A stretch of 64,000 nt of DNA from positions 310,001-374,000 of the forward strand of contig JAEUKH010000029.1 of the NCBI GenBank assembly GCA_016792845.1, read 5' to 3'. Within the stretch, counting starts at the first letter, position 1, and every line of letters starts with the position of its first letter. The translations under genes were made by a program, and so were the position numbers. This document shows positions 1 to 64,000 of the stretch, piece by piece. The notes under the pieces were generated by a model. It saw nothing but the letters and a program-made list of their open reading frames with translations. It ran no database searches and had not been told where the DNA came from. Source of the DNA: Myxococcales bacterium (GTDB taxonomy: Bacteria; Myxococcota_A; Polyangia; Polyangiales; Ga0077539).

Positions 1-74
1 CCGCAGAGGGGCGTTCTTCGGTTGAAGAATTACCTTGAAGTTACAATGGTTTAGGTGTCAGTGCGGGCGAGGGC

Positions 75-929
75 TCAGCCCTTGACGCTGCCCGCGGTGA
101 GGCCGCCGACGAGGTGCCGCTGCACGGCGTAGAAGATGGCCATCACGGGCACGCTGACGAGGATGGCGCCGGCGGCGAAGCGACCCCAGGCGGCGTCGTA
201 CTCGCCGACGTAGCGCTGCAAGGCCACCGGGAGGGTGAAGGCGCTCTCGCGCGAGAGGAAGGTGGCCGCGAGGATGAACTCGTTCCACGCGGCCATGAAG
301 GCGAAGAGGCAGGTGACGGCGATGGCGGGGCGGGCGGCGGGCAAGACCACCAGCACGAAGGCTTGCCAGCGGGTCGCGCCGTCGACCATGGCGGCCTCTT
401 CGAGGTCGCGCGGGATGGCCTCAAAGGCGCCCCGGAGCTGAAAGAGCGCGAAGGGCAGCGCCGTGGTGGCGTACACGAGCACCAGCCCCGCCCGGGTGTC
501 GAGGAGCTTCAGCGTGTCGAGCATCACGTAGAGCGGCACCGCCGTCGCCACGCCGGGAAACATCTGCGTCGCCAAGAGGGCCTTCATCGCCGTGCGTTCG
601 CCCACGAAGCGAAAGCGCGCGAGGGCATAGGCCGCGGGGGTCGCGATGAGCACGCTCACCGCCGCGGTGGCGCTCGAGACCAGCACCGAGTTCAAGAGCT
701 GTCGCCCGAAGAGCCACTCGCCCGCGCTGTTCGAGCTCGACACGACGGCGCGAAAATTCACGAGGCTCAGCACCTCGGGCCACGGGGCGGCGCGGGGCGC
801 GGGGGTGCCCGCGGGGTTCAGCGCGAGCGACACCACCCAGAGCACGGGGTAGAGCGCGAAGGCCACCGCCGCGACGGCGATCGCGTGCGAGAGAAATTCG
901 ACGCCCCAAGCGATGCGGCGCGGCTTCAT
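75..929 (-). CDS. MalG-type sugar ABC transporter permease
   Basis: Inner-membrane permease of a carbohydrate ABC importer of the MalG type, 284 residues, the usual length. An N-terminal membrane segment lies at about residues 15-35, with further hydrophobic segments at 80-100, 120-140, 145-165, 200-220 and 255-275. The cytoplasmic EAA loop that docks the ATPase is at about 178-197 (EAAMVDGATRWQAF). It is the last gene of a leftward operon; its ATG overlaps the stop of the fused binding protein/permease in an ATGA junction, so translation is coupled. Substrate specificity cannot be read from the sequence; maltodextrin or another oligosaccharide is likely from family resemblance. Confidence 0.9.
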   Translation of the reverse strand: MKPRRIAWGVEFLSHAIAVAAVAFALYPVLWVVSLALNPAGTPAPRAAPWPEVLSLVNFRAVVSSSNSAGEWLFGRQLLNSVLVSSATAAVSVLIATPAAYALARFRFVGERTAMKALLATQMFPGVATAVPLYVMLDTLKLLDTRAGLVLVYATTALPFALFQLRGAFEAIPRDLEEAAMVDGATRWQAFVLVVLPAARPAIAVTCLFAFMAAWNEFILAATFLSRESAFTLPVALQRYVGEYDAAWGRFAAGAILVSVPVMAIFYAVQRHLVGGLTAGSVKG

Positions 930-3123
930 CGGTCACCTCGGGCGCGGCCCTGCCACACGTTGACAAGGCCCAGGAGCGCGAAGATCAGCACCGCGTAGGC
1001 GGCGGCGTAGCCGTACTGGGCCTGGCGGGTGAAGGCCCAACGGTACGCCTCGCTCACGAGGATGTCAGTCTCGCCGTCGGGCTCGCCGCCCGACACGAGG
1101 AAGACCACGTTGAACTGGTTGAAGGTCCACACGGCGCCCATGGCGACGCTCGGCCCGAGGCTCGGGCGCAAGAGCGGCACCGTGATCTGCCAGAACTGTT
1201 GCCACGGCGTCGCGCCATCAACACTCGCCGCTTCATACAAATCACGCGGAATGGCCGCCAACGCCCCGATCGTCACCACCATCATGAACGGGAAGCCGAG
1301 CCACACGTTCGTCGCCACGTTCGCCGCGAAGGCCGTCGAGAAGCGCGCGAACCAGCTCACGGGCTCGACCCCCAGCGCCGAGAGCGCTGCGTTGATGGCC
1401 CCAAACTGCCGGTGAAACATGCCCTTCCACGCGAGGGCGGTGACGTACGAGGGCACCGCCCACGGCACGATCAAGAGCACTCGGTAGAGCGCCCGGAGGC
1501 GCATCATGGGCCGCGAGAGCACCAGCGCCAGCACCACCCCCAACCCGAGGTGAAGGCTGAGGTTCGCCGCCGTCCATAAGAGGGTCACCAAGAGCACGCG
1601 GTAGAACGAACCGCTCGCTAGCAGCGGGCCCCCGCGCGCCCGAAGGATGTCGACATAGTTGGCCAGACCCACGAAGTACGAGGTGCCCTCGCGGGTGGCG
1701 TAAAGGCTCGTCGTGGCGCCCAACACCAAGGGCGCGATCACCAGCGCGGTCACGATCAGCACCGCGTGGGCCACCCAACGGTACGCAGGCCATGAGCGCC
1801 GTAACGCCGCCCGAAAGGGAGCCTCCCGCGCACGCTGCACGGCACGCAGCGCGAGCCCCAAGGCGAACACGCCGAGCCCGAGGAGGTACAGCGTCGGGCT
1901 CCGCCGCGCGGGCAACGGGCGGGTCACGTCGTCGAAGCGGTGATGCCCCTCGCGGAGCGCATCGCCCACGCCGCGATCGCCCCGCAGCGCCTTCTGGAGC
2001 GCCTGCCGCGCGGGCTCCCAGGCCGCCCGCATGTTCGGGTGCCCAGGCATCGGCCGGGCCAGCGCCGCAGCCCGACGAAAGGTCGACAAAATAGGGTCAG
2101 CCGCGAGCTCTGGCGCCTGCTCCCAGGCCGCGCGGGTCGCCACCACCTGACGGCCCACGCGCGCGCGCAGCACCGCGGCCTCGGGCGACGCGAGGTAGGC
2201 CGCCAGGTCTCGCGCCAACATCGTCTCCCGCGCCCGCGCCGACACCATCGCGCCCTCGACCGTCGCGAAGGGCGCCATCACCCGCCCGGTGCTCAACACC
2301 CGCGGCAAGGGCACCACCCGATACGCCACCCGGTCGCCCAACTCGGCCGCGAGCCAAGGGCCCGAGATCGCCGCGCTCGCGCGCCCCGACGCGAAGAGCT
2401 GCGACACCAGCGCGCCGCCCGCCTCCTCGGGCACCACCCCCGCCGCCAACAGCTGCCGCACCCGCGCGACCGAGGCCTCGGCCGCGGCGCCATCAAACGT
2501 GTAGCGCCCGTCGTCGCTGAGAAACGCGCCCCCGAAGGCGTGCAACATCGGCGCGTGAAAATACGCGCTGCCCGCCTCGTAGACGAGGGCGTAGGTGCCC
2601 CGCGAGAGCGTACCCTGCAAGGCCTCGACGGCCTCAAGGCTCGCAGGGTCGCGGCCCGCGGGCCAGAAGCGCGGGTTCAAATACAAGGCCACACACTTCA
2701 CGCTGAGCGGCCAGGCGAACAAGCCCTCGGGCGCCGTAAACGCCCGCAGCGCCGTCTCGTCGAAGTGATCGATCGCCGCCGACAGCGCCTCGGCGCGGGC
2801 CTCGACCACCGGCACCACAAGCTGCCGGCTGCGGTAGCTCGCCAGCCGCTCGTGCGCGTCGATGAACACATCGGGCCCGTTGCCGCGCGGAATGGCCGCC
2901 TCAAGCTTCGCCCCGTAAGCCTCGAAGGGCACAGCCAGCACGTTCAGCCGCACCGAAGGGTGCGCGGCCTGCCAGCGATCGAGCGCCCCCTGGAGCGCCC
3001 GCTGCTCAGCCTCACGGTACGCATGCCAGAGCGTCAGCGATTGCCCCTCGGCGGCCCCCGCGAGGCCCAACACCAGCAGCAGCGCCGAGAGCGCGACCCA
3101 CAGCCCGACCCCACGATGACGCA

Positions 3124-3124
<1 letters not shown>
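926..3124 (-). CDS. fused solute-binding protein and MalF-type permease
   Basis: A 732-residue fusion of two importer parts. Residues 1-28 are a signal sequence or anchor. About 30-395 resemble a periplasmic extracellular sugar-binding protein (starts SLTLWHAY, with the GPDVF motif near residue 83). From about 408 the protein becomes polytopic and ends as a MalF permease, with the EAA motif at about 631-650 (EAASVDGATPWQQF). Canonical systems encode these parts as separate proteins; here the binding protein would be tethered to its own channel. The ATG at 3124 shares its A with the stop of the ATPase gene (TGATG); a GTG one codon upstream is possible. Reading is continuous, with no frameshift at the junction. 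Confidence 0.88.
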
Positions 3125-4197
<1,073 letters not shown>

Positions 4198-4216
4198 GGG
4201 CCCGAGGGTACTGCGG

Positions 4217-4966
4217 CTACTTCAGAAACTCTCGATAGAAGCGCTCCCGCCACGCGAAGAAGCGCCCGAGCACGGGGTCGTTGACGTACTCGGCGATGCC
4301 CCGGCCTCTGAGGAGCGGCACCCCGAGGTAGGCGCTGTCGGGCCAGGCCAGGTGCAGGCTCAGACCCGCCGCCGCGACGTCGGCCAGGGTGGGCTCGGCG
4401 CCGGTGAGGTAGGGCGCGCGGGCGAGGCGCTCGGTGAGCTCGGTGAGGGTGCCTCGCAGGGCCGCGTGGGCCGCGTCGAGGGTCGTCTGAACGGGCGGCA
4501 AGAGGCTCCCGAGGCGTAGGCCCAGGCTGGCCCCCCGGAGGGCCCAAAGCCCCGGGCCGCGCACCCCGTTGGCGGCCCCCACGGCCTTGAGCCAGTGCGG
4601 GTCACGGAGGCACTGCTCGGTCAGCACCGCCCGACCCGGCAAGCCGAAGAGGGCGTCGAGGCGGTCTTCGAGGTCGAGCACCTCGCGGCGCAGGGCGAAA
4701 TCGTCGGGCAAGAGCGCCCGCCGCCCGCCGCGCCCCGCGGGGAAGGCGTGTTCGAGGTACAGGCAGATGGCCGTCGAGTCGTGGATGAAGCTGCCGTTGT
4801 GCGCGAGCACGGGCACCTGGCGCTGGCCGGTGCGCTGGTAGATCATCCACTGGTCGGCGCCCGGCGCGAGGTCGACCACGCTGTACGAGAGACCCTTGAA
4901 ATCGAGGGCCGCGCGCACCTTCTCAGAGTACTGGCTCCCGGGAAACCGATACAGCGTCAGGCTCAT
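4217..4966 (-). CDS. glutathione S-transferase family protein
   Basis: A 249-residue protein with a thioredoxin-like N-terminal GST domain: residues 1-80 begin SLTLYRFPGSQYSEKVR and carry the cis-proline QVPVL and the glutathione-binding HDSTAI. An alpha-helical C-terminal domain follows, including the LTGAEPTLADVAAAG helix near 190. The substrate is unknown; the family conjugates or reduces with glutathione or acts as a non-catalytic binder. The start overlaps the end of the upstream MFS gene by 44 bases, and only 19 bases separate its stop from the ABC ATPase start, so it may be co-transcribed with both. Confidence 0.85.
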   Translation of the reverse strand: MSLTLYRFPGSQYSEKVRAALDFKGLSYSVVDLAPGADQWMIYQRTGQRQVPVLAHNGSFIHDSTAICLYLEHAFPAGRGGRRALLPDDFALRREVLDLEDRLDALFGLPGRAVLTEQCLRDPHWLKAVGAANGVRGPGLWALRGASLGLRLGSLLPPVQTTLDAAHAALRGTLTELTERLARAPYLTGAEPTLADVAAAGLSLHLAWPDSAYLGVPLLRGRGIAEYVNDPVLGRFFAWRERFYREFLK

Positions 4967-6209
4967 GGGTACGGCCCTCTAGCACACTCGCCTCGGCCCG
5001 GGCGGCCGCCCGGTAGCCGATCACCCCGGCCACGCCGAAGAGCCCTGCCGCGACGATGAAGGGCAGCCCCCGGAGGCCCAAGCCCCCGTGACGGATCGCC
5101 CACGAGAAGCACTGCGTAAACAGCACCGGGCCGAGCATCCCGCTGATGCCTCGGAGCGCGCTCACCGCCCCCTGGAGCTGACCCTGCGCGCGGGCGTCGA
5201 CCTCGCGGGTCATCAAGGCCGAGAGCGAGGGCATGGCGACGTCCATCGGGGCGGCTACGAGGATGCTCACCAGGAACCACCCCCCGGTGGGCGCGAGGCC
5301 GTGCCCGAGGCAGCCCAGGGTGCCGACCAACATGCCGAAAAGATAGGCTTTTTTCTCGCCGAGGCGCTTCACCAGGGGGCCGGTGCCCAGGGCGCCCATG
5401 AGCGCAGACGAGACGCCCACGAGGGCCAGGGCGATGCCCACCGTGCGGCCGCTCCAGCGGTACCGCGACTCGGTGTAGAGCACATACACGCTCGGAAAGA
5501 CCTCGTGCCCGACGGCCCCCACGAAGGCCGCCACCGCGAGCCACACGAGGGCCTTCGAGTGACGCAAGAGCCGCAGCGAGCCGAGGGGGTTGGCGTTGCG
5601 CCAGGCGAAGGCCGCGCGGCGCGAAGGCGGCAGCGATTCGGGCAGCACGAAGAAGCCGTAGAGCGCGTTGGCGAGGCTCAGCCCCGAGGCCACCCAGAAG
5701 GGCAACCTGAGGCTGTGCTCGCCGAGCCAGCCGCCCACCGCGGGGCCCACCACGAAGCCGAGCCCGAAGGCCGCGCTCAACATCCCAAACTGCGCGGCCC
5801 GCTTCTCTTCAGGCGTCACGTCGGCGATGTACGCGCTCGCCGTAGGGAAGCTCGATGATGTGATGCCCGAGATCACCCGCCCGAGAAACAGCATCGGCAG
5901 CGAGCCCGCCATCGCCATCAGCACGTAATCGAGCCCGAGCCCGAGGTTCGAGAGCAAGATCACCGGGCGCCGCCCGTAGCGGTCTGAGAGCGAACCCAAG
6001 ATGGGCGAGAAGACAAACTGCATCGCCGCCCACACGGTGCCGAACACCCCCGTGATGGCCGACGCGCGGGCCACGTCGCCGCCCTCGAAGGAGACAATCA
6101 GCCGAGGCAGCACCGGCACGATGATGCCGAGCGCCAACATGTCGAGGGCCACGGTGATGAAGATGAAGACGAAGGCCGCGCGGCCCGGAGGTGAGGCTTC
6201 GGTAGACAC
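4923..6209 (-). CDS. TetA-like MFS drug/proton antiporter
   Basis: A 428-residue, 12-helix major facilitator of the Tet/TCR efflux group. The loop 2-3 signature is SDRYGRRPVILLSN (near 70-85), and a typical helix 4-5 stretch GRVISGITSSSFPTASAYIADVTP follows at about 112-135, resembling TetA classes A-C. Family members export small hydrophobic compounds in exchange for protons. The start is GTG. It is the first gene of the leftward run with the GST and sugar importer. Calling it tetracycline resistance would overreach; the substrate is unknown. Confidence 0.85.
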   Translation of the reverse strand: MSTEASPPGRAAFVFIFITVALDMLALGIIVPVLPRLIVSFEGGDVARASAITGVFGTVWAAMQFVFSPILGSLSDRYGRRPVILLSNLGLGLDYVLMAMAGSLPMLFLGRVISGITSSSFPTASAYIADVTPEEKRAAQFGMLSAAFGLGFVVGPAVGGWLGEHSLRLPFWVASGLSLANALYGFFVLPESLPPSRRAAFAWRNANPLGSLRLLRHSKALVWLAVAAFVGAVGHEVFPSVYVLYTESRYRWSGRTVGIALALVGVSSALMGALGTGPLVKRLGEKKAYLFGMLVGTLGCLGHGLAPTGGWFLVSILVAAPMDVAMPSLSALMTREVDARAQGQLQGAVSALRGISGMLGPVLFTQCFSWAIRHGGLGLRGLPFIVAAGLFGVAGVIGYRAAARAEASVLEGRTHEPDAVSVSREPVL

Positions 6210-6278
6210 TGAGCGGATGTTTATCTCGGCGCGGCACGAGCTGCCAAATTCGTCGCCCTCGCGCGCGACCCCTTCGGC

Positions 6279-7706
6279 TCAATCTTCCGCGTGATCGAAC
6301 TGAATCGGAAACTCGTACCGGTCTTCGCTGCACTGCGCCCGGGGGAAGACGATGCGCGCGACCGCGAGCTCAACACACGAGGCCACCTCGGGCGACAAGC
6401 CCTGGGCGCTCACCGCCCGCGCGCGGCCGCTCTCGCCCACCGAGAACTCGAGCCGCAGCCGCCCTGAGAGGCTCGGGTTGTTGCGCACGGCGCGCTCGTA
6501 ACACGATCGAATGCCGCCGATGTTCTGACGGATCGCGCGGGCCACGCCCTGGGCGTCGGCGCGACACACGGGGTCGGTGGGCATCGGGTCGGGCGAGGGC
6601 ATCATCACCACCTGGGTGCGCGGCCCGACCTCGCGGGTGACGTCTCCCGTGCCGATCGCCGGCCCGGGCCTGAGCAGGGTCGAGGCGCCGGGTTGACGCC
6701 CGCCCGGAGAGGCCGCCACGAGGGTGTTGCGGCTCGGCCCCGCGGGGCGGTCGGTGATGCCCGTGGTGTGCCGCAGGTCGTCGGCGTTGCCCGCCATCAA
6801 CGCGCCGTTGGCGAGCTGCTCGCGCGCCGTGGGGCCGCCGGCGGTGCGGGCCGTGAGGGGCGCGAAGCTCGCTTCGATCTCGCGCATGGCCCCGGCAGCG
6901 GCCGCCGCGGCGCGCTCGGCCTGGCGCTCGATGGCGCGGGCGTCGGGCGCGCGGTCTGGCCCCGGTCGACCCGAAGGCGCCGTGCGCGCGGGGCCCTCGC
7001 GGTGTGATGCGCGCGAGGCGGTCGAGGGCTCGGCCGCGGCGCCCTCGGCGCTCGGCGCGGGCGGCGGCGCGGGCTCGGGCGGCGTGGTGGCGTCGTCCAT
7101 CCGAACCTGGCTCCGCACGGGGAAGATGAGCTCGGCTTCGTTCACCGTGACGACCGGGTCGTAGCCGTACTCGACGTACCCCAGGGCGCCCACCGCGATG
7201 CTCAAAAACACCGCCAGCGAGGCGTTGTATCGCCAGTCGAGCTCCCGGGCGAGGCTCCGCTTGAGGCCCATCGGGAGCTGCGCCCTCGGCGATTCGGGCG
7301 GCGGCACCACGAACTGAAAGAGCACCGTCGCGCCCGCGAGGCTGAGCTTGCCGCGGCTCTGCGCGTCGAGGGTGACCCGCGGGCCCGCAGCCCGGAGCGC
7401 CGAGACGGTCTGCACCGAACCCCCGTGCGAGAGCTTGCCCTCAAGCCCCGGCACCAACACAAGCTGCCAACCCTGGGCGCTCGGGACGAACAGCTCGACG
7501 TGCCGCGCGGCCTCGTCGTTGAGCACGAAGGTGGCGCGCTCGGTGGTGCCCAGCGAGACCACCTCGCGGGCGCGAAAGAGCCGCTCGCGGGCCGCGCTCT
7601 GATCGACGAAGACGCCCACCCGGAGCGCGCGCGCGAGGGGCTGCGGGTGCAGCGCAGACATGGCCGAGGTCATCGCGCCGGGGGCGCGTGCGGTGTGCTT
7701 TGACAT
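6279..7706 (-). CDS. AgmX/PglI C-terminal domain protein (TonB-like energy or gliding accessory protein)
   Basis: A 475-residue envelope protein. The N-terminal ~200 residues look like a soluble cytoplasmic domain. One membrane helix (ASLAVFLSIAVGALGY) follows, then a Pro/Ala/Ser-rich periplasmic stretch and a C-terminal domain of about 95 residues with paired cysteines (RSCYERAV, ASCVELAV). This C-terminal domain is the kind found on myxobacterial AgmX, PglI and related TonB-like proteins. The ATG at 7706 was chosen because AGGAGGGGG lies just upstream; an in-frame GTG further 5' would add an implausible Arg-rich leader. Role inferred: linking the inner membrane to envelope machinery, possibly motility. 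Confidence 0.75.
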   Translation of the reverse strand: MSKHTARAPGAMTSAMSALHPQPLARALRVGVFVDQSAARERLFRAREVVSLGTTERATFVLNDEAARHVELFVPSAQGWQLVLVPGLEGKLSHGGSVQTVSALRAAGPRVTLDAQSRGKLSLAGATVLFQFVVPPPESPRAQLPMGLKRSLARELDWRYNASLAVFLSIAVGALGYVEYGYDPVVTVNEAELIFPVRSQVRMDDATTPPEPAPPPAPSAEGAAAEPSTASRASHREGPARTAPSGRPGPDRAPDARAIERQAERAAAAAAGAMREIEASFAPLTARTAGGPTAREQLANGALMAGNADDLRHTTGITDRPAGPSRNTLVAASPGGRQPGASTLLRPGPAIGTGDVTREVGPRTQVVMMPSPDPMPTDPVCRADAQGVARAIRQNIGGIRSCYERAVRNNPSLSGRLRLEFSVGESGRARAVSAQGLSPEVASCVELAVARIVFPRAQCSEDRYEFPIQFDHAED

Positions 7707-7848
7707 GGTGAGGCCCCCTCCTGCGGTGCGCAGGCGTCGCGAGGTGTCGCGAGGTGTTGTGCGACCAGTGACAACGGCGCGGGGCGAGAGGTTCCGGCGG
7801 GGCCGAGAGAAAAATCGGGTGCGGCGCAGAGGTCGCACGCGCGTTGGC

Positions 7849-7868
7849 TGTAACTTATTGAAGTTACA
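7849..7868 (-). terminator. hairpin after the CoA-transferase gene
   Basis: A perfect 8-base inverted repeat, TGTAACTT and AAGTTACA, around a four-base loop. It starts six bases past the stop codon of the leftward CoA-transferase gene. It is much more AT-rich than its surroundings. The T-rich side (GGTTTT) lies on the plus strand, so intrinsic termination of leftward transcripts is not clear-cut. Confidence 0.4.
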
Positions 7869-7874
7869 AGGTTT

Positions 7875-9080
7875 TCAGTCGCTCTCGGCGGGCGCCTGGG
7901 CGCGCCTGAGGGCCGCGATTTGAGCGTCGCTGTACCCGAGGAGCTCGCGCAAGAGCGCGTCGGTGTCGGCGCCGAGTTGGGGCGCGGCGCGGTCGGGGCG
8001 CGCGTCGCCTTCGCCCATCCAACGGAGGGGGTTTCCGGGCGCGACGAAGGGCCCGACGGTGGGGTGCTCGACGGCGTTCAGCATGCCGCGGGCGCGCACC
8101 TGCGGGTCGGCCGCGACCTCTTCGAGCGACTGCACCGGGGCCGCAGGCACGCCCTCGGCGTAGAGCCGTTCGAGCCAGTACCGCCGCGGCTGCGTGGCGA
8201 GCTGCGCCTCGACGGCAGCGATGAGCTCGGGGCGCCGCTGTCGGCGGTAGAGGCGGCCCTTCAGCAAGGGGTCGTCGGCCCACTCGGGGAGCTCGATGGC
8301 GCGGCAGAACCCAGGCCAGAAGGTGTCGGTGAAGACCGCCACGGTGAGCTCGCCGTCGCGGGCCCTCAGGCTCTGATACGGCGTCGCGTCGGCGTGCCCC
8401 GAGCCCTGAGGGCCCATCGGGTCGTGGGCCATCACCTGGTTCGAGAGCGCATAGGTGAGCAGGCTCACCTGGCAGTCGAGGAGGCCGAGGTCGATGCACT
8501 GCCCGCGGCCTGTCTTCTCGCGCTCGTAGAGCGCCGCGGCGATGGCGATGACGGCGTAGAGACCGCCGGTGAGGTCACCGATGGGGGCGCCGCACCGCGC
8601 GGGGCGACCGTCGCGATGCCCGGTGAGGCCCATCACCCCGGCGCGGGCCTGGAGCGTGAGGTCGAAGGCCGGCAGGGCGCGGTCGGGCCCGCTCCGCCCG
8701 AAGGCGGTCATGCCGCAGGTGATGAGCCGCGGGTGCTGCGCGCGGAGCGCGTCGTGGTCGAGCCCGAGGCGCTCGGCGACGCCGTACCTGAAGTTCTCGA
8801 TGAGCACGTCGCAGCGCCCCAGGAGGTCGCGAAGTACGGCTTGACCCTCGGGCCTCGCGAGGTCGAGCGCCATCGAGCGCTTGTTGCGGTTGACCGAGAG
8901 AAAATAGACGCTCTCGCCCTCAAGAAAGTGCGGCCCCACGCCGCGAATGTCGTCGCCGACGCCGGGGCGCTCGATCTTGATGACCTCGGCGCCGAGGTCG
9001 CCCAGGATCATCGTCGCGAAGGGCCCTGCGAGCATGCGCGTGAGGTCGAGCACCCGCACGCCTCGGAGTGTGTTGAGCAT
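7875..9080 (-). CDS. family III CoA-transferase (CaiB/BaiF/Frc type)
   Basis: A 401-residue cytoplasmic CoA-transferase that moves CoA between carboxylic acids. The N-terminus has the family hallmark (RVLDLTRMLAGPFATMILGDLGAEVIKIE), followed by NRNKRS near 65-69, VLIENFR near 92-98 and a candidate catalytic aspartate at 140 (PAFDLTLQA). Length is normal. The CoA donor and acceptor cannot be deduced; racemase-like (AMACR) relatives exist in the same fold. The MpaB-family gene lies nine bases upstream on the same strand, so the two are probably transcribed together. Confidence 0.9.
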   Translation of the reverse strand: MLNTLRGVRVLDLTRMLAGPFATMILGDLGAEVIKIERPGVGDDIRGVGPHFLEGESVYFLSVNRNKRSMALDLARPEGQAVLRDLLGRCDVLIENFRYGVAERLGLDHDALRAQHPRLITCGMTAFGRSGPDRALPAFDLTLQARAGVMGLTGHRDGRPARCGAPIGDLTGGLYAVIAIAAALYEREKTGRGQCIDLGLLDCQVSLLTYALSNQVMAHDPMGPQGSGHADATPYQSLRARDGELTVAVFTDTFWPGFCRAIELPEWADDPLLKGRLYRRQRRPELIAAVEAQLATQPRRYWLERLYAEGVPAAPVQSLEEVAADPQVRARGMLNAVEHPTVGPFVAPGNPLRWMGEGDARPDRAAPQLGADTDALLRELLGYSDAQIAALRRAQAPAESD

Positions 9081-9089
9081 CGCTGCTCT

Positions 9090-10022
9090 CTACCCGCGCG
9101 CCCTCGAAGATGCGAGCGACGAGGGCCCGCGACGGTCGACGCCGAGCGCCTCGACCGGGGGCGTGCGGCGGCCGTAGGTGACCGTGTCGGCGTCGTCGAC
9201 GAGGGCCGGGTACCGCGTGAGAGGCACCCGCCGCGACACCGCCGCGTAGGCCCGCAGCGCCGCGTCGACGGCGCGGGCGAGACCCGACGGGGGAGGCGCG
9301 TACCCGAACACCTCGCAGAGCCGCGCGGGCGCGAGGCTCATGGCGACCGGCGTCGCGAGGGCGCCGAGGGGGCGAGGGAGCTGCCCACGGAGCACCCCGA
9401 GGGTCGCGTCGGCCACGCGCCGGGCCTCGGGGCTGGGGCGCATCTCGCGGGCCTCGTAGCGGGCCACGAAGGCGTCGAACGCGGCCTTGGTCTCTGGGAG
9501 GTCGGCGATCGCCATGCGGAGCCCCACGTTGCGCCAGAACGTGAACCAGGCCATCGCCTCGTGGGCGGTCATCGCGCGCCACCCGTGCGCCCTCAGCCAC
9601 GCCTCGGGGAAGTCGATGAACGTCCACAAGACGAACAGGAGGTCGTCGTTGGCGATGTCGTATCGCCGATGGATCTCGTTCATGCGCGAGATGGCGCGCT
9701 GCCCGAGGGGGCTGTCGTACCCGGCCTCGACGAAGCGGTTGATGATGAGCTGCGTGTCGTCGTAGCGCTTCTGCCCGCGGCGCTCGAAGGCGCCCGTCTT
9801 GGCGAGCACCCGCGCCACCGAACGGCTCCCGAAGGTGTAGAGCAGGGCCAGCTCGAGGGCGTGCTGCACGTCGAAGGCGAACTCGTACACCGTGAGGAGG
9901 TGCACGATACGCTGGCAATCGCGCACGGCATCACACGCTGCGATCTCGCGCCCGACGGCCGGGTCACGAAACAGACCAAAGCGCCGCGAATACTGCTTCA
10001 TCACACCGCTTCGGTGCAGCAT
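9090..10022 (-). CDS. MpaB/DUF2236 family oxygenase-like protein
   Basis: A 310-residue protein of the MpaB/DUF2236 group, which includes heme-b proteins such as latex-clearing Lcp. The conserved block MNEIHRRYDIANDDLLFVLWTF and the following WRAMTAHEAMAWFTFWRNVG carry the histidines and arginines typical of the family. It may oxidise a lipid or other hydrophobic compound; the substrate is unknown. The ATG at 10022 is preferred over one 105 bases upstream because the upstream extension is Cys/Pro-rich and would run into the divergent gene. It lies immediately upstream of the CoA-transferase on the same strand. Confidence 0.75.
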   Translation of the reverse strand: MLHRSGVMKQYSRRFGLFRDPAVGREIAACDAVRDCQRIVHLLTVYEFAFDVQHALELALLYTFGSRSVARVLAKTGAFERRGQKRYDDTQLIINRFVEAGYDSPLGQRAISRMNEIHRRYDIANDDLLFVLWTFIDFPEAWLRAHGWRAMTAHEAMAWFTFWRNVGLRMAIADLPETKAAFDAFVARYEAREMRPSPEARRVADATLGVLRGQLPRPLGALATPVAMSLAPARLCEVFGYAPPPSGLARAVDAALRAYAAVSRRVPLTRYPALVDDADTVTYGRRTPPVEALGVDRRGPSSLASSRARG

Positions 10023-10111
10023 CTCTCGGGCGAACACAAGCGTCTCTTCGGCGCCGCAAAAGTTGACCGCCGGGGGCGGCCCCGCGCATGACGGCGGGGC
10101 GAGCCTCGCGC

Positions 10112-10546
10112 ATGACCAAAGACCCATCTCGCTTTGCGCGCTACGACCGCGCGGCCTTCTTGGCCACCGTGCCCGAGAAACACCGGGGCCTCGCAGAGAC
10201 CCTCTGCGGTCACCTCGAAGCGGCCTTCCCGGGTGATGACATCACCTTGTTTTCGGGCTTCCCGGTGGTGGTGCGCGACATGGAGTGGTGCGCGGGCTTC
10301 GCCGTTCGCGCCAACGGCGTCGTGGCCTACTGTTGCTCGCCGGCGACGATGGCGCTCATGGGCGACGCGCTCAGACCCTACCTCTCGGGCAAGTCGTGCA
10401 TCGCCGTCAAACCGCGCCGCGGAGAGGCCCTCGACGTGGTGGTCGCGCTGGTGGCGCGCGCCTTCCACGAGGCCGCAAAACACGACGGCATGATCTCGAA
10501 GGCCGACGCCCGCAAGCGCGAAGCCCGACGCCGCGCCGAGGGCTGA
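10112..10546 (+). CDS. small protein, DUF1801-like
   Basis: A 144-residue cytoplasmic protein without signal sequence or membrane segment. The central part (LFSGFPVVVRDMEWCAGFAVRANG, then a GDALRPYLSGKSCIAVK segment) resembles the beta-rich DUF1801/YdhG-like fold, but the match is from memory and weak. The C-terminus is a charged helix (KADARKREARRRAEG). The ATG at 10112 follows GGGGCGAG; a second ATG 24 bases upstream is less well placed. It is transcribed away from the MpaB-like gene, and its stop is four bases from the stop of the convergent Cys-rich lipoprotein gene. Confidence 0.6.
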   Translation: MTKDPSRFARYDRAAFLATVPEKHRGLAETLCGHLEAAFPGDDITLFSGFPVVVRDMEWCAGFAVRANGVVAYCCSPATMALMGDALRPYLSGKSCIAVKPRRGEALDVVVALVARAFHEAAKHDGMISKADARKREARRRAEG

Positions 10547-10549
10547 GGC

Positions 10550-11926
10550 TCACCGACAGGTCGGCTGACCCACGCCGCCGCACGCGACACACACCGCGGC
10601 CTGAGCGACCGCCCCGGGGTTGCAGACGCCGCCCGAGCACACCGGCTGGTCGGGGTTGCCGCAGGGCACGCACCGACTCGACTGCAACACAAAACCGCGG
10701 TTGCAGAGCACGCCGCAGGCGCCCCCGCTGCACACCGCGATGCCCGACTCGGGCGCCGCACACGCCGCGCACCCGGGCCCGCAGTGCTGCGGGTCGCTCA
10801 CCGTCTCGACGCACCGACCGCCGCACGCGGTCAGCCCCGCGGCGCACAGCGGCGCGCTCCGACACGCGGGCTGCTCGGCCCCGCCGCAGGGCTCGCATTG
10901 GCCTTCGCGGAGGGTCGAGCCCGCGTTGCAGGCCACCGCGCACTGCCCGCTCACGCAGCTCACCGTGCCCCCCGCGGGCGCCGCGCAGGGCGTGTCGCAG
11001 GCCCCGCAATGGTTGACGTCGTTGCTGAGCTGCCGACACGAGCCGCCGCAGTTCGTGAGCCCCGTGCCGCAGTTCGCCGTACACTGCCCGCCCGAACACA
11101 CCGCGGTCGAGGGGCACACGACACCACAGCGGCCGCAGTGGTTGGCGTCGTTCGCAGACACGCACAGGCCCGCGCAGCTCGTCTGCCCCGTCGGGCACGC
11201 GCAGGCGCCCGAAACACACCGCGCGCCGCCCGTGCATCGGCGCTCGCAGACGCCGCAGTGCTCGCTGCTCTCGGTCAAACGCGCGCAGCGCGCCCCGCAC
11301 ACCGTCTGCCCTGAGAGACACGTACAGCTCGCGCTCGCGCAGCCCTGCCCGGGGCCGCACGCGCGACCGCACGCGCCGCAATGATTCGGGTCTGCTCGAA
11401 GGTCACGGCACCGCCCGTCACAGAAGGTCTGCCCCGAGGGGCACTGGTTGAGGCACCCGCCACCCTGACAGGTCGAGCCCGTCGCGCAGGTGTTGCCGCA
11501 GCGGCCGCAGTGCAGCGCGTTGGTGTTCAGGTTGACACACGCGCCGCCGCAGAGGGTCAGGGTGCTCGGGCACGCGCACGCACCCGAGACACACGCCAAG
11601 GGCGCCTGGCAGGCGTTGCCGCAGCGGCCGCAGTGCGACAAATCGCTCGAAAAGACGACCTCGCAGCCGTTCGCCGCGACCCCGTCGCAGTCACCCCGGG
11701 CGCTCGAACACACCACACGCCCGGCGTCGAGACGGACGTCGAGGTCGACCACATCAACAACGTCGCCGCGGTCAATGTTGACATCGTACACATCGCCCGG
11801 TGCATCGGCCGCGGCGGCGTCTTCGAGGGGGGCGTCGAGGGCGCTCGCGTCGCGCGCGGGGAGCCGCGCCTCACAGCCGAGGGCGAGCGTCACACCGAGG
11901 CAGACGAGCGTGCGCAGGGGGCTCAA
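10550..11926 (-). CDS. cysteine-rich repeat lipoprotein
   Basis: Probable surface lipoprotein of about 458 residues. A signal peptide ends in the lipobox LALGC. An Asp/Ala-rich linker follows, then a chain of about ten modules of roughly 40 residues with the pattern HCGxCGxxC...C..GxCxCPxGxTxC, typical of large myxobacterial disulfide-rich extracellular proteins. Function unknown; adhesion or surface structure is plausible. The start is taken as TTG at 11926, which overlaps the upstream stop as TTGA and places the signal peptide at the N-terminus. A start at 11968 would add 14 residues and overlap the upstream gene by 46 bases. It is the last gene of a leftward run of envelope proteins. Confidence 0.8.
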   Translation of the reverse strand: MSPLRTLVCLGVTLALGCEARLPARDASALDAPLEDAAAADAPGDVYDVNIDRGDVVDVVDLDVRLDAGRVVCSSARGDCDGVAANGCEVVFSSDLSHCGRCGNACQAPLACVSGACACPSTLTLCGGACVNLNTNALHCGRCGNTCATGSTCQGGGCLNQCPSGQTFCDGRCRDLRADPNHCGACGRACGPGQGCASASCTCLSGQTVCGARCARLTESSEHCGVCERRCTGGARCVSGACACPTGQTSCAGLCVSANDANHCGRCGVVCPSTAVCSGGQCTANCGTGLTNCGGSCRQLSNDVNHCGACDTPCAAPAGGTVSCVSGQCAVACNAGSTLREGQCEPCGGAEQPACRSAPLCAAGLTACGGRCVETVSDPQHCGPGCAACAAPESGIAVCSGGACGVLCNRGFVLQSSRCVPCGNPDQPVCSGGVCNPGAVAQAAVCVACGGVGQPTCR

Positions 11927-12999
11927 AACCGCACCGTGGCCGAGAGCCCCTGTTGCTGCCAGAGCCACGGGGTGAGGGCGACCCTCGGCGCGGCGTGACT
12001 GCGACCGCCGCGCACCACGAGCAAGGTGCCCACCCCGGCGAGGGCGAGGCCCGAGAGGCCGAGCGCAAAGGCCGCGACGCGGTTGCGGGTCTGGTTCTCG
12101 CAGAGGGTGTTGACCGTCGCGGCGTCGAAGCTGCTCGCGCTGTCGGCGCTGGCGCGGGCGCAGAGGCCGTCGACGTCGAGGCGCTGCGGTGTGTTGATCG
12201 CGGCGTCGTAGCGGGCCCAGGCGCCGTACGGGTCGGGCGCCATGGCCCCGGCGTTCTGCATGCGCTCGGCAGAGTCGGCGGTCTGGGCCCAGAAGTACAC
12301 GCCCACGCCGCTCGCGATGACGCCCACCCCGAGCAAGACGAGGCCCGCCACCCGGGTCGTGGTGAAGCGCGACGGAGCCGGCGCCGCCGGGGGCAGAGCA
12401 GGCGCCGCGACACGGGCCACGGGCGTCGCCGCCAAGGTCACCGACACGCGGTGCGTCTGGGTGCCCGCGACCTCGACGTGGGTGTGCTGGGAGACGTATC
12501 CGGGCGCGCGGACCTCAAGGTCGAGGGGCCCCTCGTTGAAGGCCAGCGCGTGGTCGAGCGGGAGCCGCCCCAACGACACGCCCGCCGCAAAGAGCTCAGC
12601 CCCCGGCACGTTCGCCGAGGCCTCAAGAAAGCCGATGTGGGCCACCACCTCTTGCCGCAGCGCGAGGAGCGCCGCGCGCCGCGTGGTCACCCAACGGTCG
12701 CCGTGCGCTTCGAGGGCCTCGTCGAGGTGCCCCAAGGCGTCTACGAAGCGCCGCATCGCGTGCTCGGCGATGCCCAATTGCGCCACCACCCGCGGCGAAG
12801 GGCAGCGCGCGTGGAGGTCGCGAAACATCGCCCATCCCGCGATGTCTTGCCCGCGCTCGCGGAGCCGAATGGCCTCTTCGATGCGCGCGTCGAGGTTGTT
12901 GCAGGCCGCGGTCGGCTGCGCCTCGCCCCGAGCCCCCGAGAGCACAAGCCCCAAGCCCACGAGCCCACGAACGATGGAGTATGAAAGCCCTCGGCCCAC
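11923..12999 (-). CDS. exported PEGA-domain protein
   Basis: About 358 residues. An N-terminal signal peptide (core GLVGLGLVLSGARG) leads to a helical TPR-like region (about 25-130: IRLRERGQDIAGWAMFRDLHARCP and following). Then comes a PEGA-type beta module (about 135-200, VPGAELFAAGVSLGRLPL), a Pro/Ala linker and two membrane helices near 225-245 and 315-335. Myxobacteria carry many such proteins of unknown role next to kinases and secretion genes. The start is uncertain: GTG at 12999 gives a compact signal peptide, while GTG at 13080 would add a 27-residue Arg-rich leader and overlap the upstream gene by ten bases. Confidence 0.7.
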   Translation of the reverse strand: MGRGLSYSIVRGLVGLGLVLSGARGEAQPTAACNNLDARIEEAIRLRERGQDIAGWAMFRDLHARCPSPRVVAQLGIAEHAMRRFVDALGHLDEALEAHGDRWVTTRRAALLALRQEVVAHIGFLEASANVPGAELFAAGVSLGRLPLDHALAFNEGPLDLEVRAPGYVSQHTHVEVAGTQTHRVSVTLAATPVARVAAPALPPAAPAPSRFTTTRVAGLVLLGVGVIASGVGVYFWAQTADSAERMQNAGAMAPDPYGAWARYDAAINTPQRLDVDGLCARASADSASSFDAATVNTLCENQTRNRVAAFALGLSGLALAGVGTLLVVRGGRSHAAPRVALTPWLWQQQGLSATVRF

Positions 13000-13070
13000 G
13001 CGACCCGCGACGCTATCACCGAGGCCCGCGCCGCGGTCAACTCCCCGCCACGCGCCGCGCGCCGAACGCG

Positions 13071-14144
13071 CTACGGGCACACCCTCAACCCCGCGAAGAG
13101 CCGCGCGTCACGGTGCATCGTCGCCCCAAGGGTCGGATCGGCGAGACGAAACACCCCGAGGGCGCCCCCCCAAGGCGCGACACCGAGGGTCTCCCAGCGC
13201 ACCCCGGCGACCCGCAGGAGCCCGTGTTGGTCGGTCATTTCGAGGCGATCGTCGAGGTCGATGAGCACCACCCGGGTGTCGACCTCCGAGCGCTCAAGGC
13301 CCAAGACCCGGGCCCGCCCGCGCGCCCCCGACGGGCTCCGCGCCACCAGCCAGCGCGGCTCGTCGAGGCCTGAATCGAGCACCCTGGGCCTGACCTGAAC
13401 GGCTCCGCCGCGCGAGACCGCCGCGAGGTAGCTCGCCCCTGCGCCGGTGGCCCAGGTGAGCAGCACGCCGTCGCGATGGGCCGCGAGGGCGTAGCGCCCG
13501 CTCTCGTTGATCGGCGCTTGCAGGGTCGTGCGCTGCTGCGTGGCGCAGCCCGCGTCGGCGCGGAGCACCTCGATGGCCCCCGCGCGATGGGCCGCGACGC
13601 CGTAGAGGTCGTCTCCGGCGAGGGCCACGGTGCGCGCCATGAGCGGCGCATCGCAGCGCGAGAGCCCCGCCCCGGCGTCGACGCGCTCTGAGAGAAACGC
13701 GCCTTCGGGCGTCTCGAAGAACACCCGAACCCCTCTCTCGTCGCTCAGCACCACGGCCTCTTCGGCGCCGCGGGCGTACACCCGTGTGGCGCCGCGCCGC
13801 CGCCCGCGCCCGATCGCGCGCAGGGTGTGCGAGCCCGCCCCGACCCGCGTCAAGAGGTACGCCTGGTCTTCAAAAAACGCGAGATCGACCACCGACTCGT
13901 CGGGCCCCGTCACCTGGCGAAAGGTCTCGACCGGGCGGCCCTCGAAATCGAGCCACTGCACGCTCACGCCCTGCGCCTCTTGCAGCGTGCCCACCCAACC
14001 CTGCCCCGCAAAGCGGAGCGTCGAGAGCGACGCGATCTCGACCCGCCCTGCGGCGCATTGCGCGGGCGGCGCGTACACCACGGTCTTGTGACACCCCAGC
14101 GCGAGCCCCAACAAGATCGCCGCGGGCCGCCACCCAGCCCTCAC
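13071..14144 (-). CDS. lipoprotein of unknown function
   Basis: A 357-residue exported protein whose signal peptide ends with the lipobox LGLALGC. The mature part alternates short beta-strand-like stretches, reminiscent of a beta-propeller, but I recognise no family motif. The GTG start overlaps the stop of the upstream amylase gene in a GTGA junction, so the two are translationally coupled. It may act with the amylase at the cell surface, but only position supports that. Confidence 0.65.
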   Translation of the reverse strand: MRAGWRPAAILLGLALGCHKTVVYAPPAQCAAGRVEIASLSTLRFAGQGWVGTLQEAQGVSVQWLDFEGRPVETFRQVTGPDESVVDLAFFEDQAYLLTRVGAGSHTLRAIGRGRRRGATRVYARGAEEAVVLSDERGVRVFFETPEGAFLSERVDAGAGLSRCDAPLMARTVALAGDDLYGVAAHRAGAIEVLRADAGCATQQRTTLQAPINESGRYALAAHRDGVLLTWATGAGASYLAAVSRGGAVQVRPRVLDSGLDEPRWLVARSPSGARGRARVLGLERSEVDTRVVLIDLDDRLEMTDQHGLLRVAGVRWETLGVAPWGGALGVFRLADPTLGATMHRDARLFAGLRVCP

Positions 14145-16129
14145 GGGCGAACCTGACTCTGCGGCACAAACACCGCCGATTGCCAGGGGCCGAGCGAGAC
14201 CACCACCGCGCCGCCGGTGCCGACGGTCACCATGCGCGGCTCGGTGCCGAGCACGTTCACCAGCACGGTGCCCTGCGGCTGCGAGACGGTCATCGGGTTG
14301 CCGCCGGTCGAGAGGGTGCTCGTCTCGGCGGTGCCGTCTTTGGCGTGAATCACGACGAGGCCGTAGCTCTCACCGCTCACGCGCTCGTAGGCCATGATGC
14401 CCGCGTCGGGCTCGGCGCCGGTGTGCGTGGTGACCCAACGTACGGCCATGTTGCCGCGACGAAAGGCCGGGTAACGGCGCCGGATCGAGAGGAGCTGACG
14501 GGTGTATCCGAAGGTGCTGATCGAGTTGTCGGCGCGGCGCTCATTGGTGTTGAAGCCGGTGTCCCACATGCGCTCTCGGTTGGCGGGGTCGTTGCCGCCG
14601 CGGAAGTCTTGCTCGGTGCCGTAATACAGACAAGGGATGCCGTCTTCGGTGAGGAGGTACGTCAACGCGGCGTGGAGCCTCGGGCGAAACCGCTCGACAT
14701 CGCGCGGGTTGTTGCTGTCGACGACCCCCGAAGAGCAGTCTCGACCCCCGGCGCTGATGTTGGCCGCCACGGTGGGGTTGAGCCCATAGAGAAAGCGCGA
14801 CACATCATGGTTGTCCATGAAGTTGACGAGGATCTGCGAGGGGGCGACGCCGACGCCGTTGGGCTGCGGCGTTGACGAGTATCGCATCTGGCGATCGCGC
14901 AGGAGCCCTTCGAGGTCTTGCGTGCGCCCGTCGCCGCATTGAAAGATGTTGTCAAAGATGCGGTACTTCTGGGGGAAGTAGAAGACGCTGTCCATCTCGT
15001 TGACGTTGGTGAACGAGCCCACCAGGCGGTCGTCGCCGTCGAAGGCCTCACCGAAGAGGAGGAAGTTGCGCTTCCCCGCGGCGAGGGCGCGACGTCTGAT
15101 CTCAGCCGAGAAGACCTGCCAGAATTCGTGCTCGACGTGCTTGAGGGTGTCGATCCGAAAGCCGTCAATGTCGGTGAGCTCGATCCAGCGCCAGTAGGCC
15201 TCGATCATCGCGCGGCGCACCCGCGGGTCTTCGGTGTTGACGTCTTTCAACCCGCCCGGAAAGTCACCCAACAACACCTGCGGGTTGGGCACCCCGTTCC
15301 CGTCATTGCCGTAGTTCGTAATCCGCCCGCGGCGGTGATACCCCTCAGGGCGCGCTAGAATCGCCTGCGAAGCCAGGATGTCGCTGCGCGGCACGACCCT
15401 GAAGATCTCGGGCATGTTAAAAAAGACGATCGGCGCGTCGCCCGCAGGGCCGAGCGAGGTAAAACCCTGCACCGGGCCCCGGTCGTTGAAGTCAGGGTCG
15501 TACTCTGTCACCCGGGTCAGGGTGCTCTCGACGCCGCCCGGGTTGCGGTATTGCCCGTCGCCGCGCTCGTTGTCGGGGTACCGCCCGCTGCCGCCGAGAA
15601 ACTCATCGGGGCGACCGTTGGAGTTGATGTCATAAAAGAACATCTGCCCCATGTGGTTGGTCACGATGTCAACGATGACCTTGATGTTACGGCGATGGCA
15701 CTCTCGCACGAGCCGCCTGAGCGCCGCGAGGTCGCCGAAGTGCGGGTTCAAGAGCGTGAGGTCTTGCGCCCAGTACCCGTGATAGCCGTCGAAGCCCGCG
15801 TCGGTGTCGACGTTGCGCACGACGGGGCTGATCCACAAGGTGGTGACCCCGAGGCGCTCGATGTAGTCGAGCCGGTCGGTGAGACCCTGCCAGTCGCCGC
15901 CTTGGTAGCGCCCGAGGGCCGTGCGGTCGATGCGAAGGTCGTTGGTGGTGTCACCGTCGGCGAAGCGATCGACCAAGACCTGGTAGATGGTCTCGTCGCG
16001 CCAATCTTCGACGTGTGTGCCGACCCGCAACGTGCCGATGCCGTCTTCTTCGAGCTCGCCCCAGCACGAGCTCAGCCCCAAGGTCGCCGCGGCGAGACCG
16101 AGCACCCCGAAATAGCGTCGAAACTCCAC
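14141..16129 (-). CDS. GH13 alpha-amylase lipoprotein
   Basis: Secreted, lipid-anchored alpha-glucan hydrolase of glycoside hydrolase family 13, 662 residues. The lipobox is LGLSSC (Cys22). The four family regions are present: DIVTNH at 154-159, GFRIDTLKH with the nucleophile Asp327, the acid/base FGEAF with Glu361, and FMDNHD with Asp442. A small C-terminal beta domain follows. It would cut starch or glycogen outside the cell into maltodextrins, which the MalFGK-like importer about 10 kb away could take up. Start is GTG. It is upstream of, and coupled to, the unknown lipoprotein. Confidence 0.92.
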   Translation of the reverse strand: MEFRRYFGVLGLAAATLGLSSCWGELEEDGIGTLRVGTHVEDWRDETIYQVLVDRFADGDTTNDLRIDRTALGRYQGGDWQGLTDRLDYIERLGVTTLWISPVVRNVDTDAGFDGYHGYWAQDLTLLNPHFGDLAALRRLVRECHRRNIKVIVDIVTNHMGQMFFYDINSNGRPDEFLGGSGRYPDNERGDGQYRNPGGVESTLTRVTEYDPDFNDRGPVQGFTSLGPAGDAPIVFFNMPEIFRVVPRSDILASQAILARPEGYHRRGRITNYGNDGNGVPNPQVLLGDFPGGLKDVNTEDPRVRRAMIEAYWRWIELTDIDGFRIDTLKHVEHEFWQVFSAEIRRRALAAGKRNFLLFGEAFDGDDRLVGSFTNVNEMDSVFYFPQKYRIFDNIFQCGDGRTQDLEGLLRDRQMRYSSTPQPNGVGVAPSQILVNFMDNHDVSRFLYGLNPTVAANISAGGRDCSSGVVDSNNPRDVERFRPRLHAALTYLLTEDGIPCLYYGTEQDFRGGNDPANRERMWDTGFNTNERRADNSISTFGYTRQLLSIRRRYPAFRRGNMAVRWVTTHTGAEPDAGIMAYERVSGESYGLVVIHAKDGTAETSTLSTGGNPMTVSQPQGTVLVNVLGTEPRMVTVGTGGAVVVSLGPWQSAVFVPQSQVRP

Positions 16130-16166
16130 CCGCCGACGCTACACCACCGACGCGCCCGCGCGACAC

Positions 16167-17318
16167 CTACCCGTGACGTCGGCGGCGTAAAATGGCGACC
16201 AGCCCTACGCCGAAGCTCAGCCAAGCGAGGCCCCCGCGACCCGCGAGCCCAGGGCGCGCGTCGCAGAGACCCGGCGCGGCCGCCCCGCCCTGTTGACGGT
16301 ATCGCTCCCAGTAGTCAGTGAGCGAGCGCGGCGTGCTGCAGGCCGTCGTGAGCGCCACCGCGCTGCGGTTGCCGGCCTGGTCTTCGACGATCACACCGAA
16401 CTGATACGGCGTACCGTTGCGAAGCCCCGAGATCACCGCCGGAGAGCCCGTGCCCGCGTCGCCGTCGTTGCAGCGATACTGCGCGAGGGCCGTGTCGTCG
16501 TTGGGGTCGATGCCGGTCAGGGCGCCGGTGCCGCAGGTCGCCGCGTCGAGCGCGCCCGTGCTGGCAGGCTCACGCCCCCGCGGAGGGTCGCAGAGCACAT
16601 ACACCGCCCGCAGCGCCTCGCGCGAAGCCGTCGGCGCCCCGACGTCGCCGCCCGCGTCGAAGCCTGCGTCGAAGCCTGCGTCGACCCCCGCGTCTTCGAC
16701 ATCGCCCACGTCGCCCGCGTCGGCGCCCGCGTCGGCGCCCGCGTCGAAGGCATAATCCCACGAGAGCGTGGCGCGACCCTCGTCAGAGAGGGCCCCCGGA
16801 GAGCCCACCGGAAGCGGCGCCACCGTGTCGACGGTGATCGGAGAGGTGCGAGCCACCACGTTGCCTTCGACCATCAAGAACAGCCGCCGAACCCCAAGCG
16901 CGGCCCCACACTGCCCCGTCACCGCGTCTACAATCCGCGCCGACGGAACCTGCACCGTGTACCGCGTCGCCCCCGCCAACAGCGGGCTCGCGCACACCTC
17001 ACGCGACCCTGCGCCGCAGAGCTGAAAGCAGCTCGCCCCGCTCGCAGGCTCTCGCGACGCGCTCGCGCACGCGAGGTCGTCGCCGATCCACAGCGACGGG
17101 GCGGCCGAGGCGGGCTCGCCGAGCTCGGCGCGAAAGCTCCACACCTCGGCGCTGTTGCAGTCGCGCGCCCCCAACTGGTCGGCCCGGGTCAAGCTGTTGC
17201 CGCGCGGCCCACCGCTGCGCCCAACAACCTCAAGCCGAACCTGGGCTTCGGCCCGAGCGCCGAGCGACACCACGGCGCCCGAGAGCGCCAACATCAAACC
17301 TGAACGACGAAGCAACAT
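16167..17318 (-). CDS. exported protein with Asp-Ala-Gly linker and C-terminal anchor
   Basis: About 383 residues. The signal peptide is MLLRRSGLMLALSGAVVSL...AEAQ. The body contains fibronectin-like strands with several cysteines, interrupted near residues 190-225 by a repetitive DAGADAGADAG linker encoded by short GC-rich repeats. The C-terminus is a hydrophobic helix followed by Arg residues (GLVAILRRRRHG), like MYXO-CTERM or other C-terminal sorting tails. The ATG at 17318 was chosen because it starts the signal peptide; a GTG or ATG further upstream would add a non-signal leader. Function unknown. Confidence 0.7.
   Translation of the reverse strand: MLLRRSGLMLALSGAVVSLGARAEAQVRLEVVGRSGGPRGNSLTRADQLGARDCNSAEVWSFRAELGEPASAAPSLWIGDDLACASASREPASGASCFQLCGAGSREVCASPLLAGATRYTVQVPSARIVDAVTGQCGAALGVRRLFLMVEGNVVARTSPITVDTVAPLPVGSPGALSDEGRATLSWDYAFDAGADAGADAGDVGDVEDAGVDAGFDAGFDAGGDVGAPTASREALRAVYVLCDPPRGREPASTGALDAATCGTGALTGIDPNDDTALAQYRCNDGDAGTGSPAVISGLRNGTPYQFGVIVEDQAGNRSAVALTTACSTPRSLTDYWERYRQQGGAAAPGLCDARPGLAGRGGLAWLSFGVGLVAILRRRRHG
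16650..16752. repeat. short tandem repeats coding Asp-Ala-Gly linker
   Basis: Within the exported protein gene, near-identical units of 9-12 bases (gcgtcgaagcct, gcgtcggcgccc) repeat and encode an Asp/Ala/Gly/Val-rich spacer. Such tracts can change length by slippage. Confidence 0.6.
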
Positions 17319-17549
17319 CACGGTGAGCTCTACCTGCGAGGCGCCGAGAAGATACGCAGCGCGCCACCACGTCAACGTCAGAGCGCGGGGGTGCCCTTCC
17401 GGCCGCTTGTCGAGACACCCTGTGCCGAGAGCGAACAACGGTCGTGCCGGGCGCGCACACGAGCGCGTTAAAGATTGCAATCGAGGCTGATCTTGTGACC
17501 GAAGTACGAATCAACCTTCGGCACGTCACCTGCAATGGCGCCATTCACC

Positions 17550-18368
17550 ATGAAAAACACCGGTCTCGCGCTGTGGGCCTCGTTTGTTTCAGTCGCGCTC
17601 GCTTCACAATCGGCCTCTGCCCAGACCGTCGCAGCGCCCGCTCAGCCCGAGGGGGCCGTGGTCGTCACGGCGCCATGGGCCGCACGAACTCAGGGAGTGA
17701 GCGTCACGGTGACCATGGGCCCCACGGCCGCACCGCAAGCCGTCGCACCGCAAGCCGTCGCACCGCAAGCCGTCGCACCGCAAGCCGTCGAGATGGCGCC
17801 TTCCGCGGTGATGGCCCCGCCCGCGGTGATGGCTCCGCCCGCGGTGATGGCCCCGCCGTCGTTGGTGGCGCCGAACTTTGAGGTCGACCCGCACCGCACC
17901 CGTCGCATCGTCTACGAGAGCCTCGCGGGGGTCGGCGGGGGCCTCGGGCTCGGCCTCGTCGGCGGCCTCGTCGGCATCGCGATGAACGACCGCGGCGGCG
18001 AGTGGAGCGCCCTCGGCGGCTTCTTCTACGGCGCCACCCTCGGGTACGTGTCGGGGGTGCCCTTGGGGGTGACCTTGGCGGGGCATTCGCAGGGCGGCAA
18101 CGGGGGCTTCGGGTGGTCGCTCCTCGGGCACCTCGGCGGCACCATGGTGATGGGCTCGGTCGTTTACGCGCTCAACCGCGACGGCGACCCCAACGAGGTG
18201 AGCAGCTTCTTGATCATCGCGGGCGGCGTCGCCGGGGCCGTCCTCGGGTACGAGCTCTCGAACGACGCCAGCCGACGGCCCCGCGCCGTGGTCGCGCGCC
18301 GCATGGTGCTCCCCACCGCGAGCGCCACGTTGCAGTCTGTCAGCGTGGGCCTCTCGGGCAGCTTCTAG
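17550..18368 (+). CDS. exported Gly-rich membrane protein, paralog A
   Basis: A 272-residue protein. A signal peptide (MKNTGLALWASFVSVALASQSASAQ) is followed by a low-complexity region with PQAVA and MAPPAV repeats (about 60-105). The C-terminal half alternates Gly-rich hydrophobic segments (GVGGGLGLGLVGGLVGIA, GYVSGVPLGVTLAG, then GHLGGTMVMGSVVYAL). The block GVTLAG...YALNRDGD aligns with GVTLAG...YALSDDRD of the next gene, so the two are tandem paralogs. I do not recognise the family. The start is the second ATG, which begins the signal peptide. Confidence 0.65.
   Translation: MKNTGLALWASFVSVALASQSASAQTVAAPAQPEGAVVVTAPWAARTQGVSVTVTMGPTAAPQAVAPQAVAPQAVAPQAVEMAPSAVMAPPAVMAPPAVMAPPSLVAPNFEVDPHRTRRIVYESLAGVGGGLGLGLVGGLVGIAMNDRGGEWSALGGFFYGATLGYVSGVPLGVTLAGHSQGGNGGFGWSLLGHLGGTMVMGSVVYALNRDGDPNEVSSFLIIAGGVAGAVLGYELSNDASRRPRAVVARRMVLPTASATLQSVSVGLSGSF
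17733..17792. repeat. 15-base tandem repeat, four copies
   Basis: Four copies of ccgcaagccgtcgca, the last varying at its end. They encode Pro-Gln-Ala-Val-Ala in the exported protein. A second, 18-base repeat (ccgcggtgatggccccgc-like) follows at about 17807-17853. Confidence 0.75.
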
Positions 18369-18489
18369 GGCTCAACGCGCCCGTCGGCGTGTCGCGCCGC
18401 GGCGTCGATGCCCGCCTCCGCGGGTCGTGCTCCAAAAATTCGAGCTGAGGCCACTTGTTGGTGCTTCGATGTTTTGATATTGATGGGGC

Positions 18490-19341
18490 ATGTGGGGTAC
18501 TCGAACGGGTTTGAAGCAGGGGCTTGTGCTCACGGGGGTGCTCTGCGCGGGTGAGGTGTCAGCGCAGGGCATTCAGTTGGGGGCAGGCGCTACGGCGCAG
18601 GTTCAGACGACGCCAGGTGGGGTGACGGTGCAAGGCCAGGCAGCGGCTGGTGTCTCGATCTCAAACGCGGGCGCGGCGCCTCCTGAGTCGAGACCCGCCT
18701 CGATCACGACCCTGCCATCGTCGACGAGCACCACGAGCGCCACAACCGCGTCGTCGTCGTCGAGTGAGGCTGCCGAGCCTCCCCGGCGAATGTCGCCGTT
18801 GCGAGCGCGGGTCGCGAGCGAACTCGCAGAGGGTACCGTGGTCGGCATGGTCGGTGGGGGCTTGGTGGTCGGCGGCGTGGTGTACGGCATCGCAGCCTTG
18901 GTACAACATTCCGAGGCCAGCTCCCGCCCAGTCGACGAGGTTACAGTGGGCGCGCTTGGCACGGTGGGGCTTGGTTTCTTCGGGGCCGGGTACGCGCTCG
19001 GGGTTGCAACGGGTGTTACCCTCGCGGGTGAGAGGCACGGTGCGCGAGGCAGCATCATCGGCGCGCTCGGGGGGGCGCTCTTGGGCACCGCGGTGCCGCC
19101 GATTTTGGCCTACGCCCTGAGCGACGACCGCGACGTGCGCCTCGCCTCGTGGCTTCTGACCCCCGTGACCTCGGTGCTGGCATCCGCGTTCTTCTATGAG
19201 TTGACCAACACCGCCACGGTGCTCGAAGAAGCGCAGGTCCAGCTAGCGTCTCGGCGTCGTCAACGCATCCGGGTCATGCCTAGCGCCGCGCCCGCGCCCC
19301 TGGGGTCGGGCGGCACCTTCGGTCTCGCCGGCGTGTTCTGA
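18490..19341 (+). CDS. exported Gly-rich membrane protein, paralog B
   Basis: A 283-residue paralog of the preceding gene. It has a signal peptide ending near VSAQG, a Gly/Thr/Ser-rich low-complexity region to about residue 100, and then hydrophobic Gly-rich segments (GTVVGMVGGGLVVGGVVYGIA, GLGFFGAGYALGVATGVTLAG, GALGGALLGTAVPPILAYAL). Both proteins end in a basic tail with short beta-like segments. Function unknown; glycine-zipper-like membrane insertion is possible. A gap of 121 bases separates it from paralog A, so a separate promoter is possible. The ATG at 18490 is the first in frame. Confidence 0.65.
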   Translation: MWGTRTGLKQGLVLTGVLCAGEVSAQGIQLGAGATAQVQTTPGGVTVQGQAAAGVSISNAGAAPPESRPASITTLPSSTSTTSATTASSSSSEAAEPPRRMSPLRARVASELAEGTVVGMVGGGLVVGGVVYGIAALVQHSEASSRPVDEVTVGALGTVGLGFFGAGYALGVATGVTLAGERHGARGSIIGALGGALLGTAVPPILAYALSDDRDVRLASWLLTPVTSVLASAFFYELTNTATVLEEAQVQLASRRRQRIRVMPSAAPAPLGSGGTFGLAGVF

Positions 19342-19438
19342 GCGCGGCTGCGCCGTTTCGAGAGAAAATCAGCCAGAAAGCGAGCGGGGGGCCTTGTATG
19401 GGGGGTGAAGTGGGCGTAGGCTCCGCGCCCCTCAAAGG

Positions 19439-19461
19439 ATACCGTTGGTCGGTATTGTTTT
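19439..19461 (+). terminator. probable intrinsic terminator
   Basis: ATACCG and CGGTAT form a perfect six-base stem around TTGGT, followed by TGTTTT. It lies about 100 bases after the stop of the rightward paralog B gene and before the rpsB leader. The stem is short, so confidence is moderate. Confidence 0.4.
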
Positions 19462-19520
19462 GAGAATCCACACCTGTTGAGCGCATGGGCCGCGGTGTTC
19501 GCGGCGCTGATGCACGGCCC

Positions 19521-19550
19521 CACCCTTAGGGTGCCCGCAGTCGTTGCGGG
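19521..19550 (+). promoter_or_regulatory. paired hairpins in the rpsB leader
   Basis: Two perfect hairpins sit back to back: CACCC-TTA-GGGTG and CCCGCA-GTCGT-TGCGGG. A T-rich stretch follows (TTGGTGGTTTTGG), and the rpsB start is 60 bases downstream. In many bacteria S2 represses its own operon through an rpsB leader, and attenuation is also possible. This particular structure is an inference from base pairing only. Confidence 0.4.
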
Positions 19551-19610
19551 TTGGTGGTTTTGGCTCTCAGCAGGGAGGCAACAACCCAAACGCAGTTGGA
19601 GTGTTTTGTC

Positions 19611-20576
19611 ATGACGATGGATGCCGTTCTGCCCGCTCCGGGCGAAGCCCCCCTCCCTGTTCGTGCGCTTCTTGAGGCGGGCGTTCACTTCGGCCACCAG
19701 ACCAAGCGGTGGAATCCCAAAATGCGCCCGTTCATCTACGGCGCCCGCGGCGGGATCCACATCATTGACCTCGACCAGACCTCGCGCCTCTTCACCCGCG
19801 CCTACAACTACGTCACCGACGTGGTGGGCAAGGGCGGGCACGTGCTCTTCGTGGGCACCAAGCGCCAGGCCCAAGAGATCGTTCAAGAAGAGGCCCTCCG
19901 CGCGGGCCAGCACTTCGTCACCAACCGCTGGCTCGGCGGCACGTTGACGAACTTCCGCACGATCCGTTCGGGCATCGAGCGCCTCAGGGCCATCGAGACC
20001 ATGAAGGCCGACGGCACCTACGAGAACCTGCCGAAGAAAGAGACCCTCGGTCTCGAGAAAGAGCGCATCCGTCTCGAAGAGTACATCGGCGGTCTGAAGA
20101 ACATGGGCGGGCTCCCCGGCGTGGTCTTCATCATCGACCCGGCGCTCGAAGACATCGCGGTGAAAGAGGCCCGCAAGCTGGGCATTCCGATCATGGCGAT
20201 CACCGACACCAACTGCGACCCCGATCTCATCGACTTCCCGATCCCGGGCAACGACGACGCGATCCGCTCGATCAAGCTCATCACCGCGCGCATCGCCGAC
20301 GCGGCCATCGAGGGCGCCCTCAAGCGCCGCGACCTCGTGGGCTCCGACGAGGGCCGCAGCAACATCGTCGAGATGCGCGACCGCGGCGACCGCGACCGTG
20401 ACCGTCGCGGTGGCGATCGCCGTGACGGCGGTCGTGGCCCCGGCGGCCGTGGCCCCGGCGGTCGTGGCCCCGGCGGTCGTGGCCCCGGCGGCCCCGGCGG
20501 CCGTGGCGGCGAAGTGAATGTCACCCGTGGCCCGGGCGGCACCGCGTCAGCGGGCGGCACCGACAAGGCCGACTGA
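19611..20576 (+). CDS. rpsB: 30S ribosomal protein S2
   Basis: Ribosomal protein S2 of the small subunit, required for S1 binding and initiation. The core is unmistakable ([58 protein letters not shown]). The protein is about 321 residues, some 80 longer than the E. coli protein. The extra part is an Arg/Asp/Gly tail after residue 250 containing four exact GRGPG units. The ATG at 19611 follows GGAG and precedes MTMDAVL; the ATG six bases later is an alternative. It is the first gene of the rpsB-tsf translation operon. Confidence 0.96.
20430..20489. repeat. 15-base tandem repeat in rpsB 3' end
   Basis: Four units of ggtcgtggccccggc (one has ggccgt in place of ggtcgt). They encode Gly-Arg-Gly-Pro-Gly in the S2 tail, and the reading frame is kept. 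Confidence 0.8.
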
Positions 20577-20595
20577 GCAGAGGCGAGACACGATC

Positions 20596-21702
20596 ATGGC
20601 TGACATCACAGCGTCGATGGTGAAAGAGCTTCGCGAGCGCACGCAGGCCGGCATGGCCGACTGCAAGAACGCGCTCAAAGAAGCCGATGGCGACATGGCA
20701 AAGGCCGTCGAAATCCTTCAGAAGAAGGGCATTTTGAAGGGCATGTCGAAGCAGGGCAAGATCGCCGCCGAGGGCGCGGTCTCGGCCGCGGTTTCGGGCA
20801 ACGTGGGCGTGGCCCTCGAGTTCAACTGCCAGACCGACTTCGTCGCCCGGGGCGATGAGTTCAAGGGCATGTTGCGCGAGCTGACCAACGCGGCGCTGGC
20901 GCACAAGCCGGCCGACGTGGCGACCCTTGAGGCGGTCTCGGTCGAGGGGCGCACCTTCGCCGAGCGCATCAATGACCTCACGGCCCGCTCGGGCGAGAAG
21001 CACGCGCTCCGGCGCGTGGCGGTGTACGAGGCCGGTGAGGGCTCGCTCCTCCACACCTACGTGCACTCGAACCACCGCATCGCCGTGCTCGTCGAACTGG
21101 TCTCGTCGAACGTCGGTCACGAAGCGGTGAAAGAGTTCGCCGAAGACGTGGCCCTTCAGATCGCGTCGATGAGCCCGAAGTACCTCCTCAAGAGCGAGGT
21201 GCCCACCGAGACCGTCGACAAGCAGCGCGAGATCTTCTCGGCCCAGATGGATCAAGAAGACGCCGCCATCCTCGCCGAGCCCGACGCTTACCTTGAGCGC
21301 GTTCGCCTCAAGGTGATCGAAGACGCGCGCGAGGCGGGCACCGAGGTGGCCGACCCCGCCGCCGAGGCCCAGCGCCTCGTGACCGAAGACGCGAAGTTCA
21401 AGGCTTCGCTCGAAGGCTTCGTGCGCGCCGCTGACAAGCTCAAGGCGCGCCCCGCGGCGGTTCGTGCCAAGATCCTCGAAGGCAAGGTCAGCAAGTGGCT
21501 CACCGAGGTGGTGCTTGTTGATCAGACCTCGGTCAAAGAGTCTGACAAGACCATCGCCAAGATCCAGTCTGAGGTCGCGGCGCGGGTGCCGGGTACCGCC
21601 GTGAAGCGCTTTGTGCGCTTCGAGGTGGGCGAGGGCATCGAGAAGGGCCCGGCCAAAGACTTCGCCACCGAGGTGGCCGAGATGGCGGCGCAGGCGGGCT
21701 GA
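20596..21702 (+). CDS. tsf: translation elongation factor Ts
   Basis: Nucleotide exchange factor that recycles EF-Tu-GDP to EF-Tu-GTP. The N-terminal UBA-like domain and the EF-Tu contact are plain (VKELRERTQAGMADCKNAL, FNCQTDFVAR). Two dimerisation-type modules follow, with HVALQIA-like ALQIASMSPKYL and the C-terminal VVLVDQTSVKESDKTI. At about 368 residues it is longer than the E. coli protein because of a longer middle region. The ATG at 20596 follows GAGGCGAG; earlier in-frame starts lie inside rpsB. It is 19 bases after rpsB. Confidence 0.96.
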   Translation: MADITASMVKELRERTQAGMADCKNALKEADGDMAKAVEILQKKGILKGMSKQGKIAAEGAVSAAVSGNVGVALEFNCQTDFVARGDEFKGMLRELTNAALAHKPADVATLEAVSVEGRTFAERINDLTARSGEKHALRRVAVYEAGEGSLLHTYVHSNHRIAVLVELVSSNVGHEAVKEFAEDVALQIASMSPKYLLKSEVPTETVDKQREIFSAQMDQEDAAILAEPDAYLERVRLKVIEDAREAGTEVADPAAEAQRLVTEDAKFKASLEGFVRAADKLKARPAAVRAKILEGKVSKWLTEVVLVDQTSVKESDKTIAKIQSEVAARVPGTAVKRFVRFEVGEGIEKGPAKDFATEVAEMAAQAG

Positions 21703-23299
<1,597 letters not shown>

Positions 23300-23344
23300 C
23301 CCGCGCCGCCGTCAGCAGAGCACCATCAATGGGGGAGCGTCTTC

Positions 23345-24376
23345 GTGGAGATTCAGACACAACTGCCGCTGCACGATAAGCAGGGCCTCGCGCAGCACCT
23401 TCAGCGCATGTTTCCTCAATATAAAGTTGAGCCGAACATGCACGGGGTCATCGTCGGCAACGGCCTCGCGACCGGGGTGCTGGTGCGCGACATGGGCAAC
23501 GGCCGCGCGAAGCTGATCTGGGAGTTTCCGAGCCTCGCGACGAAATTCTTCGTCATCCTCACCATCGTCTTCGGCATCTTGCCCGGGCTGATCTTGTTCG
23601 GCCTCGTCTGGGCGGTCACGAACGGCGACGTCGACCGCATGCGCAATGAGGTCTCGCACGCGCTGGTGAACGGCGCTCCGGCCGCGATGGGCGCGCCCGG
23701 TATGCCCGGCATGGCCGGTATGCCCGGGGTCGCGATGGCGCCGACGGGGCCGCGCCGCGGCATGGCCGTCACCTTCGGCCTCCTCACGCTGCTCTCGGGG
23801 GCCTTTACGGCCTACAACTACAGCGAATACCAGAGCGCGTACGTGTCGCCGTACAGCAGCTACGGCAGCTACGGTCGTTATGGCAGCTACGGCTCGTCGT
23901 ACTCGTACATCCGCCGCGCCCGTTTTCGCGAGCGATACGAGGGCGGCATGGTGGTCACGGGCATCTGCTTCGTGCTCACCCTCGTGGGCCTCGCGCGCAT
24001 GAAGGGCGGCAGCGCGCCGCAGCCCGCGCCCTACGGCCAGCCGATGCCGGGTCAGCCGTACCCGCAGCAGGGCTTCGGCGGCCAGCCGATGCCGGGTCAG
24101 CCGTACCCCCCGCAAGGTTTCGGCGGGCAACCCATGCCGGGCCAGCCCTTCGGCACCGGGCCGCAAGGGCAACCGATGCCGGGTCAGCCGTACCCCCCGC
24201 AAGGCTTCGGTACAGGGCCGCAAGGGCAGCCGTACCCGCAGCAGGGCTTCGGTACGGGGCCGCAAGGGCCTCAGGCGGGGCCGCAGGGGCCGCAGACCGG
24301 CCAAGAGGGCTGGGGGCCCGGGCAGCAGCCGGGAGGCCCCCAAGGAGGCGGCTGGGGGCCGCCGCCGCAGGGCTGA
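23345..24376 (+). CDS. membrane protein with Pro/Gln-rich repeat tail
   Basis: A 343-residue protein of unknown function. The N-terminal ~60 residues form a soluble domain (PLHDKQGLAQHLQRMFPQYKVEPN...). One membrane helix (FFVILTIVFGILPGLILFGLVWAV) follows, then Met/Pro/Gly-rich and Tyr/Ser-rich linkers with two more hydrophobic segments (about 138-158 and 200-218). The tail from residue 230 repeats GQPMPGQPYPPQGFG. The GTG start is preceded by GGGGGAG. It takes the place after pyrH where frr is common, but has no resemblance to it. Confidence 0.65.
   Translation: MEIQTQLPLHDKQGLAQHLQRMFPQYKVEPNMHGVIVGNGLATGVLVRDMGNGRAKLIWEFPSLATKFFVILTIVFGILPGLILFGLVWAVTNGDVDRMRNEVSHALVNGAPAAMGAPGMPGMAGMPGVAMAPTGPRRGMAVTFGLLTLLSGAFTAYNYSEYQSAYVSPYSSYGSYGRYGSYGSSYSYIRRARFRERYEGGMVVTGICFVLTLVGLARMKGGSAPQPAPYGQPMPGQPYPQQGFGGQPMPGQPYPPQGFGGQPMPGQPFGTGPQGQPMPGQPYPPQGFGTGPQGQPYPQQGFGTGPQGPQAGPQGPQTGQEGWGPGQQPGGPQGGGWGPPPQG
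24035..24300. repeat. imperfect repeats coding GQPMPGQPYPPQGFG
   Basis: Units of about 45 bases (ggccagccgatgccgggtca and neighbours) repeat three to five times with small changes at the 3' end of the Pro/Gln-rich membrane protein gene. Confidence 0.7.
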
Positions 24377-24378
24377 GT

Positions 24379-26595
24379 TCAGGTCGAGAGGGTCTTCTTC
24401 TTGACCCGCTTGCGCACCACGCGGTGGCCGGCCCTGGGCGAGACCGGGGGCGGCAGCTGCGACGCCTGCGTCGAGCCGCTCCGAAACAACATCGACCCGG
24501 CCTGCGGGGTGCTGCTGCGGGCGCGCTCGCGGGCGAGCTCCATGAAGCGCGATTGCGACCTGAGGGGCGCCTCGCCGTCGGCGGGGGTGCGGCGCAGGTA
24601 GGTGCCATCGGGCTGCATCTCACGGGCTTTCACGTTGTCGGCGAGTTGGGTCGCGAGCACCGTGTCGCGCACCCAGCTCGCCATCGCCTTGTCTTCTACG
24701 GGGAAGAACACCTCGACGCGGCGGTCGAAATTGCGGGGCATCCAGTCGGCGCTTGAGAGGTACACCTCGGGGGCGCCCCCGTTGGCGAGCCAGACCAACC
24801 GGGTGTGCTCGAGAAAGCGGTCGATGATCGAGCGCACCTTGATGTTCTCGCTCACCCCTGGGATGCCGGGCTTCAAACAACAAATGCCCCGCACGATCAG
24901 GTCGATTTTGACCCCCGATTGCGAGGCCCCGTAGAGGGCCTGAATGACCGCGGCGTCGACCAGCGAGTTGAGCTTCACCACCAGGTGCGCCGTGCGGCCG
25001 TGTCGCGCGTGCTCGGCCTCGCGGGCGATGAGCGCCAAGATGCGCTCGCGCAAATTGGTGGGCGCCACGGCGATGCGCTGCCACGAGGGCGGCTCGCAAT
25101 ACCCCGTGAGGAGGTTGAAGAGGTGCGTCGCGTCTTCGCCGAGCTCTTTGCGCGCTGAGAACATCGAGATGTCGGTGTAGAGCCGCGCCGAGGCCGGGTT
25201 GTAGTTGCCCGTCGAGAGGTGCACATACCGCCGCAACCCCTTCTCTTCGCGGCGAATGATGAGACACACCTTGGCGTGGGTCTTGAGCCCGAGGAGCCCG
25301 TACACCACATGGACGCCGCTCTCTTCGAGGGCCCGGGCCCACTGAATGTTGGCCTCTTCGTCGAAGCGGGCCTTGAGCTCGACGAGGGCCGTGACCTGCT
25401 TGCCGTTGTCGGCCGCGCGCGCGAGGGCGCGCACAAAGGGCGAGTTCGAGCCCGCGCGGTAGAGGGTGATCTTGATCGCGAGCACCTTCGGGTCGTCGGC
25501 CGCGCGGGAGACAAAATCGACCACCGAGTCGAAGCTCTCGTAGGGGTGCTGCAAGAGCACGTCGCGCTCGCTCAAGAGCGCGAAGGGGTCTTCGGTGTCG
25601 CGAAACGGCGGCACGACCTGCGGGGTGAAGGCCTCGTCGTGGAGATCGGGGCGCGGCTCGCTCGCGTGAACGCCGATGAGGTCGCCGAGGTGAAGAGGGC
25701 CGTCGACGAGGTAGACGTCGTCGTCTTCGAGGCGAAGAAAGCGCCGCAAGAGGGTCAGAAGGCGCGGGTCGATGCGGGCCGCGGCTTCGAGGCGCACGGC
25801 GTTGCCGCGGTCGCGACGGCGAAGCTCCTGCTGAATCGTCTTGAGGAGGTCTTCGGCCTCCTCTTCGTCGATCGTAAGGTCGAAATTGCGGGTCAGCCGA
25901 AAGGGCGACACCGACACGATTTCGAGCCCGGGGAAGAGCATCCCGGCGTGGCGGGCGATGACCTCTTCGAGAAACAGCCAGGTGCGGTGCGCCCCGCGAC
26001 CCTCGCCCTTGACCTCGACGAGGCGCTGCAAGATCGGCGGCACCTGCACCACCGCGAAACCAATGCCGCCCTCGTCGCGGTCGCTCAGAAACACCACCCC
26101 GAGCGCCAACGCCTTGTTGCGCAGATGCGGAAAGGGGTGCCCGGGGTCGATCACCATCGGCGTCAGCACCGGGTAGATCTCTTCTTTGAAGTACTCGCGC
26201 ATCCGCGCGTCGGTCTCTGGGCTGAGCCCCGCGCCCTCGCCGAGCGCGATGCCCGCGCCGTCGAGCGCCGACACGAGCTGCTCTCGGTAGAGCGTGTACT
26301 GGTCGCGCACCATGCGGTGGGCGCGGGCTGAGATCGCCGCGAGCTGCTCGGCGGGTGAGAGCCCGTCAGGCGGCATCTCAAGCACGTCGCCGGTGAGGAG
26401 CTGACGCTTGAGACCCGCCACGCGGATCATAAAAAACTCATCGAGGTTGGTGCTGACGATCGAGAGAAACTTCAGCCGTTCGAGGAGCGGCACCCCGGGC
26501 TCGGCGGCCTCGTCGAGCACGCGCTGGTTGAACTCAAGCCAAGAGAGCTCGCGGTTGAGCAACAACTTCGGGTCTGACAACGAGGGCGCGTTCAC
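24379..26595 (-). CDS. ppk1: polyphosphate kinase 1
   Basis: Reversibly makes long-chain polyphosphate from ATP. It has 738 residues, with the four-domain PPK1 layout. The N-terminal hallmark is LLNRELSWLEFNQRVLDEA. The autophosphorylated histidine lies in LKTHAKVCLI, followed by YVHLSTGNYNPASARLYTD, and the C-terminal ADWMPRNFDRRVEVFFP is conserved. The C-terminus carries an extra basic, disordered extension of about 60 residues (RKRVKKK near the end). Polyphosphate kinase supports stress survival, motility and development in related bacteria. Convergent with the upstream Pro-rich gene, two bases apart. Confidence 0.96.
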   Translation of the reverse strand: MNAPSLSDPKLLLNRELSWLEFNQRVLDEAAEPGVPLLERLKFLSIVSTNLDEFFMIRVAGLKRQLLTGDVLEMPPDGLSPAEQLAAISARAHRMVRDQYTLYREQLVSALDGAGIALGEGAGLSPETDARMREYFKEEIYPVLTPMVIDPGHPFPHLRNKALALGVVFLSDRDEGGIGFAVVQVPPILQRLVEVKGEGRGAHRTWLFLEEVIARHAGMLFPGLEIVSVSPFRLTRNFDLTIDEEEAEDLLKTIQQELRRRDRGNAVRLEAAARIDPRLLTLLRRFLRLEDDDVYLVDGPLHLGDLIGVHASEPRPDLHDEAFTPQVVPPFRDTEDPFALLSERDVLLQHPYESFDSVVDFVSRAADDPKVLAIKITLYRAGSNSPFVRALARAADNGKQVTALVELKARFDEEANIQWARALEESGVHVVYGLLGLKTHAKVCLIIRREEKGLRRYVHLSTGNYNPASARLYTDISMFSARKELGEDATHLFNLLTGYCEPPSWQRIAVAPTNLRERILALIAREAEHARHGRTAHLVVKLNSLVDAAVIQALYGASQSGVKIDLIVRGICCLKPGIPGVSENIKVRSIIDRFLEHTRLVWLANGGAPEVYLSSADWMPRNFDRRVEVFFPVEDKAMASWVRDTVLATQLADNVKAREMQPDGTYLRRTPADGEAPLRSQSRFMELARERARSSTPQAGSMLFRSGSTQASQLPPPVSPRAGHRVVRKRVKKKTLST

Positions 26596-26623
26596 GGCCC
26601 CGCGACAATACCCGAAAAGCCCG

Positions 26624-27187
26624 CTACGCGCCGTCGGCGTTCAAGGTGTACCCGCGGAGCGTCGAGCGGATGCCCACGCTGGTGCCGCGCGAGCTCGTGG
26701 CCGAGGCTTCGATCTCGATCACCCCAACGCCCGCGGCGAAGTAGGTCGTGGTGGTGACCCCCGAGGCCCGCGCCGTGTGGGTCACGCTCACCACGTTGGT
26801 GAAGCGCTGGTCGCCCACGGTGCGCGCTTCGCCGACGGTGCGGATCTCGTATCCGCCGGTGGGCCCCTCCCACTGAGTGCCCACGCGCACGGGGTCTTTG
26901 AGGATGAACTGCCCCTCGCGGAAGACGCCGCCCTCGCGGTACTCCCACGTCTCGGTGCGGCTGTTGCTGCTCCGCACGAGGAAGCGCGGCCCGTCGACCC
27001 GCACCACCACCAGCGTCGCGAGCACCGTGTCGCCGCCGATGCCCGTTTGGGTGTCGTAGCTCCACGCGGCCCCTTGGCGCAGCGGCACCCAATCGCGCGC
27101 GTGCTCGGCCCGCACCGCCGCCGGCCGTTGGGGCGCCGCGCAGGCCGCGAGCATCGCTGAGAAGACCGCAAATCGAAGGTGTTTCAT
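26624..27187 (-). CDS. small lipoprotein of unknown function
   Basis: A 187-residue exported protein with signal peptide MKHLRFAVFSAMLAAC, the lipobox being MLAAC. The mature part is beta-rich (RDWVPLRQGAAWSYDTQTG...), like DUF-type single-domain lipoproteins that hold a twisted beta-sheet, but the family is not recognised. Its ATG shares its A with the stop of the upstream tail-anchored protein (TGATG), so the two are coupled. Confidence 0.65.
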   Translation of the reverse strand: MKHLRFAVFSAMLAACAAPQRPAAVRAEHARDWVPLRQGAAWSYDTQTGIGGDTVLATLVVVRVDGPRFLVRSSNSRTETWEYREGGVFREGQFILKDPVRVGTQWEGPTGGYEIRTVGEARTVGDQRFTNVVSVTHTARASGVTTTTYFAAGVGVIEIEASATSSRGTSVGIRSTLRGYTLNADGA

Positions 27188-27459
27188 CAGTGACCCAACC
27201 AGTGCGCCGCCAACATCACGATGAGGCCGCCGGTGACGATGAACGCCGCCGTCGCACCCGGGTCTGGTGCGAAGCGCGCGAGCATCGTTCGACCCGCCTG
27301 CGATTTTGTCGCGTCGTCACTTCGGGCGAGGCGCGCGGCGATGGCCCGGGCCTCGGCGTGATCGCCCGCGTCGAGGCAGCGCTGCATGGTCAACACTTCG
27401 GGGTCGGCGGCTGCCGACACGGCGGCGTCTGGGGTCTTCGAGTCGTCGGTTTCAGACAC
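27187..27459 (-). CDS. small C-tail-anchored protein
   Basis: About 90 residues. A short helical region (LTMQRCLDAGDHAEARAIAARLARS, resembling half a TPR) leads to a single C-terminal membrane helix (AAFIVTGGLIVMLAAHWLG). It has no signal peptide, so the soluble part should be cytoplasmic. The GTG at 27459 is the likely start; an ATG 36 bases upstream would add 12 residues. The next gene's ATG overlaps its stop. Confidence 0.6.
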   Translation of the reverse strand: MSETDDSKTPDAAVSAAADPEVLTMQRCLDAGDHAEARAIAARLARSDDATKSQAGRTMLARFAPDPGATAAFIVTGGLIVMLAAHWLGH

Positions 27460-27566
27460 GGCCCCGAGGCTACTCTGCCCGAGGGCTGGGCGCATCTCTC
27501 TCTGTCACGCAAGGCCCGCGTCGGCGCGCTGTGAGCGGCCTGCGGGCTGTGTTAGAGCCTCGCCGG

Positions 27567-28475
27567 GTGAGCCAGTGGATCGTCTTCGAGGTGTCGCTCG
27601 CGGCCCGTGGCGCCGCGCTGTGGGTCGAGCGGCTCGCCGTGTCGGGGTTTCTTGAACCCGTGGTGATCGACCCGGTCGAGAGCCTCCCGGCCCGCGACGG
27701 ATACAGCGCCCGGGTCGACCCCGACGCCCTCGCGCGGGTCGAGGTGTGGTGTGACGATCGGTCGCGCGTCGAGGCGCTCGAAGCCCTCGCGCGAGAGGCG
27801 ACCGCGGCCCCGTTCTTCGCTGCCAGCGCGCGGCTCCGCGAGGCCAGCGAGGTCGAGCTCGCGGTCGAAGATTGGCGCAAGGCGCACCTGCCCATCGTCG
27901 TCGACGCGCTCTGGCGGATGGTGCCCCATTGGTGCGAAGCGCCCCCGGGCGAGGGCCGGGTGATCGTCACCGACCCGGGCGGCGCGTTCGGCTCGGGAGA
28001 TCATGCAACAACGCGAGATTGCATGAGATTTTTGACAGAGCTGGTGCGCCCTGGCGAGCGGGTGATCGACCTCGGCTCGGGGGCCGGGCTCTTGAGCCTC
28101 GGCGCGGCGATGTGCGGCGCGGGCGAGGTGCTGGCGGTCGACATCGACCCCATGGCGGGGGCCCATCTGCGCGAGATGATGCGCCTCAACGGCGTGACCG
28201 CGCGGGTTCGATTCGAGCGCAAGGATTGGCGCGCGACGCGGCTCGTGGGGGCCGACGTGGTGATTCAGAACATCGGGGCTGAAGACGCGAAGGAGCTTGT
28301 GTTGAAGCTCGGCGCGACGCGGCATCGCCCGCGTGTGCTGCTGCTCTCGGGCATCGCGCGGTGGTCGCTGCCGATGGTCGCTGCGGCGCTCGACGAGACC
28401 CGCGCCACGGTGCGCGCGACGCGGAGCGAAGACGAGGAGTGGGTCACCCTCGCGGTGACGCCGCGTCAGGGCTGA
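27567..28475 (+). CDS. prmA: ribosomal protein L11 methyltransferase (PrmA-like)
   Basis: SAM-dependent methyltransferase of about 302 residues with the PrmA layout: a small N-terminal substrate-recognition domain (EVSLAARGAALWVERLAVSGF), a linker, and a Rossmann domain. The hallmark DPGGAFGSGDHATTRDC (normally PGxAFGTGxH) sits near residue 135, followed by motif I VIDLGSGAGLLSLGA. Motif IV usually reads NILA; here it is QNIGAED. L11 trimethylation is the expected role; the divergence at motif IV leaves room for another substrate. The GTG at 27567 fits the start of the domain. Its stop overlaps the stop of the convergent LCCL gene by ten bases. Confidence 0.85.
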   Translation: MSQWIVFEVSLAARGAALWVERLAVSGFLEPVVIDPVESLPARDGYSARVDPDALARVEVWCDDRSRVEALEALAREATAAPFFAASARLREASEVELAVEDWRKAHLPIVVDALWRMVPHWCEAPPGEGRVIVTDPGGAFGSGDHATTRDCMRFLTELVRPGERVIDLGSGAGLLSLGAAMCGAGEVLAVDIDPMAGAHLREMMRLNGVTARVRFERKDWRATRLVGADVVIQNIGAEDAKELVLKLGATRHRPRVLLLSGIARWSLPMVAAALDETRATVRATRSEDEEWVTLAVTPRQG

Positions 28476-29281
28476 ACCGAGAAGCTGCCCGGGTAGCTGC
28501 CGTAGTTCGACGTGTTGACGCCGTTGGCGTTGCTGCCCGCGTAGGCCGGCATGCCCGGCAGAATGCGGAGGGTGAACATGCCGCCGCCGGGGCCGATGCG
28601 GCCCGCGTGCTGGGCCGCGCGACAGATCGAGCTGTCGTCGGTGTAGAGGCCGGTGCCCCAAACGGTGCCGCCCGCGCCGCCGGGCGGGCAGAAGCCGCGG
28701 ATGGTCTGGCCGTTCTGACCGCGAAAGCGCGTCGCGCTGTCTGACCACGAGAAGGTCTGAACGCCCCCCTGCGGCATGCCGTTGCCCACCACCGGCGGCG
28801 GCGCCTGGAGGGGCTGCGGGATCATCGCCTGGAGCCCCGGGAGCGGGCCCCCGACGATCGAGAAGCTCCCCGGGTAGCTGCGAAACGGGCGCGTCGTGAC
28901 GCCGTTACGGAGCGTGGCCATGTAGTTGGCCTGACCCGGCAAAATCTGAATCTGGAAGGCGCCCCCGGTGGCGGGGCTGACCCGACCCGAGTGCAGCGCC
29001 GCGGCGCAGACCGAGCTGTCGTCTGAGTAGATGTCAGAGCCCCAGACGGTGCCGCCAGGGCCGCCGGGCGGGCAGATCACGTTGACGACGGTGCCGACCT
29101 GGCCGCGGTAGGCCCGCGCGTCGGTGCGCCAGTTGGCGCTGAGCGTCGCCCCGGGGGCCATCGGCGCGCTCGGCGCCGCCGCTTCGTTGCTGTTCTTGCG
29201 TTTGCACGCGCCCAAGCTCAGCCCGCCCACGGCGACGAAGAAGATCACGGTTTGGGCGCTTGTGCCCCATCGACCAGCCAT
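28466..29281 (-). CDS. lipoprotein with two LCCL domains
   Basis: About 271 residues. The signal peptide ends in the lipobox LSLGAC. After a short linker come two LCCL modules of about 90 residues (about 50-145 and 180-271). Each has paired cysteines and the pattern GTVWGxxxYxDDSSxCxAAxHxGR...Y...NGVxTxxxxSYPGSFS. In eukaryotes the LCCL fold occurs in extracellular proteins (cochlin) and may bind lipid or glycan; in bacteria its role is unclear. The ATG at 29281 or 29284 starts the signal peptide. It is convergent with prmA. Confidence 0.8.
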   Translation of the reverse strand: MAGRWGTSAQTVIFFVAVGGLSLGACKRKNSNEAAAPSAPMAPGATLSANWRTDARAYRGQVGTVVNVICPPGGPGGTVWGSDIYSDDSSVCAAALHSGRVSPATGGAFQIQILPGQANYMATLRNGVTTRPFRSYPGSFSIVGGPLPGLQAMIPQPLQAPPPVVGNGMPQGGVQTFSWSDSATRFRGQNGQTIRGFCPPGGAGGTVWGTGLYTDDSSICRAAQHAGRIGPGGGMFTLRILPGMPAYAGSNANGVNTSNYGSYPGSFSVQP

Positions 29282-29486
29282 CATGATTGCCCCCAAGATG
29301 CGTGTCGCCTGAAGGGCGAGACGGCTGAGATGCGACCCTTCGCACCAGACCTTCGCCGCCCCTCGGCCGCACAATCTACGGTCGAGCGTGGCACAAAGTC
29401 GCAGAGAACAAAAGCCTTTCAATGACGGGTCGTGCGAGGCAGAGTGAGACGAAATTGTGGCGTGTTCGAGGCCCCGAAGCGGGCCC

Positions 29487-30287
29487 TCAGAGGTTCAGCG
29501 CCGCGAGGAAGCAGCCTGCGCCGAGGAGCCCCGCGCCGCCGTCGACGGTGAGCGTCGTGCCGGTGATAAAACCCGCTGCGGGCGAGGCGAGATACATCAC
29601 CGCCGAGGCGACCTCGTCGCTGCGGCCCCAACGCCCGAGGGGCATCTTCTGCTGCATCGTCTCGGCCGCATCGCCGGGCGCGAGGCGAGACATTCCTTCG
29701 GTGTTGGCGATGGGGCCTGGGGCGACGGCGACGACGCGGACGCCCGCCGGGCCCCACTCGAGGGCGAGGTCGCGGGTGAGCTTCTCGATCCCTGCTTTGG
29801 CGGCCCCGGCGTGACACTGCAAGGGCATGGCCACGAAGCCTTGCGGCGACGCGGTGATGTTGACGATCACGCCGCGTCGGGCGGCGAGGGCCGCGTAGGC
29901 CGCGCGGCACGCGTTGAAGGTGCCGCAGAGGTCGATGTCGATCACCGTGCGAAACCCGTTCGCGCTCAGCGTCGCGGCGGGCGAGAGGAAGTTGCCCGCG
30001 GCGGCGTTCACCAAGACGTCGAGCCGACCCCAGTGCTGGGTGATGTGGGCCACCGCGGCTTCGAGGGCGTGGGCGTCGCGCACGTCGGCCGCGAGGGCGA
30101 GGCCCTGGGCGCCTTCGGCCTCAAGGGCGCGCACCGTCGTGTCGAGCTTCGCCGCGCTCCGCCCGAGCACCGCCACCCGGGCGCCGTGCCGCGCGAACTG
30201 CAACGCAATTTCAGCACCAATGCCGCTGCCGCCGCCGGTGACGAGGCACACCCGGTCTGCGAAGAGCGCACGATCGAAGAGAGTCAT
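29487..30287 (-). CDS. 2,4-dienoyl-CoA reductase-type SDR
   Basis: NADPH-dependent short-chain dehydrogenase/reductase, 266 residues, best matching the mitochondrial/peroxisomal 2,4-dienoyl-CoA reductase branch (DECR). It has GGGSGIG at 18-24, NAAAGNFLSPAATLSANGF near 94-112 and QCHAGAAKAG at 157-166. The classic YxxxK Tyr is replaced by Ala160 before Lys164, as in that branch. The C-terminal APGPIANTEGMSRL also fits. Role: reducing 2,4-dienoyl-CoA during beta-oxidation of unsaturated fatty acids. The ATG at 30287 is preferred to one 15 bases upstream. It diverges from the dienoyl-CoA isomerase-like gene. Confidence 0.82.
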   Translation of the reverse strand: MTLFDRALFADRVCLVTGGGSGIGAEIALQFARHGARVAVLGRSAAKLDTTVRALEAEGAQGLALAADVRDAHALEAAVAHITQHWGRLDVLVNAAAGNFLSPAATLSANGFRTVIDIDLCGTFNACRAAYAALAARRGVIVNITASPQGFVAMPLQCHAGAAKAGIEKLTRDLALEWGPAGVRVVAVAPGPIANTEGMSRLAPGDAAETMQQKMPLGRWGRSDEVASAVMYLASPAAGFITGTTLTVDGGAGLLGAGCFLAALNL

Positions 30288-30325
30288 CTCGTTACGATGC
30301 ACGAGATTCGATACGATCTCAGCAC
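30288..30325. promoter_or_regulatory. shared divergent promoter region of the dienoyl-CoA gene pair
   Basis: Only 38 bases separate the two divergent start codons. The sequence is AT-richer than the flanks (catctcgttacgatgcacga and onward), but I cannot place clear -35 and -10 boxes. Promoters must overlap or lie inside the genes. Confidence 0.35.
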
Positions 30326-31126
30326 ATGAGCGATTTCTTCAGCGTCCGGGTCGACGCTCGGGTGGCGGTGGTGTCGATGCTGCAAAGCACCATGCCGCCG
30401 GCGTACTTCCGCGCCCTCGGCGAGACCTTTCGCGGCTTCGAGGGTGACCCCGCGATCGGCGCGGTGGTGCTCCGCAACGAGGGGCGACAGTTTAGCTACG
30501 GGCTCGACCTGGCGGCGGCGGCGGCCGAGATGGGCGAGGCCTTCGCGGGCGGCGGGGCCGACACGCGGATGGGGCTCCATCGCACGATCTTGCAGCTCCA
30601 GCGCGAGCTCGACGCGGTGGCGCGCTGCGAGGTGCCCGTGATCGCCGCGGTGCACGGCTGGTGCATCGGCGGCGGCCTCGACCTCGCGGCTGCGTGCGAC
30701 CTCAGGCTCGCGAGCCGTGACGTGAAGTTCTCGCTGCGAGAGACCCGCATCGCGATCGTGGCCGACCTCGGGAGCCTCCAGCGCTTGCCGCCCATCATCG
30801 GCGAGGGCGCCACCCGCGAGCTGGCCTTTACCGGCAAAGACATCGGCGCCGACAAGGCGCTGCGCATCGGCCTCGTGAACGAGCTCTACGACACCCGCGA
30901 GGCCCTCGACGAGGCGGCCCTCGCGATGGCCCACGAGATCGCCGCCAACCCGCCCCTCACGGTGCGAGGCACCAAGCGCGTGCTCGATCAGAACCGCGAG
31001 CGCGCCGTCGCGGAGTCGCTGGCCTATGTCGCCGCGTGGAATGCTGCGTTCCTCGCGAGCGAAGACCTCGGCGAGGCCATCGGCGCCTTCGTCGAGAAGC
31101 GAAAGCCTCGCTACCAGGGTCGTTGA
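30326..31126 (+). CDS. dienoyl-CoA isomerase-like enoyl-CoA hydratase family protein
   Basis: Crotonase-fold protein of 266 residues. Oxyanion-hole residues lie in RQFSYGLDL (about 54-62) and VHGWCIGGGLDLAAACD (about 109-125). Three acidic residues, Asp119, Glu139 and Asp147 (in GLDL, RETR and VADLG), keep the spacing of the catalytic acids of mammalian ECH1, the delta3,5-delta2,4-dienoyl-CoA isomerase; the block ADLGSLQRLPPIIG also matches that branch. It would move double bonds so that the divergently encoded reductase can act. Other crotonases cannot be excluded. The stop is four bases from that of the convergent prs. Confidence 0.82.
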   Translation: MSDFFSVRVDARVAVVSMLQSTMPPAYFRALGETFRGFEGDPAIGAVVLRNEGRQFSYGLDLAAAAAEMGEAFAGGGADTRMGLHRTILQLQRELDAVARCEVPVIAAVHGWCIGGGLDLAAACDLRLASRDVKFSLRETRIAIVADLGSLQRLPPIIGEGATRELAFTGKDIGADKALRIGLVNELYDTREALDEAALAMAHEIAANPPLTVRGTKRVLDQNRERAVAESLAYVAAWNAAFLASEDLGEAIGAFVEKRKPRYQGR

Positions 31127-31129
31127 GCT

Positions 31130-32071
31130 TCAGACAAAGAGCGACGAGATCGAGTCGCTGTTGTGGATTCGCCGCACCGCCTCGCCGAGCAGCGGGCCCA
31201 CCGAGGCCACGCGGAAGCGGCTCGACCCGCGCGCCTCTTCGCGCAACGGGATGGTGTCGGTGACGATCACCTGTGAGAGCGGAGAGTCGATGATGCGACC
31301 CACCGCGGGGCCCGAGAGCACGGCGTGGGTGGCCGCCGCGAAGACGCTCCGAGCGCCCTGCTCGTGCAGCGCGCGCGCGGCGTTGGTGAGCGTGCCCGCG
31401 GTGTCGATCATGTCGTCGAGGAGCACACAATCGCGGCCTTTGACGTCGCCGATGATGTGCATCACCTCTGAGACGTTGGCCCGCTCGCGGCGCTTGTCGA
31501 TGATCGCGAGGTTGGCGTCGAGGCGCTTGGCGTAGGCCCGGGCCCGCTCGACGCCGCCCGCGTCGGGCGACACCATCACCGGGTCGGTGAGACCGAGCTG
31601 ACGCACCTCGTTGAGCAAGACGGGCATCGCGTAGAGGTTGTCGACGGGGATGTTGAAGAAGCCCTGGATCTGCCCCGCGTGCAGGTCGATGGTGACCACC
31701 CGGGTGATCTGCGCGGTCGAGATGAGGTCGGCCACGAGCTTCGCCGTGATGGGCGTGCGCCCCGCGACCTTTCGGTCTTGCCGCGCGTACCCGTAGTACG
31801 GGATCACCGCCGTCACCGACCCCGCGCTCGACCGACGGAGGGCGTCGGCCATGATGAGCATCTCCATCAGCGAGTCGTTGACCGGGGTGCAGGTCGACTG
31901 CACGATGTAAGCGTCTGCGCCGCGCACATTCTCGCCGATCTCAACCTGGATCTCGCCGTCTGAGAAGCGCCCCAGCTTGATGCGCCCGAGCGAGACGTCG
32001 AGGTGATGCGCCATCACGCCCGCGAGCCCGGGGTTTGCGTTGCCTGAGAACAATGCGATCGATTTCGACAT
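31130..32071 (-). CDS. prs: ribose-phosphate pyrophosphokinase
   Basis: Makes PRPP from ribose 5-phosphate and ATP, feeding nucleotide, His and Trp synthesis. 313 residues, the normal length. Key segments are [11 protein letters not shown] at the start, [36 protein letters not shown] (active-site flap), the [14 protein letters not shown] loop, [13 protein letters not shown], and the PRPP site [15 protein letters not shown]. The ATG at 32071 is preceded by TGAGGTG at the proper distance, in preference to an ATG nine bases upstream. Convergent with the isomerase gene. Confidence 0.96.
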
Positions 32072-32332
32072 CGCAAACACCTCACGCAGCGAGAGAGTGC
32101 AAGAGGGGCCTCGCCACGCGAGCGGGCCGATAACACCCGCACTTTGTGAGTGTCAAATGTGGCACCGCGTTGTCACCCTCGCGCGCTCGGCCGTGGTGCC
32201 GAGGGGCACACCGTGCAGCGAGGGCACACCGCGCGTGCCGTGAGGGGCCTCCGCAGCGCCAGAAAAGAGGGGGGCGGGGCTGTCGAAGTTGGCCCCTCGA
32301 TTGCTGTAAGGTCACCCCGAGAGGCGAGGCAC

Positions 32333-33556
32333 ATGCGTACACTGCGGCAGCTTGGGGCGAGGGCGATTCTGGGGGTCTCACTTGCGTTGACGGTACAGCT
32401 CGACGCGGGCGCGGCGGCGGCCTGCGGGGGCACCTTCTGTTCGAACAGCCCCATCGTTCAGAACGCCGAGCGGGTGCTGTTCTTGAAGCGCCCGGGCGAC
32501 CCGCTGACCACCGCCGTGGTGCAGATCCAGGCCACCGGCAACGACCCCGATTTTGCGTGGGTGGTGCCGCTCGATTCGGTGCCCGAGAACGTGCACGAAG
32601 AGGCGTCGCAGACCTTCGCGCCGCTCGATCGCCTCACGGCGCCGGTGTACCAGTTCTTCGGCGGCGCTCGCTTCAGCGTGGGTACGGGCTCTAGCGGCTT
32701 CGGCTGCGGCGCCTCTGAGGCCACCGTAGGGGCGGCGCCCCGCGAGGCCGACGGCGTGCCGAACGTGCAGGTGTGGGCCATGGGCGAGACGGGCAACTAC
32801 GCGTTCAGTGTGGTGAGCTCAGACAACCCCGATGCCCTGCGGCGCTGGCTCGACACCAACGGCTATCGCACCCCCGAGAGCGCGGTGCCCATCATCGCCG
32901 AGTATGTCGCCGAGAATAAGTACTTTCTCGCGGTGCGGCTGCGGGCGCTGCAAGGGGTGCCGGCCTTCGCGGTGACGCCGTTGGCCTTCTCGTACCGGGG
33001 GCGCGGGCCCTGCGTGCCGATTCGTTTGACGCGCATCGCGACGGCGCCGACGCTCCCGGTGCTCACCTATGTGATCAGCGACCGTCGGGGCGTGCCGCTG
33101 AATTTCGCGCAGACCGCGGTGTCCGACGCCGAGGTCGCGCGGCTCGGGCCGACGCGCTTCTCGACCGCTCCGATGGCCCAGGGGCAGCTTACGCCCTATG
33201 ACCAGCTGGTCACCGACGCGGTCACCGAGGCCGGCGGCCGCGCGTGGATCACCGAGTACGCGGGCGAGCTCCCCGACGGGGCCGACGCGAACTTCTCGCC
33301 GATGCTGCGGGCGGCGCTCCCGGCGCAGCCGTACCTCACGCGCATGTACACCACGATCTCGACCGCCTCGATGGATCGTGACCCGGAGTTCGCCTTTGTG
33401 TCGGGCCTCCCTGACGTGTCAAACGTGCACGATCTGAGTCGGTACGCCGACAGCGGCTCAGCCTTCGACCCGGCCTTCCTGGCCCTCGGCTCGCTCGTGG
33501 GGAGCGCCGCGTTGCACCTCCGTCGCCGCGCCCGTCGCCGCGCGAAGACGGCGTGA
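32333..33556 (+). CDS. DUF2330 exported protein
   Basis: A 407-residue secreted or membrane-anchored protein of the DUF2330 group, common in myxobacteria. The signal peptide (LGARAILGVSLALTVQLDAGAAA) is followed by ACGGTFCSN, then VLFLKRPGDPLTTAVVQIQATGNDPDFAWVVPL and YVAENKYFLAVRLRA, conserved in the family. The C-terminus is a hydrophobic segment with Arg residues (ALGSLVGSAALHLRRRARRR), suggesting a sorting anchor. The role is unknown. The ATG at 32333 follows GAGGCGAGG. The upstream 261-base gap toward prs shows only short direct repeats (gagggcacaccg). Confidence 0.8.
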   Translation: MRTLRQLGARAILGVSLALTVQLDAGAAAACGGTFCSNSPIVQNAERVLFLKRPGDPLTTAVVQIQATGNDPDFAWVVPLDSVPENVHEEASQTFAPLDRLTAPVYQFFGGARFSVGTGSSGFGCGASEATVGAAPREADGVPNVQVWAMGETGNYAFSVVSSDNPDALRRWLDTNGYRTPESAVPIIAEYVAENKYFLAVRLRALQGVPAFAVTPLAFSYRGRGPCVPIRLTRIATAPTLPVLTYVISDRRGVPLNFAQTAVSDAEVARLGPTRFSTAPMAQGQLTPYDQLVTDAVTEAGGRAWITEYAGELPDGADANFSPMLRAALPAQPYLTRMYTTISTASMDRDPEFAFVSGLPDVSNVHDLSRYADSGSAFDPAFLALGSLVGSAALHLRRRARRRAKTA

Positions 33557-34356
33557 TGCAGGTCGCTTCGCTGCACGTCTACCCTGTGAAATCGCTCGGC
33601 GGCGTGACCCTCACCGAGGCGCGCCTCGCCGAGACGGGCTTGCAGTTCGACCGGCGCATGATGCTGGTCGACGACGCGGGGCGCTTCTACACGCAGCGAG
33701 AGCATCCGGGCCTGGCGCGGGTCGCCGTGTCGCTCTCTGTCTCGGGGCTCACGCTCACCGCCCCCGGGGGCGACGTGCTGGCGGTCTCGCATGACACCGA
33801 AGGCCTCGCGCGCCGCGAGGTCACCGTGTGGGGCGACACCGTCGACGCCGCGGTGATGGGCGCCGACGCGCGCCGCTGGATGCGCACCGCCTTGGGCCTC
33901 TCGGGCGACCTCGTGGCCTTCGATGGCGGCTCTCACCGCGCGGTCGATGCGCACTACGCGGCCCCCGACGACCGGGTGGGGTTCGCTGACGGCTTCGCGC
34001 TCCTGGTCACCACCGAGGCCTCGCTCGACGACCTCAACGGGCGGCTCGATGCGCCCGTCGGCATGGCGCGCTTTCGCCCCAACGTGGTGCTCTCGGGGGC
34101 GACGGCGTGGGCCGAAGACGACTGGCAGACCCTCACTGTGGCGGGGCTCGTGTTGCGGGTGCTGAAACCGTGCGGGCGCTGTGTGATGGTCGACATCGAC
34201 CCCGAGCGGGCACAAGGGCGCGGGGCTGTCTTGAAGACCCTGGCGACCTTTCGAATGCGCGGGCATCGGGTGGTGTTCGGGCAGAACGTTCAGCATCACC
34301 CTGGCGATGTGGGGCGCGTGCTGCGGGTGGGCGATCTTGTGGTGCCGCAGGGCTGA
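33556..34356 (+). CDS. MOSC domain protein
   Basis: A 266-residue cytoplasmic protein with the N-terminal MOSC beta-barrel (VASLHVYPVKSLGG, then GLQFDRRMMLVDDAGRFYTQRE) and a C-terminal MOSC domain carrying the invariant cysteines in LKPCGRCVMVDID. MOSC proteins handle molybdenum cofactor and sulfur; mARC-like relatives reduce N-hydroxylated compounds. The ATG overlaps the stop of the DUF2330 gene (TGATG), so the two are coupled. Confidence 0.88.
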   Translation: MQVASLHVYPVKSLGGVTLTEARLAETGLQFDRRMMLVDDAGRFYTQREHPGLARVAVSLSVSGLTLTAPGGDVLAVSHDTEGLARREVTVWGDTVDAAVMGADARRWMRTALGLSGDLVAFDGGSHRAVDAHYAAPDDRVGFADGFALLVTTEASLDDLNGRLDAPVGMARFRPNVVLSGATAWAEDDWQTLTVAGLVLRVLKPCGRCVMVDIDPERAQGRGAVLKTLATFRMRGHRVVFGQNVQHHPGDVGRVLRVGDLVVPQG

Positions 34357-34440
34357 AGTTGCATCGCCGCGTGGGCCGCGCGTGGGCGTTGGCGGTGAGA
34401 CGGGTTGACGCGGGGCGTGCTGCGCAATAATGCGTCACCG

Positions 34441-35526
34441 ATGCAGATGCGTGGGGGCTATGCGGTTTGGGCGATGTTGCTCTTGGGGTGTTCGACCGAA
34501 GACCCTGTGCAGGTCGTAGAAGACGACGCCGCTGCGGCCGATGTGGTGACCCCGGGCCCGATGGGTGACGGCGGGTCGGTGGCCCAAGACGTCGGCGTGG
34601 ATGCGGGCCGCGACAGCGGCGCGGTGGCGGTCGATGCGGGGTCGACGGTGCGCGATGTGCCCGTGGTGATGGGTGACGCAGGGGTGAGCCCGACCCTTGG
34701 CGGTTGCCCGCTCTTTCCCCCCGACAACTTGTGGAATCGTGACGTCTCGGCCGACGCCCTGCACCCCCAGTCGGCACAGATCATGGCGAACATTCAGGCC
34801 CACGGTGACAACCGGATGCTGCGGGCCGACTTCGGTCGCAACCCCGCGTACGGGCTGCCCTATGTGATCGTGCCCGAGAGTCAGGCGCGGGTGCCCATCA
34901 CGTACACCGAGTATGGTGACGAGAGCGACCCGGGGCCCTTTCCGATTCCGCTCAATGCGCCCATCGAGGGGGGCAACGATGACCATGTGTTGGTGCTCCA
35001 ACAAGGGGCCTGTCGCTTGTTCGAGCTCTACCACGCGCGCCGCGCCGGGAGCGGCTGGGCCGCGGGTTCGGGCGCGACCTTCGACCTGCGCTCGAATCGC
35101 CTCCGCCCCGAAGGGTGGACGAGCACCGACCAGGCCGGCCTCGCGGTGCTTCCGGGCTTGATTCGTTACGATGAAATTCAAGCGGGTGTCATTCGGCACG
35201 CGATCCGGGTGACCTTTGATCACACCCAAGACGCGTGGGTTCACCCTGCCACGCACCCCGGGGGCAACCGCGACAGCACCGCGCCGCCCATGGGCCTGCG
35301 CTTGCGCCTCCGGGCGAGCTACAACATCGCCGCGTTTCGAGGCAGCGCGCGGGTGATCCTCGAAGCCCTCAAGCGCTACGGGCTCATGGTCGCCGACACC
35401 GGGTACAACTGGTACATGAGCGGCGCCACCGACACGCGGTGGAATGACACCGAGCTCGAGACCCTCCGTCAGGTGCCGGGCTCGGCCTTCGAGGTGGTCA
35501 ACACGGGCCCCTTCCGGCGTCGCTGA
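34441..35526 (+). CDS. lipoprotein of unknown function with Asp-Ala-Gly linker
   Basis: About 361 residues. The signal peptide ends at the lipobox LLLGC, followed by an Asp/Ala/Gly/Val linker to about residue 85. The globular part begins GGCPLFPPDNLWNRDVSADALHP and contains repeated aromatic/acidic segments (YTEYGDESDPGPFPIPLNAP, GGNDDHVLVLQQGACRLFELYHA, and HATHPGGNRDS-like). Similar secreted proteins occur in actinobacteria; I know no function. The ATG at 34441 is preceded by a purine-poor spacer, so the start is less sure; an ATG at 34405 or 34447 is possible. Confidence 0.65.
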   Translation: MQMRGGYAVWAMLLLGCSTEDPVQVVEDDAAAADVVTPGPMGDGGSVAQDVGVDAGRDSGAVAVDAGSTVRDVPVVMGDAGVSPTLGGCPLFPPDNLWNRDVSADALHPQSAQIMANIQAHGDNRMLRADFGRNPAYGLPYVIVPESQARVPITYTEYGDESDPGPFPIPLNAPIEGGNDDHVLVLQQGACRLFELYHARRAGSGWAAGSGATFDLRSNRLRPEGWTSTDQAGLAVLPGLIRYDEIQAGVIRHAIRVTFDHTQDAWVHPATHPGGNRDSTAPPMGLRLRLRASYNIAAFRGSARVILEALKRYGLMVADTGYNWYMSGATDTRWNDTELETLRQVPGSAFEVVNTGPFRRR

Positions 35527-35566
35527 AGACTCGACAGAGGGGGGGGCCGCTGTCATCCTCGGCGGC

Positions 35567-36121
35567 ATGAAATACCTTCTGGTTACGGGGCTTTTCTGCG
35601 TCTCTCTGGCGGCCTGCTCGTCAGACCCGGCGCCCCCGACGGGCACCGACGCGGGGGCCCAGGGCGATGTGCGCGACGCGGGCGCTGCCGAAGACGTCGG
35701 CCAAGACTCGGGCGTGGTGATGCTCGACATTCCGCTCCTCACCGATGCGCCGACGCTCGATGTTCCGCCGCCCGACGCGGGTGCGAGCGACGCGGGTGCG
35801 AGCGACGCGGGTGCACGCGACGCGGGTGCGCGCGATGCGGGTGCGCGCGACGCCACGGGCGGCGACACGCCGAGCGCTGACGCGGGCAACTGCGCGGTGG
35901 TCACCCAAGACACCTCGGCGATCGGTCGAACCTGCGGCGCCAGCGAGGTGATGTGCCCCGTGGGCTACACCTGCGCGAGCTTCAGCGGCATCGTCCTCCA
36001 GCGTCGGTGCGAGATCCCGTGCGCCCGCGATTGCGAGTGCCCGAGCGGTCACACCTGCGCCGAGCTGCGCGACAAGAACCCGCAACCTCAGTACTTCTGC
36101 CGCCCGAGCTCGCAGGGCTGA
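35567..36121 (+). CDS. small lipoprotein with repeat linker and Cys-rich C-terminus
   Basis: A 184-residue exported protein with signal peptide MKYLLVTGLFCVSLAAC (lipobox SLAAC). A Gly/Asp/Ala linker (DAGASDAGASDAGARDAG) encoded by near-identical 15- and 18-base repeats runs to about residue 115. The C-terminal 70 residues have nine cysteines (CPVGYTCASFSG, CEIPCARDCECPSGHTC), like a small disulfide domain. Function unknown. It lies just after the preceding lipoprotein gene on the same strand, 40 bases apart. Confidence 0.65.
   Translation: MKYLLVTGLFCVSLAACSSDPAPPTGTDAGAQGDVRDAGAAEDVGQDSGVVMLDIPLLTDAPTLDVPPPDAGASDAGASDAGARDAGARDAGARDATGGDTPSADAGNCAVVTQDTSAIGRTCGASEVMCPVGYTCASFSGIVLQRRCEIPCARDCECPSGHTCAELRDKNPQPQYFCRPSSQG
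35775..35862. repeat. tandem repeats coding Asp-Ala-Gly linker
   Basis: Five to six units of gacgcgggtgcgagc or gacgcgggtgcgcgc in the small lipoprotein gene, encoding DAGA(S/R). Confidence 0.7.
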
Positions 36122-36128
36122 GCGCCGC

Positions 36129-37082
36129 TCAGGCGTGCCCGCGAAAGGTCAACCGATGGGTGTGCGGCTTCTTCTGCCACCCGACGGTGACCTCAAGGAT
36201 CTCATCGGTGACCGCCCGCGCGAAGTACGGCACCCCGTGGTCTGACGGGATGCTGTCTGTGTGGTCGTGCCCTTCAGCGGTCAACCAATGGATCTCAACC
36301 ACGCCAGGCTGAGCGTCGGTCGAGTGCGTCTGGCCGTGAAGGGCCAAGAGGCGCCCCGAGGCCATGGGCGTAAAGCTCAACACTGCATACCGCTTCTCGG
36401 TAAACGCCTGCGCTGAAGGGAAGCCCTCGCCCACATCGCGTAGACCCGGCAGGTGGGTGTGGAGGTACTTTACAAACAAGTCGTACGTAGGCTCCTTGAG
36501 CTTCGGGAGCGACTTGGCGCTCGTGACCGTCGCGAGGTCGCGCGGGTCGCGGTTCGGCTGGAGCACATGAAGGCGCCAGCGCACCGCCAGCGGATGCGCG
36601 TCGACGGCGTCGTCGGCGAGGCCCTTGAGGAGCCAATGAAACGGGCTCACCGCGCCCCCCGAAGGGCGATGCACCACCGACTCCCACAGCGGCCGACGCA
36701 GCTCCCAACGCCCGCCATGGCGCCGCACCATCACCTCACCGAGGAAGCACGCCGCGTGGATCACCGCATTGAAGAACACCCCCCGCGGGTCGCCCGGCGC
36801 GCTCTCGGCCATCCACCGGTCGCGGCGTGCGCGGTCGAGCCGCTGGGCGAGGGTGGCCACCCCCGCGTCGTCGAGGCTCAGCGGGGCCCCCAAGAGCGCC
36901 TCGGCGTTCTGCGTGAACTGCTCTGCGATGGCTGTAAGTTGTTGATAAAGCGCTGGGTTTTGCCCAGGGTTGGCGTCGACGTCGCGGTGCAAGAACGGCG
37001 CGTCGCGCACATCGGGCGGGTACAGCGGCCAGAACCACCGGGCCATGAGGGTCTCGGCGGTCAGTGAAGCGGGCGTGGTCAT
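36129..37082 (-). CDS. unknown cytoplasmic protein
   Basis: About 317 residues with no signal peptide, no membrane segment and an even amino-acid mix. Notable parts are TLMARWFWPLYPPDVRDAPFLHRDVDANPGQ near the start, RGVFFNAVIHAACFLGEVMVRRHGGRWELRRPL in the middle and the His-rich HGQTHSTDAQPGVVEIHWLTAEGHDH near the end. I recognise no family. The ATG at 37082 gives MTTPASLTAETL; an upstream start would add a 26-residue Arg/Cys leader. It diverges from the GNAT gene. Convergent with the small lipoprotein, eight bases apart. Confidence 0.6.
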   Translation of the reverse strand: MTTPASLTAETLMARWFWPLYPPDVRDAPFLHRDVDANPGQNPALYQQLTAIAEQFTQNAEALLGAPLSLDDAGVATLAQRLDRARRDRWMAESAPGDPRGVFFNAVIHAACFLGEVMVRRHGGRWELRRPLWESVVHRPSGGAVSPFHWLLKGLADDAVDAHPLAVRWRLHVLQPNRDPRDLATVTSAKSLPKLKEPTYDLFVKYLHTHLPGLRDVGEGFPSAQAFTEKRYAVLSFTPMASGRLLALHGQTHSTDAQPGVVEIHWLTAEGHDHTDSIPSDHGVPYFARAVTDEILEVTVGWQKKPHTHRLTFRGHA

Positions 37083-37178
37083 GGTGAGGTTTGGCCCGAG
37101 CGGGCGACGACAGATCTTGACACAAAGCAGACCCGTCGCGGGGTGTGGCGTATAACCCACCGCGCCGCAAGGTGCGCG

Positions 37179-37730
37179 ATGTTACCGAGCTTCCCTTTTG
37201 CGAATACGCCACGGTTGCAGCTTCGGCCCATGGTGTCGAGCGAGGCCCGCGAGCTCTTGACGGTGGTGAGCGCGAGCCGGGCCGAGCTCGGGCGCTTTAT
37301 GGGCTGGCCCCGCGACCTCGTCGACTCCGAACAGGCGCGCCGCTTCATCAAGCTGAGCCGCGACGGCTGGCTCTTGAGCCGCACCGTCAGGCTCGGGGTC
37401 TACGAGCGCGCCACGGGCGCCCTGACGGGCAACATCGAGCTCGACGGCATCGACGCGCGGCGCGGTCAGGCCGAGCTCGGCTACTGGATCCGCACCGACC
37501 GCTGCGGTCGCGGCTACGCCGTCGAGGCCGCCCGCGCGATGCTGCGGTACGCCTTCGAGGTGCTCCTGCTGCACAAGGTTCGGGCCGACGTGGCGGTGGG
37601 CAACCACGCCTCGTCGCGGGTGCTAGAGAAGCTCGGCTTCGCCCAAGAGGGGGTCTTGCGAGAAGACCGCCCCGTGGGCAGCGCGTACGTCGACCATTGG
37701 CGCTTTGGCCTTTTGGCGCGCGAGTTTTGA
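37179..37730 (+). CDS. GNAT family N-acetyltransferase (RimJ/RimL type)
   Basis: A 183-residue acetyltransferase of the RimJ/RimL/YdaF branch. The order is TPRLQLRPMVSSEARELL, GWLLSRTVRLGVYERATGALTGNIELDG, then the acetyl-CoA loop TDRCGRGYAVEAARAMLRYAFEVL and the family-typical KVRADVAVGNHASSRVLEKLGFAQEGVLRED. The substrate could be a ribosomal protein N-terminus or another amine. The ATG at 37179 is the one directly before the domain; an ATG 36 bases upstream is possible. Confidence 0.88.
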   Translation: MLPSFPFANTPRLQLRPMVSSEARELLTVVSASRAELGRFMGWPRDLVDSEQARRFIKLSRDGWLLSRTVRLGVYERATGALTGNIELDGIDARRGQAELGYWIRTDRCGRGYAVEAARAMLRYAFEVLLLHKVRADVAVGNHASSRVLEKLGFAQEGVLREDRPVGSAYVDHWRFGLLAREF

Positions 37731-37749
37731 CGCTACCGAGGGTGTCGTG

Positions 37750-38373
37750 ATGAGAGCTGGCAACTGTGAACAGTGCGGGGCCGAGGCGCCCCTGGCGACG
37801 CCCTGCCCGGTGTGCGATCACCTCGTCGGTGACCCGGTCACGAGCGCCCTGCGCGAGCACGGTGAGACCGAAGGGGCGCTGCCGCGGGCTCCGTTGGCGC
37901 GGTGGTGGCACACCGGGCAGCTGGGGGTCTTCCTCGCCGCCGCGCTCTCGACGGTGGGGCTGTTTCTGCCGCTCGCCGGCGGCCTGCGGTTGCAGCGCCA
38001 GGGCCAAGACGATGCGGGCGAGGTGTGGGTCTCGCTCTTCGACTATGTGACCGGGCGATACCCTTCGTTGCACGGTCAGATGACGGCCTTCCTCTTGCCG
38101 GGGGCGGTGCTCTTTCTCGCGCAGCTCTTGCGGAGTCGACGCACCGGCGGCGCCATGCTCGCGGCGCGCCCGCTCGTCACGGTGGTGGCCCTCGCGCCCT
38201 TGGTCAGCGTGGTGATGCCCCTCTTGCGGCTGCGCCGGCTCGGCGTCGACGTGCGCGTGGGCCCGGCGCCGTTGGTGGTGCTCGCGGCCGTGACGGTCGG
38301 CGTCATGGCGGGGCTGCGCTTCGGCCGAGACGTGCCCGAGGCGCCGCCCAAGCCGCGATTCGACAGGCTCTGA
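37750..38373 (+). CDS. zinc-ribbon membrane protein
   Basis: About 207 residues. The N-terminus has two CxxC pairs (NCEQCGAEAP and PCPVCDHL), a zinc ribbon. A linker leads to four membrane helices (about 55-75, 107-125, 135-155 and 168-185). The layout recalls paraquat-inducible protein A or small membrane sensors, but no signature was found. The ATG at 37750 follows GAGGGTGTC; the gene starts 20 bases after the GNAT stop and may be in the same transcript. Confidence 0.6.
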   Translation: MRAGNCEQCGAEAPLATPCPVCDHLVGDPVTSALREHGETEGALPRAPLARWWHTGQLGVFLAAALSTVGLFLPLAGGLRLQRQGQDDAGEVWVSLFDYVTGRYPSLHGQMTAFLLPGAVLFLAQLLRSRRTGGAMLAARPLVTVVALAPLVSVVMPLLRLRRLGVDVRVGPAPLVVLAAVTVGVMAGLRFGRDVPEAPPKPRFDRL

Positions 38374-38434
38374 GCGGGCCCTGTTGCCGACCCGCGGGGG
38401 GTGACGTACCGAGAGCCCAGCACGAGGTGTTCTG

Positions 38435-39082
38435 ATGTTCTTCGCCCGCTCCAAGCCGCAAATGCCTTCGGCCGCAGAGGCCCTCGCTGACCGCGACGCC
38501 GTCATCGCCGTGGCCCCACGACACGCCGCCCTCGGCACCCGAACCCTTGAGCCCTGGCCCGAGGGCCTCGCCCTGGCCATGTTCGGCATGGGCTGCTTCT
38601 GGGGCGCGGAGCGAAAATTCTGGCGCGTCGCGGGGGTCTACTCGACCCAAGTCGGGTACGCCGGGGGCTTCACCCGCAACGCCACCTACCGCGACGTGTG
38701 CTCGGGGCGCACCGGGCACAACGAGGTCGTTCGCGTGGTGTACGACCCCGCGAAGGTGTCGTACGCGCAGCTCCTCAAGGTGTTCTGGGAGTCGCACGAC
38801 CCCACCCAGGGCATGCGCCAGGGCAACGACCTCGGCACCCAGTATCGCTCGGGCGTCTACGCCTTCACCGCGGCCCAACGGCACGAGGCCGAGGCGAGCC
38901 GGGCGGCCTACGAGGCGGCCCTCGCGGCCCGAGGGCTCGGCCCCATCACCACCGAGATCGTCGACGCGCCGCCCTTCTACTACGCCGAAGACGACCATCA
39001 GCAGTACCTTGAGAAGAACCCCGACGGGTACTGCGGCCTCGGAGGCACCGGGGTCAGCTGCCCGGTCGGCCTCGGGGGGTAA
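38435..39082 (+). CDS. msrA: peptide-methionine (S)-S-oxide reductase
   Basis: Repairs oxidised methionine in proteins. 215 residues. The catalytic GCFWG motif (Cys54) is followed by [31 protein letters not shown] and ending [22 protein letters not shown], with likely resolving cysteines there and near the end (SCPVG). The N-terminal 40 residues are an extension common in alphaproteobacterial and myxobacterial MsrA. The ATG follows ACGAGGTG. Confidence 0.95.
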
Positions 39083-39083
39083 A

Positions 39084-39120
39084 GTTCACACTGTCAACAT
39101 TCGATGTAGACAGTGTGAAC
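39084..39120. terminator. 12-base perfect inverted repeat between convergent genes
   Basis: GTTCACACTGTC and GACAGTGTGAAC form a perfect 12-base stem with a 13-base loop. It lies directly after msrA and six bases before the end of the convergent NlpC/P60-like gene. A bidirectional terminator is the simplest reading; there is no T-tract on either side, so a protein-binding palindrome is also possible. Confidence 0.5.
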
Positions 39121-39125
39121 ATCGC

Positions 39126-39827
39126 TCAGCGCAGGGCGCGGCCGATGACGACGGGGGTGGCGATCATCCACTCGCGTGGGGTCTCGTCGCCGATCCAGCC
39201 GTAGGCGATGCCCGCGCCGGTGGCGGGGTCGGTGTCGACCCTGAGCACGCCTTGGCCGAAGCCCGTGGCGCCAGAGGCCGTGCGCGCGTCGCTGGCGTGG
39301 GGCAAGCTCGTCGCGTCTGCGATGCGGAGCAAGACGCCCCCCGCGACCGCCGTCGGCGCCGCCATCACGAAGGCCACATGGCCCGTGTTGCGTGACGGAA
39401 ACCACCTCGGCCGGGGCCACGCCAAGACGTCTCCGGGCTGGGCCTCCGAGAGCCGCGGAACGCGCCGCCACGGGCCCGCCGCCCCGCCCTGCCCGAGGGC
39501 CGGAGCCCGCGCGATGGCGCGGTAGAAATCAACCGCGAGCGGGCGCCCGCTGTGAAGGCTCGCCAAGGCGCCCGGTGCGCTCTGGCGCAAGACCCAAGCG
39601 GCCATGGCCGAGCAGTCCCACTCGTAGCGCCCCGAGGCCGGGTCGACGCGGGTGCTGTGGCTGTAGCGGCCCACCGTCTGGGTGGCGGCGATGCGCTCGA
39701 TGACGGCCACCGTGGCGGCCGAAGGGTTGGGCTGGCGCTGGGCGTTGAGCGCCGCGGGGGCCGTGAAGATCACCCCGAGCGAGAGCAGCGCGAGGCGAGG
39801 CACGGCGGGCGCGGTGGGTGGCGACAT
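39126..39827 (-). CDS. exported NlpC/P60-like cysteine peptidase or amidase
   Basis: A 233-residue protein with a signal peptide (LALLSLGVIFTAPAALNAQ). The papain-like core shows the catalytic cysteine in YEWDCSAM (Cys72) and the histidine in NTGHVAFVM (His150), the Cys-His order of NlpC/P60 and CHAP-like enzymes. PGDVLAWPRP between them fits as well. Peptidoglycan hydrolysis in the periplasm is the likely job. The substrate is inferred. It diverges from ybaB. Confidence 0.78.
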   Translation of the reverse strand: MSPPTAPAVPRLALLSLGVIFTAPAALNAQRQPNPSAATVAVIERIAATQTVGRYSHSTRVDPASGRYEWDCSAMAAWVLRQSAPGALASLHSGRPLAVDFYRAIARAPALGQGGAAGPWRRVPRLSEAQPGDVLAWPRPRWFPSRNTGHVAFVMAAPTAVAGGVLLRIADATSLPHASDARTASGATGFGQGVLRVDTDPATGAGIAYGWIGDETPREWMIATPVVIGRALR

Positions 39828-39967
39828 CGAGAGCCGAGACGCTTGAGGCTGGCAGAAGTTCCGTCGGTCGGTGGCGGGGGCAACACTTTGGTGTATGAGA
39901 GCCGCACCCTGCGGAGGGCGACCGCGCGATGGTCGACCCAGTGGCGGAAGAAAGAAGAGCGGTTTCC

Positions 39968-40285
39968 ATGCAGATGCGCGGTGGGATGAATGAGGTCTTG
40001 CGTCAAGCTGCCCGACTTCAAAGGAAGATCGAAGAGACCAAGGCTGCCTTTTCGAGCCAGACCCTCGAAGTGACGGGCGCCAACGACAAGGTGAAGGTCA
40101 CGGCGAGCCTCGCGCGCGAGGTGGTCCGCATCGAGATCGACCCCGCGTTTCTGGCAGAAGACCGTGAGTTCGCGCTCGACGCCGCGGTGGGCACCATCAA
40201 CGCCGCGCTCAAGAAGGCCTCTGACGCGATGGAGGCCGAGCTCAACAAGGTCACCGGCGGCGTCAAGATCCCGGGCGTTCTCTGA
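39968..40285 (+). CDS. YbaB/EbfC nucleoid-associated protein
   Basis: A small DNA-binding protein of about 105 residues. The N-terminal coiled-coil (MNEVLRQAARLQRKIEETKAAF), VEVTGANDKVKVTA-like strand and KASDAMEAELNKVTGG tail match the YbaB/EbfC dimer. It occurs just before recR, as in most bacteria, although dnaX, which often comes first, is not upstream here. The ATG at 39968 is preceded by GAAGAGCGG. Confidence 0.92.
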   Translation: MQMRGGMNEVLRQAARLQRKIEETKAAFSSQTLEVTGANDKVKVTASLAREVVRIEIDPAFLAEDREFALDAAVGTINAALKKASDAMEAELNKVTGGVKIPGVL

Positions 40286-40306
40286 GTCTGCGCGTGGTGC
40301 ACGGCG

Positions 40307-40921
40307 ATGCGTCAACGACCTCTCGGCGATGATGGCGACCCGATCGGGCATCTGGTGCGTCTGCTCACGCGACTGCCGGGCGTCGGCGAGAAGTCTGCGC
40401 GACGTATCGCCCACCATGTGCTGAGCGCTGAGATCGATTTCGTGCAGACCCTCGGCGACGCCATCGCGACGCTGCCCGAGCGCGTGCGGCGGTGCGTCGA
40501 GTGCGGCAACTACACCAGCTTTGATCGCTGCGCGGTGTGCGCCGATCCGCGCCGAGGGGGCGACGTGCTCTGTGTGGTGTGGCGCCCGTCTGAGGTCGAT
40601 GCGATCGAGCGGAGCCGGTCGTTTCAAGGGCGATACCACGTTCTGCACACGCTGCTCGACCCTTTGGGGGGGGTGGGGCCGGCGGAGTTTCCGCTTGATG
40701 CCTTGGTGACCCGCGTGCGCGATGAGCAGGTGCGCGAGGTGATCTTGGCGACGCCGCCCACGGTCGAGGGTGAGGCGACCTCGCTCTATGTCGCCGAGGC
40801 CCTGCGGGCCCAAGGCGTCAGCGTCTCGCGCATTGCCAGCGGCGTACCGCACGGCGGTGATCTTGAGTTTACCGACCCGATCACCCTGGGGCGCGCCCTC
40901 GAAGGGCGCCGAACGCTGTAG
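40307..40921 (+). CDS. recR: recombination mediator RecR
   Basis: Works with RecO and RecF to load RecA on gapped DNA. 204 residues: the HhH motif LTRLPGVGEKSARRIAHHVL, the zinc finger CVECGNYTSFDRCAVCADP, and the Toprim domain (VLCVVWRPSEVDAIERS, VREVILATPPTVEGEATSLYVAE) ending with GGDLEFTDPITLGRALEGRR. All as expected. It follows ybaB by 21 bases. Confidence 0.96.
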   Translation: MRQRPLGDDGDPIGHLVRLLTRLPGVGEKSARRIAHHVLSAEIDFVQTLGDAIATLPERVRRCVECGNYTSFDRCAVCADPRRGGDVLCVVWRPSEVDAIERSRSFQGRYHVLHTLLDPLGGVGPAEFPLDALVTRVRDEQVREVILATPPTVEGEATSLYVAEALRAQGVSVSRIASGVPHGGDLEFTDPITLGRALEGRRTL

Positions 40922-40925
40922 AAAT

Positions 40926-40949
40926 CAGCCCTTCTGGGTATAGGGGCTG
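40926..40949 (+). terminator. hairpin after recR
   Basis: CAGCCC and GGGCTG make a six-base stem with a 12-base loop, five bases after the recR stop, followed by an A-run instead of a T-run. A weak terminator or a structured element of the following leader. Confidence 0.3.
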
Positions 40950-41055
40950 AAAAAACGGCGAGGGCTTGTAAACGGTGCTTCTGTAAAGGCGTCGGGCGAG
41001 GGTACTCTCCGCGGCTGCATTCTCATCGGCAAGAGAGGCGCGGAGAGATCGGTCG

Positions 41056-43002
41056 ATGTCCGACGACGCACGCAAGGACCAGCGGTTGAAGGCCCAGACC
41101 CTGCGGGCCAAGTACAAGAGCGCGACGCTTGACGAATTCGTCGAGCAGTACAGCAAAGACATCTCGCGCACGGGCATGTTCATCAAGACGCCCAAGCCAC
41201 CCGCGCTTGGTGCCTTGTTGAAGCTTGAGATTCAGCTCAAAGACGGCACCCCCGTGTTGATGGCGGTGGGTCGCGTGGTGCAACGCCGCGAGGAGGCCGA
41301 AGCAAACGCCGAGGCGCCCGCAGGGATGGGCATCCGCTTTTTGAAGCTCGAAGGCCCCTCGCAAGAGACCATCGATCGCATCATGGCGCTCAAGGGCGAG
41401 CAGGCCGGGCCGCACTTCGAGAGCCTGCGCCCGCCGCCCGGTGATGCCGGCAACGGCGCGTTCTTCGGGGTTCAAGGGGCAGGCACCCAGACCCTCCCCG
41501 AGCAAGACCGCACCGTGATGCGGCAGATGAACGCCCTGCTCGGTGAGGCCCTTCGCCAGGTTAATGAGCCGCAAGGCGAAGAGAAGCCGACGGGCAAGGG
41601 CACCATCCTCGGCATGGCCCCGGTGAACCAAGAGCAGGTTCAAGAAGCCATCGCCCGCGCGAAGTCTGAGCAGGCTCGCAAAGAGGCCGCTCTGGCCGAG
41701 AAAGAGGCCGCTGCCAAGGCCGAGAGCGAGAAGGCCGAGAGCGAGGCCGCCGCGAAGGCTCAAGCCGAGAAAGAAGCGGCTGAGAGAGCGGCCGCCGCCA
41801 AGGCTGAGGCCGAGAGAGAGGCCGCCGCCAAGGCCGAGGCCGCCAAGGCTGAGGCCGAGAGAGAGGCCGCCGCCAAGGCTGAGGCCGCCAGCGAGGCCGC
41901 TGTCAAGGCCGAACCCGCGAAGGCTGAACCCGCGAAGGCTGAAGACGAAGAAGAGGCTCCGGTGCCCGGCGGCACGCTCCTCGGCTTGGCCCCCTTCGTC
42001 GATGGCATTCTCGAAGAGTCGACCAAGGTCGCCTCAAACACCGAGATCAACAACGCCCTCACGGCGATGAAGACCTTGGGTGACGACGGCGAGCCCGCGA
42101 AGGCCGAAGAGCCCGCGAAGGCCGAAGAGCCTGCGAAGGCCGAAGAGCCTGCGAAGGCCGAAGAGCCCGCGAAGACCGAAGAGCCCGCGAAGGCCGAAGA
42201 GCCCGCGAAGACCGAAGAGCCCGCGAAGGCCGAAGAGCCTGCGAAGACCGAAGAGCCCGCGAAGGCCGAGGTTGTCGCCAAGGTCGAAGAGAAGAAGCCC
42301 GAGCCCAAGACCGAAGAGCCTGCGAAGGCTGAGGTCGTCGCCAAGGTCGAAGAGAAGAAGCCTGCGGCTGCCAAGGTCGAAGAGAAGAAGCCCGAGCCCA
42401 AGGTCGCTGACGCGAAGGCCGTCGAGGCGCCCAAGGCTTCGCTCGCCGCGACGCACGAAAAGAACAACAACCGGGTGTTCATCGTGATCGCGGTCCTCGC
42501 GGCGCTCGCGATCGGGGCCTACGTGCTCTTTGGCGGCGGCAACACGCCGACCCCCGCAGAGCCTGCGTCGAACACCTCGTCTGAGACGACGCCTCCGCCC
42601 GCGCCGCCTTCAGAGCCCGCTGCGCCGCCCGCTGCGCCTCCGCCGAGCACCGAGCCCGCCGCGGCCGTGCAGCCCTCGCCCGCCGACCCGATGGCCCAAC
42701 CCCCGCCGCAGCAGGTGCAGCCCGAGGCGCCCGTCGCAGAGGCCCCCGCGCCTCAGCCCGAAGCGCCCGCACCGACGGTGGCCCCCGAACCTACCCCCGA
42801 GCCCGTGGCGCCTGCACGACCGAACATCGCCGCGCGTCCGACGCCGGTCGCCGCGCCCCGTCGCCCCGTGGCAGCCCCCGCGCCGCAAGCGCCCGCGGCC
42901 CAGCCGGCGCCGCCGGTGCGTGCCCCACCGCCGCCCAACAGCCCCCCGCCCGCGCCCACCGCGCCCCCGGCCGCGGGGCCCATCCCCCAGAACCCCTTCT
43001 GA
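41056..43002 (+). CDS. PilZ-domain membrane protein with KAEEPA repeats
   Basis: A 648-residue protein. The N-terminal ~110 residues form a PilZ-type domain as in myxobacteria (YSKDISRTGMFIKTPKPPALG, VGRVVQRREEAE, GMGIRFLKLEG). The segment 200-300 is an Ala/Glu/Lys coiled-coil; 346-405 is ten exact EPAKAE units; 474-490 is a membrane helix (VFIVIAVLAALAIGAYVLF). The rest is a Pro/Ala-rich tail, presumably periplasmic. PilZ proteins read cyclic di-GMP or act in type IV pilus function; I do not see the full RxxxR, so c-di-GMP binding is unproven. The ATG follows GGAGAG. Confidence 0.8.
   Translation: MSDDARKDQRLKAQTLRAKYKSATLDEFVEQYSKDISRTGMFIKTPKPPALGALLKLEIQLKDGTPVLMAVGRVVQRREEAEANAEAPAGMGIRFLKLEGPSQETIDRIMALKGEQAGPHFESLRPPPGDAGNGAFFGVQGAGTQTLPEQDRTVMRQMNALLGEALRQVNEPQGEEKPTGKGTILGMAPVNQEQVQEAIARAKSEQARKEAALAEKEAAAKAESEKAESEAAAKAQAEKEAAERAAAAKAEAEREAAAKAEAAKAEAEREAAAKAEAASEAAVKAEPAKAEPAKAEDEEEAPVPGGTLLGLAPFVDGILEESTKVASNTEINNALTAMKTLGDDGEPAKAEEPAKAEEPAKAEEPAKAEEPAKTEEPAKAEEPAKTEEPAKAEEPAKTEEPAKAEVVAKVEEKKPEPKTEEPAKAEVVAKVEEKKPAAAKVEEKKPEPKVADAKAVEAPKASLAATHEKNNNRVFIVIAVLAALAIGAYVLFGGGNTPTPAEPASNTSSETTPPPAPPSEPAAPPAAPPPSTEPAAAVQPSPADPMAQPPPQQVQPEAPVAEAPAPQPEAPAPTVAPEPTPEPVAPARPNIAARPTPVAAPRRPVAAPAPQAPAAQPAPPVRAPPPPNSPPPAPTAPPAAGPIPQNPF
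42091..42270. repeat. ten tandem 18-base repeats
   Basis: Exact or near-exact units of gagcccgcgaaggccgaa (some with acc for gcc) run head to tail and encode Glu-Pro-Ala-Lys-Ala/Thr-Glu in the PilZ protein. Length variation between strains is likely. Confidence 0.85.
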
Positions 43003-43050
43003 GCCTCGCACGGGGCCCCGCTGGCCCCGGTGCCGATCGCACCCTCGCCT

Positions 43051-46000
43051 TCAGACGCCCGTGAGCTCGACCCAGCGCTTGAGAAACTCAAGCATCGTGG
43101 GGCGTCGCCGCGGGTCAATCTGGCTCGCGTCGGTGAGCAACGCGATGAGCGCATCACGGCGCGGCACCTCGGGAAGCTGCGACCAGGGCAGCGAGAGCGA
43201 GCCGTGACGCACCAAAATCGTCTGGAGATCGGGTTGCCCCTCAAGGAAGGGGTTGACCCCCGTGAGAAGCTCAAAAATCACTACAGAAAGCGAGTAAACA
43301 TCGACCGCAGGGCCGAAGGGCGAGAGCCCCCGCGCGACCTCGGGGGCGATGTATCCGGGCGTGCCCGTGACCCCCTCGTGCGGCCCCGCGCGCTCGGCCT
43401 CGGTGGCGACGCCGAAGTCAATGAGCACCGCGCGCACGACCTCGGTCGCAGACCAAAGGGCTTCGGTGAGCGCTTCGCCCTCAGGGAGCTCAGCCTGCGC
43501 GAGCAGGTTGGCGGGCTTCACGTCGCGGTGCAAGACGCCCTTGCCGTGCAGATACGCCAGGGCCCGCGCCACGTCGCGAACGAGCGGCGCGAGGTGCGCC
43601 AACGAGAGCTTGCCGAGCTTTTGCAAGAGCGTCTCAAGCGACGCGCCGGGGATGTACTCGACCGCGATGTACGCACCCTCGTCGACGAAGCCCGCGTCGA
43701 CCAGCGACACGATGTTCGGGTGAACCACCCCCGCGAGGCGCATCATCTCGCCTTCGAACATCTGCCGGGCCATCTCGGCCGAGGCGCCTCGAAAGCGCGT
43801 CCACGGGAGGAGCTTCACCACCACGCGCTTGCCGGGCGCAGGGCCCTCAGCGAAAAACGTCGACGCGATGCCGCCCTCGTGGGCGCTCGAGAGCTCGCCG
43901 AGCACGCGCAAGCGCGCGATGTAGCGAACGCCCTCCTGGTCGCTGCCGAGCGCCGCGGCCTGGGCGCGCACTTGCACCAGGGCCTTGGCCAGAATGCCGC
44001 GAACACCCGCCCCGATGAGCGGGCCGCAGTCGTTCGCGATCGACTCCGAGAGGGTCGACAGCTCGCTGAGATAGTGGCTCACGACCTCGGCGCGGCGCGA
44101 GGCGTCGACGAAGCTCAGCGAGGTCGCCGTGAGCATCCGATTGAGCTTGCCCGCGCGGTCGGCGAGGCTCTCGGTCGTCGGCGCGCCGGTCGCCGCGGCC
44201 CCGCGCTCGGCGTCGAGGGTCAACGCAAAGGTCGCGTCTTCGCGCGCCCTCCGCAGGGTGTCTGCGATGTTGGCGACATCGGCGAGGTCGAAGCGCGGGA
44301 GCCCCGACCAGTGCACCTCGGGGCGGCGCTGGCCGAGGGTCGCGAGCTCGGAGCCGAGGGCGCTCAGCACGTTGCCGAGCCGCGCGCGGTCACCCCCCGC
44401 AAGGGTCGCGAGCTCGTGCAGGTCGCGCGCGATGTCGCGCCCCGCGCGAGACATGAGCTCCATCACCCGAAAGAGCCGCTCGACGGCCTCTTGCGAGACC
44501 TCTTCGCCGAGCCAGCGGCGCATCCGAACCTGGCTCGGTTGGAGCACCCCGCGCACCGCGAACCACACCAACATCGCGAGCGGCGCGCTGTCGTCGAAGC
44601 CCTCGCGCAAGGGCTCTGCGAGCGACTCGATGGCGTTGGCGATGTAGCGCTGAACCCCGGGCTGGGCGAAGGTCGGCTCGTCGGCGAGGCGGTCGAGGGT
44701 CTCGAACACCTGCTCGCGCAAGGTCTCTTGCGCGATGCGACGGTTGGTCGGCGGCACCCGCGGCAACACCGCCGCCGAGCGCAACAGCCAGCGACGCCAT
44801 GAGAACACTTGCGGCGTCGGGCGCCGGAGCCCCGTCCACACCATTTTGAGGAGGCGCTGCCTGAGGGCGTCGATCATCGAGAGCGCCGCCGCGCGGGGCC
44901 CGCCCTCGGCGATGCGGTACGCGATCACCTCAAGGTCGCCGTGCACCACGAGGTCGACGATCTCTTCGAGCACCATCGCGCCCCGCGCCGCCATCCGCGC
45001 GTTCTCTTGCCCGAGGGCCCGCGCGCTGTTGCCGACCAGAATGTCAATCTCGGCCGAGAAGGCGTCGACCTGAGCGCGCAAGCCCGAGGCCCCGGGCGAG
45101 CGCGCGATCAACGCCGCGAGCTCTTGAACCAGCCCAAACGGCGTGCGGGTCTCGTCGAGGGCGCCCAACCTCGCGGCCATCGCCGCGGCGCGTTCTGCGC
45201 GCTCGGCCTCGATGCCCGCGGGGCCCTTGAAGAGCTCGGCCCGCGCCCGGAGGTCCTGGGCGAGGAGCTCGATCAACGCGCGGGCGTCGGTGTCGCGCTG
45301 CCAGATCTCTTGCAGCGAGCGGGCGAGGGCCGTCCACGCTTCGGGGTTGCCCCGGGGGATGAAGCTCCGAATCGGGTCGACCCAGTTCGTGCCGCCGTCG
45401 AGGGCGAGATCGGGCAGGCCCACCGCGAGCGCCGCCACCAGCGACTGATCGGCCACCGCGGCGCCCGACTCACCCAGATCGACGCCCGCCGCCCCCGCGA
45501 TGGCCTCGTACGAGCTGCGCTCGCCCCCGACGATGGTGTTGCGCCGCGCGTGAAGCTCGGCCGGCGCGAACACCGAGAGGTTACCCAGCGCCGCGTAGGC
45601 ACGGCGACGCAAGAGCGTGGGCACCTCGCCCACGAACAAGCTCACGAGGCGCTCTCCCACGCGCGCGACCGAGCCCGAGAGCCGACCGAAGGCGCGGGCC
45701 GAGCGCGACCACACCTCGAAGCGGTCGTGCTCAAGGAGCATCACCAAGGCCTCAAGGATGCTGTACACCGTGGCCTCGGGCAGCTCCCGGGCGACGTCGT
45801 CGTGTTGGGCCAGCGCCTGCAGAAGACGGCCCGCACGCAGGGCGTCGCGCACGTTGCGAGAGGCCATGAGGACGGTCGTCCAAAGGGCGGGGCTCACCAG
45901 CGCGATGAGCGCGAGGGGGCGCACGAAGGTGCCCTTGAGGTCGCCCTGGAGTAACAGAAAATCGAGGGTCGTCTGCGCCCAGGTCGGCAACTCTGTCGGT

Positions 46001-46707
46001 CGCTCGGCGCGGAGGTACAGCGTCAAGAGCTCGGCGCACTCGTCGCTGGTGGCGCGCTCCATACGGCGGCGCAGCGCGGCCACGAGCATGAGATGCCCGG
46101 TGGCCGAGGGGTCGAGCCCTTGCGGCGTCACACCGGGGATTTCGCGCGAGTGCAGCACCTCCCGCGCGAGCACGATGGCGCGCGAGGCGCCCACCACCAC
46201 GCCTGCGATGTTCTCGCGGGCACGCATGTACCCGTGAAGCGCGCGGGTCATGGGCAGAAGGTCAACCGGGTCGTGGCTGTACACCCGCTCGGCGTTGCGG
46301 GTGGTGGCTTCGAGCTCTTCGTGGAGCTGAACCACCGCGGAGACGAGGTCGCGAAACTTCACCCCGAGGGGGATGGTGACCCCGGCCCACTCGATCCACC
46401 GGAGGATGGCGGCCTCACGGGCTGCGGGGTCGTCGACCGCCGAGAGCCCCGCCCAGAGGGTCACCGCGCGCTCATCGTCGAGGTCTTCGGTCCACCGGAG
46501 GAGGACACCCAGGGCCGAGCTCCGGGTCACCCGCGTGGCGGCCTCGCGGGCCTGCAACGGCGGGCGCGTTGACCACCGCATGGCCACCGGGCGGGTGCCC
46601 ACCACGGGGTCGGTCGGCACCGCAGGCCCGATGGCGAGCGGCATCGCAGGGGGCCGCGGAAGTGGGCCCGTCACCTCGGCATCGTCTGCGTCGTCTGGCT
46701 CACTCAC
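43051..46707 (-). CDS. giant Ser/Thr protein kinase with C-terminal catalytic domain
   Basis: A 1218-residue soluble protein. Residues ~60-930 are all-helical, with no recognised domain, resembling HEAT/ARM-like solenoids. The Hanks kinase domain is at the C-terminus (~945-1215). It has the lysine in VVVKLLPW, HRDVKPANLL (His1060) with the catalytic Asp, IDFGVATEAE, GTPGYIAPEVA, and DVYSLSVVIFELLTG. The Gly-rich loop is weak (EGGIASTFFAEG). Most myxobacterial kinases carry the domain at the N-terminus with a membrane anchor; here the order is reversed and no anchor is present. The start is GTG. Target unknown. Confidence 0.88.
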   Translation of the reverse strand: MSEPDDADDAEVTGPLPRPPAMPLAIGPAVPTDPVVGTRPVAMRWSTRPPLQAREAATRVTRSSALGVLLRWTEDLDDERAVTLWAGLSAVDDPAAREAAILRWIEWAGVTIPLGVKFRDLVSAVVQLHEELEATTRNAERVYSHDPVDLLPMTRALHGYMRARENIAGVVVGASRAIVLAREVLHSREIPGVTPQGLDPSATGHLMLVAALRRRMERATSDECAELLTLYLRAERPTELPTWAQTTLDFLLLQGDLKGTFVRPLALIALVSPALWTTVLMASRNVRDALRAGRLLQALAQHDDVARELPEATVYSILEALVMLLEHDRFEVWSRSARAFGRLSGSVARVGERLVSLFVGEVPTLLRRRAYAALGNLSVFAPAELHARRNTIVGGERSSYEAIAGAAGVDLGESGAAVADQSLVAALAVGLPDLALDGGTNWVDPIRSFIPRGNPEAWTALARSLQEIWQRDTDARALIELLAQDLRARAELFKGPAGIEAERAERAAAMAARLGALDETRTPFGLVQELAALIARSPGASGLRAQVDAFSAEIDILVGNSARALGQENARMAARGAMVLEEIVDLVVHGDLEVIAYRIAEGGPRAAALSMIDALRQRLLKMVWTGLRRPTPQVFSWRRWLLRSAAVLPRVPPTNRRIAQETLREQVFETLDRLADEPTFAQPGVQRYIANAIESLAEPLREGFDDSAPLAMLVWFAVRGVLQPSQVRMRRWLGEEVSQEAVERLFRVMELMSRAGRDIARDLHELATLAGGDRARLGNVLSALGSELATLGQRRPEVHWSGLPRFDLADVANIADTLRRAREDATFALTLDAERGAAATGAPTTESLADRAGKLNRMLTATSLSFVDASRRAEVVSHYLSELSTLSESIANDCGPLIGAGVRGILAKALVQVRAQAAALGSDQEGVRYIARLRVLGELSSAHEGGIASTFFAEGPAPGKRVVVKLLPWTRFRGASAEMARQMFEGEMMRLAGVVHPNIVSLVDAGFVDEGAYIAVEYIPGASLETLLQKLGKLSLAHLAPLVRDVARALAYLHGKGVLHRDVKPANLLAQAELPEGEALTEALWSATEVVRAVLIDFGVATEAERAGPHEGVTGTPGYIAPEVARGLSPFGPAVDVYSLSVVIFELLTGVNPFLEGQPDLQTILVRHGSLSLPWSQLPEVPRRDALIALLTDASQIDPRRRPTMLEFLKRWVELTGV

Positions 46708-46779
46708 GCGGGTCGCCCGAGTCTAAACCAACCCGAGCACACCCATGAACGATTTGCACACCGACCCCGCCGTTACCCG

Positions 46780-48495
46780 TCACGCGTCAGCGGTGCGGCG
46801 GTCGACCCCGATGCGGGCGACCCACAAGCTCGCGACGACATTGAGGGCGATCCAGCCGAAGTAGAGCCCGCGCCCGAGCGGCGCATCGCCCCAGCCGAGC
46901 CACCACTCGCTGAGCAGGTACGACGCGATGCCCAAGGCCACGCCGCCGATGGGGGCCCGCAACGCGCGCTTCGAGAAGCCCAAACCCACCAGCGCGAAGA
47001 CCACCACCAGGTTGGCGCTCAACAACCAACGGTGCCAACCCGCCCCGAGGAGCACCAGATCCCACGAGGCCAGGGGCCGCATGGCGAGCTCCATCCCGGG
47101 GAGCTGATGCGACAAGAACTTCGGCAAGAAGAAGCCGCCGACGCCGGTCAGCCAGGCCGGCACCACCCACCCGAGCGACAACGAGCCCTGCCGGCTCTTC
47201 ACCCAGAACCCCAGCAGCAGCGACACGAGCGCGAGCACCGCCGCGCGGGTCACGCCCTGGTGCCAGAGCACCCCCTCGGCCGCGCGCTCGGCGGAGACGA
47301 TCCCCGCGCCGTAGAGCTCGGGCTGCGCGCCACCGTGCGCGGTCTGCGAAGCATAGCCCTTGAGGAGACGCTCGACCGCGTCAGGGTCGGTGACCCCGAG
47401 CGAGACCAGGAGCGCGGCCGCGCCGGCGACATGCGGGGCCGCCATCGAAGTGCCCGAGAAAGCTGCAAATTGCTCACAACGGTTACGCCCGCGCTCGCAG
47501 ATCGTCTGCTGCACGATGCGAACCCCCGGCGCCGCGAGGTCGACCTCAGGCCCGCGCGACGAGAAGAACGCGATCTGGTCGCCGTCGTCGATGGCGCTCA
47601 CCGCGAGGGCGCCCTCTTCGTTCGCCGGAGAGCCCACCGCGCGCCCGCTGTTGCCCGCGGCGCACACCACCGTGGCGCCCCGCCGACGGGCGTAGGCGAC
47701 AGCCTGGGCCATCACCCGCGAGCGGCCGTCACCGCCGAGCGAGAGGTTGATGACCTGGGCCCCGTGGTCGGCCGCCCAACGGATGCCCTCGGCCACGTTG
47801 GCGAGGCTCCCGCGCCCCATGGCGTCGAGCACTTTGACAGGCAGAATCGTCGCGCAATAGGCGACCCCCGCGCCGCCGAGGGCGTTGTGCGTGGTCTGCG
47901 CGATGGTGCCAGCGACGTGGGTGCCGTGCCCCTGATCGTCGTTGGCGTGCGCGGTGTGGTTGACGAAGTTGTACCCCGCGAGGCAGCGGGTGCCCGCGAG
48001 GTCGGTGACGCGCGTGAAATCACCGTGATTTTCGCACGCGACTCCGGTGTCGACGACGGCCACGACGGCCCCCGCGCCGCAGGTCACCTCCCAAGCGCGC
48101 TCGACCCCGAGACGGCGCAGACCCCACTGATCTGAAAACATCGGGTCGTTGGGGGTGAAAAGCGCTTGATAAGTGATGTTCTCATCGGCCGCTTCGACGT
48201 CGGCGTCGGCCCGAAGGCGGCGCAAGGTCTGGGCGAGCCGGGCCCGCGGCACCGTCGTGAGGTAGACGCCGTCGGCGGACGCGAGGTGACTGTTGGGGCG
48301 GAGCGTCAGCCCCAAGGCCTGGGCAACGTCAGCGACGGCCTCGGGGCCCTCGCCGTCGTCGAGATCGACTACAATTTCAGCCTGATCGTCGGCCTGCGGC
48401 GGCGTCTGTGCGCCCACCGGGGCGGCCCCCACGGTCACCGCCAGAACCGAGCCCAGCAGGGCCGAAACCACTCTGATCATCGAGCGCGCGCGCAT
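46780..48495 (-). CDS. subtilisin-like serine protease with polytopic C-terminus
   Basis: A 571-residue S8 protease. A signal peptide (RVVSALLGSVLAVTVGAAPVGAQ) is followed by an I9-like propeptide region (about 40-110). The catalytic triad is Asp149 (AVVDTG), His190 (GHGTHVAGTI) and Ser350 (FSGTSMAAPHVAG), with the oxyanion Asn282 in AAGNSG. After residue ~410 the protein has about five hydrophobic segments (VLALVSLLLGFWV, ANLVVVFALVGLGF, VALGIASYLLSEWW, GLYFGWIALNVVASLWV), so it is anchored in the membrane. It sits between two Ser/Thr kinase genes. The ATG at 48495 is preceded by GAGG. Confidence 0.9.
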   Translation of the reverse strand: MRARSMIRVVSALLGSVLAVTVGAAPVGAQTPPQADDQAEIVVDLDDGEGPEAVADVAQALGLTLRPNSHLASADGVYLTTVPRARLAQTLRRLRADADVEAADENITYQALFTPNDPMFSDQWGLRRLGVERAWEVTCGAGAVVAVVDTGVACENHGDFTRVTDLAGTRCLAGYNFVNHTAHANDDQGHGTHVAGTIAQTTHNALGGAGVAYCATILPVKVLDAMGRGSLANVAEGIRWAADHGAQVINLSLGGDGRSRVMAQAVAYARRRGATVVCAAGNSGRAVGSPANEEGALAVSAIDDGDQIAFFSSRGPEVDLAAPGVRIVQQTICERGRNRCEQFAAFSGTSMAAPHVAGAAALLVSLGVTDPDAVERLLKGYASQTAHGGAQPELYGAGIVSAERAAEGVLWHQGVTRAAVLALVSLLLGFWVKSRQGSLSLGWVVPAWLTGVGGFFLPKFLSHQLPGMELAMRPLASWDLVLLGAGWHRWLLSANLVVVFALVGLGFSKRALRAPIGGVALGIASYLLSEWWLGWGDAPLGRGLYFGWIALNVVASLWVARIGVDRRTADA

Positions 48496-48704
48496 GGTTG
48501 CTTTGATGCCTCCTGCGGGCCGACGGGTGTCTCACCGCAGGCCCGACCCCAGACCACAGCATACGCGTGGCGGCGCGGCAATCGACCCATCAGATTGACG
48601 GAGATTTTCGCCGGTGTCAGACTCCCCTCCGACCTTGCGCGGGGCTTCAATCACTTTGGGGGCTGTCGCTCCGAGCTCAGGGTCGCCGAAGGTTGCCATC
48701 TCGA

Positions 48705-50441
48705 ATGGGCGAAGCGAGCAGTACAGCAAACAAGGTGACCGGCGCGGCGGCCCTCGGCGCGTCGACCACCAGCGCGTCACAACAACCCGACCCATTGATC
48801 GGCAGGGTCATCAACGGTCGCTTTACCATTCAATCGGTGATCGCCCGGGGCGGCATGGGCAAGGTGTACCGCGCCGAGCAGAGCCCCCTCGGCCGCGTGG
48901 TGGCCTTGAAGGTCTTGCACCCGAACTACTCAGGCGAGAACGACCCCGAGTTTCACAAGCGGTTCTTCCTCGAAGCCTCGATCGTCGCGAAGCTTACGCA
49001 CCCCAACACGGTGACGCTTTACGATTACGGCCAGACCGACGACAACGTCTATTTCATGGCGATGGAGTGCCTCGAAGGCCGCACCCTCCATCGGCTGATC
49101 CGCACAGAGGGGGCGCTCGACACGCAGCGCGCGTTGCACATCCTCGTGCAGGCGGCGCGGGCGCTGCGAGAGGCGCACGGGCACGGCGTGATTCACCGCG
49201 ACCTCAAGCCCGCGAACGTCTTTCTCATCAAGCATGACGACGACCCTGACTTTGTAAAGCTCCTCGATTTCGGTCTGTTGAAGCGCACCGACGAGTCGCC
49301 CGACGAGGCGCTCACGCAGACGGGCTTGTTCATGGGCTCGCCGAAGTACATGGCGCCTGAGCAGATCCGCGGCGAGCGGGTGTCATCGGCCACCGATGTG
49401 TACGCCCTCGGGGTGATGTTGTTTGAAATGTTGACGGGCCGCGTGCCCTTCGACAAGCCGAACTCGGTCAACCTGTTGATGGCCCATGTGACCGACCCCA
49501 TCCCGACCCTGGCGTCGGTCAACCCTTCGGTGATGGTGCCCTCGTCGGTCGAAGACATGGTCTACCGCTGCCTCGCGAAAGACCCCGCCGAGCGCTTCGC
49601 CTCGATGGACGAGCTCATCGCCGCGATCCGCGCCGCCGGCGCCGCGATGGGGCGGCCCCTCAACAGCCTCACCGGCGAGTTTGCGGGGCAGGGCGGCTTC
49701 GCCACGAGCGCGCCTCACGCCTTGGGGGGCTCGGGCGAGACCGCGTCACCGACTCGGCCGCCACCGCTCCCGTCGTCTCCGCCGAGCGGTTCGTCGCCCT
49801 CGGCCACCAGCGGGGTGCGCGCGAGCTCTGACCGCCCCATGGCGCCCGAGACGGTGCTCGAAGCCTCGCTGCCGTCGCAATCGTTGCCGAGGCCTGAGAG
49901 CTTCGCAAACTCTCAGGCGTCGGCCCTCGCCGCCCCTCCAGCGGCTCCGACGGGCGCCCGGCTGCGGTGGGTGTGGGCGGCGCTCTTGCTCGGGGCCGGG
50001 GTGTGCGGGGCCTTTCTGGCGCTCCGAGGGCGCGGCCCGGCCGTCGCCAGCGTCGCGGTGCCGTCAGCGCCGACGCCGACGGTCAACGTGGCGCTCGAGA
50101 GCGAGCCGAGCGGCGCTGAGATCTTCGAGGGTGACACGCGCCTCGGCACGACGCCGTTTCGCGCGACATGGCAGGGCGCTCAGGGTGACCCGAACCGCAC
50201 CCGCACGTTTCGCTTCACCCTCGCGGGGCATCAGCCCCTTGAGGTGAGCCTCTCAGGGGCCTCGATGCTGTACCTCGCGCGGCTCCGTCCGATGACCGTC
50301 GACGCGAGCGCGCCGGTGGTCGCGGCGCCCCCGACGGCGCCTCCGGTGGCCGCCCCTCTGCGCCCCGTACGCCCTGCGCGCCCCGTTCGCCCGCCCCGCG
50401 GCGCCACGGCCCCGAACGGTTACCGCGTTGATGTTTATTAA
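48705..50441 (+). CDS. membrane Ser/Thr protein kinase with PEGA domain
   Basis: A 578-residue Hanks-type kinase. The catalytic domain is near residues 39-320: IARGGMGKVYRAE, VALKVL (Lys69), VIHRDLKPANVFL (Asp166), LLDFGLLKR, GSPKYMAPEQIRGE, DVYALGVMLFEMLTG. A Ser/Pro-rich linker, one membrane helix (WVWAALLLGAGVCGAFLAL) and a periplasmic PEGA module (VALESEPSGAEIFEGDTRLGTTPF) follow, ending with a Pro/Arg tail. This is the standard myxobacterial layout. The ATG at 48705 is just before MGEASS. It diverges from the subtilase; the 209-base gap between them shows no clear promoter boxes. Confidence 0.93.
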   Translation: MGEASSTANKVTGAAALGASTTSASQQPDPLIGRVINGRFTIQSVIARGGMGKVYRAEQSPLGRVVALKVLHPNYSGENDPEFHKRFFLEASIVAKLTHPNTVTLYDYGQTDDNVYFMAMECLEGRTLHRLIRTEGALDTQRALHILVQAARALREAHGHGVIHRDLKPANVFLIKHDDDPDFVKLLDFGLLKRTDESPDEALTQTGLFMGSPKYMAPEQIRGERVSSATDVYALGVMLFEMLTGRVPFDKPNSVNLLMAHVTDPIPTLASVNPSVMVPSSVEDMVYRCLAKDPAERFASMDELIAAIRAAGAAMGRPLNSLTGEFAGQGGFATSAPHALGGSGETASPTRPPPLPSSPPSGSSPSATSGVRASSDRPMAPETVLEASLPSQSLPRPESFANSQASALAAPPAAPTGARLRWVWAALLLGAGVCGAFLALRGRGPAVASVAVPSAPTPTVNVALESEPSGAEIFEGDTRLGTTPFRATWQGAQGDPNRTRTFRFTLAGHQPLEVSLSGASMLYLARLRPMTVDASAPVVAAPPTAPPVAAPLRPVRPARPVRPPRGATAPNGYRVDVY

Positions 50442-50455
50442 AGAAGAACCGCCGG

Positions 50456-51139
50456 TCATTCACCCACGAAGGTGATGTTGTCTGAGAGCGCGCTGCGGCG
50501 CGTACGACACGCGTTGGCCGCAACGGCGGCGTCTTCGTAGCCCATGGCGACCCCGAGAACGAGCCCCAGGCCCTCGGGGATGGCCAGCACCGAACGCACC
50601 GCCGCCGGGTGCGTGGCGAGGCTCGCCGCCGAACAGGTCGAGACCCCCGCCTCGATGGCCGCGAGCATCAACGACTGGAGCCAGCACCCGAGGTCGAGCC
50701 CGGCGTAGAAATCGAAGCGCCTGTCGATGGCCACCATGGCCACATGAGGAGCGTCGAAAGCCTTGTAGTTACGCAGCCATGCGTCTTGTCGGCCCGCGGT
50801 ATCGGTGCGCGCGACCCCCATCGCCGAGTAGAGGGCCTTGCCGCACTCGCGGCGGTGCTGCCCGTAGGGCTCGGGGTAGTCTTGCGGCCACGCGAACTCG
50901 GGGCTCGGCGCCTCGGCGCTCGCCGCGCTCACCAAGGCCTCACGGAGGCGCTCGGTCGCGGCCCCCGAGGTGACCCACACCCGCCACGGCTGAATGTTGC
51001 ACCACGACGGAGCGCGCTGCGCCGCTTCGAAAATGCCCTGCAACGTCGCCTGGGGCACAGGGGTCTCAAGAAAACCGCGCACGCTGCGCCGCGCCTCAAG
51101 CGCCTCGCGCACACCCATCGCCGTTGGTGATTCAGCCAT
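50456..51139 (-). CDS. nitroreductase family FMN oxidoreductase
   Basis: A 227-residue FMN-dependent NAD(P)H reductase fold. It has the phosphate-binding ARRSVRGF near 15-22, RAPSWCNIQPWRVWV near 43-57, the mid-region GVARTDTAGRQDAWLRNYKAFDAPHVAMVAID, and the C-terminal GVSTCSAASLATHPAAVRSVLAIPEGLGLVLGVAMGY. The family reduces nitro groups, quinones or flavins. The ATG at 51139 is better than GTG at 51148. Convergent with the PEGA kinase, 14 bases apart. Confidence 0.88.
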   Translation of the reverse strand: MAESPTAMGVREALEARRSVRGFLETPVPQATLQGIFEAAQRAPSWCNIQPWRVWVTSGAATERLREALVSAASAEAPSPEFAWPQDYPEPYGQHRRECGKALYSAMGVARTDTAGRQDAWLRNYKAFDAPHVAMVAIDRRFDFYAGLDLGCWLQSLMLAAIEAGVSTCSAASLATHPAAVRSVLAIPEGLGLVLGVAMGYEDAAVAANACRTRRSALSDNITFVGE

Positions 51140-51334
51140 CGCGGGCACGACCTTGCCACCCTGACGCGCGCCCGCAACTCAAAACCGAGGCGCCCGTTTT
51201 GATCGGGTGATTCAATCATTCTGAATGCCTGCGGGGCACTGAGGCGTGCCGAACGGGCTGATTCTGGGGTGGCCTTTGAATTGCTCAAGGGAGGGCATTC
51301 GCCGCGGCACAGCCGCCGGGCGAGGGAGCCCACC

Positions 51335-51850
51335 ATGAGCAGCTACATTCTCGACGCAAGCCACAGCAGCATTGGTTTCTCGGTTCGCCACTTGATGATT
51401 TCGAAGGTGCACGGTCGCTTCGCGAGCGTGCGGGCGAACCTCGAGCTCGGCGACGCGCCCAAGGTCAGCGCCGAGATTGATATGAACAGCGTCGACACCC
51501 GCGAAGAGAAGCGCGACGGTCACCTCAAGAGCGCAGACTTCTTCGACGTCGAAAACTTCCCCACGATGCGCTTCGTGAGCACCGGGGTCGAGGGCGCCAC
51601 CAGCGGGGAGTTTACATTGCATGGTGACCTCACCCTCCGCGGTGTCACCAAGAGCATCGCCCTCAAGGTTGAAAACCTCGGCGCGGCCAAAGACCCGTGG
51701 GGCAACGAGAAGATCGCCTTCGAGGCCCGGGGCACCATCAACCGTATGGACTTCGGTGTAAAATGGAACGCCGCCATCGAGGCCGGCGGCGTGGTGGTGA
51801 GCGAGAAGGTCGAGCTCGTCCTTGACCTTCAGTTCGTGAAGCAGGGCTGA
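51335..51850 (+). CDS. YceI family protein
   Basis: A 171-residue lipocalin-like beta-barrel of the YceI group, which bind isoprenoid or other lipids. It starts SYILDASHSSIGFSVRHLMISKVHGRF, contains VDTREEKRDGHLKSADFFDVENFPTMRF and ends with GTINRMDFGVKWN and VELVLDLQF. No signal peptide is present, so unlike E. coli YceI it should be cytoplasmic. The ATG at 51335 follows GAGGGAG. Its own promoter probably lies in the 195 bases toward the nitroreductase, where a TGATTCAATCA palindrome occurs. Confidence 0.92.
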   Translation: MSSYILDASHSSIGFSVRHLMISKVHGRFASVRANLELGDAPKVSAEIDMNSVDTREEKRDGHLKSADFFDVENFPTMRFVSTGVEGATSGEFTLHGDLTLRGVTKSIALKVENLGAAKDPWGNEKIAFEARGTINRMDFGVKWNAAIEAGGVVVSEKVELVLDLQFVKQG

Positions 51851-51915
51851 GCGAATCGCCGCGAGGTCGAAACCCTGGTCGAGCCGTCACCGCGACGCGC
51901 TCGGCCGGGTGCCCC

Positions 51916-53340
51916 TCACTCGACCCGCATCACGTTGCTATAGACCCACGGCACCTCACGGATCAGCCGCTCCATTCGCGGAATGTACGGTCGCGCATGA
52001 TGCGGCGTGATGAGCGCCTCTGCGCGGTAGGCGCCGGGCTCGGTGGGTGTAAACCGCAGGGTCTCGGCCGAGGCCGCGAGCTCGCGCCAGGTGCCGTTCA
52101 GTTCAGCTTTGAGCAAGCGCACCCGCACGTCGGGCCGGGGCAGCGAGGGGTCGAGACCGTAGACCCGCGGCACCGTCACTTGAAACTGCGGTTGTCGTGC
52201 GAGCATCACGGTGTCGCCGACGGTGGCCTCGCCCGCGGTCAGGCCGAAGCCTTCGGGGGTGCCGTACGCTTCAAACACGGTATAGAGCCGCCCCGCGGCG
52301 ACGCCCGCCATCATGCTCTCGCGGGTCACCTCGCCGTCTACCCTGACAAAGTTAGAATACCACCGCAGCACGCGGCGATAACTGTCACCGCGCTCACCGT
52401 CTGGAAAGATGGCCGGAAAGCTGTTCTCGTGTACGTCGCTCCCGCCCACGGCGACGTAGCGCCGCCCCTCGGCGGCGAAGGCCGCCCAGTGCGCAAGATC
52501 GAGATGGTTCTCTCGAAAGATGGCGAGAAACATCCACTCGGGGTCGAGGCCCCGCGCGGCCTGCGAGAACGCGATGGTGTCGGGCAGAATCTGCCCGAGC
52601 GGCAAGCCCAACACCCGATCTGCGATGCGAGGGTCGAGGTTGGCGTGAATGTTATAACTCTCGATCACATCGGGGTTGGTGCCGCGCAGCTGGTCGCGGG
52701 TCTGCTGCTCGCAATGAGGCACCGCGATCAGGGCGCCCGCCTCTCGAAAGCGCGCTGCACCGGCGGCGCCGTCATCGTGGTAGGCCCGCTCAAGAGAGCC
52801 CTCGATCTCGGTCGGGTGACGCCGCAACCCGATCGGCATCAGCTCGTTCTCTGCCCCCGGGAGGATCATCACCCGGTGACCGTCGTCGCAACGAATCCGC
52901 GAGCCCACGGTCTGCCCGCCCTCAATGATGGGCTCGTCGCCGTCGCGCATCTGGAGCACCGTCGTAAACGGCACCATCGAGATGCGCTCGGCGTGTTCGG
53001 TCAAGAACACGGTGTCGATCTTGACCGTGCAGAGCGCCCTGCGAAAACTTTGAAGACACGGCTCATTCGGGCCGCCATCGACGTACGGGTTGCCGTCGCA
53101 GGCGTCATGCGAGTGAACCGAGTGAGCGTGAATGATCGTGCGGAGCCACCGCCCCGGTGAGGGCGCCATCACCGACGCCGGCGCGAGGGTGCGCGGCCAC
53201 CGAGGGGGCTGCCCCGCGTCGACGACGCCGAGGTCGCTCGGCCCCGCATCGACCGCCGCATCGACCGCGGGGGTGTTGCTGTGACAAGCAGCCAGACCCG
53301 AGAAGACCACCGCCAAGAGACGCCCCTGAGGCCACCGCAT
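51916..53340 (-). CDS. PHP-domain lipoprotein (CehA/McbA-like)
   Basis: A 474-residue exported protein with lipobox SGLAAC and an Asp/Ala-rich linker. The polymerase/histidinol phosphatase (PHP) motifs are visible: HAHSVHSHDAC near residue 68, TEHAE near 113, PHCEQQTRDQ in the middle and GGSDVHENSF near 315. These bind a di- or trinuclear metal site. Exported PHP hydrolases such as CehA cleave esters or carbamates; the natural substrate is unknown. The ATG at 53340 shares its A with the stop of the upstream oxidoreductase gene (TGATG). Confidence 0.8.
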   Translation of the reverse strand: MRWPQGRLLAVVFSGLAACHSNTPAVDAAVDAGPSDLGVVDAGQPPRWPRTLAPASVMAPSPGRWLRTIIHAHSVHSHDACDGNPYVDGGPNEPCLQSFRRALCTVKIDTVFLTEHAERISMVPFTTVLQMRDGDEPIIEGGQTVGSRIRCDDGHRVMILPGAENELMPIGLRRHPTEIEGSLERAYHDDGAAGAARFREAGALIAVPHCEQQTRDQLRGTNPDVIESYNIHANLDPRIADRVLGLPLGQILPDTIAFSQAARGLDPEWMFLAIFRENHLDLAHWAAFAAEGRRYVAVGGSDVHENSFPAIFPDGERGDSYRRVLRWYSNFVRVDGEVTRESMMAGVAAGRLYTVFEAYGTPEGFGLTAGEATVGDTVMLARQPQFQVTVPRVYGLDPSLPRPDVRVRLLKAELNGTWRELAASAETLRFTPTEPGAYRAEALITPHHARPYIPRMERLIREVPWVYSNVMRVE

Positions 53341-54335
53341 CACGCACCCTCCCATCGAAGCACGATCTTACCAAAGGTCTCATTGCGCTCCATCAATTGA
53401 TGGGCCTCGGCGATGCGGGTGATGGGCATGGTGGCGTCGATCACCGGCTTGAGCGACCCTGACTCAAAGTGATGAATCATGTTGCGATCAAAGCGCCGCG
53501 CGAGGCTCGCCTTCTCTTCGCTCGCACGGCTGCGCAACACCGTCCCGATGAGGGTCAGGCGCTTCTGAAGCATCATCCCGAGCGAGAGCGTTGCGGAGTT
53601 GCCGCCCAAGAGACCGAGCACCACCAGGCGCCCCATCGGGGCCAACACCTTGAGGTTTTCATCGAGGTAGCGCCCGCCGATACCGTCAATGATCAGCGAC
53701 GGCGCGGGCCCGAGCTCTTGAATCGCAGCCGCGAAGAGGCCCTCGGCGCCGACCGCCACCCCGGCGTCGAGCCCGAGGGCGCGGCACCGGTCGAGCTTCT
53801 CGGCCGAGCGCGCTGTGCCGAGGGGGCTCAGACCCATCAGGCGCGCGAGCTGAACCGCCGCGGTGCCCACCCCCGACCCGACCGCGTGAATGAGCACGCG
53901 CTCGCCCGCGCTGGCCTGCCCTTGAGCGAGCGCGTCGTAGGCCGTGAGAAACACCTCGGGGATGGCGGCCGCCTCGTCAATCGACAATGAAGACGGTACA
54001 CGCATGAGCTCGCGCGCGTTGACCACAATGGCCTCGGCCATCGCGGCGCCGCCCACGATGCCCATGACCCGATCGCCGAGCCGCCAGTCGAAGCAGCCCT
54101 CGCCCAATGCCTCAATGACGCCCGCAAACTCGAGCCCAGGCACGCGCCCGTCGACCCCCCGGGGCGCCGGATAGAGCCCCTTGCGCTGGAGGCAATCTGC
54201 GCGGTTCAAACCATTGGCCAGCACCCTCACCCGGGCCTCGCCGTAGCCCGGAGCCCGGAGCGCGACCTCGCCCAACTGCAAGACCTCGGGGCCCCCTGGC
54301 GCGGTGATGAACACCGCCCGCACGTGACTCTTCAT
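53340..54335 (-). CDS. zinc-independent quinone oxidoreductase (QOR type)
   Basis: A 331-residue medium-chain dehydrogenase/reductase. It has the GroES-like N-terminus with NGLNRADCLQRKGLYPAPRGVDGRVPGLEFAGVIEALGEG, the Rossmann fold HAVGSGVGTAAVQLARLMG and the C-terminal ITRIAEAHQLMERNETFGKIVLRW, typical of NADPH:quinone oxidoreductase / PIG3-like enzymes. No structural-zinc Cys quartet is present. It may reduce quinones or enones. Coupled to the PHP gene by TGATG. Confidence 0.88.
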   Translation of the reverse strand: MKSHVRAVFITAPGGPEVLQLGEVALRAPGYGEARVRVLANGLNRADCLQRKGLYPAPRGVDGRVPGLEFAGVIEALGEGCFDWRLGDRVMGIVGGAAMAEAIVVNARELMRVPSSLSIDEAAAIPEVFLTAYDALAQGQASAGERVLIHAVGSGVGTAAVQLARLMGLSPLGTARSAEKLDRCRALGLDAGVAVGAEGLFAAAIQELGPAPSLIIDGIGGRYLDENLKVLAPMGRLVVLGLLGGNSATLSLGMMLQKRLTLIGTVLRSRASEEKASLARRFDRNMIHHFESGSLKPVIDATMPITRIAEAHQLMERNETFGKIVLRWEGA

Positions 54336-54398
54336 CGTTGAGACTATCGCCCAAACGTCATCGAAACGCGAGCGCTCAAGAGCGTGCGGGTGAGGCGC

Positions 54399-55766
54399 TC
54401 AGGCCGCGGCGGGCGCCGCCGGAGGGGCGTCTTTCTTCGAGATCCAATTGCGGGTGAAGAAGATGCTCACGGGGCCTACGAGGGTCACCGCGCCGATGAT
54501 GCCCCAAAGGAGCGCCGGGTTACGCGGGCCCGTCTCTGGGCAAAACTGCGCGAGGAGGTACCCCGCCGTCGGGCCCACGATCAGCTTGGCAAAGAAGTAC
54601 GGCAGCGAGGCCAGACTGACATAGGTCGCCTCGCGCCCGGGCGGCGCGATCGAGAGGTTGTATTCATACAACCGCGGCGACCAGAGCGCCTCGCCGAGGG
54701 TCAGCACTACGATCATCGCGATTTGAAAGTACATGCTTGAACCAAAGCACAGCACGAAGGGCGACGCCGCCGTGAGGAAGGCGCCCACCATCAGCACGTC
54801 GATCGAGCGCATCTTGCGCGTCAGCGCCGTCGCGAGCGGCGCGAGCCCCAAGATCAAGAACGAGTTGATCGACCAGACCGTCCCTACGGGGAAGGTCTCG
54901 CCGTTGACCCGGGTGACGTACGAGGGCCAGGTGAAGTGCATGTGCTGAAAGATCAGCTTGACGAGAGAGAGCAGCACCAAGAGAAACATGAAGCGCCAGA
55001 ATGCCTTGTCGACGAGCACTTCTTTGAGCACCATGAGCGGGTTCGGCTTCTTCGCGCCGGGCTCGGCGGTGTCTTTCAGGTGGCCAAACTCTCGGGGGAT
55101 GAACAGCACCAGCACCGAGGCCACCACCGCGAAGACAAAGCCCGCACCCAGGATGGCCTGATACGCCGACATCTCGTGGGTGCCGAGGAGCGGCAGCGCC
55201 ACGGGCTTGTGCACCAGCTGATGGGTGACCGGGTCGCGAAAGTGGGCCCGGAGACCGTCGATGATGGGGCCGACGAGCACCCCGGCGAGGTTGAAGCTGA
55301 CATACCAGAGCGAGAAGGCGAAGGCCCTCGCGTTCTTGGTCACGGCGCGCTGCACCGCGGTCTGGAGCACCGGCGAGGTGGTCGCGTAGGCGAAGCCGAA
55401 GCACAACAAGGCCACAATGGCCGTCGTCTGGCTGTGGGCGAGCGACATGCCGAGCCGCGTGAGCGCCGCCAAGGCGAACGACAGGATCAACATGCGCCGC
55501 ACGCCGACGCTGTCGCTGAGCGGGCCTACGATGAAGACAAAGGCCGTCAAGAGGGTCGAGAAGGTGGCCGCCCACCAGCCGGCCCGCTGATCGGTCATGC
55601 CGTGGTCTTTCGACAACCAGAATTTGAGCGTCGAAAGGAATGAGAAGATGCCAAGGTACTCAAAGAAGGTCGCGGCATAGATGAGCCAGATGACCTTCGA
55701 CCCACGGATCAACTCGAAAAAGTCGTCTTTGAAGCTCGTCTTCGGCGTCTCGTCGGTGGCACTCAC
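54399..55766 (-). CDS. MFS transporter
   Basis: A 455-residue major facilitator. It opens with a short cytoplasmic N-terminus (SATDETPKTSFKDDFF) and 12 predicted membrane helices. The loop 2-3 motif is GPLSDSVGVRRMLIL near 82-96. The sequence around TSPVLQTAVQRAVTKNARAFAFSLWYVSFNLAGVLVGPIIDGLR recalls peptide or POT-like symporters, but the family is not certain. Start GTG. It lies 43 bases after the desaturase on the same strand and could be the last gene of the lipid-type left arm, or a separate unit. Confidence 0.78.
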   Translation of the reverse strand: MSATDETPKTSFKDDFFELIRGSKVIWLIYAATFFEYLGIFSFLSTLKFWLSKDHGMTDQRAGWWAATFSTLLTAFVFIVGPLSDSVGVRRMLILSFALAALTRLGMSLAHSQTTAIVALLCFGFAYATTSPVLQTAVQRAVTKNARAFAFSLWYVSFNLAGVLVGPIIDGLRAHFRDPVTHQLVHKPVALPLLGTHEMSAYQAILGAGFVFAVVASVLVLFIPREFGHLKDTAEPGAKKPNPLMVLKEVLVDKAFWRFMFLLVLLSLVKLIFQHMHFTWPSYVTRVNGETFPVGTVWSINSFLILGLAPLATALTRKMRSIDVLMVGAFLTAASPFVLCFGSSMYFQIAMIVVLTLGEALWSPRLYEYNLSIAPPGREATYVSLASLPYFFAKLIVGPTAGYLLAQFCPETGPRNPALLWGIIGAVTLVGPVSIFFTRNWISKKDAPPAAPAAA

Positions 55767-55809
55767 GCCGCGACGCTACATCGACTCGGCGCCGCGCAAA
55801 GAGTGATTT

Positions 55810-56874
55810 CTAAGCCCCCCCGGTAGAATCGCGCCCCCTCGCAGCGGCGCGCGTCTCGGGCGGTCGCGCAGGGCCCGCGGAGGCTTCGGCGGTCGACGGC
55901 GCGAAGTCTGGCTGTTGGGTTCGAAAGTGCGCCCAATCGCGGCGCCGAAGCAACCGGTACAGACCGTGCCGAAGCGAGAGGTCTTTACGGCGAAACCAGA
56001 GACCGACCATCAACACCAGGGCGGGCACCCGCGGGTCGCGGTGATGCAACGCGTGATGCCCGATGCCAAAAGAGAGCGGCGCCGAATAGGTGTTGGCGAG
56101 GGCGCCGCGGTAGTGACCGAAGTGCTCGACCCAAAGCCGGTTGGCGTTGACGAAATTGAGCCAGAAGAGCACCAGGAGCCAGTACGTCACCGGGGGGCGA
56201 AAGAGGAGCGCGGCGCAGAGGGCCACGCCCCAGGCGAGCGCCGCCTGAAGACGACGCACGGGCACGCGCTCAGCCAGCCGATCGACGTTGTTCAAGATCG
56301 GGATGAGCTCATACACGACATACAACACCCGGGCGCGCTGCGAGAGCTTGTCTCGAAACGCCGTCCAATTGTTGTCGTGCGCGGTGTTGACCCACCGATG
56401 GTGGACGCGATGGGTGTGCTGATAGCGCTCTGCGAGAAAGGGCAGAAAGAGCAACCCTAGCGCGATGTTGCCGAGGCTCCGATCGAAGCGATTCTGTAAG
56501 ATGTTGTGATGGGTCGCCTCGTGTACAACCAGAATGAAGAGCCCGTGCACGACGAAGCCTGCGAAGAATGGCACGAGGGCCCACCCTGTCGCCGCCGCGA
56601 AGCCCCCCCGCGCGCTGAGCGCCGCGACGAGCCGCGGGCCGAGACCCCAGACGAGCGAGACCCCGAGCCCAAAGATGAGCAACATGGCGGCCGCGAGGGC
56701 GGCCCGGTGGGGGGCGAGGTCGGCCACGAGCCGGGCTTCGAGGGTGAGCTCGCCGGGCGCGGGTGACTCAAGGTCGAGGCGCGCCCAGACCCGCTCGGCG
56801 TCGAGCGCGGGGTGGCGTCGCTGGTACCAACGAAAGAGCCGTTGCGCCGCGCGCGATGGGGCCTCGGCGCTCAT
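55810..56874 (-). CDS. membrane fatty acid desaturase family protein
   Basis: A 354-residue integral-membrane di-iron enzyme. Three histidine boxes are present: HEATHH (118-123), HTHRVHH (153-159) and HHALHH (273-278), and an extra HFGHY near 251-255. Hydrophobic stretches separate them. Such enzymes insert double bonds or hydroxyl groups in acyl chains or carotenoids. The N-terminal ~55 residues are soluble and end with EARLVADLAPHR; the C-terminal tail is Arg/Ala/Pro-rich. The ATG overlaps the stop of the MBL gene (ATGA), tying it to the lipid cluster. Confidence 0.87.
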   Translation of the reverse strand: MSAEAPSRAAQRLFRWYQRRHPALDAERVWARLDLESPAPGELTLEARLVADLAPHRAALAAAMLLIFGLGVSLVWGLGPRLVAALSARGGFAAATGWALVPFFAGFVVHGLFILVVHEATHHNILQNRFDRSLGNIALGLLFLPFLAERYQHTHRVHHRWVNTAHDNNWTAFRDKLSQRARVLYVVYELIPILNNVDRLAERVPVRRLQAALAWGVALCAALLFRPPVTYWLLVLFWLNFVNANRLWVEHFGHYRGALANTYSAPLSFGIGHHALHHRDPRVPALVLMVGLWFRRKDLSLRHGLYRLLRRRDWAHFRTQQPDFAPSTAEASAGPARPPETRAAARGRDSTGGA

Positions 56875-57704
56875 GCGCAGGCGCTCAAGCGAAAGCGACA
56901 GTGGCTGGGGATGATGTCGAGCGCAGGGTCGGCCTGGCTCAGGCGATGGAGCCCCGCGAGGGTGGTGCGAGCCTGCGAGGGTGCGTCCATGATGAGGCCC
57001 GCGAGCGGGTGAGAGGGGCGGTTGTCTTTAAACGAAGCGGTGGTCCACGCGGCGTCGGCGACGAGCAGGTGGCGCCTGCCTTCGGCGCCCTGAATCAGGG
57101 CGCCCAGCTGACCGGCTGCGTGCCCCGGCAGCCCGATGAGGGTCACCGAGCGATCGCCGAAGAGGTCGAAGCCGCGGTGAAACTCACCCACACCCTGCGC
57201 GTTGAAGTCTCGCGCTTCAATGAAGTCAACGCGCGCCAGGAAATCATCGGGGAGCAAACCCGGGAGAAAGCCCCTCACGAGCTGCGCAAAGGCCGAGCCC
57301 GCCGAGACCGACGCATACGCCTCGCGGCTCGCGACAAAGCGCGCCTCTGTGAAGTCACGGGCCCCGGCGATGTGGTCGGCGTGAAAGTGTGACAGCACCA
57401 CGCGCCTGACCTCGCGGGGGTCGACGCCCCGCGCACGAAGCTGCGCCGCGGCGCTCGTACGGGGGCCCAAGGTCACGGGGGTCAGCCAGCGGTAGAGCCT
57501 CGCCGGGAAGGGTGAAGTCTCTCGCAAAAATGCTTCAGCATAGCCAGTGTCGTAGAGGGTGAGGCCCTCGCGCGGGTGCTCGATGAGCGCATACATCGCG
57601 GGGAACGAGGCCGCCCGCCACGGCGCATGGCGTAGCACCATGCCCTCAGGATGTTGGCACGCGCCGGCGACCCCCAGCGTGAGCGTCACGCGACCTTCAC
57701 TCAT
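56871..57704 (-). CDS. metallo-beta-lactamase-fold hydrolase, lactonase-like
   Basis: A 277-residue enzyme with the full set of MBL metal ligands: HFHADH (His106, His108, Asp110, His111), His195 in GLPGHAAGQ, Asp217 in VADAAW and His268 in IPSHC. The arrangement, including the short HADHIAGARDF block, resembles N-acyl-homoserine lactonases and related hydrolases. It has no signal peptide. It lies between the OleD-like and desaturase genes with ATGA overlaps at both ends. No OleB is encoded in the window, so it may take that place or open a lactone; this is inference. Confidence 0.88.
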   Translation of the reverse strand: MSEGRVTLTLGVAGACQHPEGMVLRHAPWRAASFPAMYALIEHPREGLTLYDTGYAEAFLRETSPFPARLYRWLTPVTLGPRTSAAAQLRARGVDPREVRRVVLSHFHADHIAGARDFTEARFVASREAYASVSAGSAFAQLVRGFLPGLLPDDFLARVDFIEARDFNAQGVGEFHRGFDLFGDRSVTLIGLPGHAAGQLGALIQGAEGRRHLLVADAAWTTASFKDNRPSHPLAGLIMDAPSQARTTLAGLHRLSQADPALDIIPSHCRFRLSACA

Positions 57705-58696
57705 GTGACAACCTTACCTTGTTGATTGAACCAGTCGATGGTGCGCGCGAGCCCGTCGCCCAGGTTGACCTCAGGGCGGTACCCGAGCTGAGCCTGGGCC
57801 TTCGAGATGTTTACGGTCTGCGAGCGCGCCAAGATTGACACGGTGTAGGGCGTCAGCGGCGGCTCGCCGAGGGCGGTGACCCGCTCGGCCAAGGCCTCGT
57901 AGAGGGCCGCCGCCCGCAAGGCCACGGCGTAGGGCACGCGGCCCCGAGGGAGCGGCGCCCCGACCCCGCGCAGGCACTCGGTCAAGAAGGGCCAGAGGGC
58001 CACCGGAGCGCCGTTTGAGATGAAGTAACACTGACCGTGGGCGGCCTCGGCCTCTGCGGCGCGCAGGAGGGCCGCGGCGCAGTTGTCGACATAGGTGATG
58101 TCTTGAATGTTTTGCCCATCGCCGATGACCCGCAATCGGCCCGAGCGCGCCCGCGCGACGAGCCGTGGCAAGATCGACGTGTCGCCGGGCCCGAACACCC
58201 CGCGCGGCCGAACGATGCACCACTCGACACCGCCCGCGGCGCGGACGACGGCCTCGGCGAGGGCCTTGCTCTCACAATACGCCGCGAGATAACGGCGCGG
58301 CAGCGGTGAAGACTCATCGAGGTCGAACCCGTCGCGGTCGCCGAAGGCCACGCTCGCCGACGAGCAATGCACCACACGCCGCACCCGCGCTTGGGTCGCC
58401 GCGGTGATGACATGCCGGGTGCCCACCACATTGACCTCAAAGAAGTCTCGGCGGAGCCCCCACGGGCTGCTGAGCGCGGCCACATGAATCACAGCGTCGA
58501 CGTCGTTGAAGGCGAGGCCGAGCCCCGCGCGGTCAGAGAGCGCCACGGGCCAGCGGGTGCAGCGGGCTGAGTCGAGATGAAAGCCCGAGAAGTTACGACC
58601 CAGGGCCCGCACCGAGTAGCCCGCCGCGAGGGCCATTTCGCACAACCGTTTGCCCACAAAGCCCGTGGCGCCGGTGATGGCAAGGGTGGGCCTCAC
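57701..58696 (-). CDS. OleD-like NAD(P)-dependent reductase
   Basis: An extended SDR of the 3-beta-HSD/epimerase type, 331 residues. It has the nucleotide loop GATGFVG (9-15), the DAVIHVAALSSPWG segment, a Ser/Tyr/Lys triad with CSSAS near 111-115 and YCESK (Tyr140, Lys144), then RPRGVFGPGDTSILPRLVARA, YVDNCAAALLRAA, HGQCYFISNGAP and a C-terminal LGYRPEVNLGDGL. This matches OleD, which reduces a 2-alkyl-3-keto acid to the 3-hydroxy acid in head-to-head fatty-acid condensation. The GTG start overlaps the stop of the ligase gene (GTGA). Other 3-beta-HSD roles remain possible. Confidence 0.85.
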   Translation of the reverse strand: MRPTLAITGATGFVGKRLCEMALAAGYSVRALGRNFSGFHLDSARCTRWPVALSDRAGLGLAFNDVDAVIHVAALSSPWGLRRDFFEVNVVGTRHVITAATQARVRRVVHCSSASVAFGDRDGFDLDESSPLPRRYLAAYCESKALAEAVVRAAGGVEWCIVRPRGVFGPGDTSILPRLVARARSGRLRVIGDGQNIQDITYVDNCAAALLRAAEAEAAHGQCYFISNGAPVALWPFLTECLRGVGAPLPRGRVPYAVALRAAALYEALAERVTALGEPPLTPYTVSILARSQTVNISKAQAQLGYRPEVNLGDGLARTIDWFNQQGKVVT

Positions 58697-60330
58697 GAGA
58701 GCCTCTTGGCCGCCCAGGCCGCGAGGGTGTGCCGCAAGATCTTCGCGCGATGCCGCACATCGAGCGGAATGGCCGGGTGAATCAGAAAGTCTTCAATCAT
58801 CGCCGTCTCTCGGTGAACGCGGGCCCGCGCACGGAGCGCTGAGACGATCGCCGCCCGGGCTTGCGCGGCGCCGACGCGGTACCCCGGCTCAAGCTCGACC
58901 ACGACGACGGGTCGCTGCCGAGGCCGACCCCCGACCCCCACCAGGGCCGCCCGCGCCACCCCCGGAACGCCCTCAAAATGGCGCTCGATCACCGCGGTGT
59001 AGAGAACGCCCTCGGGCGTCTCGACGCGCTCGGATTTTCGCCCGCAGAACCAGAATCGCCCTTCAGCGTCGCGGCACCCGAGGTCGCCCATGCGATGCCA
59101 CCGCGTCGGTCGGCACTCGATCTTGCTGAGCCGCTCGGCCTCGGGCTGATCGAAATACCCCGGCGTCACCACCGGGCCCGCGATCACCAGCTCGCCGACC
59201 TCGCCGTGATCGAGCTGCATGGCCCGCGGATCACCCGTCATGGGCCCATCGGCGCAGGGCACGACCACCATCTCGACCCCTTGAAGCACCGTGCCGAGGT
59301 AGGTGCCTCGCCCCGGGTTGGCGTGCCACTCAGGCCCTCGGGCGCGGGTCAAGGGCATCGCCTCGGTGGCGCCGTACGAGACAAAGACCGCGGCGCCTTC
59401 GGGGAGAAAGCGCTCAAACTGCGAGACATGTCGCGTCGAAATCGGAGCACCCCCCGTCAGGAGGAGCCGAAGCGCGCTCGCGCCGAGCCGCGCGACATTC
59501 GAGGCCCCGGCGATGCGCTGCCAGCTCGTCGGCGCCGCAAAGGCGAAGCTCACCCGGTGCGTGACCAGCACGTCGATCACGCGCTCGGCGTCAAAGGCCG
59601 TCGGGCGCGTCGGGTCGATCGGCGCCAACACCGTCGTGCACCCGAGCGGCGGCCCCAACAACGCGAAGATCGCCAGCATCGCCAGCTGAACGTCGCGCGC
59701 CTCAATCGACAAGAGACCCCCGAGCGCAGACACCTGCGCCGACAAGACGCCGTGGCTGAAACACACGCCCTTCGAGGCCCCCGTGCTGCCACTCGTAAAC
59801 GCGATCAACGCGAGCGTGTCAGGCGTCACCGACGCAGGGGCCGCGAGGGGTTGCGCTGAACGAAGAATCGACTTGAGGTCGTGGTGGCCCAGGAGCGGCT
59901 CATTGCTCACTAGAATGCTGATTGTTGGCAAGAGATGTCGTGTCAAAAAAACAGACATGACCGCTGCTGAGACACCGATGAGCGCGCGGGCTGCGGTCGA
60001 CCTGGCGCATCGGAGGCCCTGACGGAGGCCCAAGCCAGGGTCAATGAACACCGGCACCGCCCCGAGGAGGAGCAGCGCATACGACACTGAAACCCATTCG
60101 ATGCAGGGCTTCAGCAGCACGATGACGCGATCACCCTGGCGGAGCCCGAGGCTGCGCAGCGCGTCTGCGTAGCGCCTCGCGAGGGTCGCGACCCCTTCGA
60201 AGCCGAGCGAACACCCGTTTGTCGGGTCAACCAGGCAGGGCTGGTCGCCCCGCACGGCGGCCATCGATAGCAAAAGATTTGAGGCGTTATGCTCAGGCCC
60301 AGGCGTTACCTCGGCGCTGGGGTCTTGCAT
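58693..60330 (-). CDS. OleC-like acyl-AMP ligase / beta-lactone synthetase
   Basis: An ANL-superfamily enzyme of about 545 residues. Motifs in order: LLLGAVPVFIDPGLGLRQGL near 100-120, the ATP loop FTSGSTGASKGVCFSHG, IFALLGPPLGCTTVLAPIDPTRP, VSYGATEAMPLTRA, MGDLGCRDAEGRFWFCGRKSERVETPEGVLYTAVIERHFEGVPGV. The FIDPGLGLR and FCGRKxxRVET blocks are typical of OleC, which uses ATP to close 3-hydroxy acids into cis-beta-lactones. The catalytic lysine near the C-terminus is not obvious. The ATG at 60330 gives the domain start; open frame continues 438 bases upstream but is Pro/Arg-rich and overlaps the divergent gene. It leads the left arm of the bidirectional lipid cluster. Confidence 0.82.
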   Translation of the reverse strand: MQDPSAEVTPGPEHNASNLLLSMAAVRGDQPCLVDPTNGCSLGFEGVATLARRYADALRSLGLRQGDRVIVLLKPCIEWVSVSYALLLLGAVPVFIDPGLGLRQGLRCARSTAARALIGVSAAVMSVFLTRHLLPTISILVSNEPLLGHHDLKSILRSAQPLAAPASVTPDTLALIAFTSGSTGASKGVCFSHGVLSAQVSALGGLLSIEARDVQLAMLAIFALLGPPLGCTTVLAPIDPTRPTAFDAERVIDVLVTHRVSFAFAAPTSWQRIAGASNVARLGASALRLLLTGGAPISTRHVSQFERFLPEGAAVFVSYGATEAMPLTRARGPEWHANPGRGTYLGTVLQGVEMVVVPCADGPMTGDPRAMQLDHGEVGELVIAGPVVTPGYFDQPEAERLSKIECRPTRWHRMGDLGCRDAEGRFWFCGRKSERVETPEGVLYTAVIERHFEGVPGVARAALVGVGGRPRQRPVVVVELEPGYRVGAAQARAAIVSALRARARVHRETAMIEDFLIHPAIPLDVRHRAKILRHTLAAWAAKRLS

Positions 60331-60398
60331 CGTAGATTCGTTTATGGCATCTTTCTGTCTCGCCCGCAAGTCTAACAAAGGGGCAGAGGGGTGTTCTG
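60331..60398. promoter_or_regulatory. bidirectional promoter region of the lipid cluster
   Basis: A 68-base gap between the divergent ligase and ketosynthase genes. It holds the ribosome-binding sequence GGGGCAGAGGGG for the right gene and AT-richer bits (gtagattcgtttatggcatc and tctaacaaagg). Leftward, TTGCGG and CATAAA 17 bases apart could be a weak promoter; this is uncertain. Both arms must be started from here. Confidence 0.45.
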
Positions 60399-61418
60399 AT
60401 GGGGGCTGCGTCGAAGCCGTTGGTGAGCCGTCGGGTGAAGGTTGCGGGGCTCGGCAAGTATTTGCCCGAGCGGGTGATCGCGAGCGCCGCGCTCGAAGCC
60501 GAGTTGGGGCTTGAGCCTGGCTGGGTCGAGCGGGTGACGGGGGTGCGCGAGCGGCGGCGCAAGGGGCCCGACGAGACGCAGGCGAGCATGGGGGCTCAGG
60601 CGGTGTTGGCCGCGTTGGCCGATGCGGGGTGCTCGCTCGATGACGTTGATTTGATCGTGTGCGGCTCGGGGCTGAGCCAGCAGGCGATTCCGTGTACGGC
60701 GGTGTTGCTTCAGCAGGCCTTGGGGCTCGCGGCGAGGGGGGTGCCGTGTTTCGATGTGAACAGCACATGCTTGAGCTTTGTTCACGCGCTCGACGTGGTG
60801 GGCGACCTCGTCGCGCGGGGCAGCTACCGCTGTGCCGTGGTGGTCTCGACCGAGGCGACCTCGGTCGGGCTGAACTGGTCAGAGCACGAGAGCGCGGTGC
60901 TCTTCGGTGATGGGGCCGCGGCGGCGGTGCTGGTGCCGACCCCCGAGGGCGAGCCGAGCCTGCTCTTTGAAGGCTGCTTTACCACCGACTCGCGCGGCGC
61001 CGCCCTCGCCGAGGTGAAGGGTTGCGGCACCGCCTGGCCGCCCTCAGACCCGGCGACTCCGCGCGAATACGCGCTCTTTCATATGCAGGGTACCCGCATC
61101 TTTCGTCACGCCATGAAACAGAGCGTCGGCTTCTTTACTGAGTATTCGACGCGTCTGCCCTTCGCGCTTGAGGCCTTTGCGGCGCTCTGCCCGCATCAGG
61201 CGAGCCTCGTCGCGATGCGGCTCACGGCGCGGGCCTGCGGCTTTCGCCAAGATCAGCTCGTTGAGAACATCGAGACCCACGGCAATTGTGTGTCTGCGTC
61301 GATCCCCATGGTGCTCCATGATGGGGTCCGCGGGGGGCGCATCCGTCGAGGCGATCGGGTGCTCCTCGCGGGCACCGCGGCGGGGCTCTCGGTGGGCGCG
61401 CTGGCGATGGTGTATTGA
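60399..61418 (+). CDS. OleA/FabH-like ketosynthase III
   Basis: A 339-residue thiolase-fold enzyme. The triad is Cys124 in DVNSTCLSFVHALD, His266 in ALCPHQASL and Asn296 in IETHGNCVSASIP, the C-H-N set of FabH and OleA. It starts VSRRVKVAGLGKYLPERVI, has the ALxxAGxxxxDVDLIVxGS block near 72-91 and a FGDGAAAAVL loop near 169-178. In its context with OleC- and OleD-like genes it should join two acyl-CoA chains head to head, but FabH-type acetyl-CoA/malonyl-ACP condensation is not excluded. The ATG follows GGGGCAGAGGGG. First gene of the right arm. Confidence 0.87.
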   Translation: MGAASKPLVSRRVKVAGLGKYLPERVIASAALEAELGLEPGWVERVTGVRERRRKGPDETQASMGAQAVLAALADAGCSLDDVDLIVCGSGLSQQAIPCTAVLLQQALGLAARGVPCFDVNSTCLSFVHALDVVGDLVARGSYRCAVVVSTEATSVGLNWSEHESAVLFGDGAAAAVLVPTPEGEPSLLFEGCFTTDSRGAALAEVKGCGTAWPPSDPATPREYALFHMQGTRIFRHAMKQSVGFFTEYSTRLPFALEAFAALCPHQASLVAMRLTARACGFRQDQLVENIETHGNCVSASIPMVLHDGVRGGRIRRGDRVLLAGTAAGLSVGALAMVY

Positions 61419-62041
61419 TGTCGCGCTTCGCTCACGTCTGGCGCAACGCGCGTTGGGTCTTGCCCTTCGCGGTGGTCAACAGCAGCATCTATTACTGGCT
61501 CAATCAGCATCCGTTGCGGGCGCCGCGAGAGCTTCCGTTGACGGCGATCGACCGCGCGGTGCCCTTCGTGCCGCTGACGCTCTGGCCCTACCTGATCTTG
61601 ATGTTGCCCGATCTGGTCTTGCCCCTGGCCTTGCGGGCGCGCGAAATCTTTCGCGACACCCTCATCGCCTATGTCATCGCCATCGCCTCGAACATGACCA
61701 TTTGGAGCCTCTGGCCGACGGTGTATCCGCGGCCCGCGGCGCCCAGCGGCGACGACCTCACGTCGGTGTGCTTTCGCATCATGGTCGAGGTCGACTCGCC
61801 CGCGAACTGCTTCCCCTCTGGGCACATTACCATCCCCGCGGTGGCGTGTTGGGGCCTCGCCCGAGAGCACCCGAAGCATCGCGGGCTCATCTGGGCGACG
61901 CTGCTGCTCTTCTCGGTCACGGTGTTGACCACCAAGCAACATTACTTCGTTGATATCCTCGGCGGCTTCGGCACGGCGTTCTGGGGCATCTTCTGGTCAA
62001 AGCAGATCGCACGTCGCTTGCGGCCTGGCGAGGTCGTGTGA
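61418..62041 (+). CDS. PAP2 family membrane phosphatase
   Basis: A 207-residue membrane protein with five or six hydrophobic helices. The PAP2 motifs 2 and 3 are visible: CFPSGHITIPAV near 128-139, and TVLTTKQHYFVDILGG near 167-182. Motif 1 (KXXXXXXRP) is not clear, as in the inositol-phosphoceramide-synthase-like branch. It should dephosphorylate or transfer head groups of a lipid phosphate. The ATG overlaps the ketosynthase stop (TGATG), so it belongs to the cluster. Confidence 0.82.
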   Translation: MSRFAHVWRNARWVLPFAVVNSSIYYWLNQHPLRAPRELPLTAIDRAVPFVPLTLWPYLILMLPDLVLPLALRAREIFRDTLIAYVIAIASNMTIWSLWPTVYPRPAAPSGDDLTSVCFRIMVEVDSPANCFPSGHITIPAVACWGLAREHPKHRGLIWATLLLFSVTVLTTKQHYFVDILGGFGTAFWGIFWSKQIARRLRPGEVV

Positions 62042-63255
62042 TGTTGAGCCTCTTCGGGGTTGCGCTGCGTAACATCGTTCGGAGCCCTCGGCGCTCGCTG
62101 CTGGTGTCGCTCGCGGTGATCGGCGGCTGCGCGGCGCTGGTGTTCATGCTCTCAATGAACAACGGGCTCGCGCAGATGATGGTGACCAACTCGGTGGGCC
62201 TGATGCTCGGTCACGTCCAGGTCGACGCGCCGGGGGCGAGGGGGTGGGTCAGCGCGGGGCCGGTGCTCGCCGCCGCGGCCGAAGATGCTGCGGTTCGGGG
62301 GGCGGCTCCGCGCCTCGACCTGCCGGTGTTGATGGGGCAGGGGGCGTCGCGTCGCGGCGCCTTGGTGCTGGGCGTCGTGCGGGGGCACGAAGCGGCGACG
62401 AGCACCTTTCCGTCGTTGGTGACCCGGGGGCGCATTCCGGGGCCCGATGAGGGCGACGCGGTGGCCTTGGGGGTCGACCTCGCGCGGTCGCTCGGGGTCA
62501 CGGTGGGGGCCGACGTCTCGCTCGTGTACTTTGACGCCGGCGAGCGGCTTCGCCCGACGACGCTCAGGGTGGTGGGCCTTGTCAGAGCGGGGTCTGAAGA
62601 CCTCGACGATCGGCTCGCCCTGGTGCCCCTGGCCACGGTTCAAGGGTGGCTCTCGCTCGACCCTGGGCTCGCGCGTCGGGTGGTGCTCCGCGCGCGAGAG
62701 AATCGTGACACCGAGGCTGTGGCGGGTCGGCTCCGCGCGCGGCTCGGGCCTGGGGCGCGGGTCCGCACCTGGGGTGAGGTTTCGCCGTTTCTTCAGGCGA
62801 TGGTCAACTTTCAACACGGCAGCGCCAACGTGGTGTTGATGTTTCTTTACATCGTGGTCGGCGCCGGGGTGGCCGCGATTCAATTGATGAGCATTCTCGA
62901 ACGCACGAGAGAGCTCGGCGTGCTGGCTTCGATCGGCTTCTCGCCGCGCCGCGTGGTGGCCCTGGTGGCGCTCGAGACGCTCTTGCTCGGCAGCCTCGCG
63001 GTGGCCTGCGGCCTCGGGCTCGGGTACGCGCTGGTGACCCTGGTGGGGCGGCTCGGCGGCATCGATGTTCGGGTCGCCGGCGGGGTCGGTCTTGAGGGGC
63101 TCGTCGGGATGGACCCGCACCTCGTTCCGGTCTTTTCACGCAAGGTCTTCGCGTACACCGCGGGCGTGGTGGGGCCGGTGTTGTTGTTGGGGGGCGTGCT
63201 CCCGGGCCTGAGGGCCGCGCGCATGACCCCGATGGAGGCCCTGCGTCGACCATGA
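62041..63255 (+). CDS. FtsX/LolC/MacB-type ABC transporter permease
   Basis: A 404-residue permease with one N-terminal helix (SLLVSLAVIGGCAALVFML), a large periplasmic domain (~45-255) and three C-terminal helices near 265-290, 310-340 and 370-395, the FtsX/LolCE layout. The coupling-type segment LERTRELGVLASIGFSPRRVVALVALE is conserved. The proteins move lipoproteins or lipids from the inner membrane outward. The ATG overlaps the PAP2 stop; a GTG one codon earlier is possible. Its ATPase is encoded by the next gene. Confidence 0.9.
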   Translation: MLSLFGVALRNIVRSPRRSLLVSLAVIGGCAALVFMLSMNNGLAQMMVTNSVGLMLGHVQVDAPGARGWVSAGPVLAAAAEDAAVRGAAPRLDLPVLMGQGASRRGALVLGVVRGHEAATSTFPSLVTRGRIPGPDEGDAVALGVDLARSLGVTVGADVSLVYFDAGERLRPTTLRVVGLVRAGSEDLDDRLALVPLATVQGWLSLDPGLARRVVLRARENRDTEAVAGRLRARLGPGARVRTWGEVSPFLQAMVNFQHGSANVVLMFLYIVVGAGVAAIQLMSILERTRELGVLASIGFSPRRVVALVALETLLLGSLAVACGLGLGYALVTLVGRLGGIDVRVAGGVGLEGLVGMDPHLVPVFSRKVFAYTAGVVGPVLLLGGVLPGLRAARMTPMEALRRP

Positions 63256-63923
63256 AGTCTCTCCTCTCGGGTGAATCGTTGGTGCGCCGATACGGTGACG
63301 TGACGGCCCTCGGCGGGGTCTCTCTTGAGCTCGCGCGGGGCGAAATTCTGGCCCTCGGCGGGCCCTCGGGCTCGGGCAAGACCACCCTCCTGGCCATGCT
63401 GGGTGGGCTCGAAACCCCAACCGAGGGGCGCGTGATGCTCGACGGGTACGACCTCTATGCGCTGTCTCACGCCGTGCGCGCCCGGGTGCGAGGCGATCGC
63501 GTCGGCTTCGTGTTTCAGACCCACAATCTCTTGAGCACTCTCACGGCCGAAGAGAACGTGATGCTGGCCGTTCAGCACGGCCCCAATCCCACGGGCGATC
63601 CCCGCGCCCGCGCCCGAGAGAGCCTCGCGCTCTTGGGGGTGACGCATGAGGCGGGTCGACTCCCGCGGGCGCTCTCGCTCGGGCAGCAGCAGCGCGTGGC
63701 CATCGCGCGGGCCTTGGCGGCTGGGCCTCCGGTCATCATCGCCGACGAGCCCACGGCCTCGCTCGACAGCCAGAGCGGGGCCGCCGTGCTCGACGCGCTG
63801 AAGCTCGCCGCGCAGCGCGGCTGTGCGGTGTTGCTCGCCACCCACGACCCGCGGTGCCTCGCGATCGCCTCGCGCGTCGTGACCCTCCGTGACGGCCGTT
63901 GCGAAGCGCCGCCTGCGGCGTAG
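63252..63923 (+). CDS. LolD/MacB-type ABC transporter ATPase
   Basis: A 223-residue ATPase with Walker A GGPSGSGKTT (36-45), a Q-loop in FVFQTHNLLSTLTAEENVML, the signature as LSLGQQQR (141-148), Walker B VIIADEP (161-167) and a switch His in LATHDP. The signature has Leu where Gly is usual (LSGGQ). The ATG overlaps the permease stop (ATGA). It powers the FtsX-type permease and lies at the end of the right arm; its stop is nine bases from a convergent gene. Confidence 0.92.
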   Translation: MKSLLSGESLVRRYGDVTALGGVSLELARGEILALGGPSGSGKTTLLAMLGGLETPTEGRVMLDGYDLYALSHAVRARVRGDRVGFVFQTHNLLSTLTAEENVMLAVQHGPNPTGDPRARARESLALLGVTHEAGRLPRALSLGQQQRVAIARALAAGPPVIIADEPTASLDSQSGAAVLDALKLAAQRGCAVLLATHDPRCLAIASRVVTLRDGRCEAPPAA

Positions 63924-63931
63924 TTGAAGCG

Positions 63932-64000
63932 TCAGGGCCGAAAATACGCTCTCACCTGTTCGCGCCAGGGGGCCGGTACGGGCATGCGCTCGACGCCCTC
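63932..64000 (-). CDS. partial gene, C-terminal end only
   Basis: An open frame on the minus strand runs from the window edge to a TGA at 63932-63934, giving 22 codons ending VPAPWREQVRAYFRP. It looks like a real protein end by codon use, and it is convergent with the ATPase gene. Family cannot be told. Confidence 0.4.
   Translation of the reverse strand, partial: EGVERMPVPAPWREQVRAYFRP

Follow-up and report, generated by a model that had tools for sequence, protein, structure and literature searches.

A divergent eight-gene locus in a Myxococcales genome that probably makes, finishes, and exports a membrane lipid

Does the divergent gene cluster in the window, the 64,000-nucleotide stretch of a Myxococcales contig analyzed here, represent an ole-type pathway with added functions or a lipid pathway of its own? 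The original prediction described it as a bidirectional ole-like system that synthesizes, tailors, and exports a single lipid. The eight genes probably make, finish, and export a membrane lipid. Of the three products first proposed, an olefin and a known beta-lactone are both unlikely, and a hydroxy-acid-type lipid is possible.

The ORF calls and direct reading of the sequence confirmed all eight genes (Table 1), and the two predicted arms indeed diverge from a 68-base gap. The tight packing also held, as each junction within both arms is a stop-start overlap, reading GTGA, ATGA, and ATGA on the minus arm and TGATG, TGATG, and ATGA on the plus arm; the GTGA joins the GTG start of the reductase gene to the ligase stop. 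Codon scoring agreed on every gene but began the ligase and hydrolase at shorter starts, and Pfam assigned AMP-binding, Epimerase/3Beta_HSD, Lactamase_B, FA_desaturase, KAS III, PAP2_3, MacB_PCD/FtsX, and ABC_tran domains across the cluster. An MFS transporter gene starting 43 bases past the desaturase gene may be a continuation of the minus arm, and no such gene was found adjoining related clusters. A scan of positions 60250-60480 found no sigma-70-like promoter or terminator, a scan that says little in this organism.

Table 1. Features of the divergent cluster, with positions in the window.
Feature	Length	Position	Strand	Family match or remark
MFS transporter, membership uncertain		54399-55766	-	MFS_1 4.5e-35
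Fatty-acid desaturase/hydroxylase-type membrane enzyme	354 aa	55810-56874	-	FA_desaturase 4.9e-17
Metallo-beta-lactamase-fold (MBL) hydrolase, AHL-lactonase-like	277 aa	56871-57704	-	Lactamase_B 2e-16
SDR reductase, OleD-like, GTG start	331 aa	57701-58696	-	OleD model 235 bits (580 required)
AMP-forming ligase, OleC-like superfamily	545 aa	58693-60330	-	PRK09274 435 bits (cut-off 478)
Intergenic gap from which both leader genes diverge	68 bases	60331-60398	.	Direct reading
KAS III-type ketosynthase (KS), MxnB/CorB class (predicted)	339 aa	60399-61418	+	PRK07204 326 bits (cut-off 402)
PAP2-superfamily membrane protein	207 aa	61418-62041	+	PAP2_3 1.9e-10
LolF/LolC/E-like ABC permease	405 aa	62038 or 62041-63255	+	MacB_PCD + FtsX
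LolD/DevA-like ABC ATPase	223 aa	63252-63923	+	DevA family 199 bits

The condensing enzyme is central to the question. The best family for the window KS is PRK07204, named beta-ketoacyl-ACP synthase III, whereas the OleA family (PRK09258/NF006720) scored 98-105 bits against the 285 required, a cut-off that no protein in the window's own genome exceeded. The catalytic Glu117 of OleA is followed by Pro in all but two OleA sequences (PMC7064751); in our alignment, the window KS carries Ile-Pro at this position, and Glu was present in 9/9 OleA and 0/77 KS relatives. The position is hydrophobic, as in most FabH, and the Cys-His-Asn triad is retained. The best solved relatives are MxnB and CorB, which share a clade with the window KS (support 98 in a 67-row tree and 91/93 in a 42-row tree, all trees here being single-gene trees of moderate depth). 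OleA forms its own clade (99; 100/100) with the window KS outside. The AU test did not reject a grouping of OleA with the window KS (p 0.36 and 0.35, the latter for OleA as sister to the window KS plus L168); wherever the long OleA stem attaches, the window KS lies outside OleA and, as judged from its sequence, belongs to the MxnB/CorB class. The predicted OleA identity is ruled out by the Ile at the Glu117 position, the family score, and the tree position. MxnB and CorB have been described as joining two acyl chains (PMC5724707, PMC4578411), and are argued to succeed because the nucleophile sits between two carbonyls (PMC4578411).

A beta-hydroxy-acyl pathway without head-to-head joining would draw on the same enzyme differently. 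A FabH-like KS would use malonyl-ACP and the SDR would yield a 3-hydroxy acid, from which the ligase and PAP2 protein would build a specialized lipid, either single-chain or a glycerolipid. This reading fits the name of the best KS family, the intact triad, and the FabH-like hydrophobic residue, but the KS clusters with MxnB/CorB and not with FabH, and the reductase that accompanies it is not FabG but an enzyme of the 2-alkyl-3-oxoalkanoate type. We regard it as unlikely.

The reductase and ligase depart from the ole pathway in a similar manner. We define a KS-SDR-MBL cluster family by adjoining homologous KS, SDR, and MBL genes, to which the window cluster belongs. The reductase was placed in the KS-SDR-MBL clade (support 98) outside the OleD clade (95), and its grouping with OleD was rejected (AU p 0.0037). 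The ligase reached 348 and 304 bits with the OleC equivalog models, which require 900 and 850 bits, and grouped with ligases from three other loci (L148, L138, and L140; support 99), while placement in the OleC-context branch was rejected (AU p 0.0041). The proposed kinship to OleD and OleC was thus retained and membership in their branches was not; both enzymes are relatives outside these branches, and such reductases and ligases are easily mistaken for ole by annotation.

The minus arm does encode the expected hydrolase, although it has the Lactamase_B fold, and Pfam and the gene calls identified no OleB-type alpha/beta hydrolase among the cluster genes. The dinuclear metal ligands (HxHxDH, H195, D217, and H268) are all kept in the alignment, and the nearest solved folds to the predicted model (pLDDT 95) are AHL lactonases; the score for the AHL-lactonase equivalog AttM was 81 bits, with 390 required. 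The adjacent desaturase shows three His boxes, and a sequence search against solved structures gave no meaningful match for it.

These features bear on a true ole-type system, in which OleA-like head-to-head condensation, OleD reduction, and OleC beta-lactone formation would be followed by an MBL replacing OleB, with a beta-lactone or its hydrolysis product as the outcome. OleD and OleC are the nearest named families of the SDR and ligase, a lactone substrate is plausible because the MBL has an AHL-lactonase fold, and other oleACD clusters lacking oleB produce beta-lactones (PMC7064751). However, the KS lacks Glu117 and falls below the OleA cut-off and outside the OleA clade, and the SDR and ligase lie outside their ole counterparts. 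Moreover, in two genomes (G017 and G029) a KS-SDR-MBL cluster is present apart from a canonical OleA locus. With no OleB in addition, the canonical ole pathway is ruled out and an olefin or beta-lactone product loses most of its basis, and we consider even the modified form rather improbable.

The conservation of the cluster argues that it acts as a unit. Among 84 loci examined, spanning Bacillota, Pseudomonadota, Chloroflexota, and others, the MBL was found in 84/84, the SDR in 81/84, and the KS in 78/84. In place of PAP2 and the exporter, most relatives have ATP-grasp, F390-synthetase-like, or GNAT genes, and therefore the product may vary. All eight genes recur in a betaproteobacterial MAG (G408) on two contigs, one with KS-PAP2 (C379) and the other with permease-ATPase-desaturase-ligase-SDR-MBL (C88), at identities to the window of 53% for the KS, 46% for PAP2, and 52% for the SDR. 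This MAG is fragmented, with the KS and PAP2 read in a single frame, the ATPase spread over two, and the MBL C-terminus lost. A reduced set, from a distant class within the phylum to which the window belongs (L138), consists of PAP2, ligase, KS, a fused SDR-MBL, and an MMPL exporter, which is another lipid-type exporter. PAP2 genes elsewhere in the order (genomes G062, G023, and G046) have no cluster genes close by, and those of G107 and G265 (L139 and L141) stand alone among unrelated genes. The predicted recurrence of the gene order was observed in G408 and in part in L138, and with it the idea of a conserved unit for lipid synthesis, tailoring, and export is supported. No description of the KS-SDR-MBL family was found in the open-access literature searched; it is a widespread and apparently undescribed enzyme family separate from ole. 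If the minus arm were a hydroxy-acid operon and the plus arm an adjoining, independent KS-PAP2-ABC operon, with only the promoter region in common, this would explain the diverging arms and the absence of PAP2 and ABC genes from most core relatives, but this is very improbable given that the KS and SDR/MBL lie on opposite arms yet are co-located nearly everywhere, and that the G408 permease and ATPase share a strand with desaturase-ligase-SDR-MBL on one contig.

The remaining plus-arm genes suggest head-group chemistry and export. The family of the PAP2 protein carries the motifs NCFPSGH and TTKQHYxxD, the latter including the HYxxD looked for in sphingomyelin and IPC synthases, and a sequence search against solved structures returned nothing. 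The top Foldseek matches of its predicted model (pLDDT 78) are SMSr, IPC synthase, and Aur1, all weak (E 3e-3 to 0.07, 13-16% identity, rmsd 6-8), and the model may thereby be closer to synthases of sphingomyelin and inositol-phosphorylceramide than to plain phosphatases. LolF is the nearest solved permease, with a LolCE equivalog score of 80 bits (362 required). A housekeeping Lol system is ruled out because the sole other permease match in the genome is only 26% identical, and the permease is a dedicated paralogue. The ATPase scored 170 bits for LolD (308 required), and DevA is its best family. DevA is part of a heterocyst glycolipid exporter.

With moderate confidence, we read the locus as one functional island that makes and exports an envelope lipid on a KS-SDR-MBL core distinct from ole; the best reading of the product is a beta-hydroxy, possibly two-chain, envelope lipid. 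The KS would couple two thioesters, one acyl and the other already acidic (of beta-ketoacyl or malonyl type), giving a 3-keto, possibly 2-alkylated, acyl thioester, which the SDR would reduce to the 3-hydroxy compound. The MBL may then release the free hydroxy acid by hydrolysis of this thioester or of a lactone, and the ligase would adenylate the acid for transfer or lactonization. The desaturase would modify a chain, the PAP2 protein may add or remove a phosphate-containing head group, and the ABC unit would pull the product out of the inner membrane in the direction of the outer one. The tight junctions, the co-located core in 84 loci, the SDR-MBL fusion, the eight-gene set in G408, and PAP2, ligase, and MMPL exporter with the core in L138 are consistent with this envelope-lipid pathway, as are the MxnB/CorB clade of the KS, the DevA affinity of the ATPase, and the dedicated permease. 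Against it, deprotonation of an ordinary acyl chain by OleA and PpyS needs a Glu that is missing from the KS, the cluster encodes neither an enzyme making a substrate with its nucleophile between two carbonyls nor an ACP or PKS, and most core relatives lack PAP2 and the exporter. What is shown is the gene set, its junctions, the family placements, and the conservation; each reaction, the sequence of steps, the product, and where it goes are inferred. A bolder version, doubtful at present, is an analogue of sphingolipids whose synthesis bypasses serine palmitoyltransferase: a C-C-joined two-chain hydroxy lipid with a phosphate head group from the sphingomyelin-synthase-like PAP2 protein, placed in the outer membrane by the dedicated LolF-type exporter. 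A widespread cluster family is now set apart from ole, and the window cluster is a rare form of it in which genes for head-group chemistry and export accompany the core. Existence of the predicted lipid would mean one more class of envelope lipid and a further, dedicated route of export, and would open to experiment the question of whether a KS of the MxnB class can join two fatty chains when it lacks the OleA glutamate and no polyketide assembly line is involved.

Among known systems, the ole (oleABCD) and oleACD-type beta-lactone clusters likewise unite a condensing enzyme, an extended-SDR reductase, and an AMP-ligase of related superfamilies, and a canonical ole locus of the same order (L120) reads oleA-oleB-oleC-oleD. 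The window cluster differs in the class of its KS, the branches of its SDR and ligase, the MBL in place of OleB, and the additional PAP2, desaturase, and exporter genes. MxnB and CorB of myxopyronin and corallopyronin biosynthesis share the KS clade, the triad, and a hydrophobic residue at the Glu117 position, although they work for PKS assembly lines and yield pyrones, whereas the window cluster has a reductase, hydrolase, and ligase and no PKS. The clusters of Paenibacillus, Pseudomonas protegens, Shewanella, and Anaerolineae carry homologous KS, SDR, and MBL in short arrays with ATP-grasp and F390-synthetase-like or OleC-like ligase genes, and their surroundings showed neither PAP2 nor a desaturase nor an ABC pair. 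The sphingomyelin and IPC synthases (SMSr, Aur1) lie nearest to the predicted fold of the PAP2 protein, at the low similarity given above. Compared with LolF/LolD and DevBCA-type exporters, the window pair scores far below the LolCE cut-offs and its cluster lacks a membrane-fusion partner, but it has the same combination of one LolC/E-like permease and one LolD/DevA-like ATPase.

Direct reading confirms the layout given in the original prediction of an ole-like lipid system: eight genes with overlapping junctions, in two arms that diverge from a gap of 68 bases. The part of that prediction which stands is a conserved unit for making and exporting a lipid; its gene content, family placements and conservation are observed, and from them we infer all of the reactions and the product. 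Strictly speaking, the cluster is not an ole locus: its ketosynthase falls outside OleA and its reductase and ligase fall outside OleD and OleC. An MFS transporter gene 43 bases past the desaturase may belong to the minus arm as the ninth gene of the cluster, and no such gene was found in the neighbourhoods of related clusters.

Coordinates of the cluster genes (Pfam families) and of features at loci in other genomes
Feature	Position	Strand	Family or setting
MFS transporter	54399-55766	-	beside desaturase
Desaturase	55810-56874	-	fatty-acid desaturase
MBL hydrolase	56871-57704	-	metallo-beta-lactamase fold
SDR reductase	57701-58696	-	3beta-HSD/epimerase-type SDR
Ligase	58693-60330	-	AMP-ligase
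Ketosynthase	60399-61418	+	KAS III
PAP2 protein	61418-62041	+	PAP2
Permease	62038-63255	+	MacB/FtsX-type
ATPase	63252-63923	+	ABC ATPase
SDR-MBL fusion	L138:8825-10681	-	genome G079
Cupin/JmjC-like oxygenase-type gene	L138:2214-3227		genome G079
MBL frame	L148:1304-2317		genome G408
PAP2	L139:9462-10043		genome G107
PAP2	L141:2055-2630		genome G265

The ketosynthase scored 326 bits for PRK07204 (NCBIfam) but only 105 bits for the OleA family PRK09258 (cut-off 285 bits), and among solved structures it lies nearest to MxnB and CorB; the match to OleA is much weaker. Its identity is 53% to the ketosynthase of G408, a betaproteobacterial MAG, 33-48% to aligned relatives and 24-31% to OleA; a family-score search of its own genome found no OleA above the cut-off. 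Across an alignment of 104 ketosynthases the Cys, His and Asn triad is conserved in all sequences. The OleA Glu117 position is Ile in the window protein and Ile (65), Leu (5), Met (5) or Val (2), but never Glu, in the 77 cluster relatives, versus Glu-Pro in 9/9 OleA. Glu-Pro was present in all OleA tested except two, and the Glu is considered essential (PMC7064751); MxnB and CorB carry Val there, and the base may be dispensable in them because the nucleophilic carbon sits between two carbonyls (PMC4578411). OleA-like head-to-head condensation is the weakest link of the proposal, since the catalytic base is absent and no nearby gene supplies a more acidic nucleophile. Phylogenetically, cluster relatives and MxnB/CorB formed a single clade in a 67-row tree (support 98), separate from OleA (99) and FabH (97), and again in a more careful 42-row tree (91/93; OleA 100/100). 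These trees place the ketosynthase outside the OleA clade; an AU test did not reject OleA attached beside it (p 0.35), so at the deep branches OleA may still be its neighbour.

The reductase and ligase had been predicted to be OleD- and OleC-like. The former scored 235/580 bits (score/cut-off) for OleD and lies inside a cluster-SDR clade (98) whose sister is OleD (95); the latter scored 435/478 bits for PRK09274 and 348/900 for OleC (NCBIfam), and groups with the ligases of loci L148, L138 and L140 (99), off the OleC branch. Grouping the reductase with OleD and the ligase with OleC was rejected (AU p 0.0037 and 0.0041). By these placements and rejections, both are relatives of OleD and OleC, not members.

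Using the MBL hydrolase as query over 84,980 species genomes yielded 223 relatives, of which 80 were kept. Among 84 loci examined (genes within 7 kb), SDR occurred in 81 and ketosynthase in 78, counts independent of the query, while MBL occurred in 84/84 by construction; an ATP-grasp protein (61), F390-synthetase-like enzyme (46), GNAT-like protein (36) and OleC-like ligase (23) were also found. Carriers of this core include Paenibacillus, Gracilibacillus, Pseudomonas protegens, Shewanella, Luteimonas, Novosphingobium, Planctomycetota and Chloroflexota. Few genomes of the window's order have the core: among 36 relatives it occurs only in G017 and G029, each with a separate OleA. An array of the core with ATP-grasp (PRK06849), F390-synthetase-related (TIGR02304) and GNAT genes is widespread in Bacillota, Pseudomonadota and Chloroflexota (e.g., loci L019, L022, L024, L025, L040, L042, L058, L093 and others); a search of open-access papers found no account of it.

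With PAP2 as marker for the full set, 2/379 phylum genomes (G079 and G124, one distant class) had PAP2 adjoining an OleC-like ligase and ketosynthase. In G079 an MMPL exporter lies immediately upstream, directly preceded by the cupin/JmjC-like oxygenase-type gene. In G408, contig C379 ends with ketosynthase and PAP2 side by side, and C88 carries permease-ATPase-desaturase-ligase-SDR-MBL; the missing ~24 PAP2 and 121 permease residues are consistent with a small assembly gap, across which the two contigs would join. Some reading frames of G408 are disrupted, and its sequence may be decayed or wrongly assembled. Searches of 26 genomes from the order of G079 and 300 from that of G408 turned up no additional carriers. 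In another class, a same-subfamily PAP2 (46% identical) occurs at L139 and L141 beside an aconitase-like gene, without ketosynthase, SDR or ligase.

The PAP2 protein belongs to a family that conserves the motifs NCFPS(G/A)H and TTKQHYxxD. Its predicted structure (pLDDT 78) places SMSr (TM 0.60), an inositol-phosphorylceramide synthase (0.56) and Aur1 (0.53) level with or above the phosphatases LpxE (0.49), 5jki (0.47) and PgpB (0.41), with E-values from 0.003 to 2 over all matches; the model hints at head-group transfer. The permease, whose sole other match in its own genome is 26% identical, has LolF as its closest solved structure. The top-scoring family of the ATPase is DevA, which functions in heterocyst glycolipid export.

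The MBL hydrolase aligns with the full set of dinuclear-site ligands, and AHL lactonases are the closest folds to its predicted structure (pLDDT 95); it scores far under the AHL-lactonase equivalog cut-offs. In G079, SDR and MBL are fused in one 618-residue frame, and the MBL half reads HFDPDH versus HFHADH, with one metal ligand altered in the alignment. Near its end, the G408 MBL frame turns into an apparent LuxR-type helix-turn-helix tail, which looks like an assembly chimera or genuine recombination. Canonical ole loci from the window's taxonomic order, such as L120, encode the alpha/beta-hydrolase OleB between oleA and oleC, whereas the window cluster has the MBL hydrolase instead.
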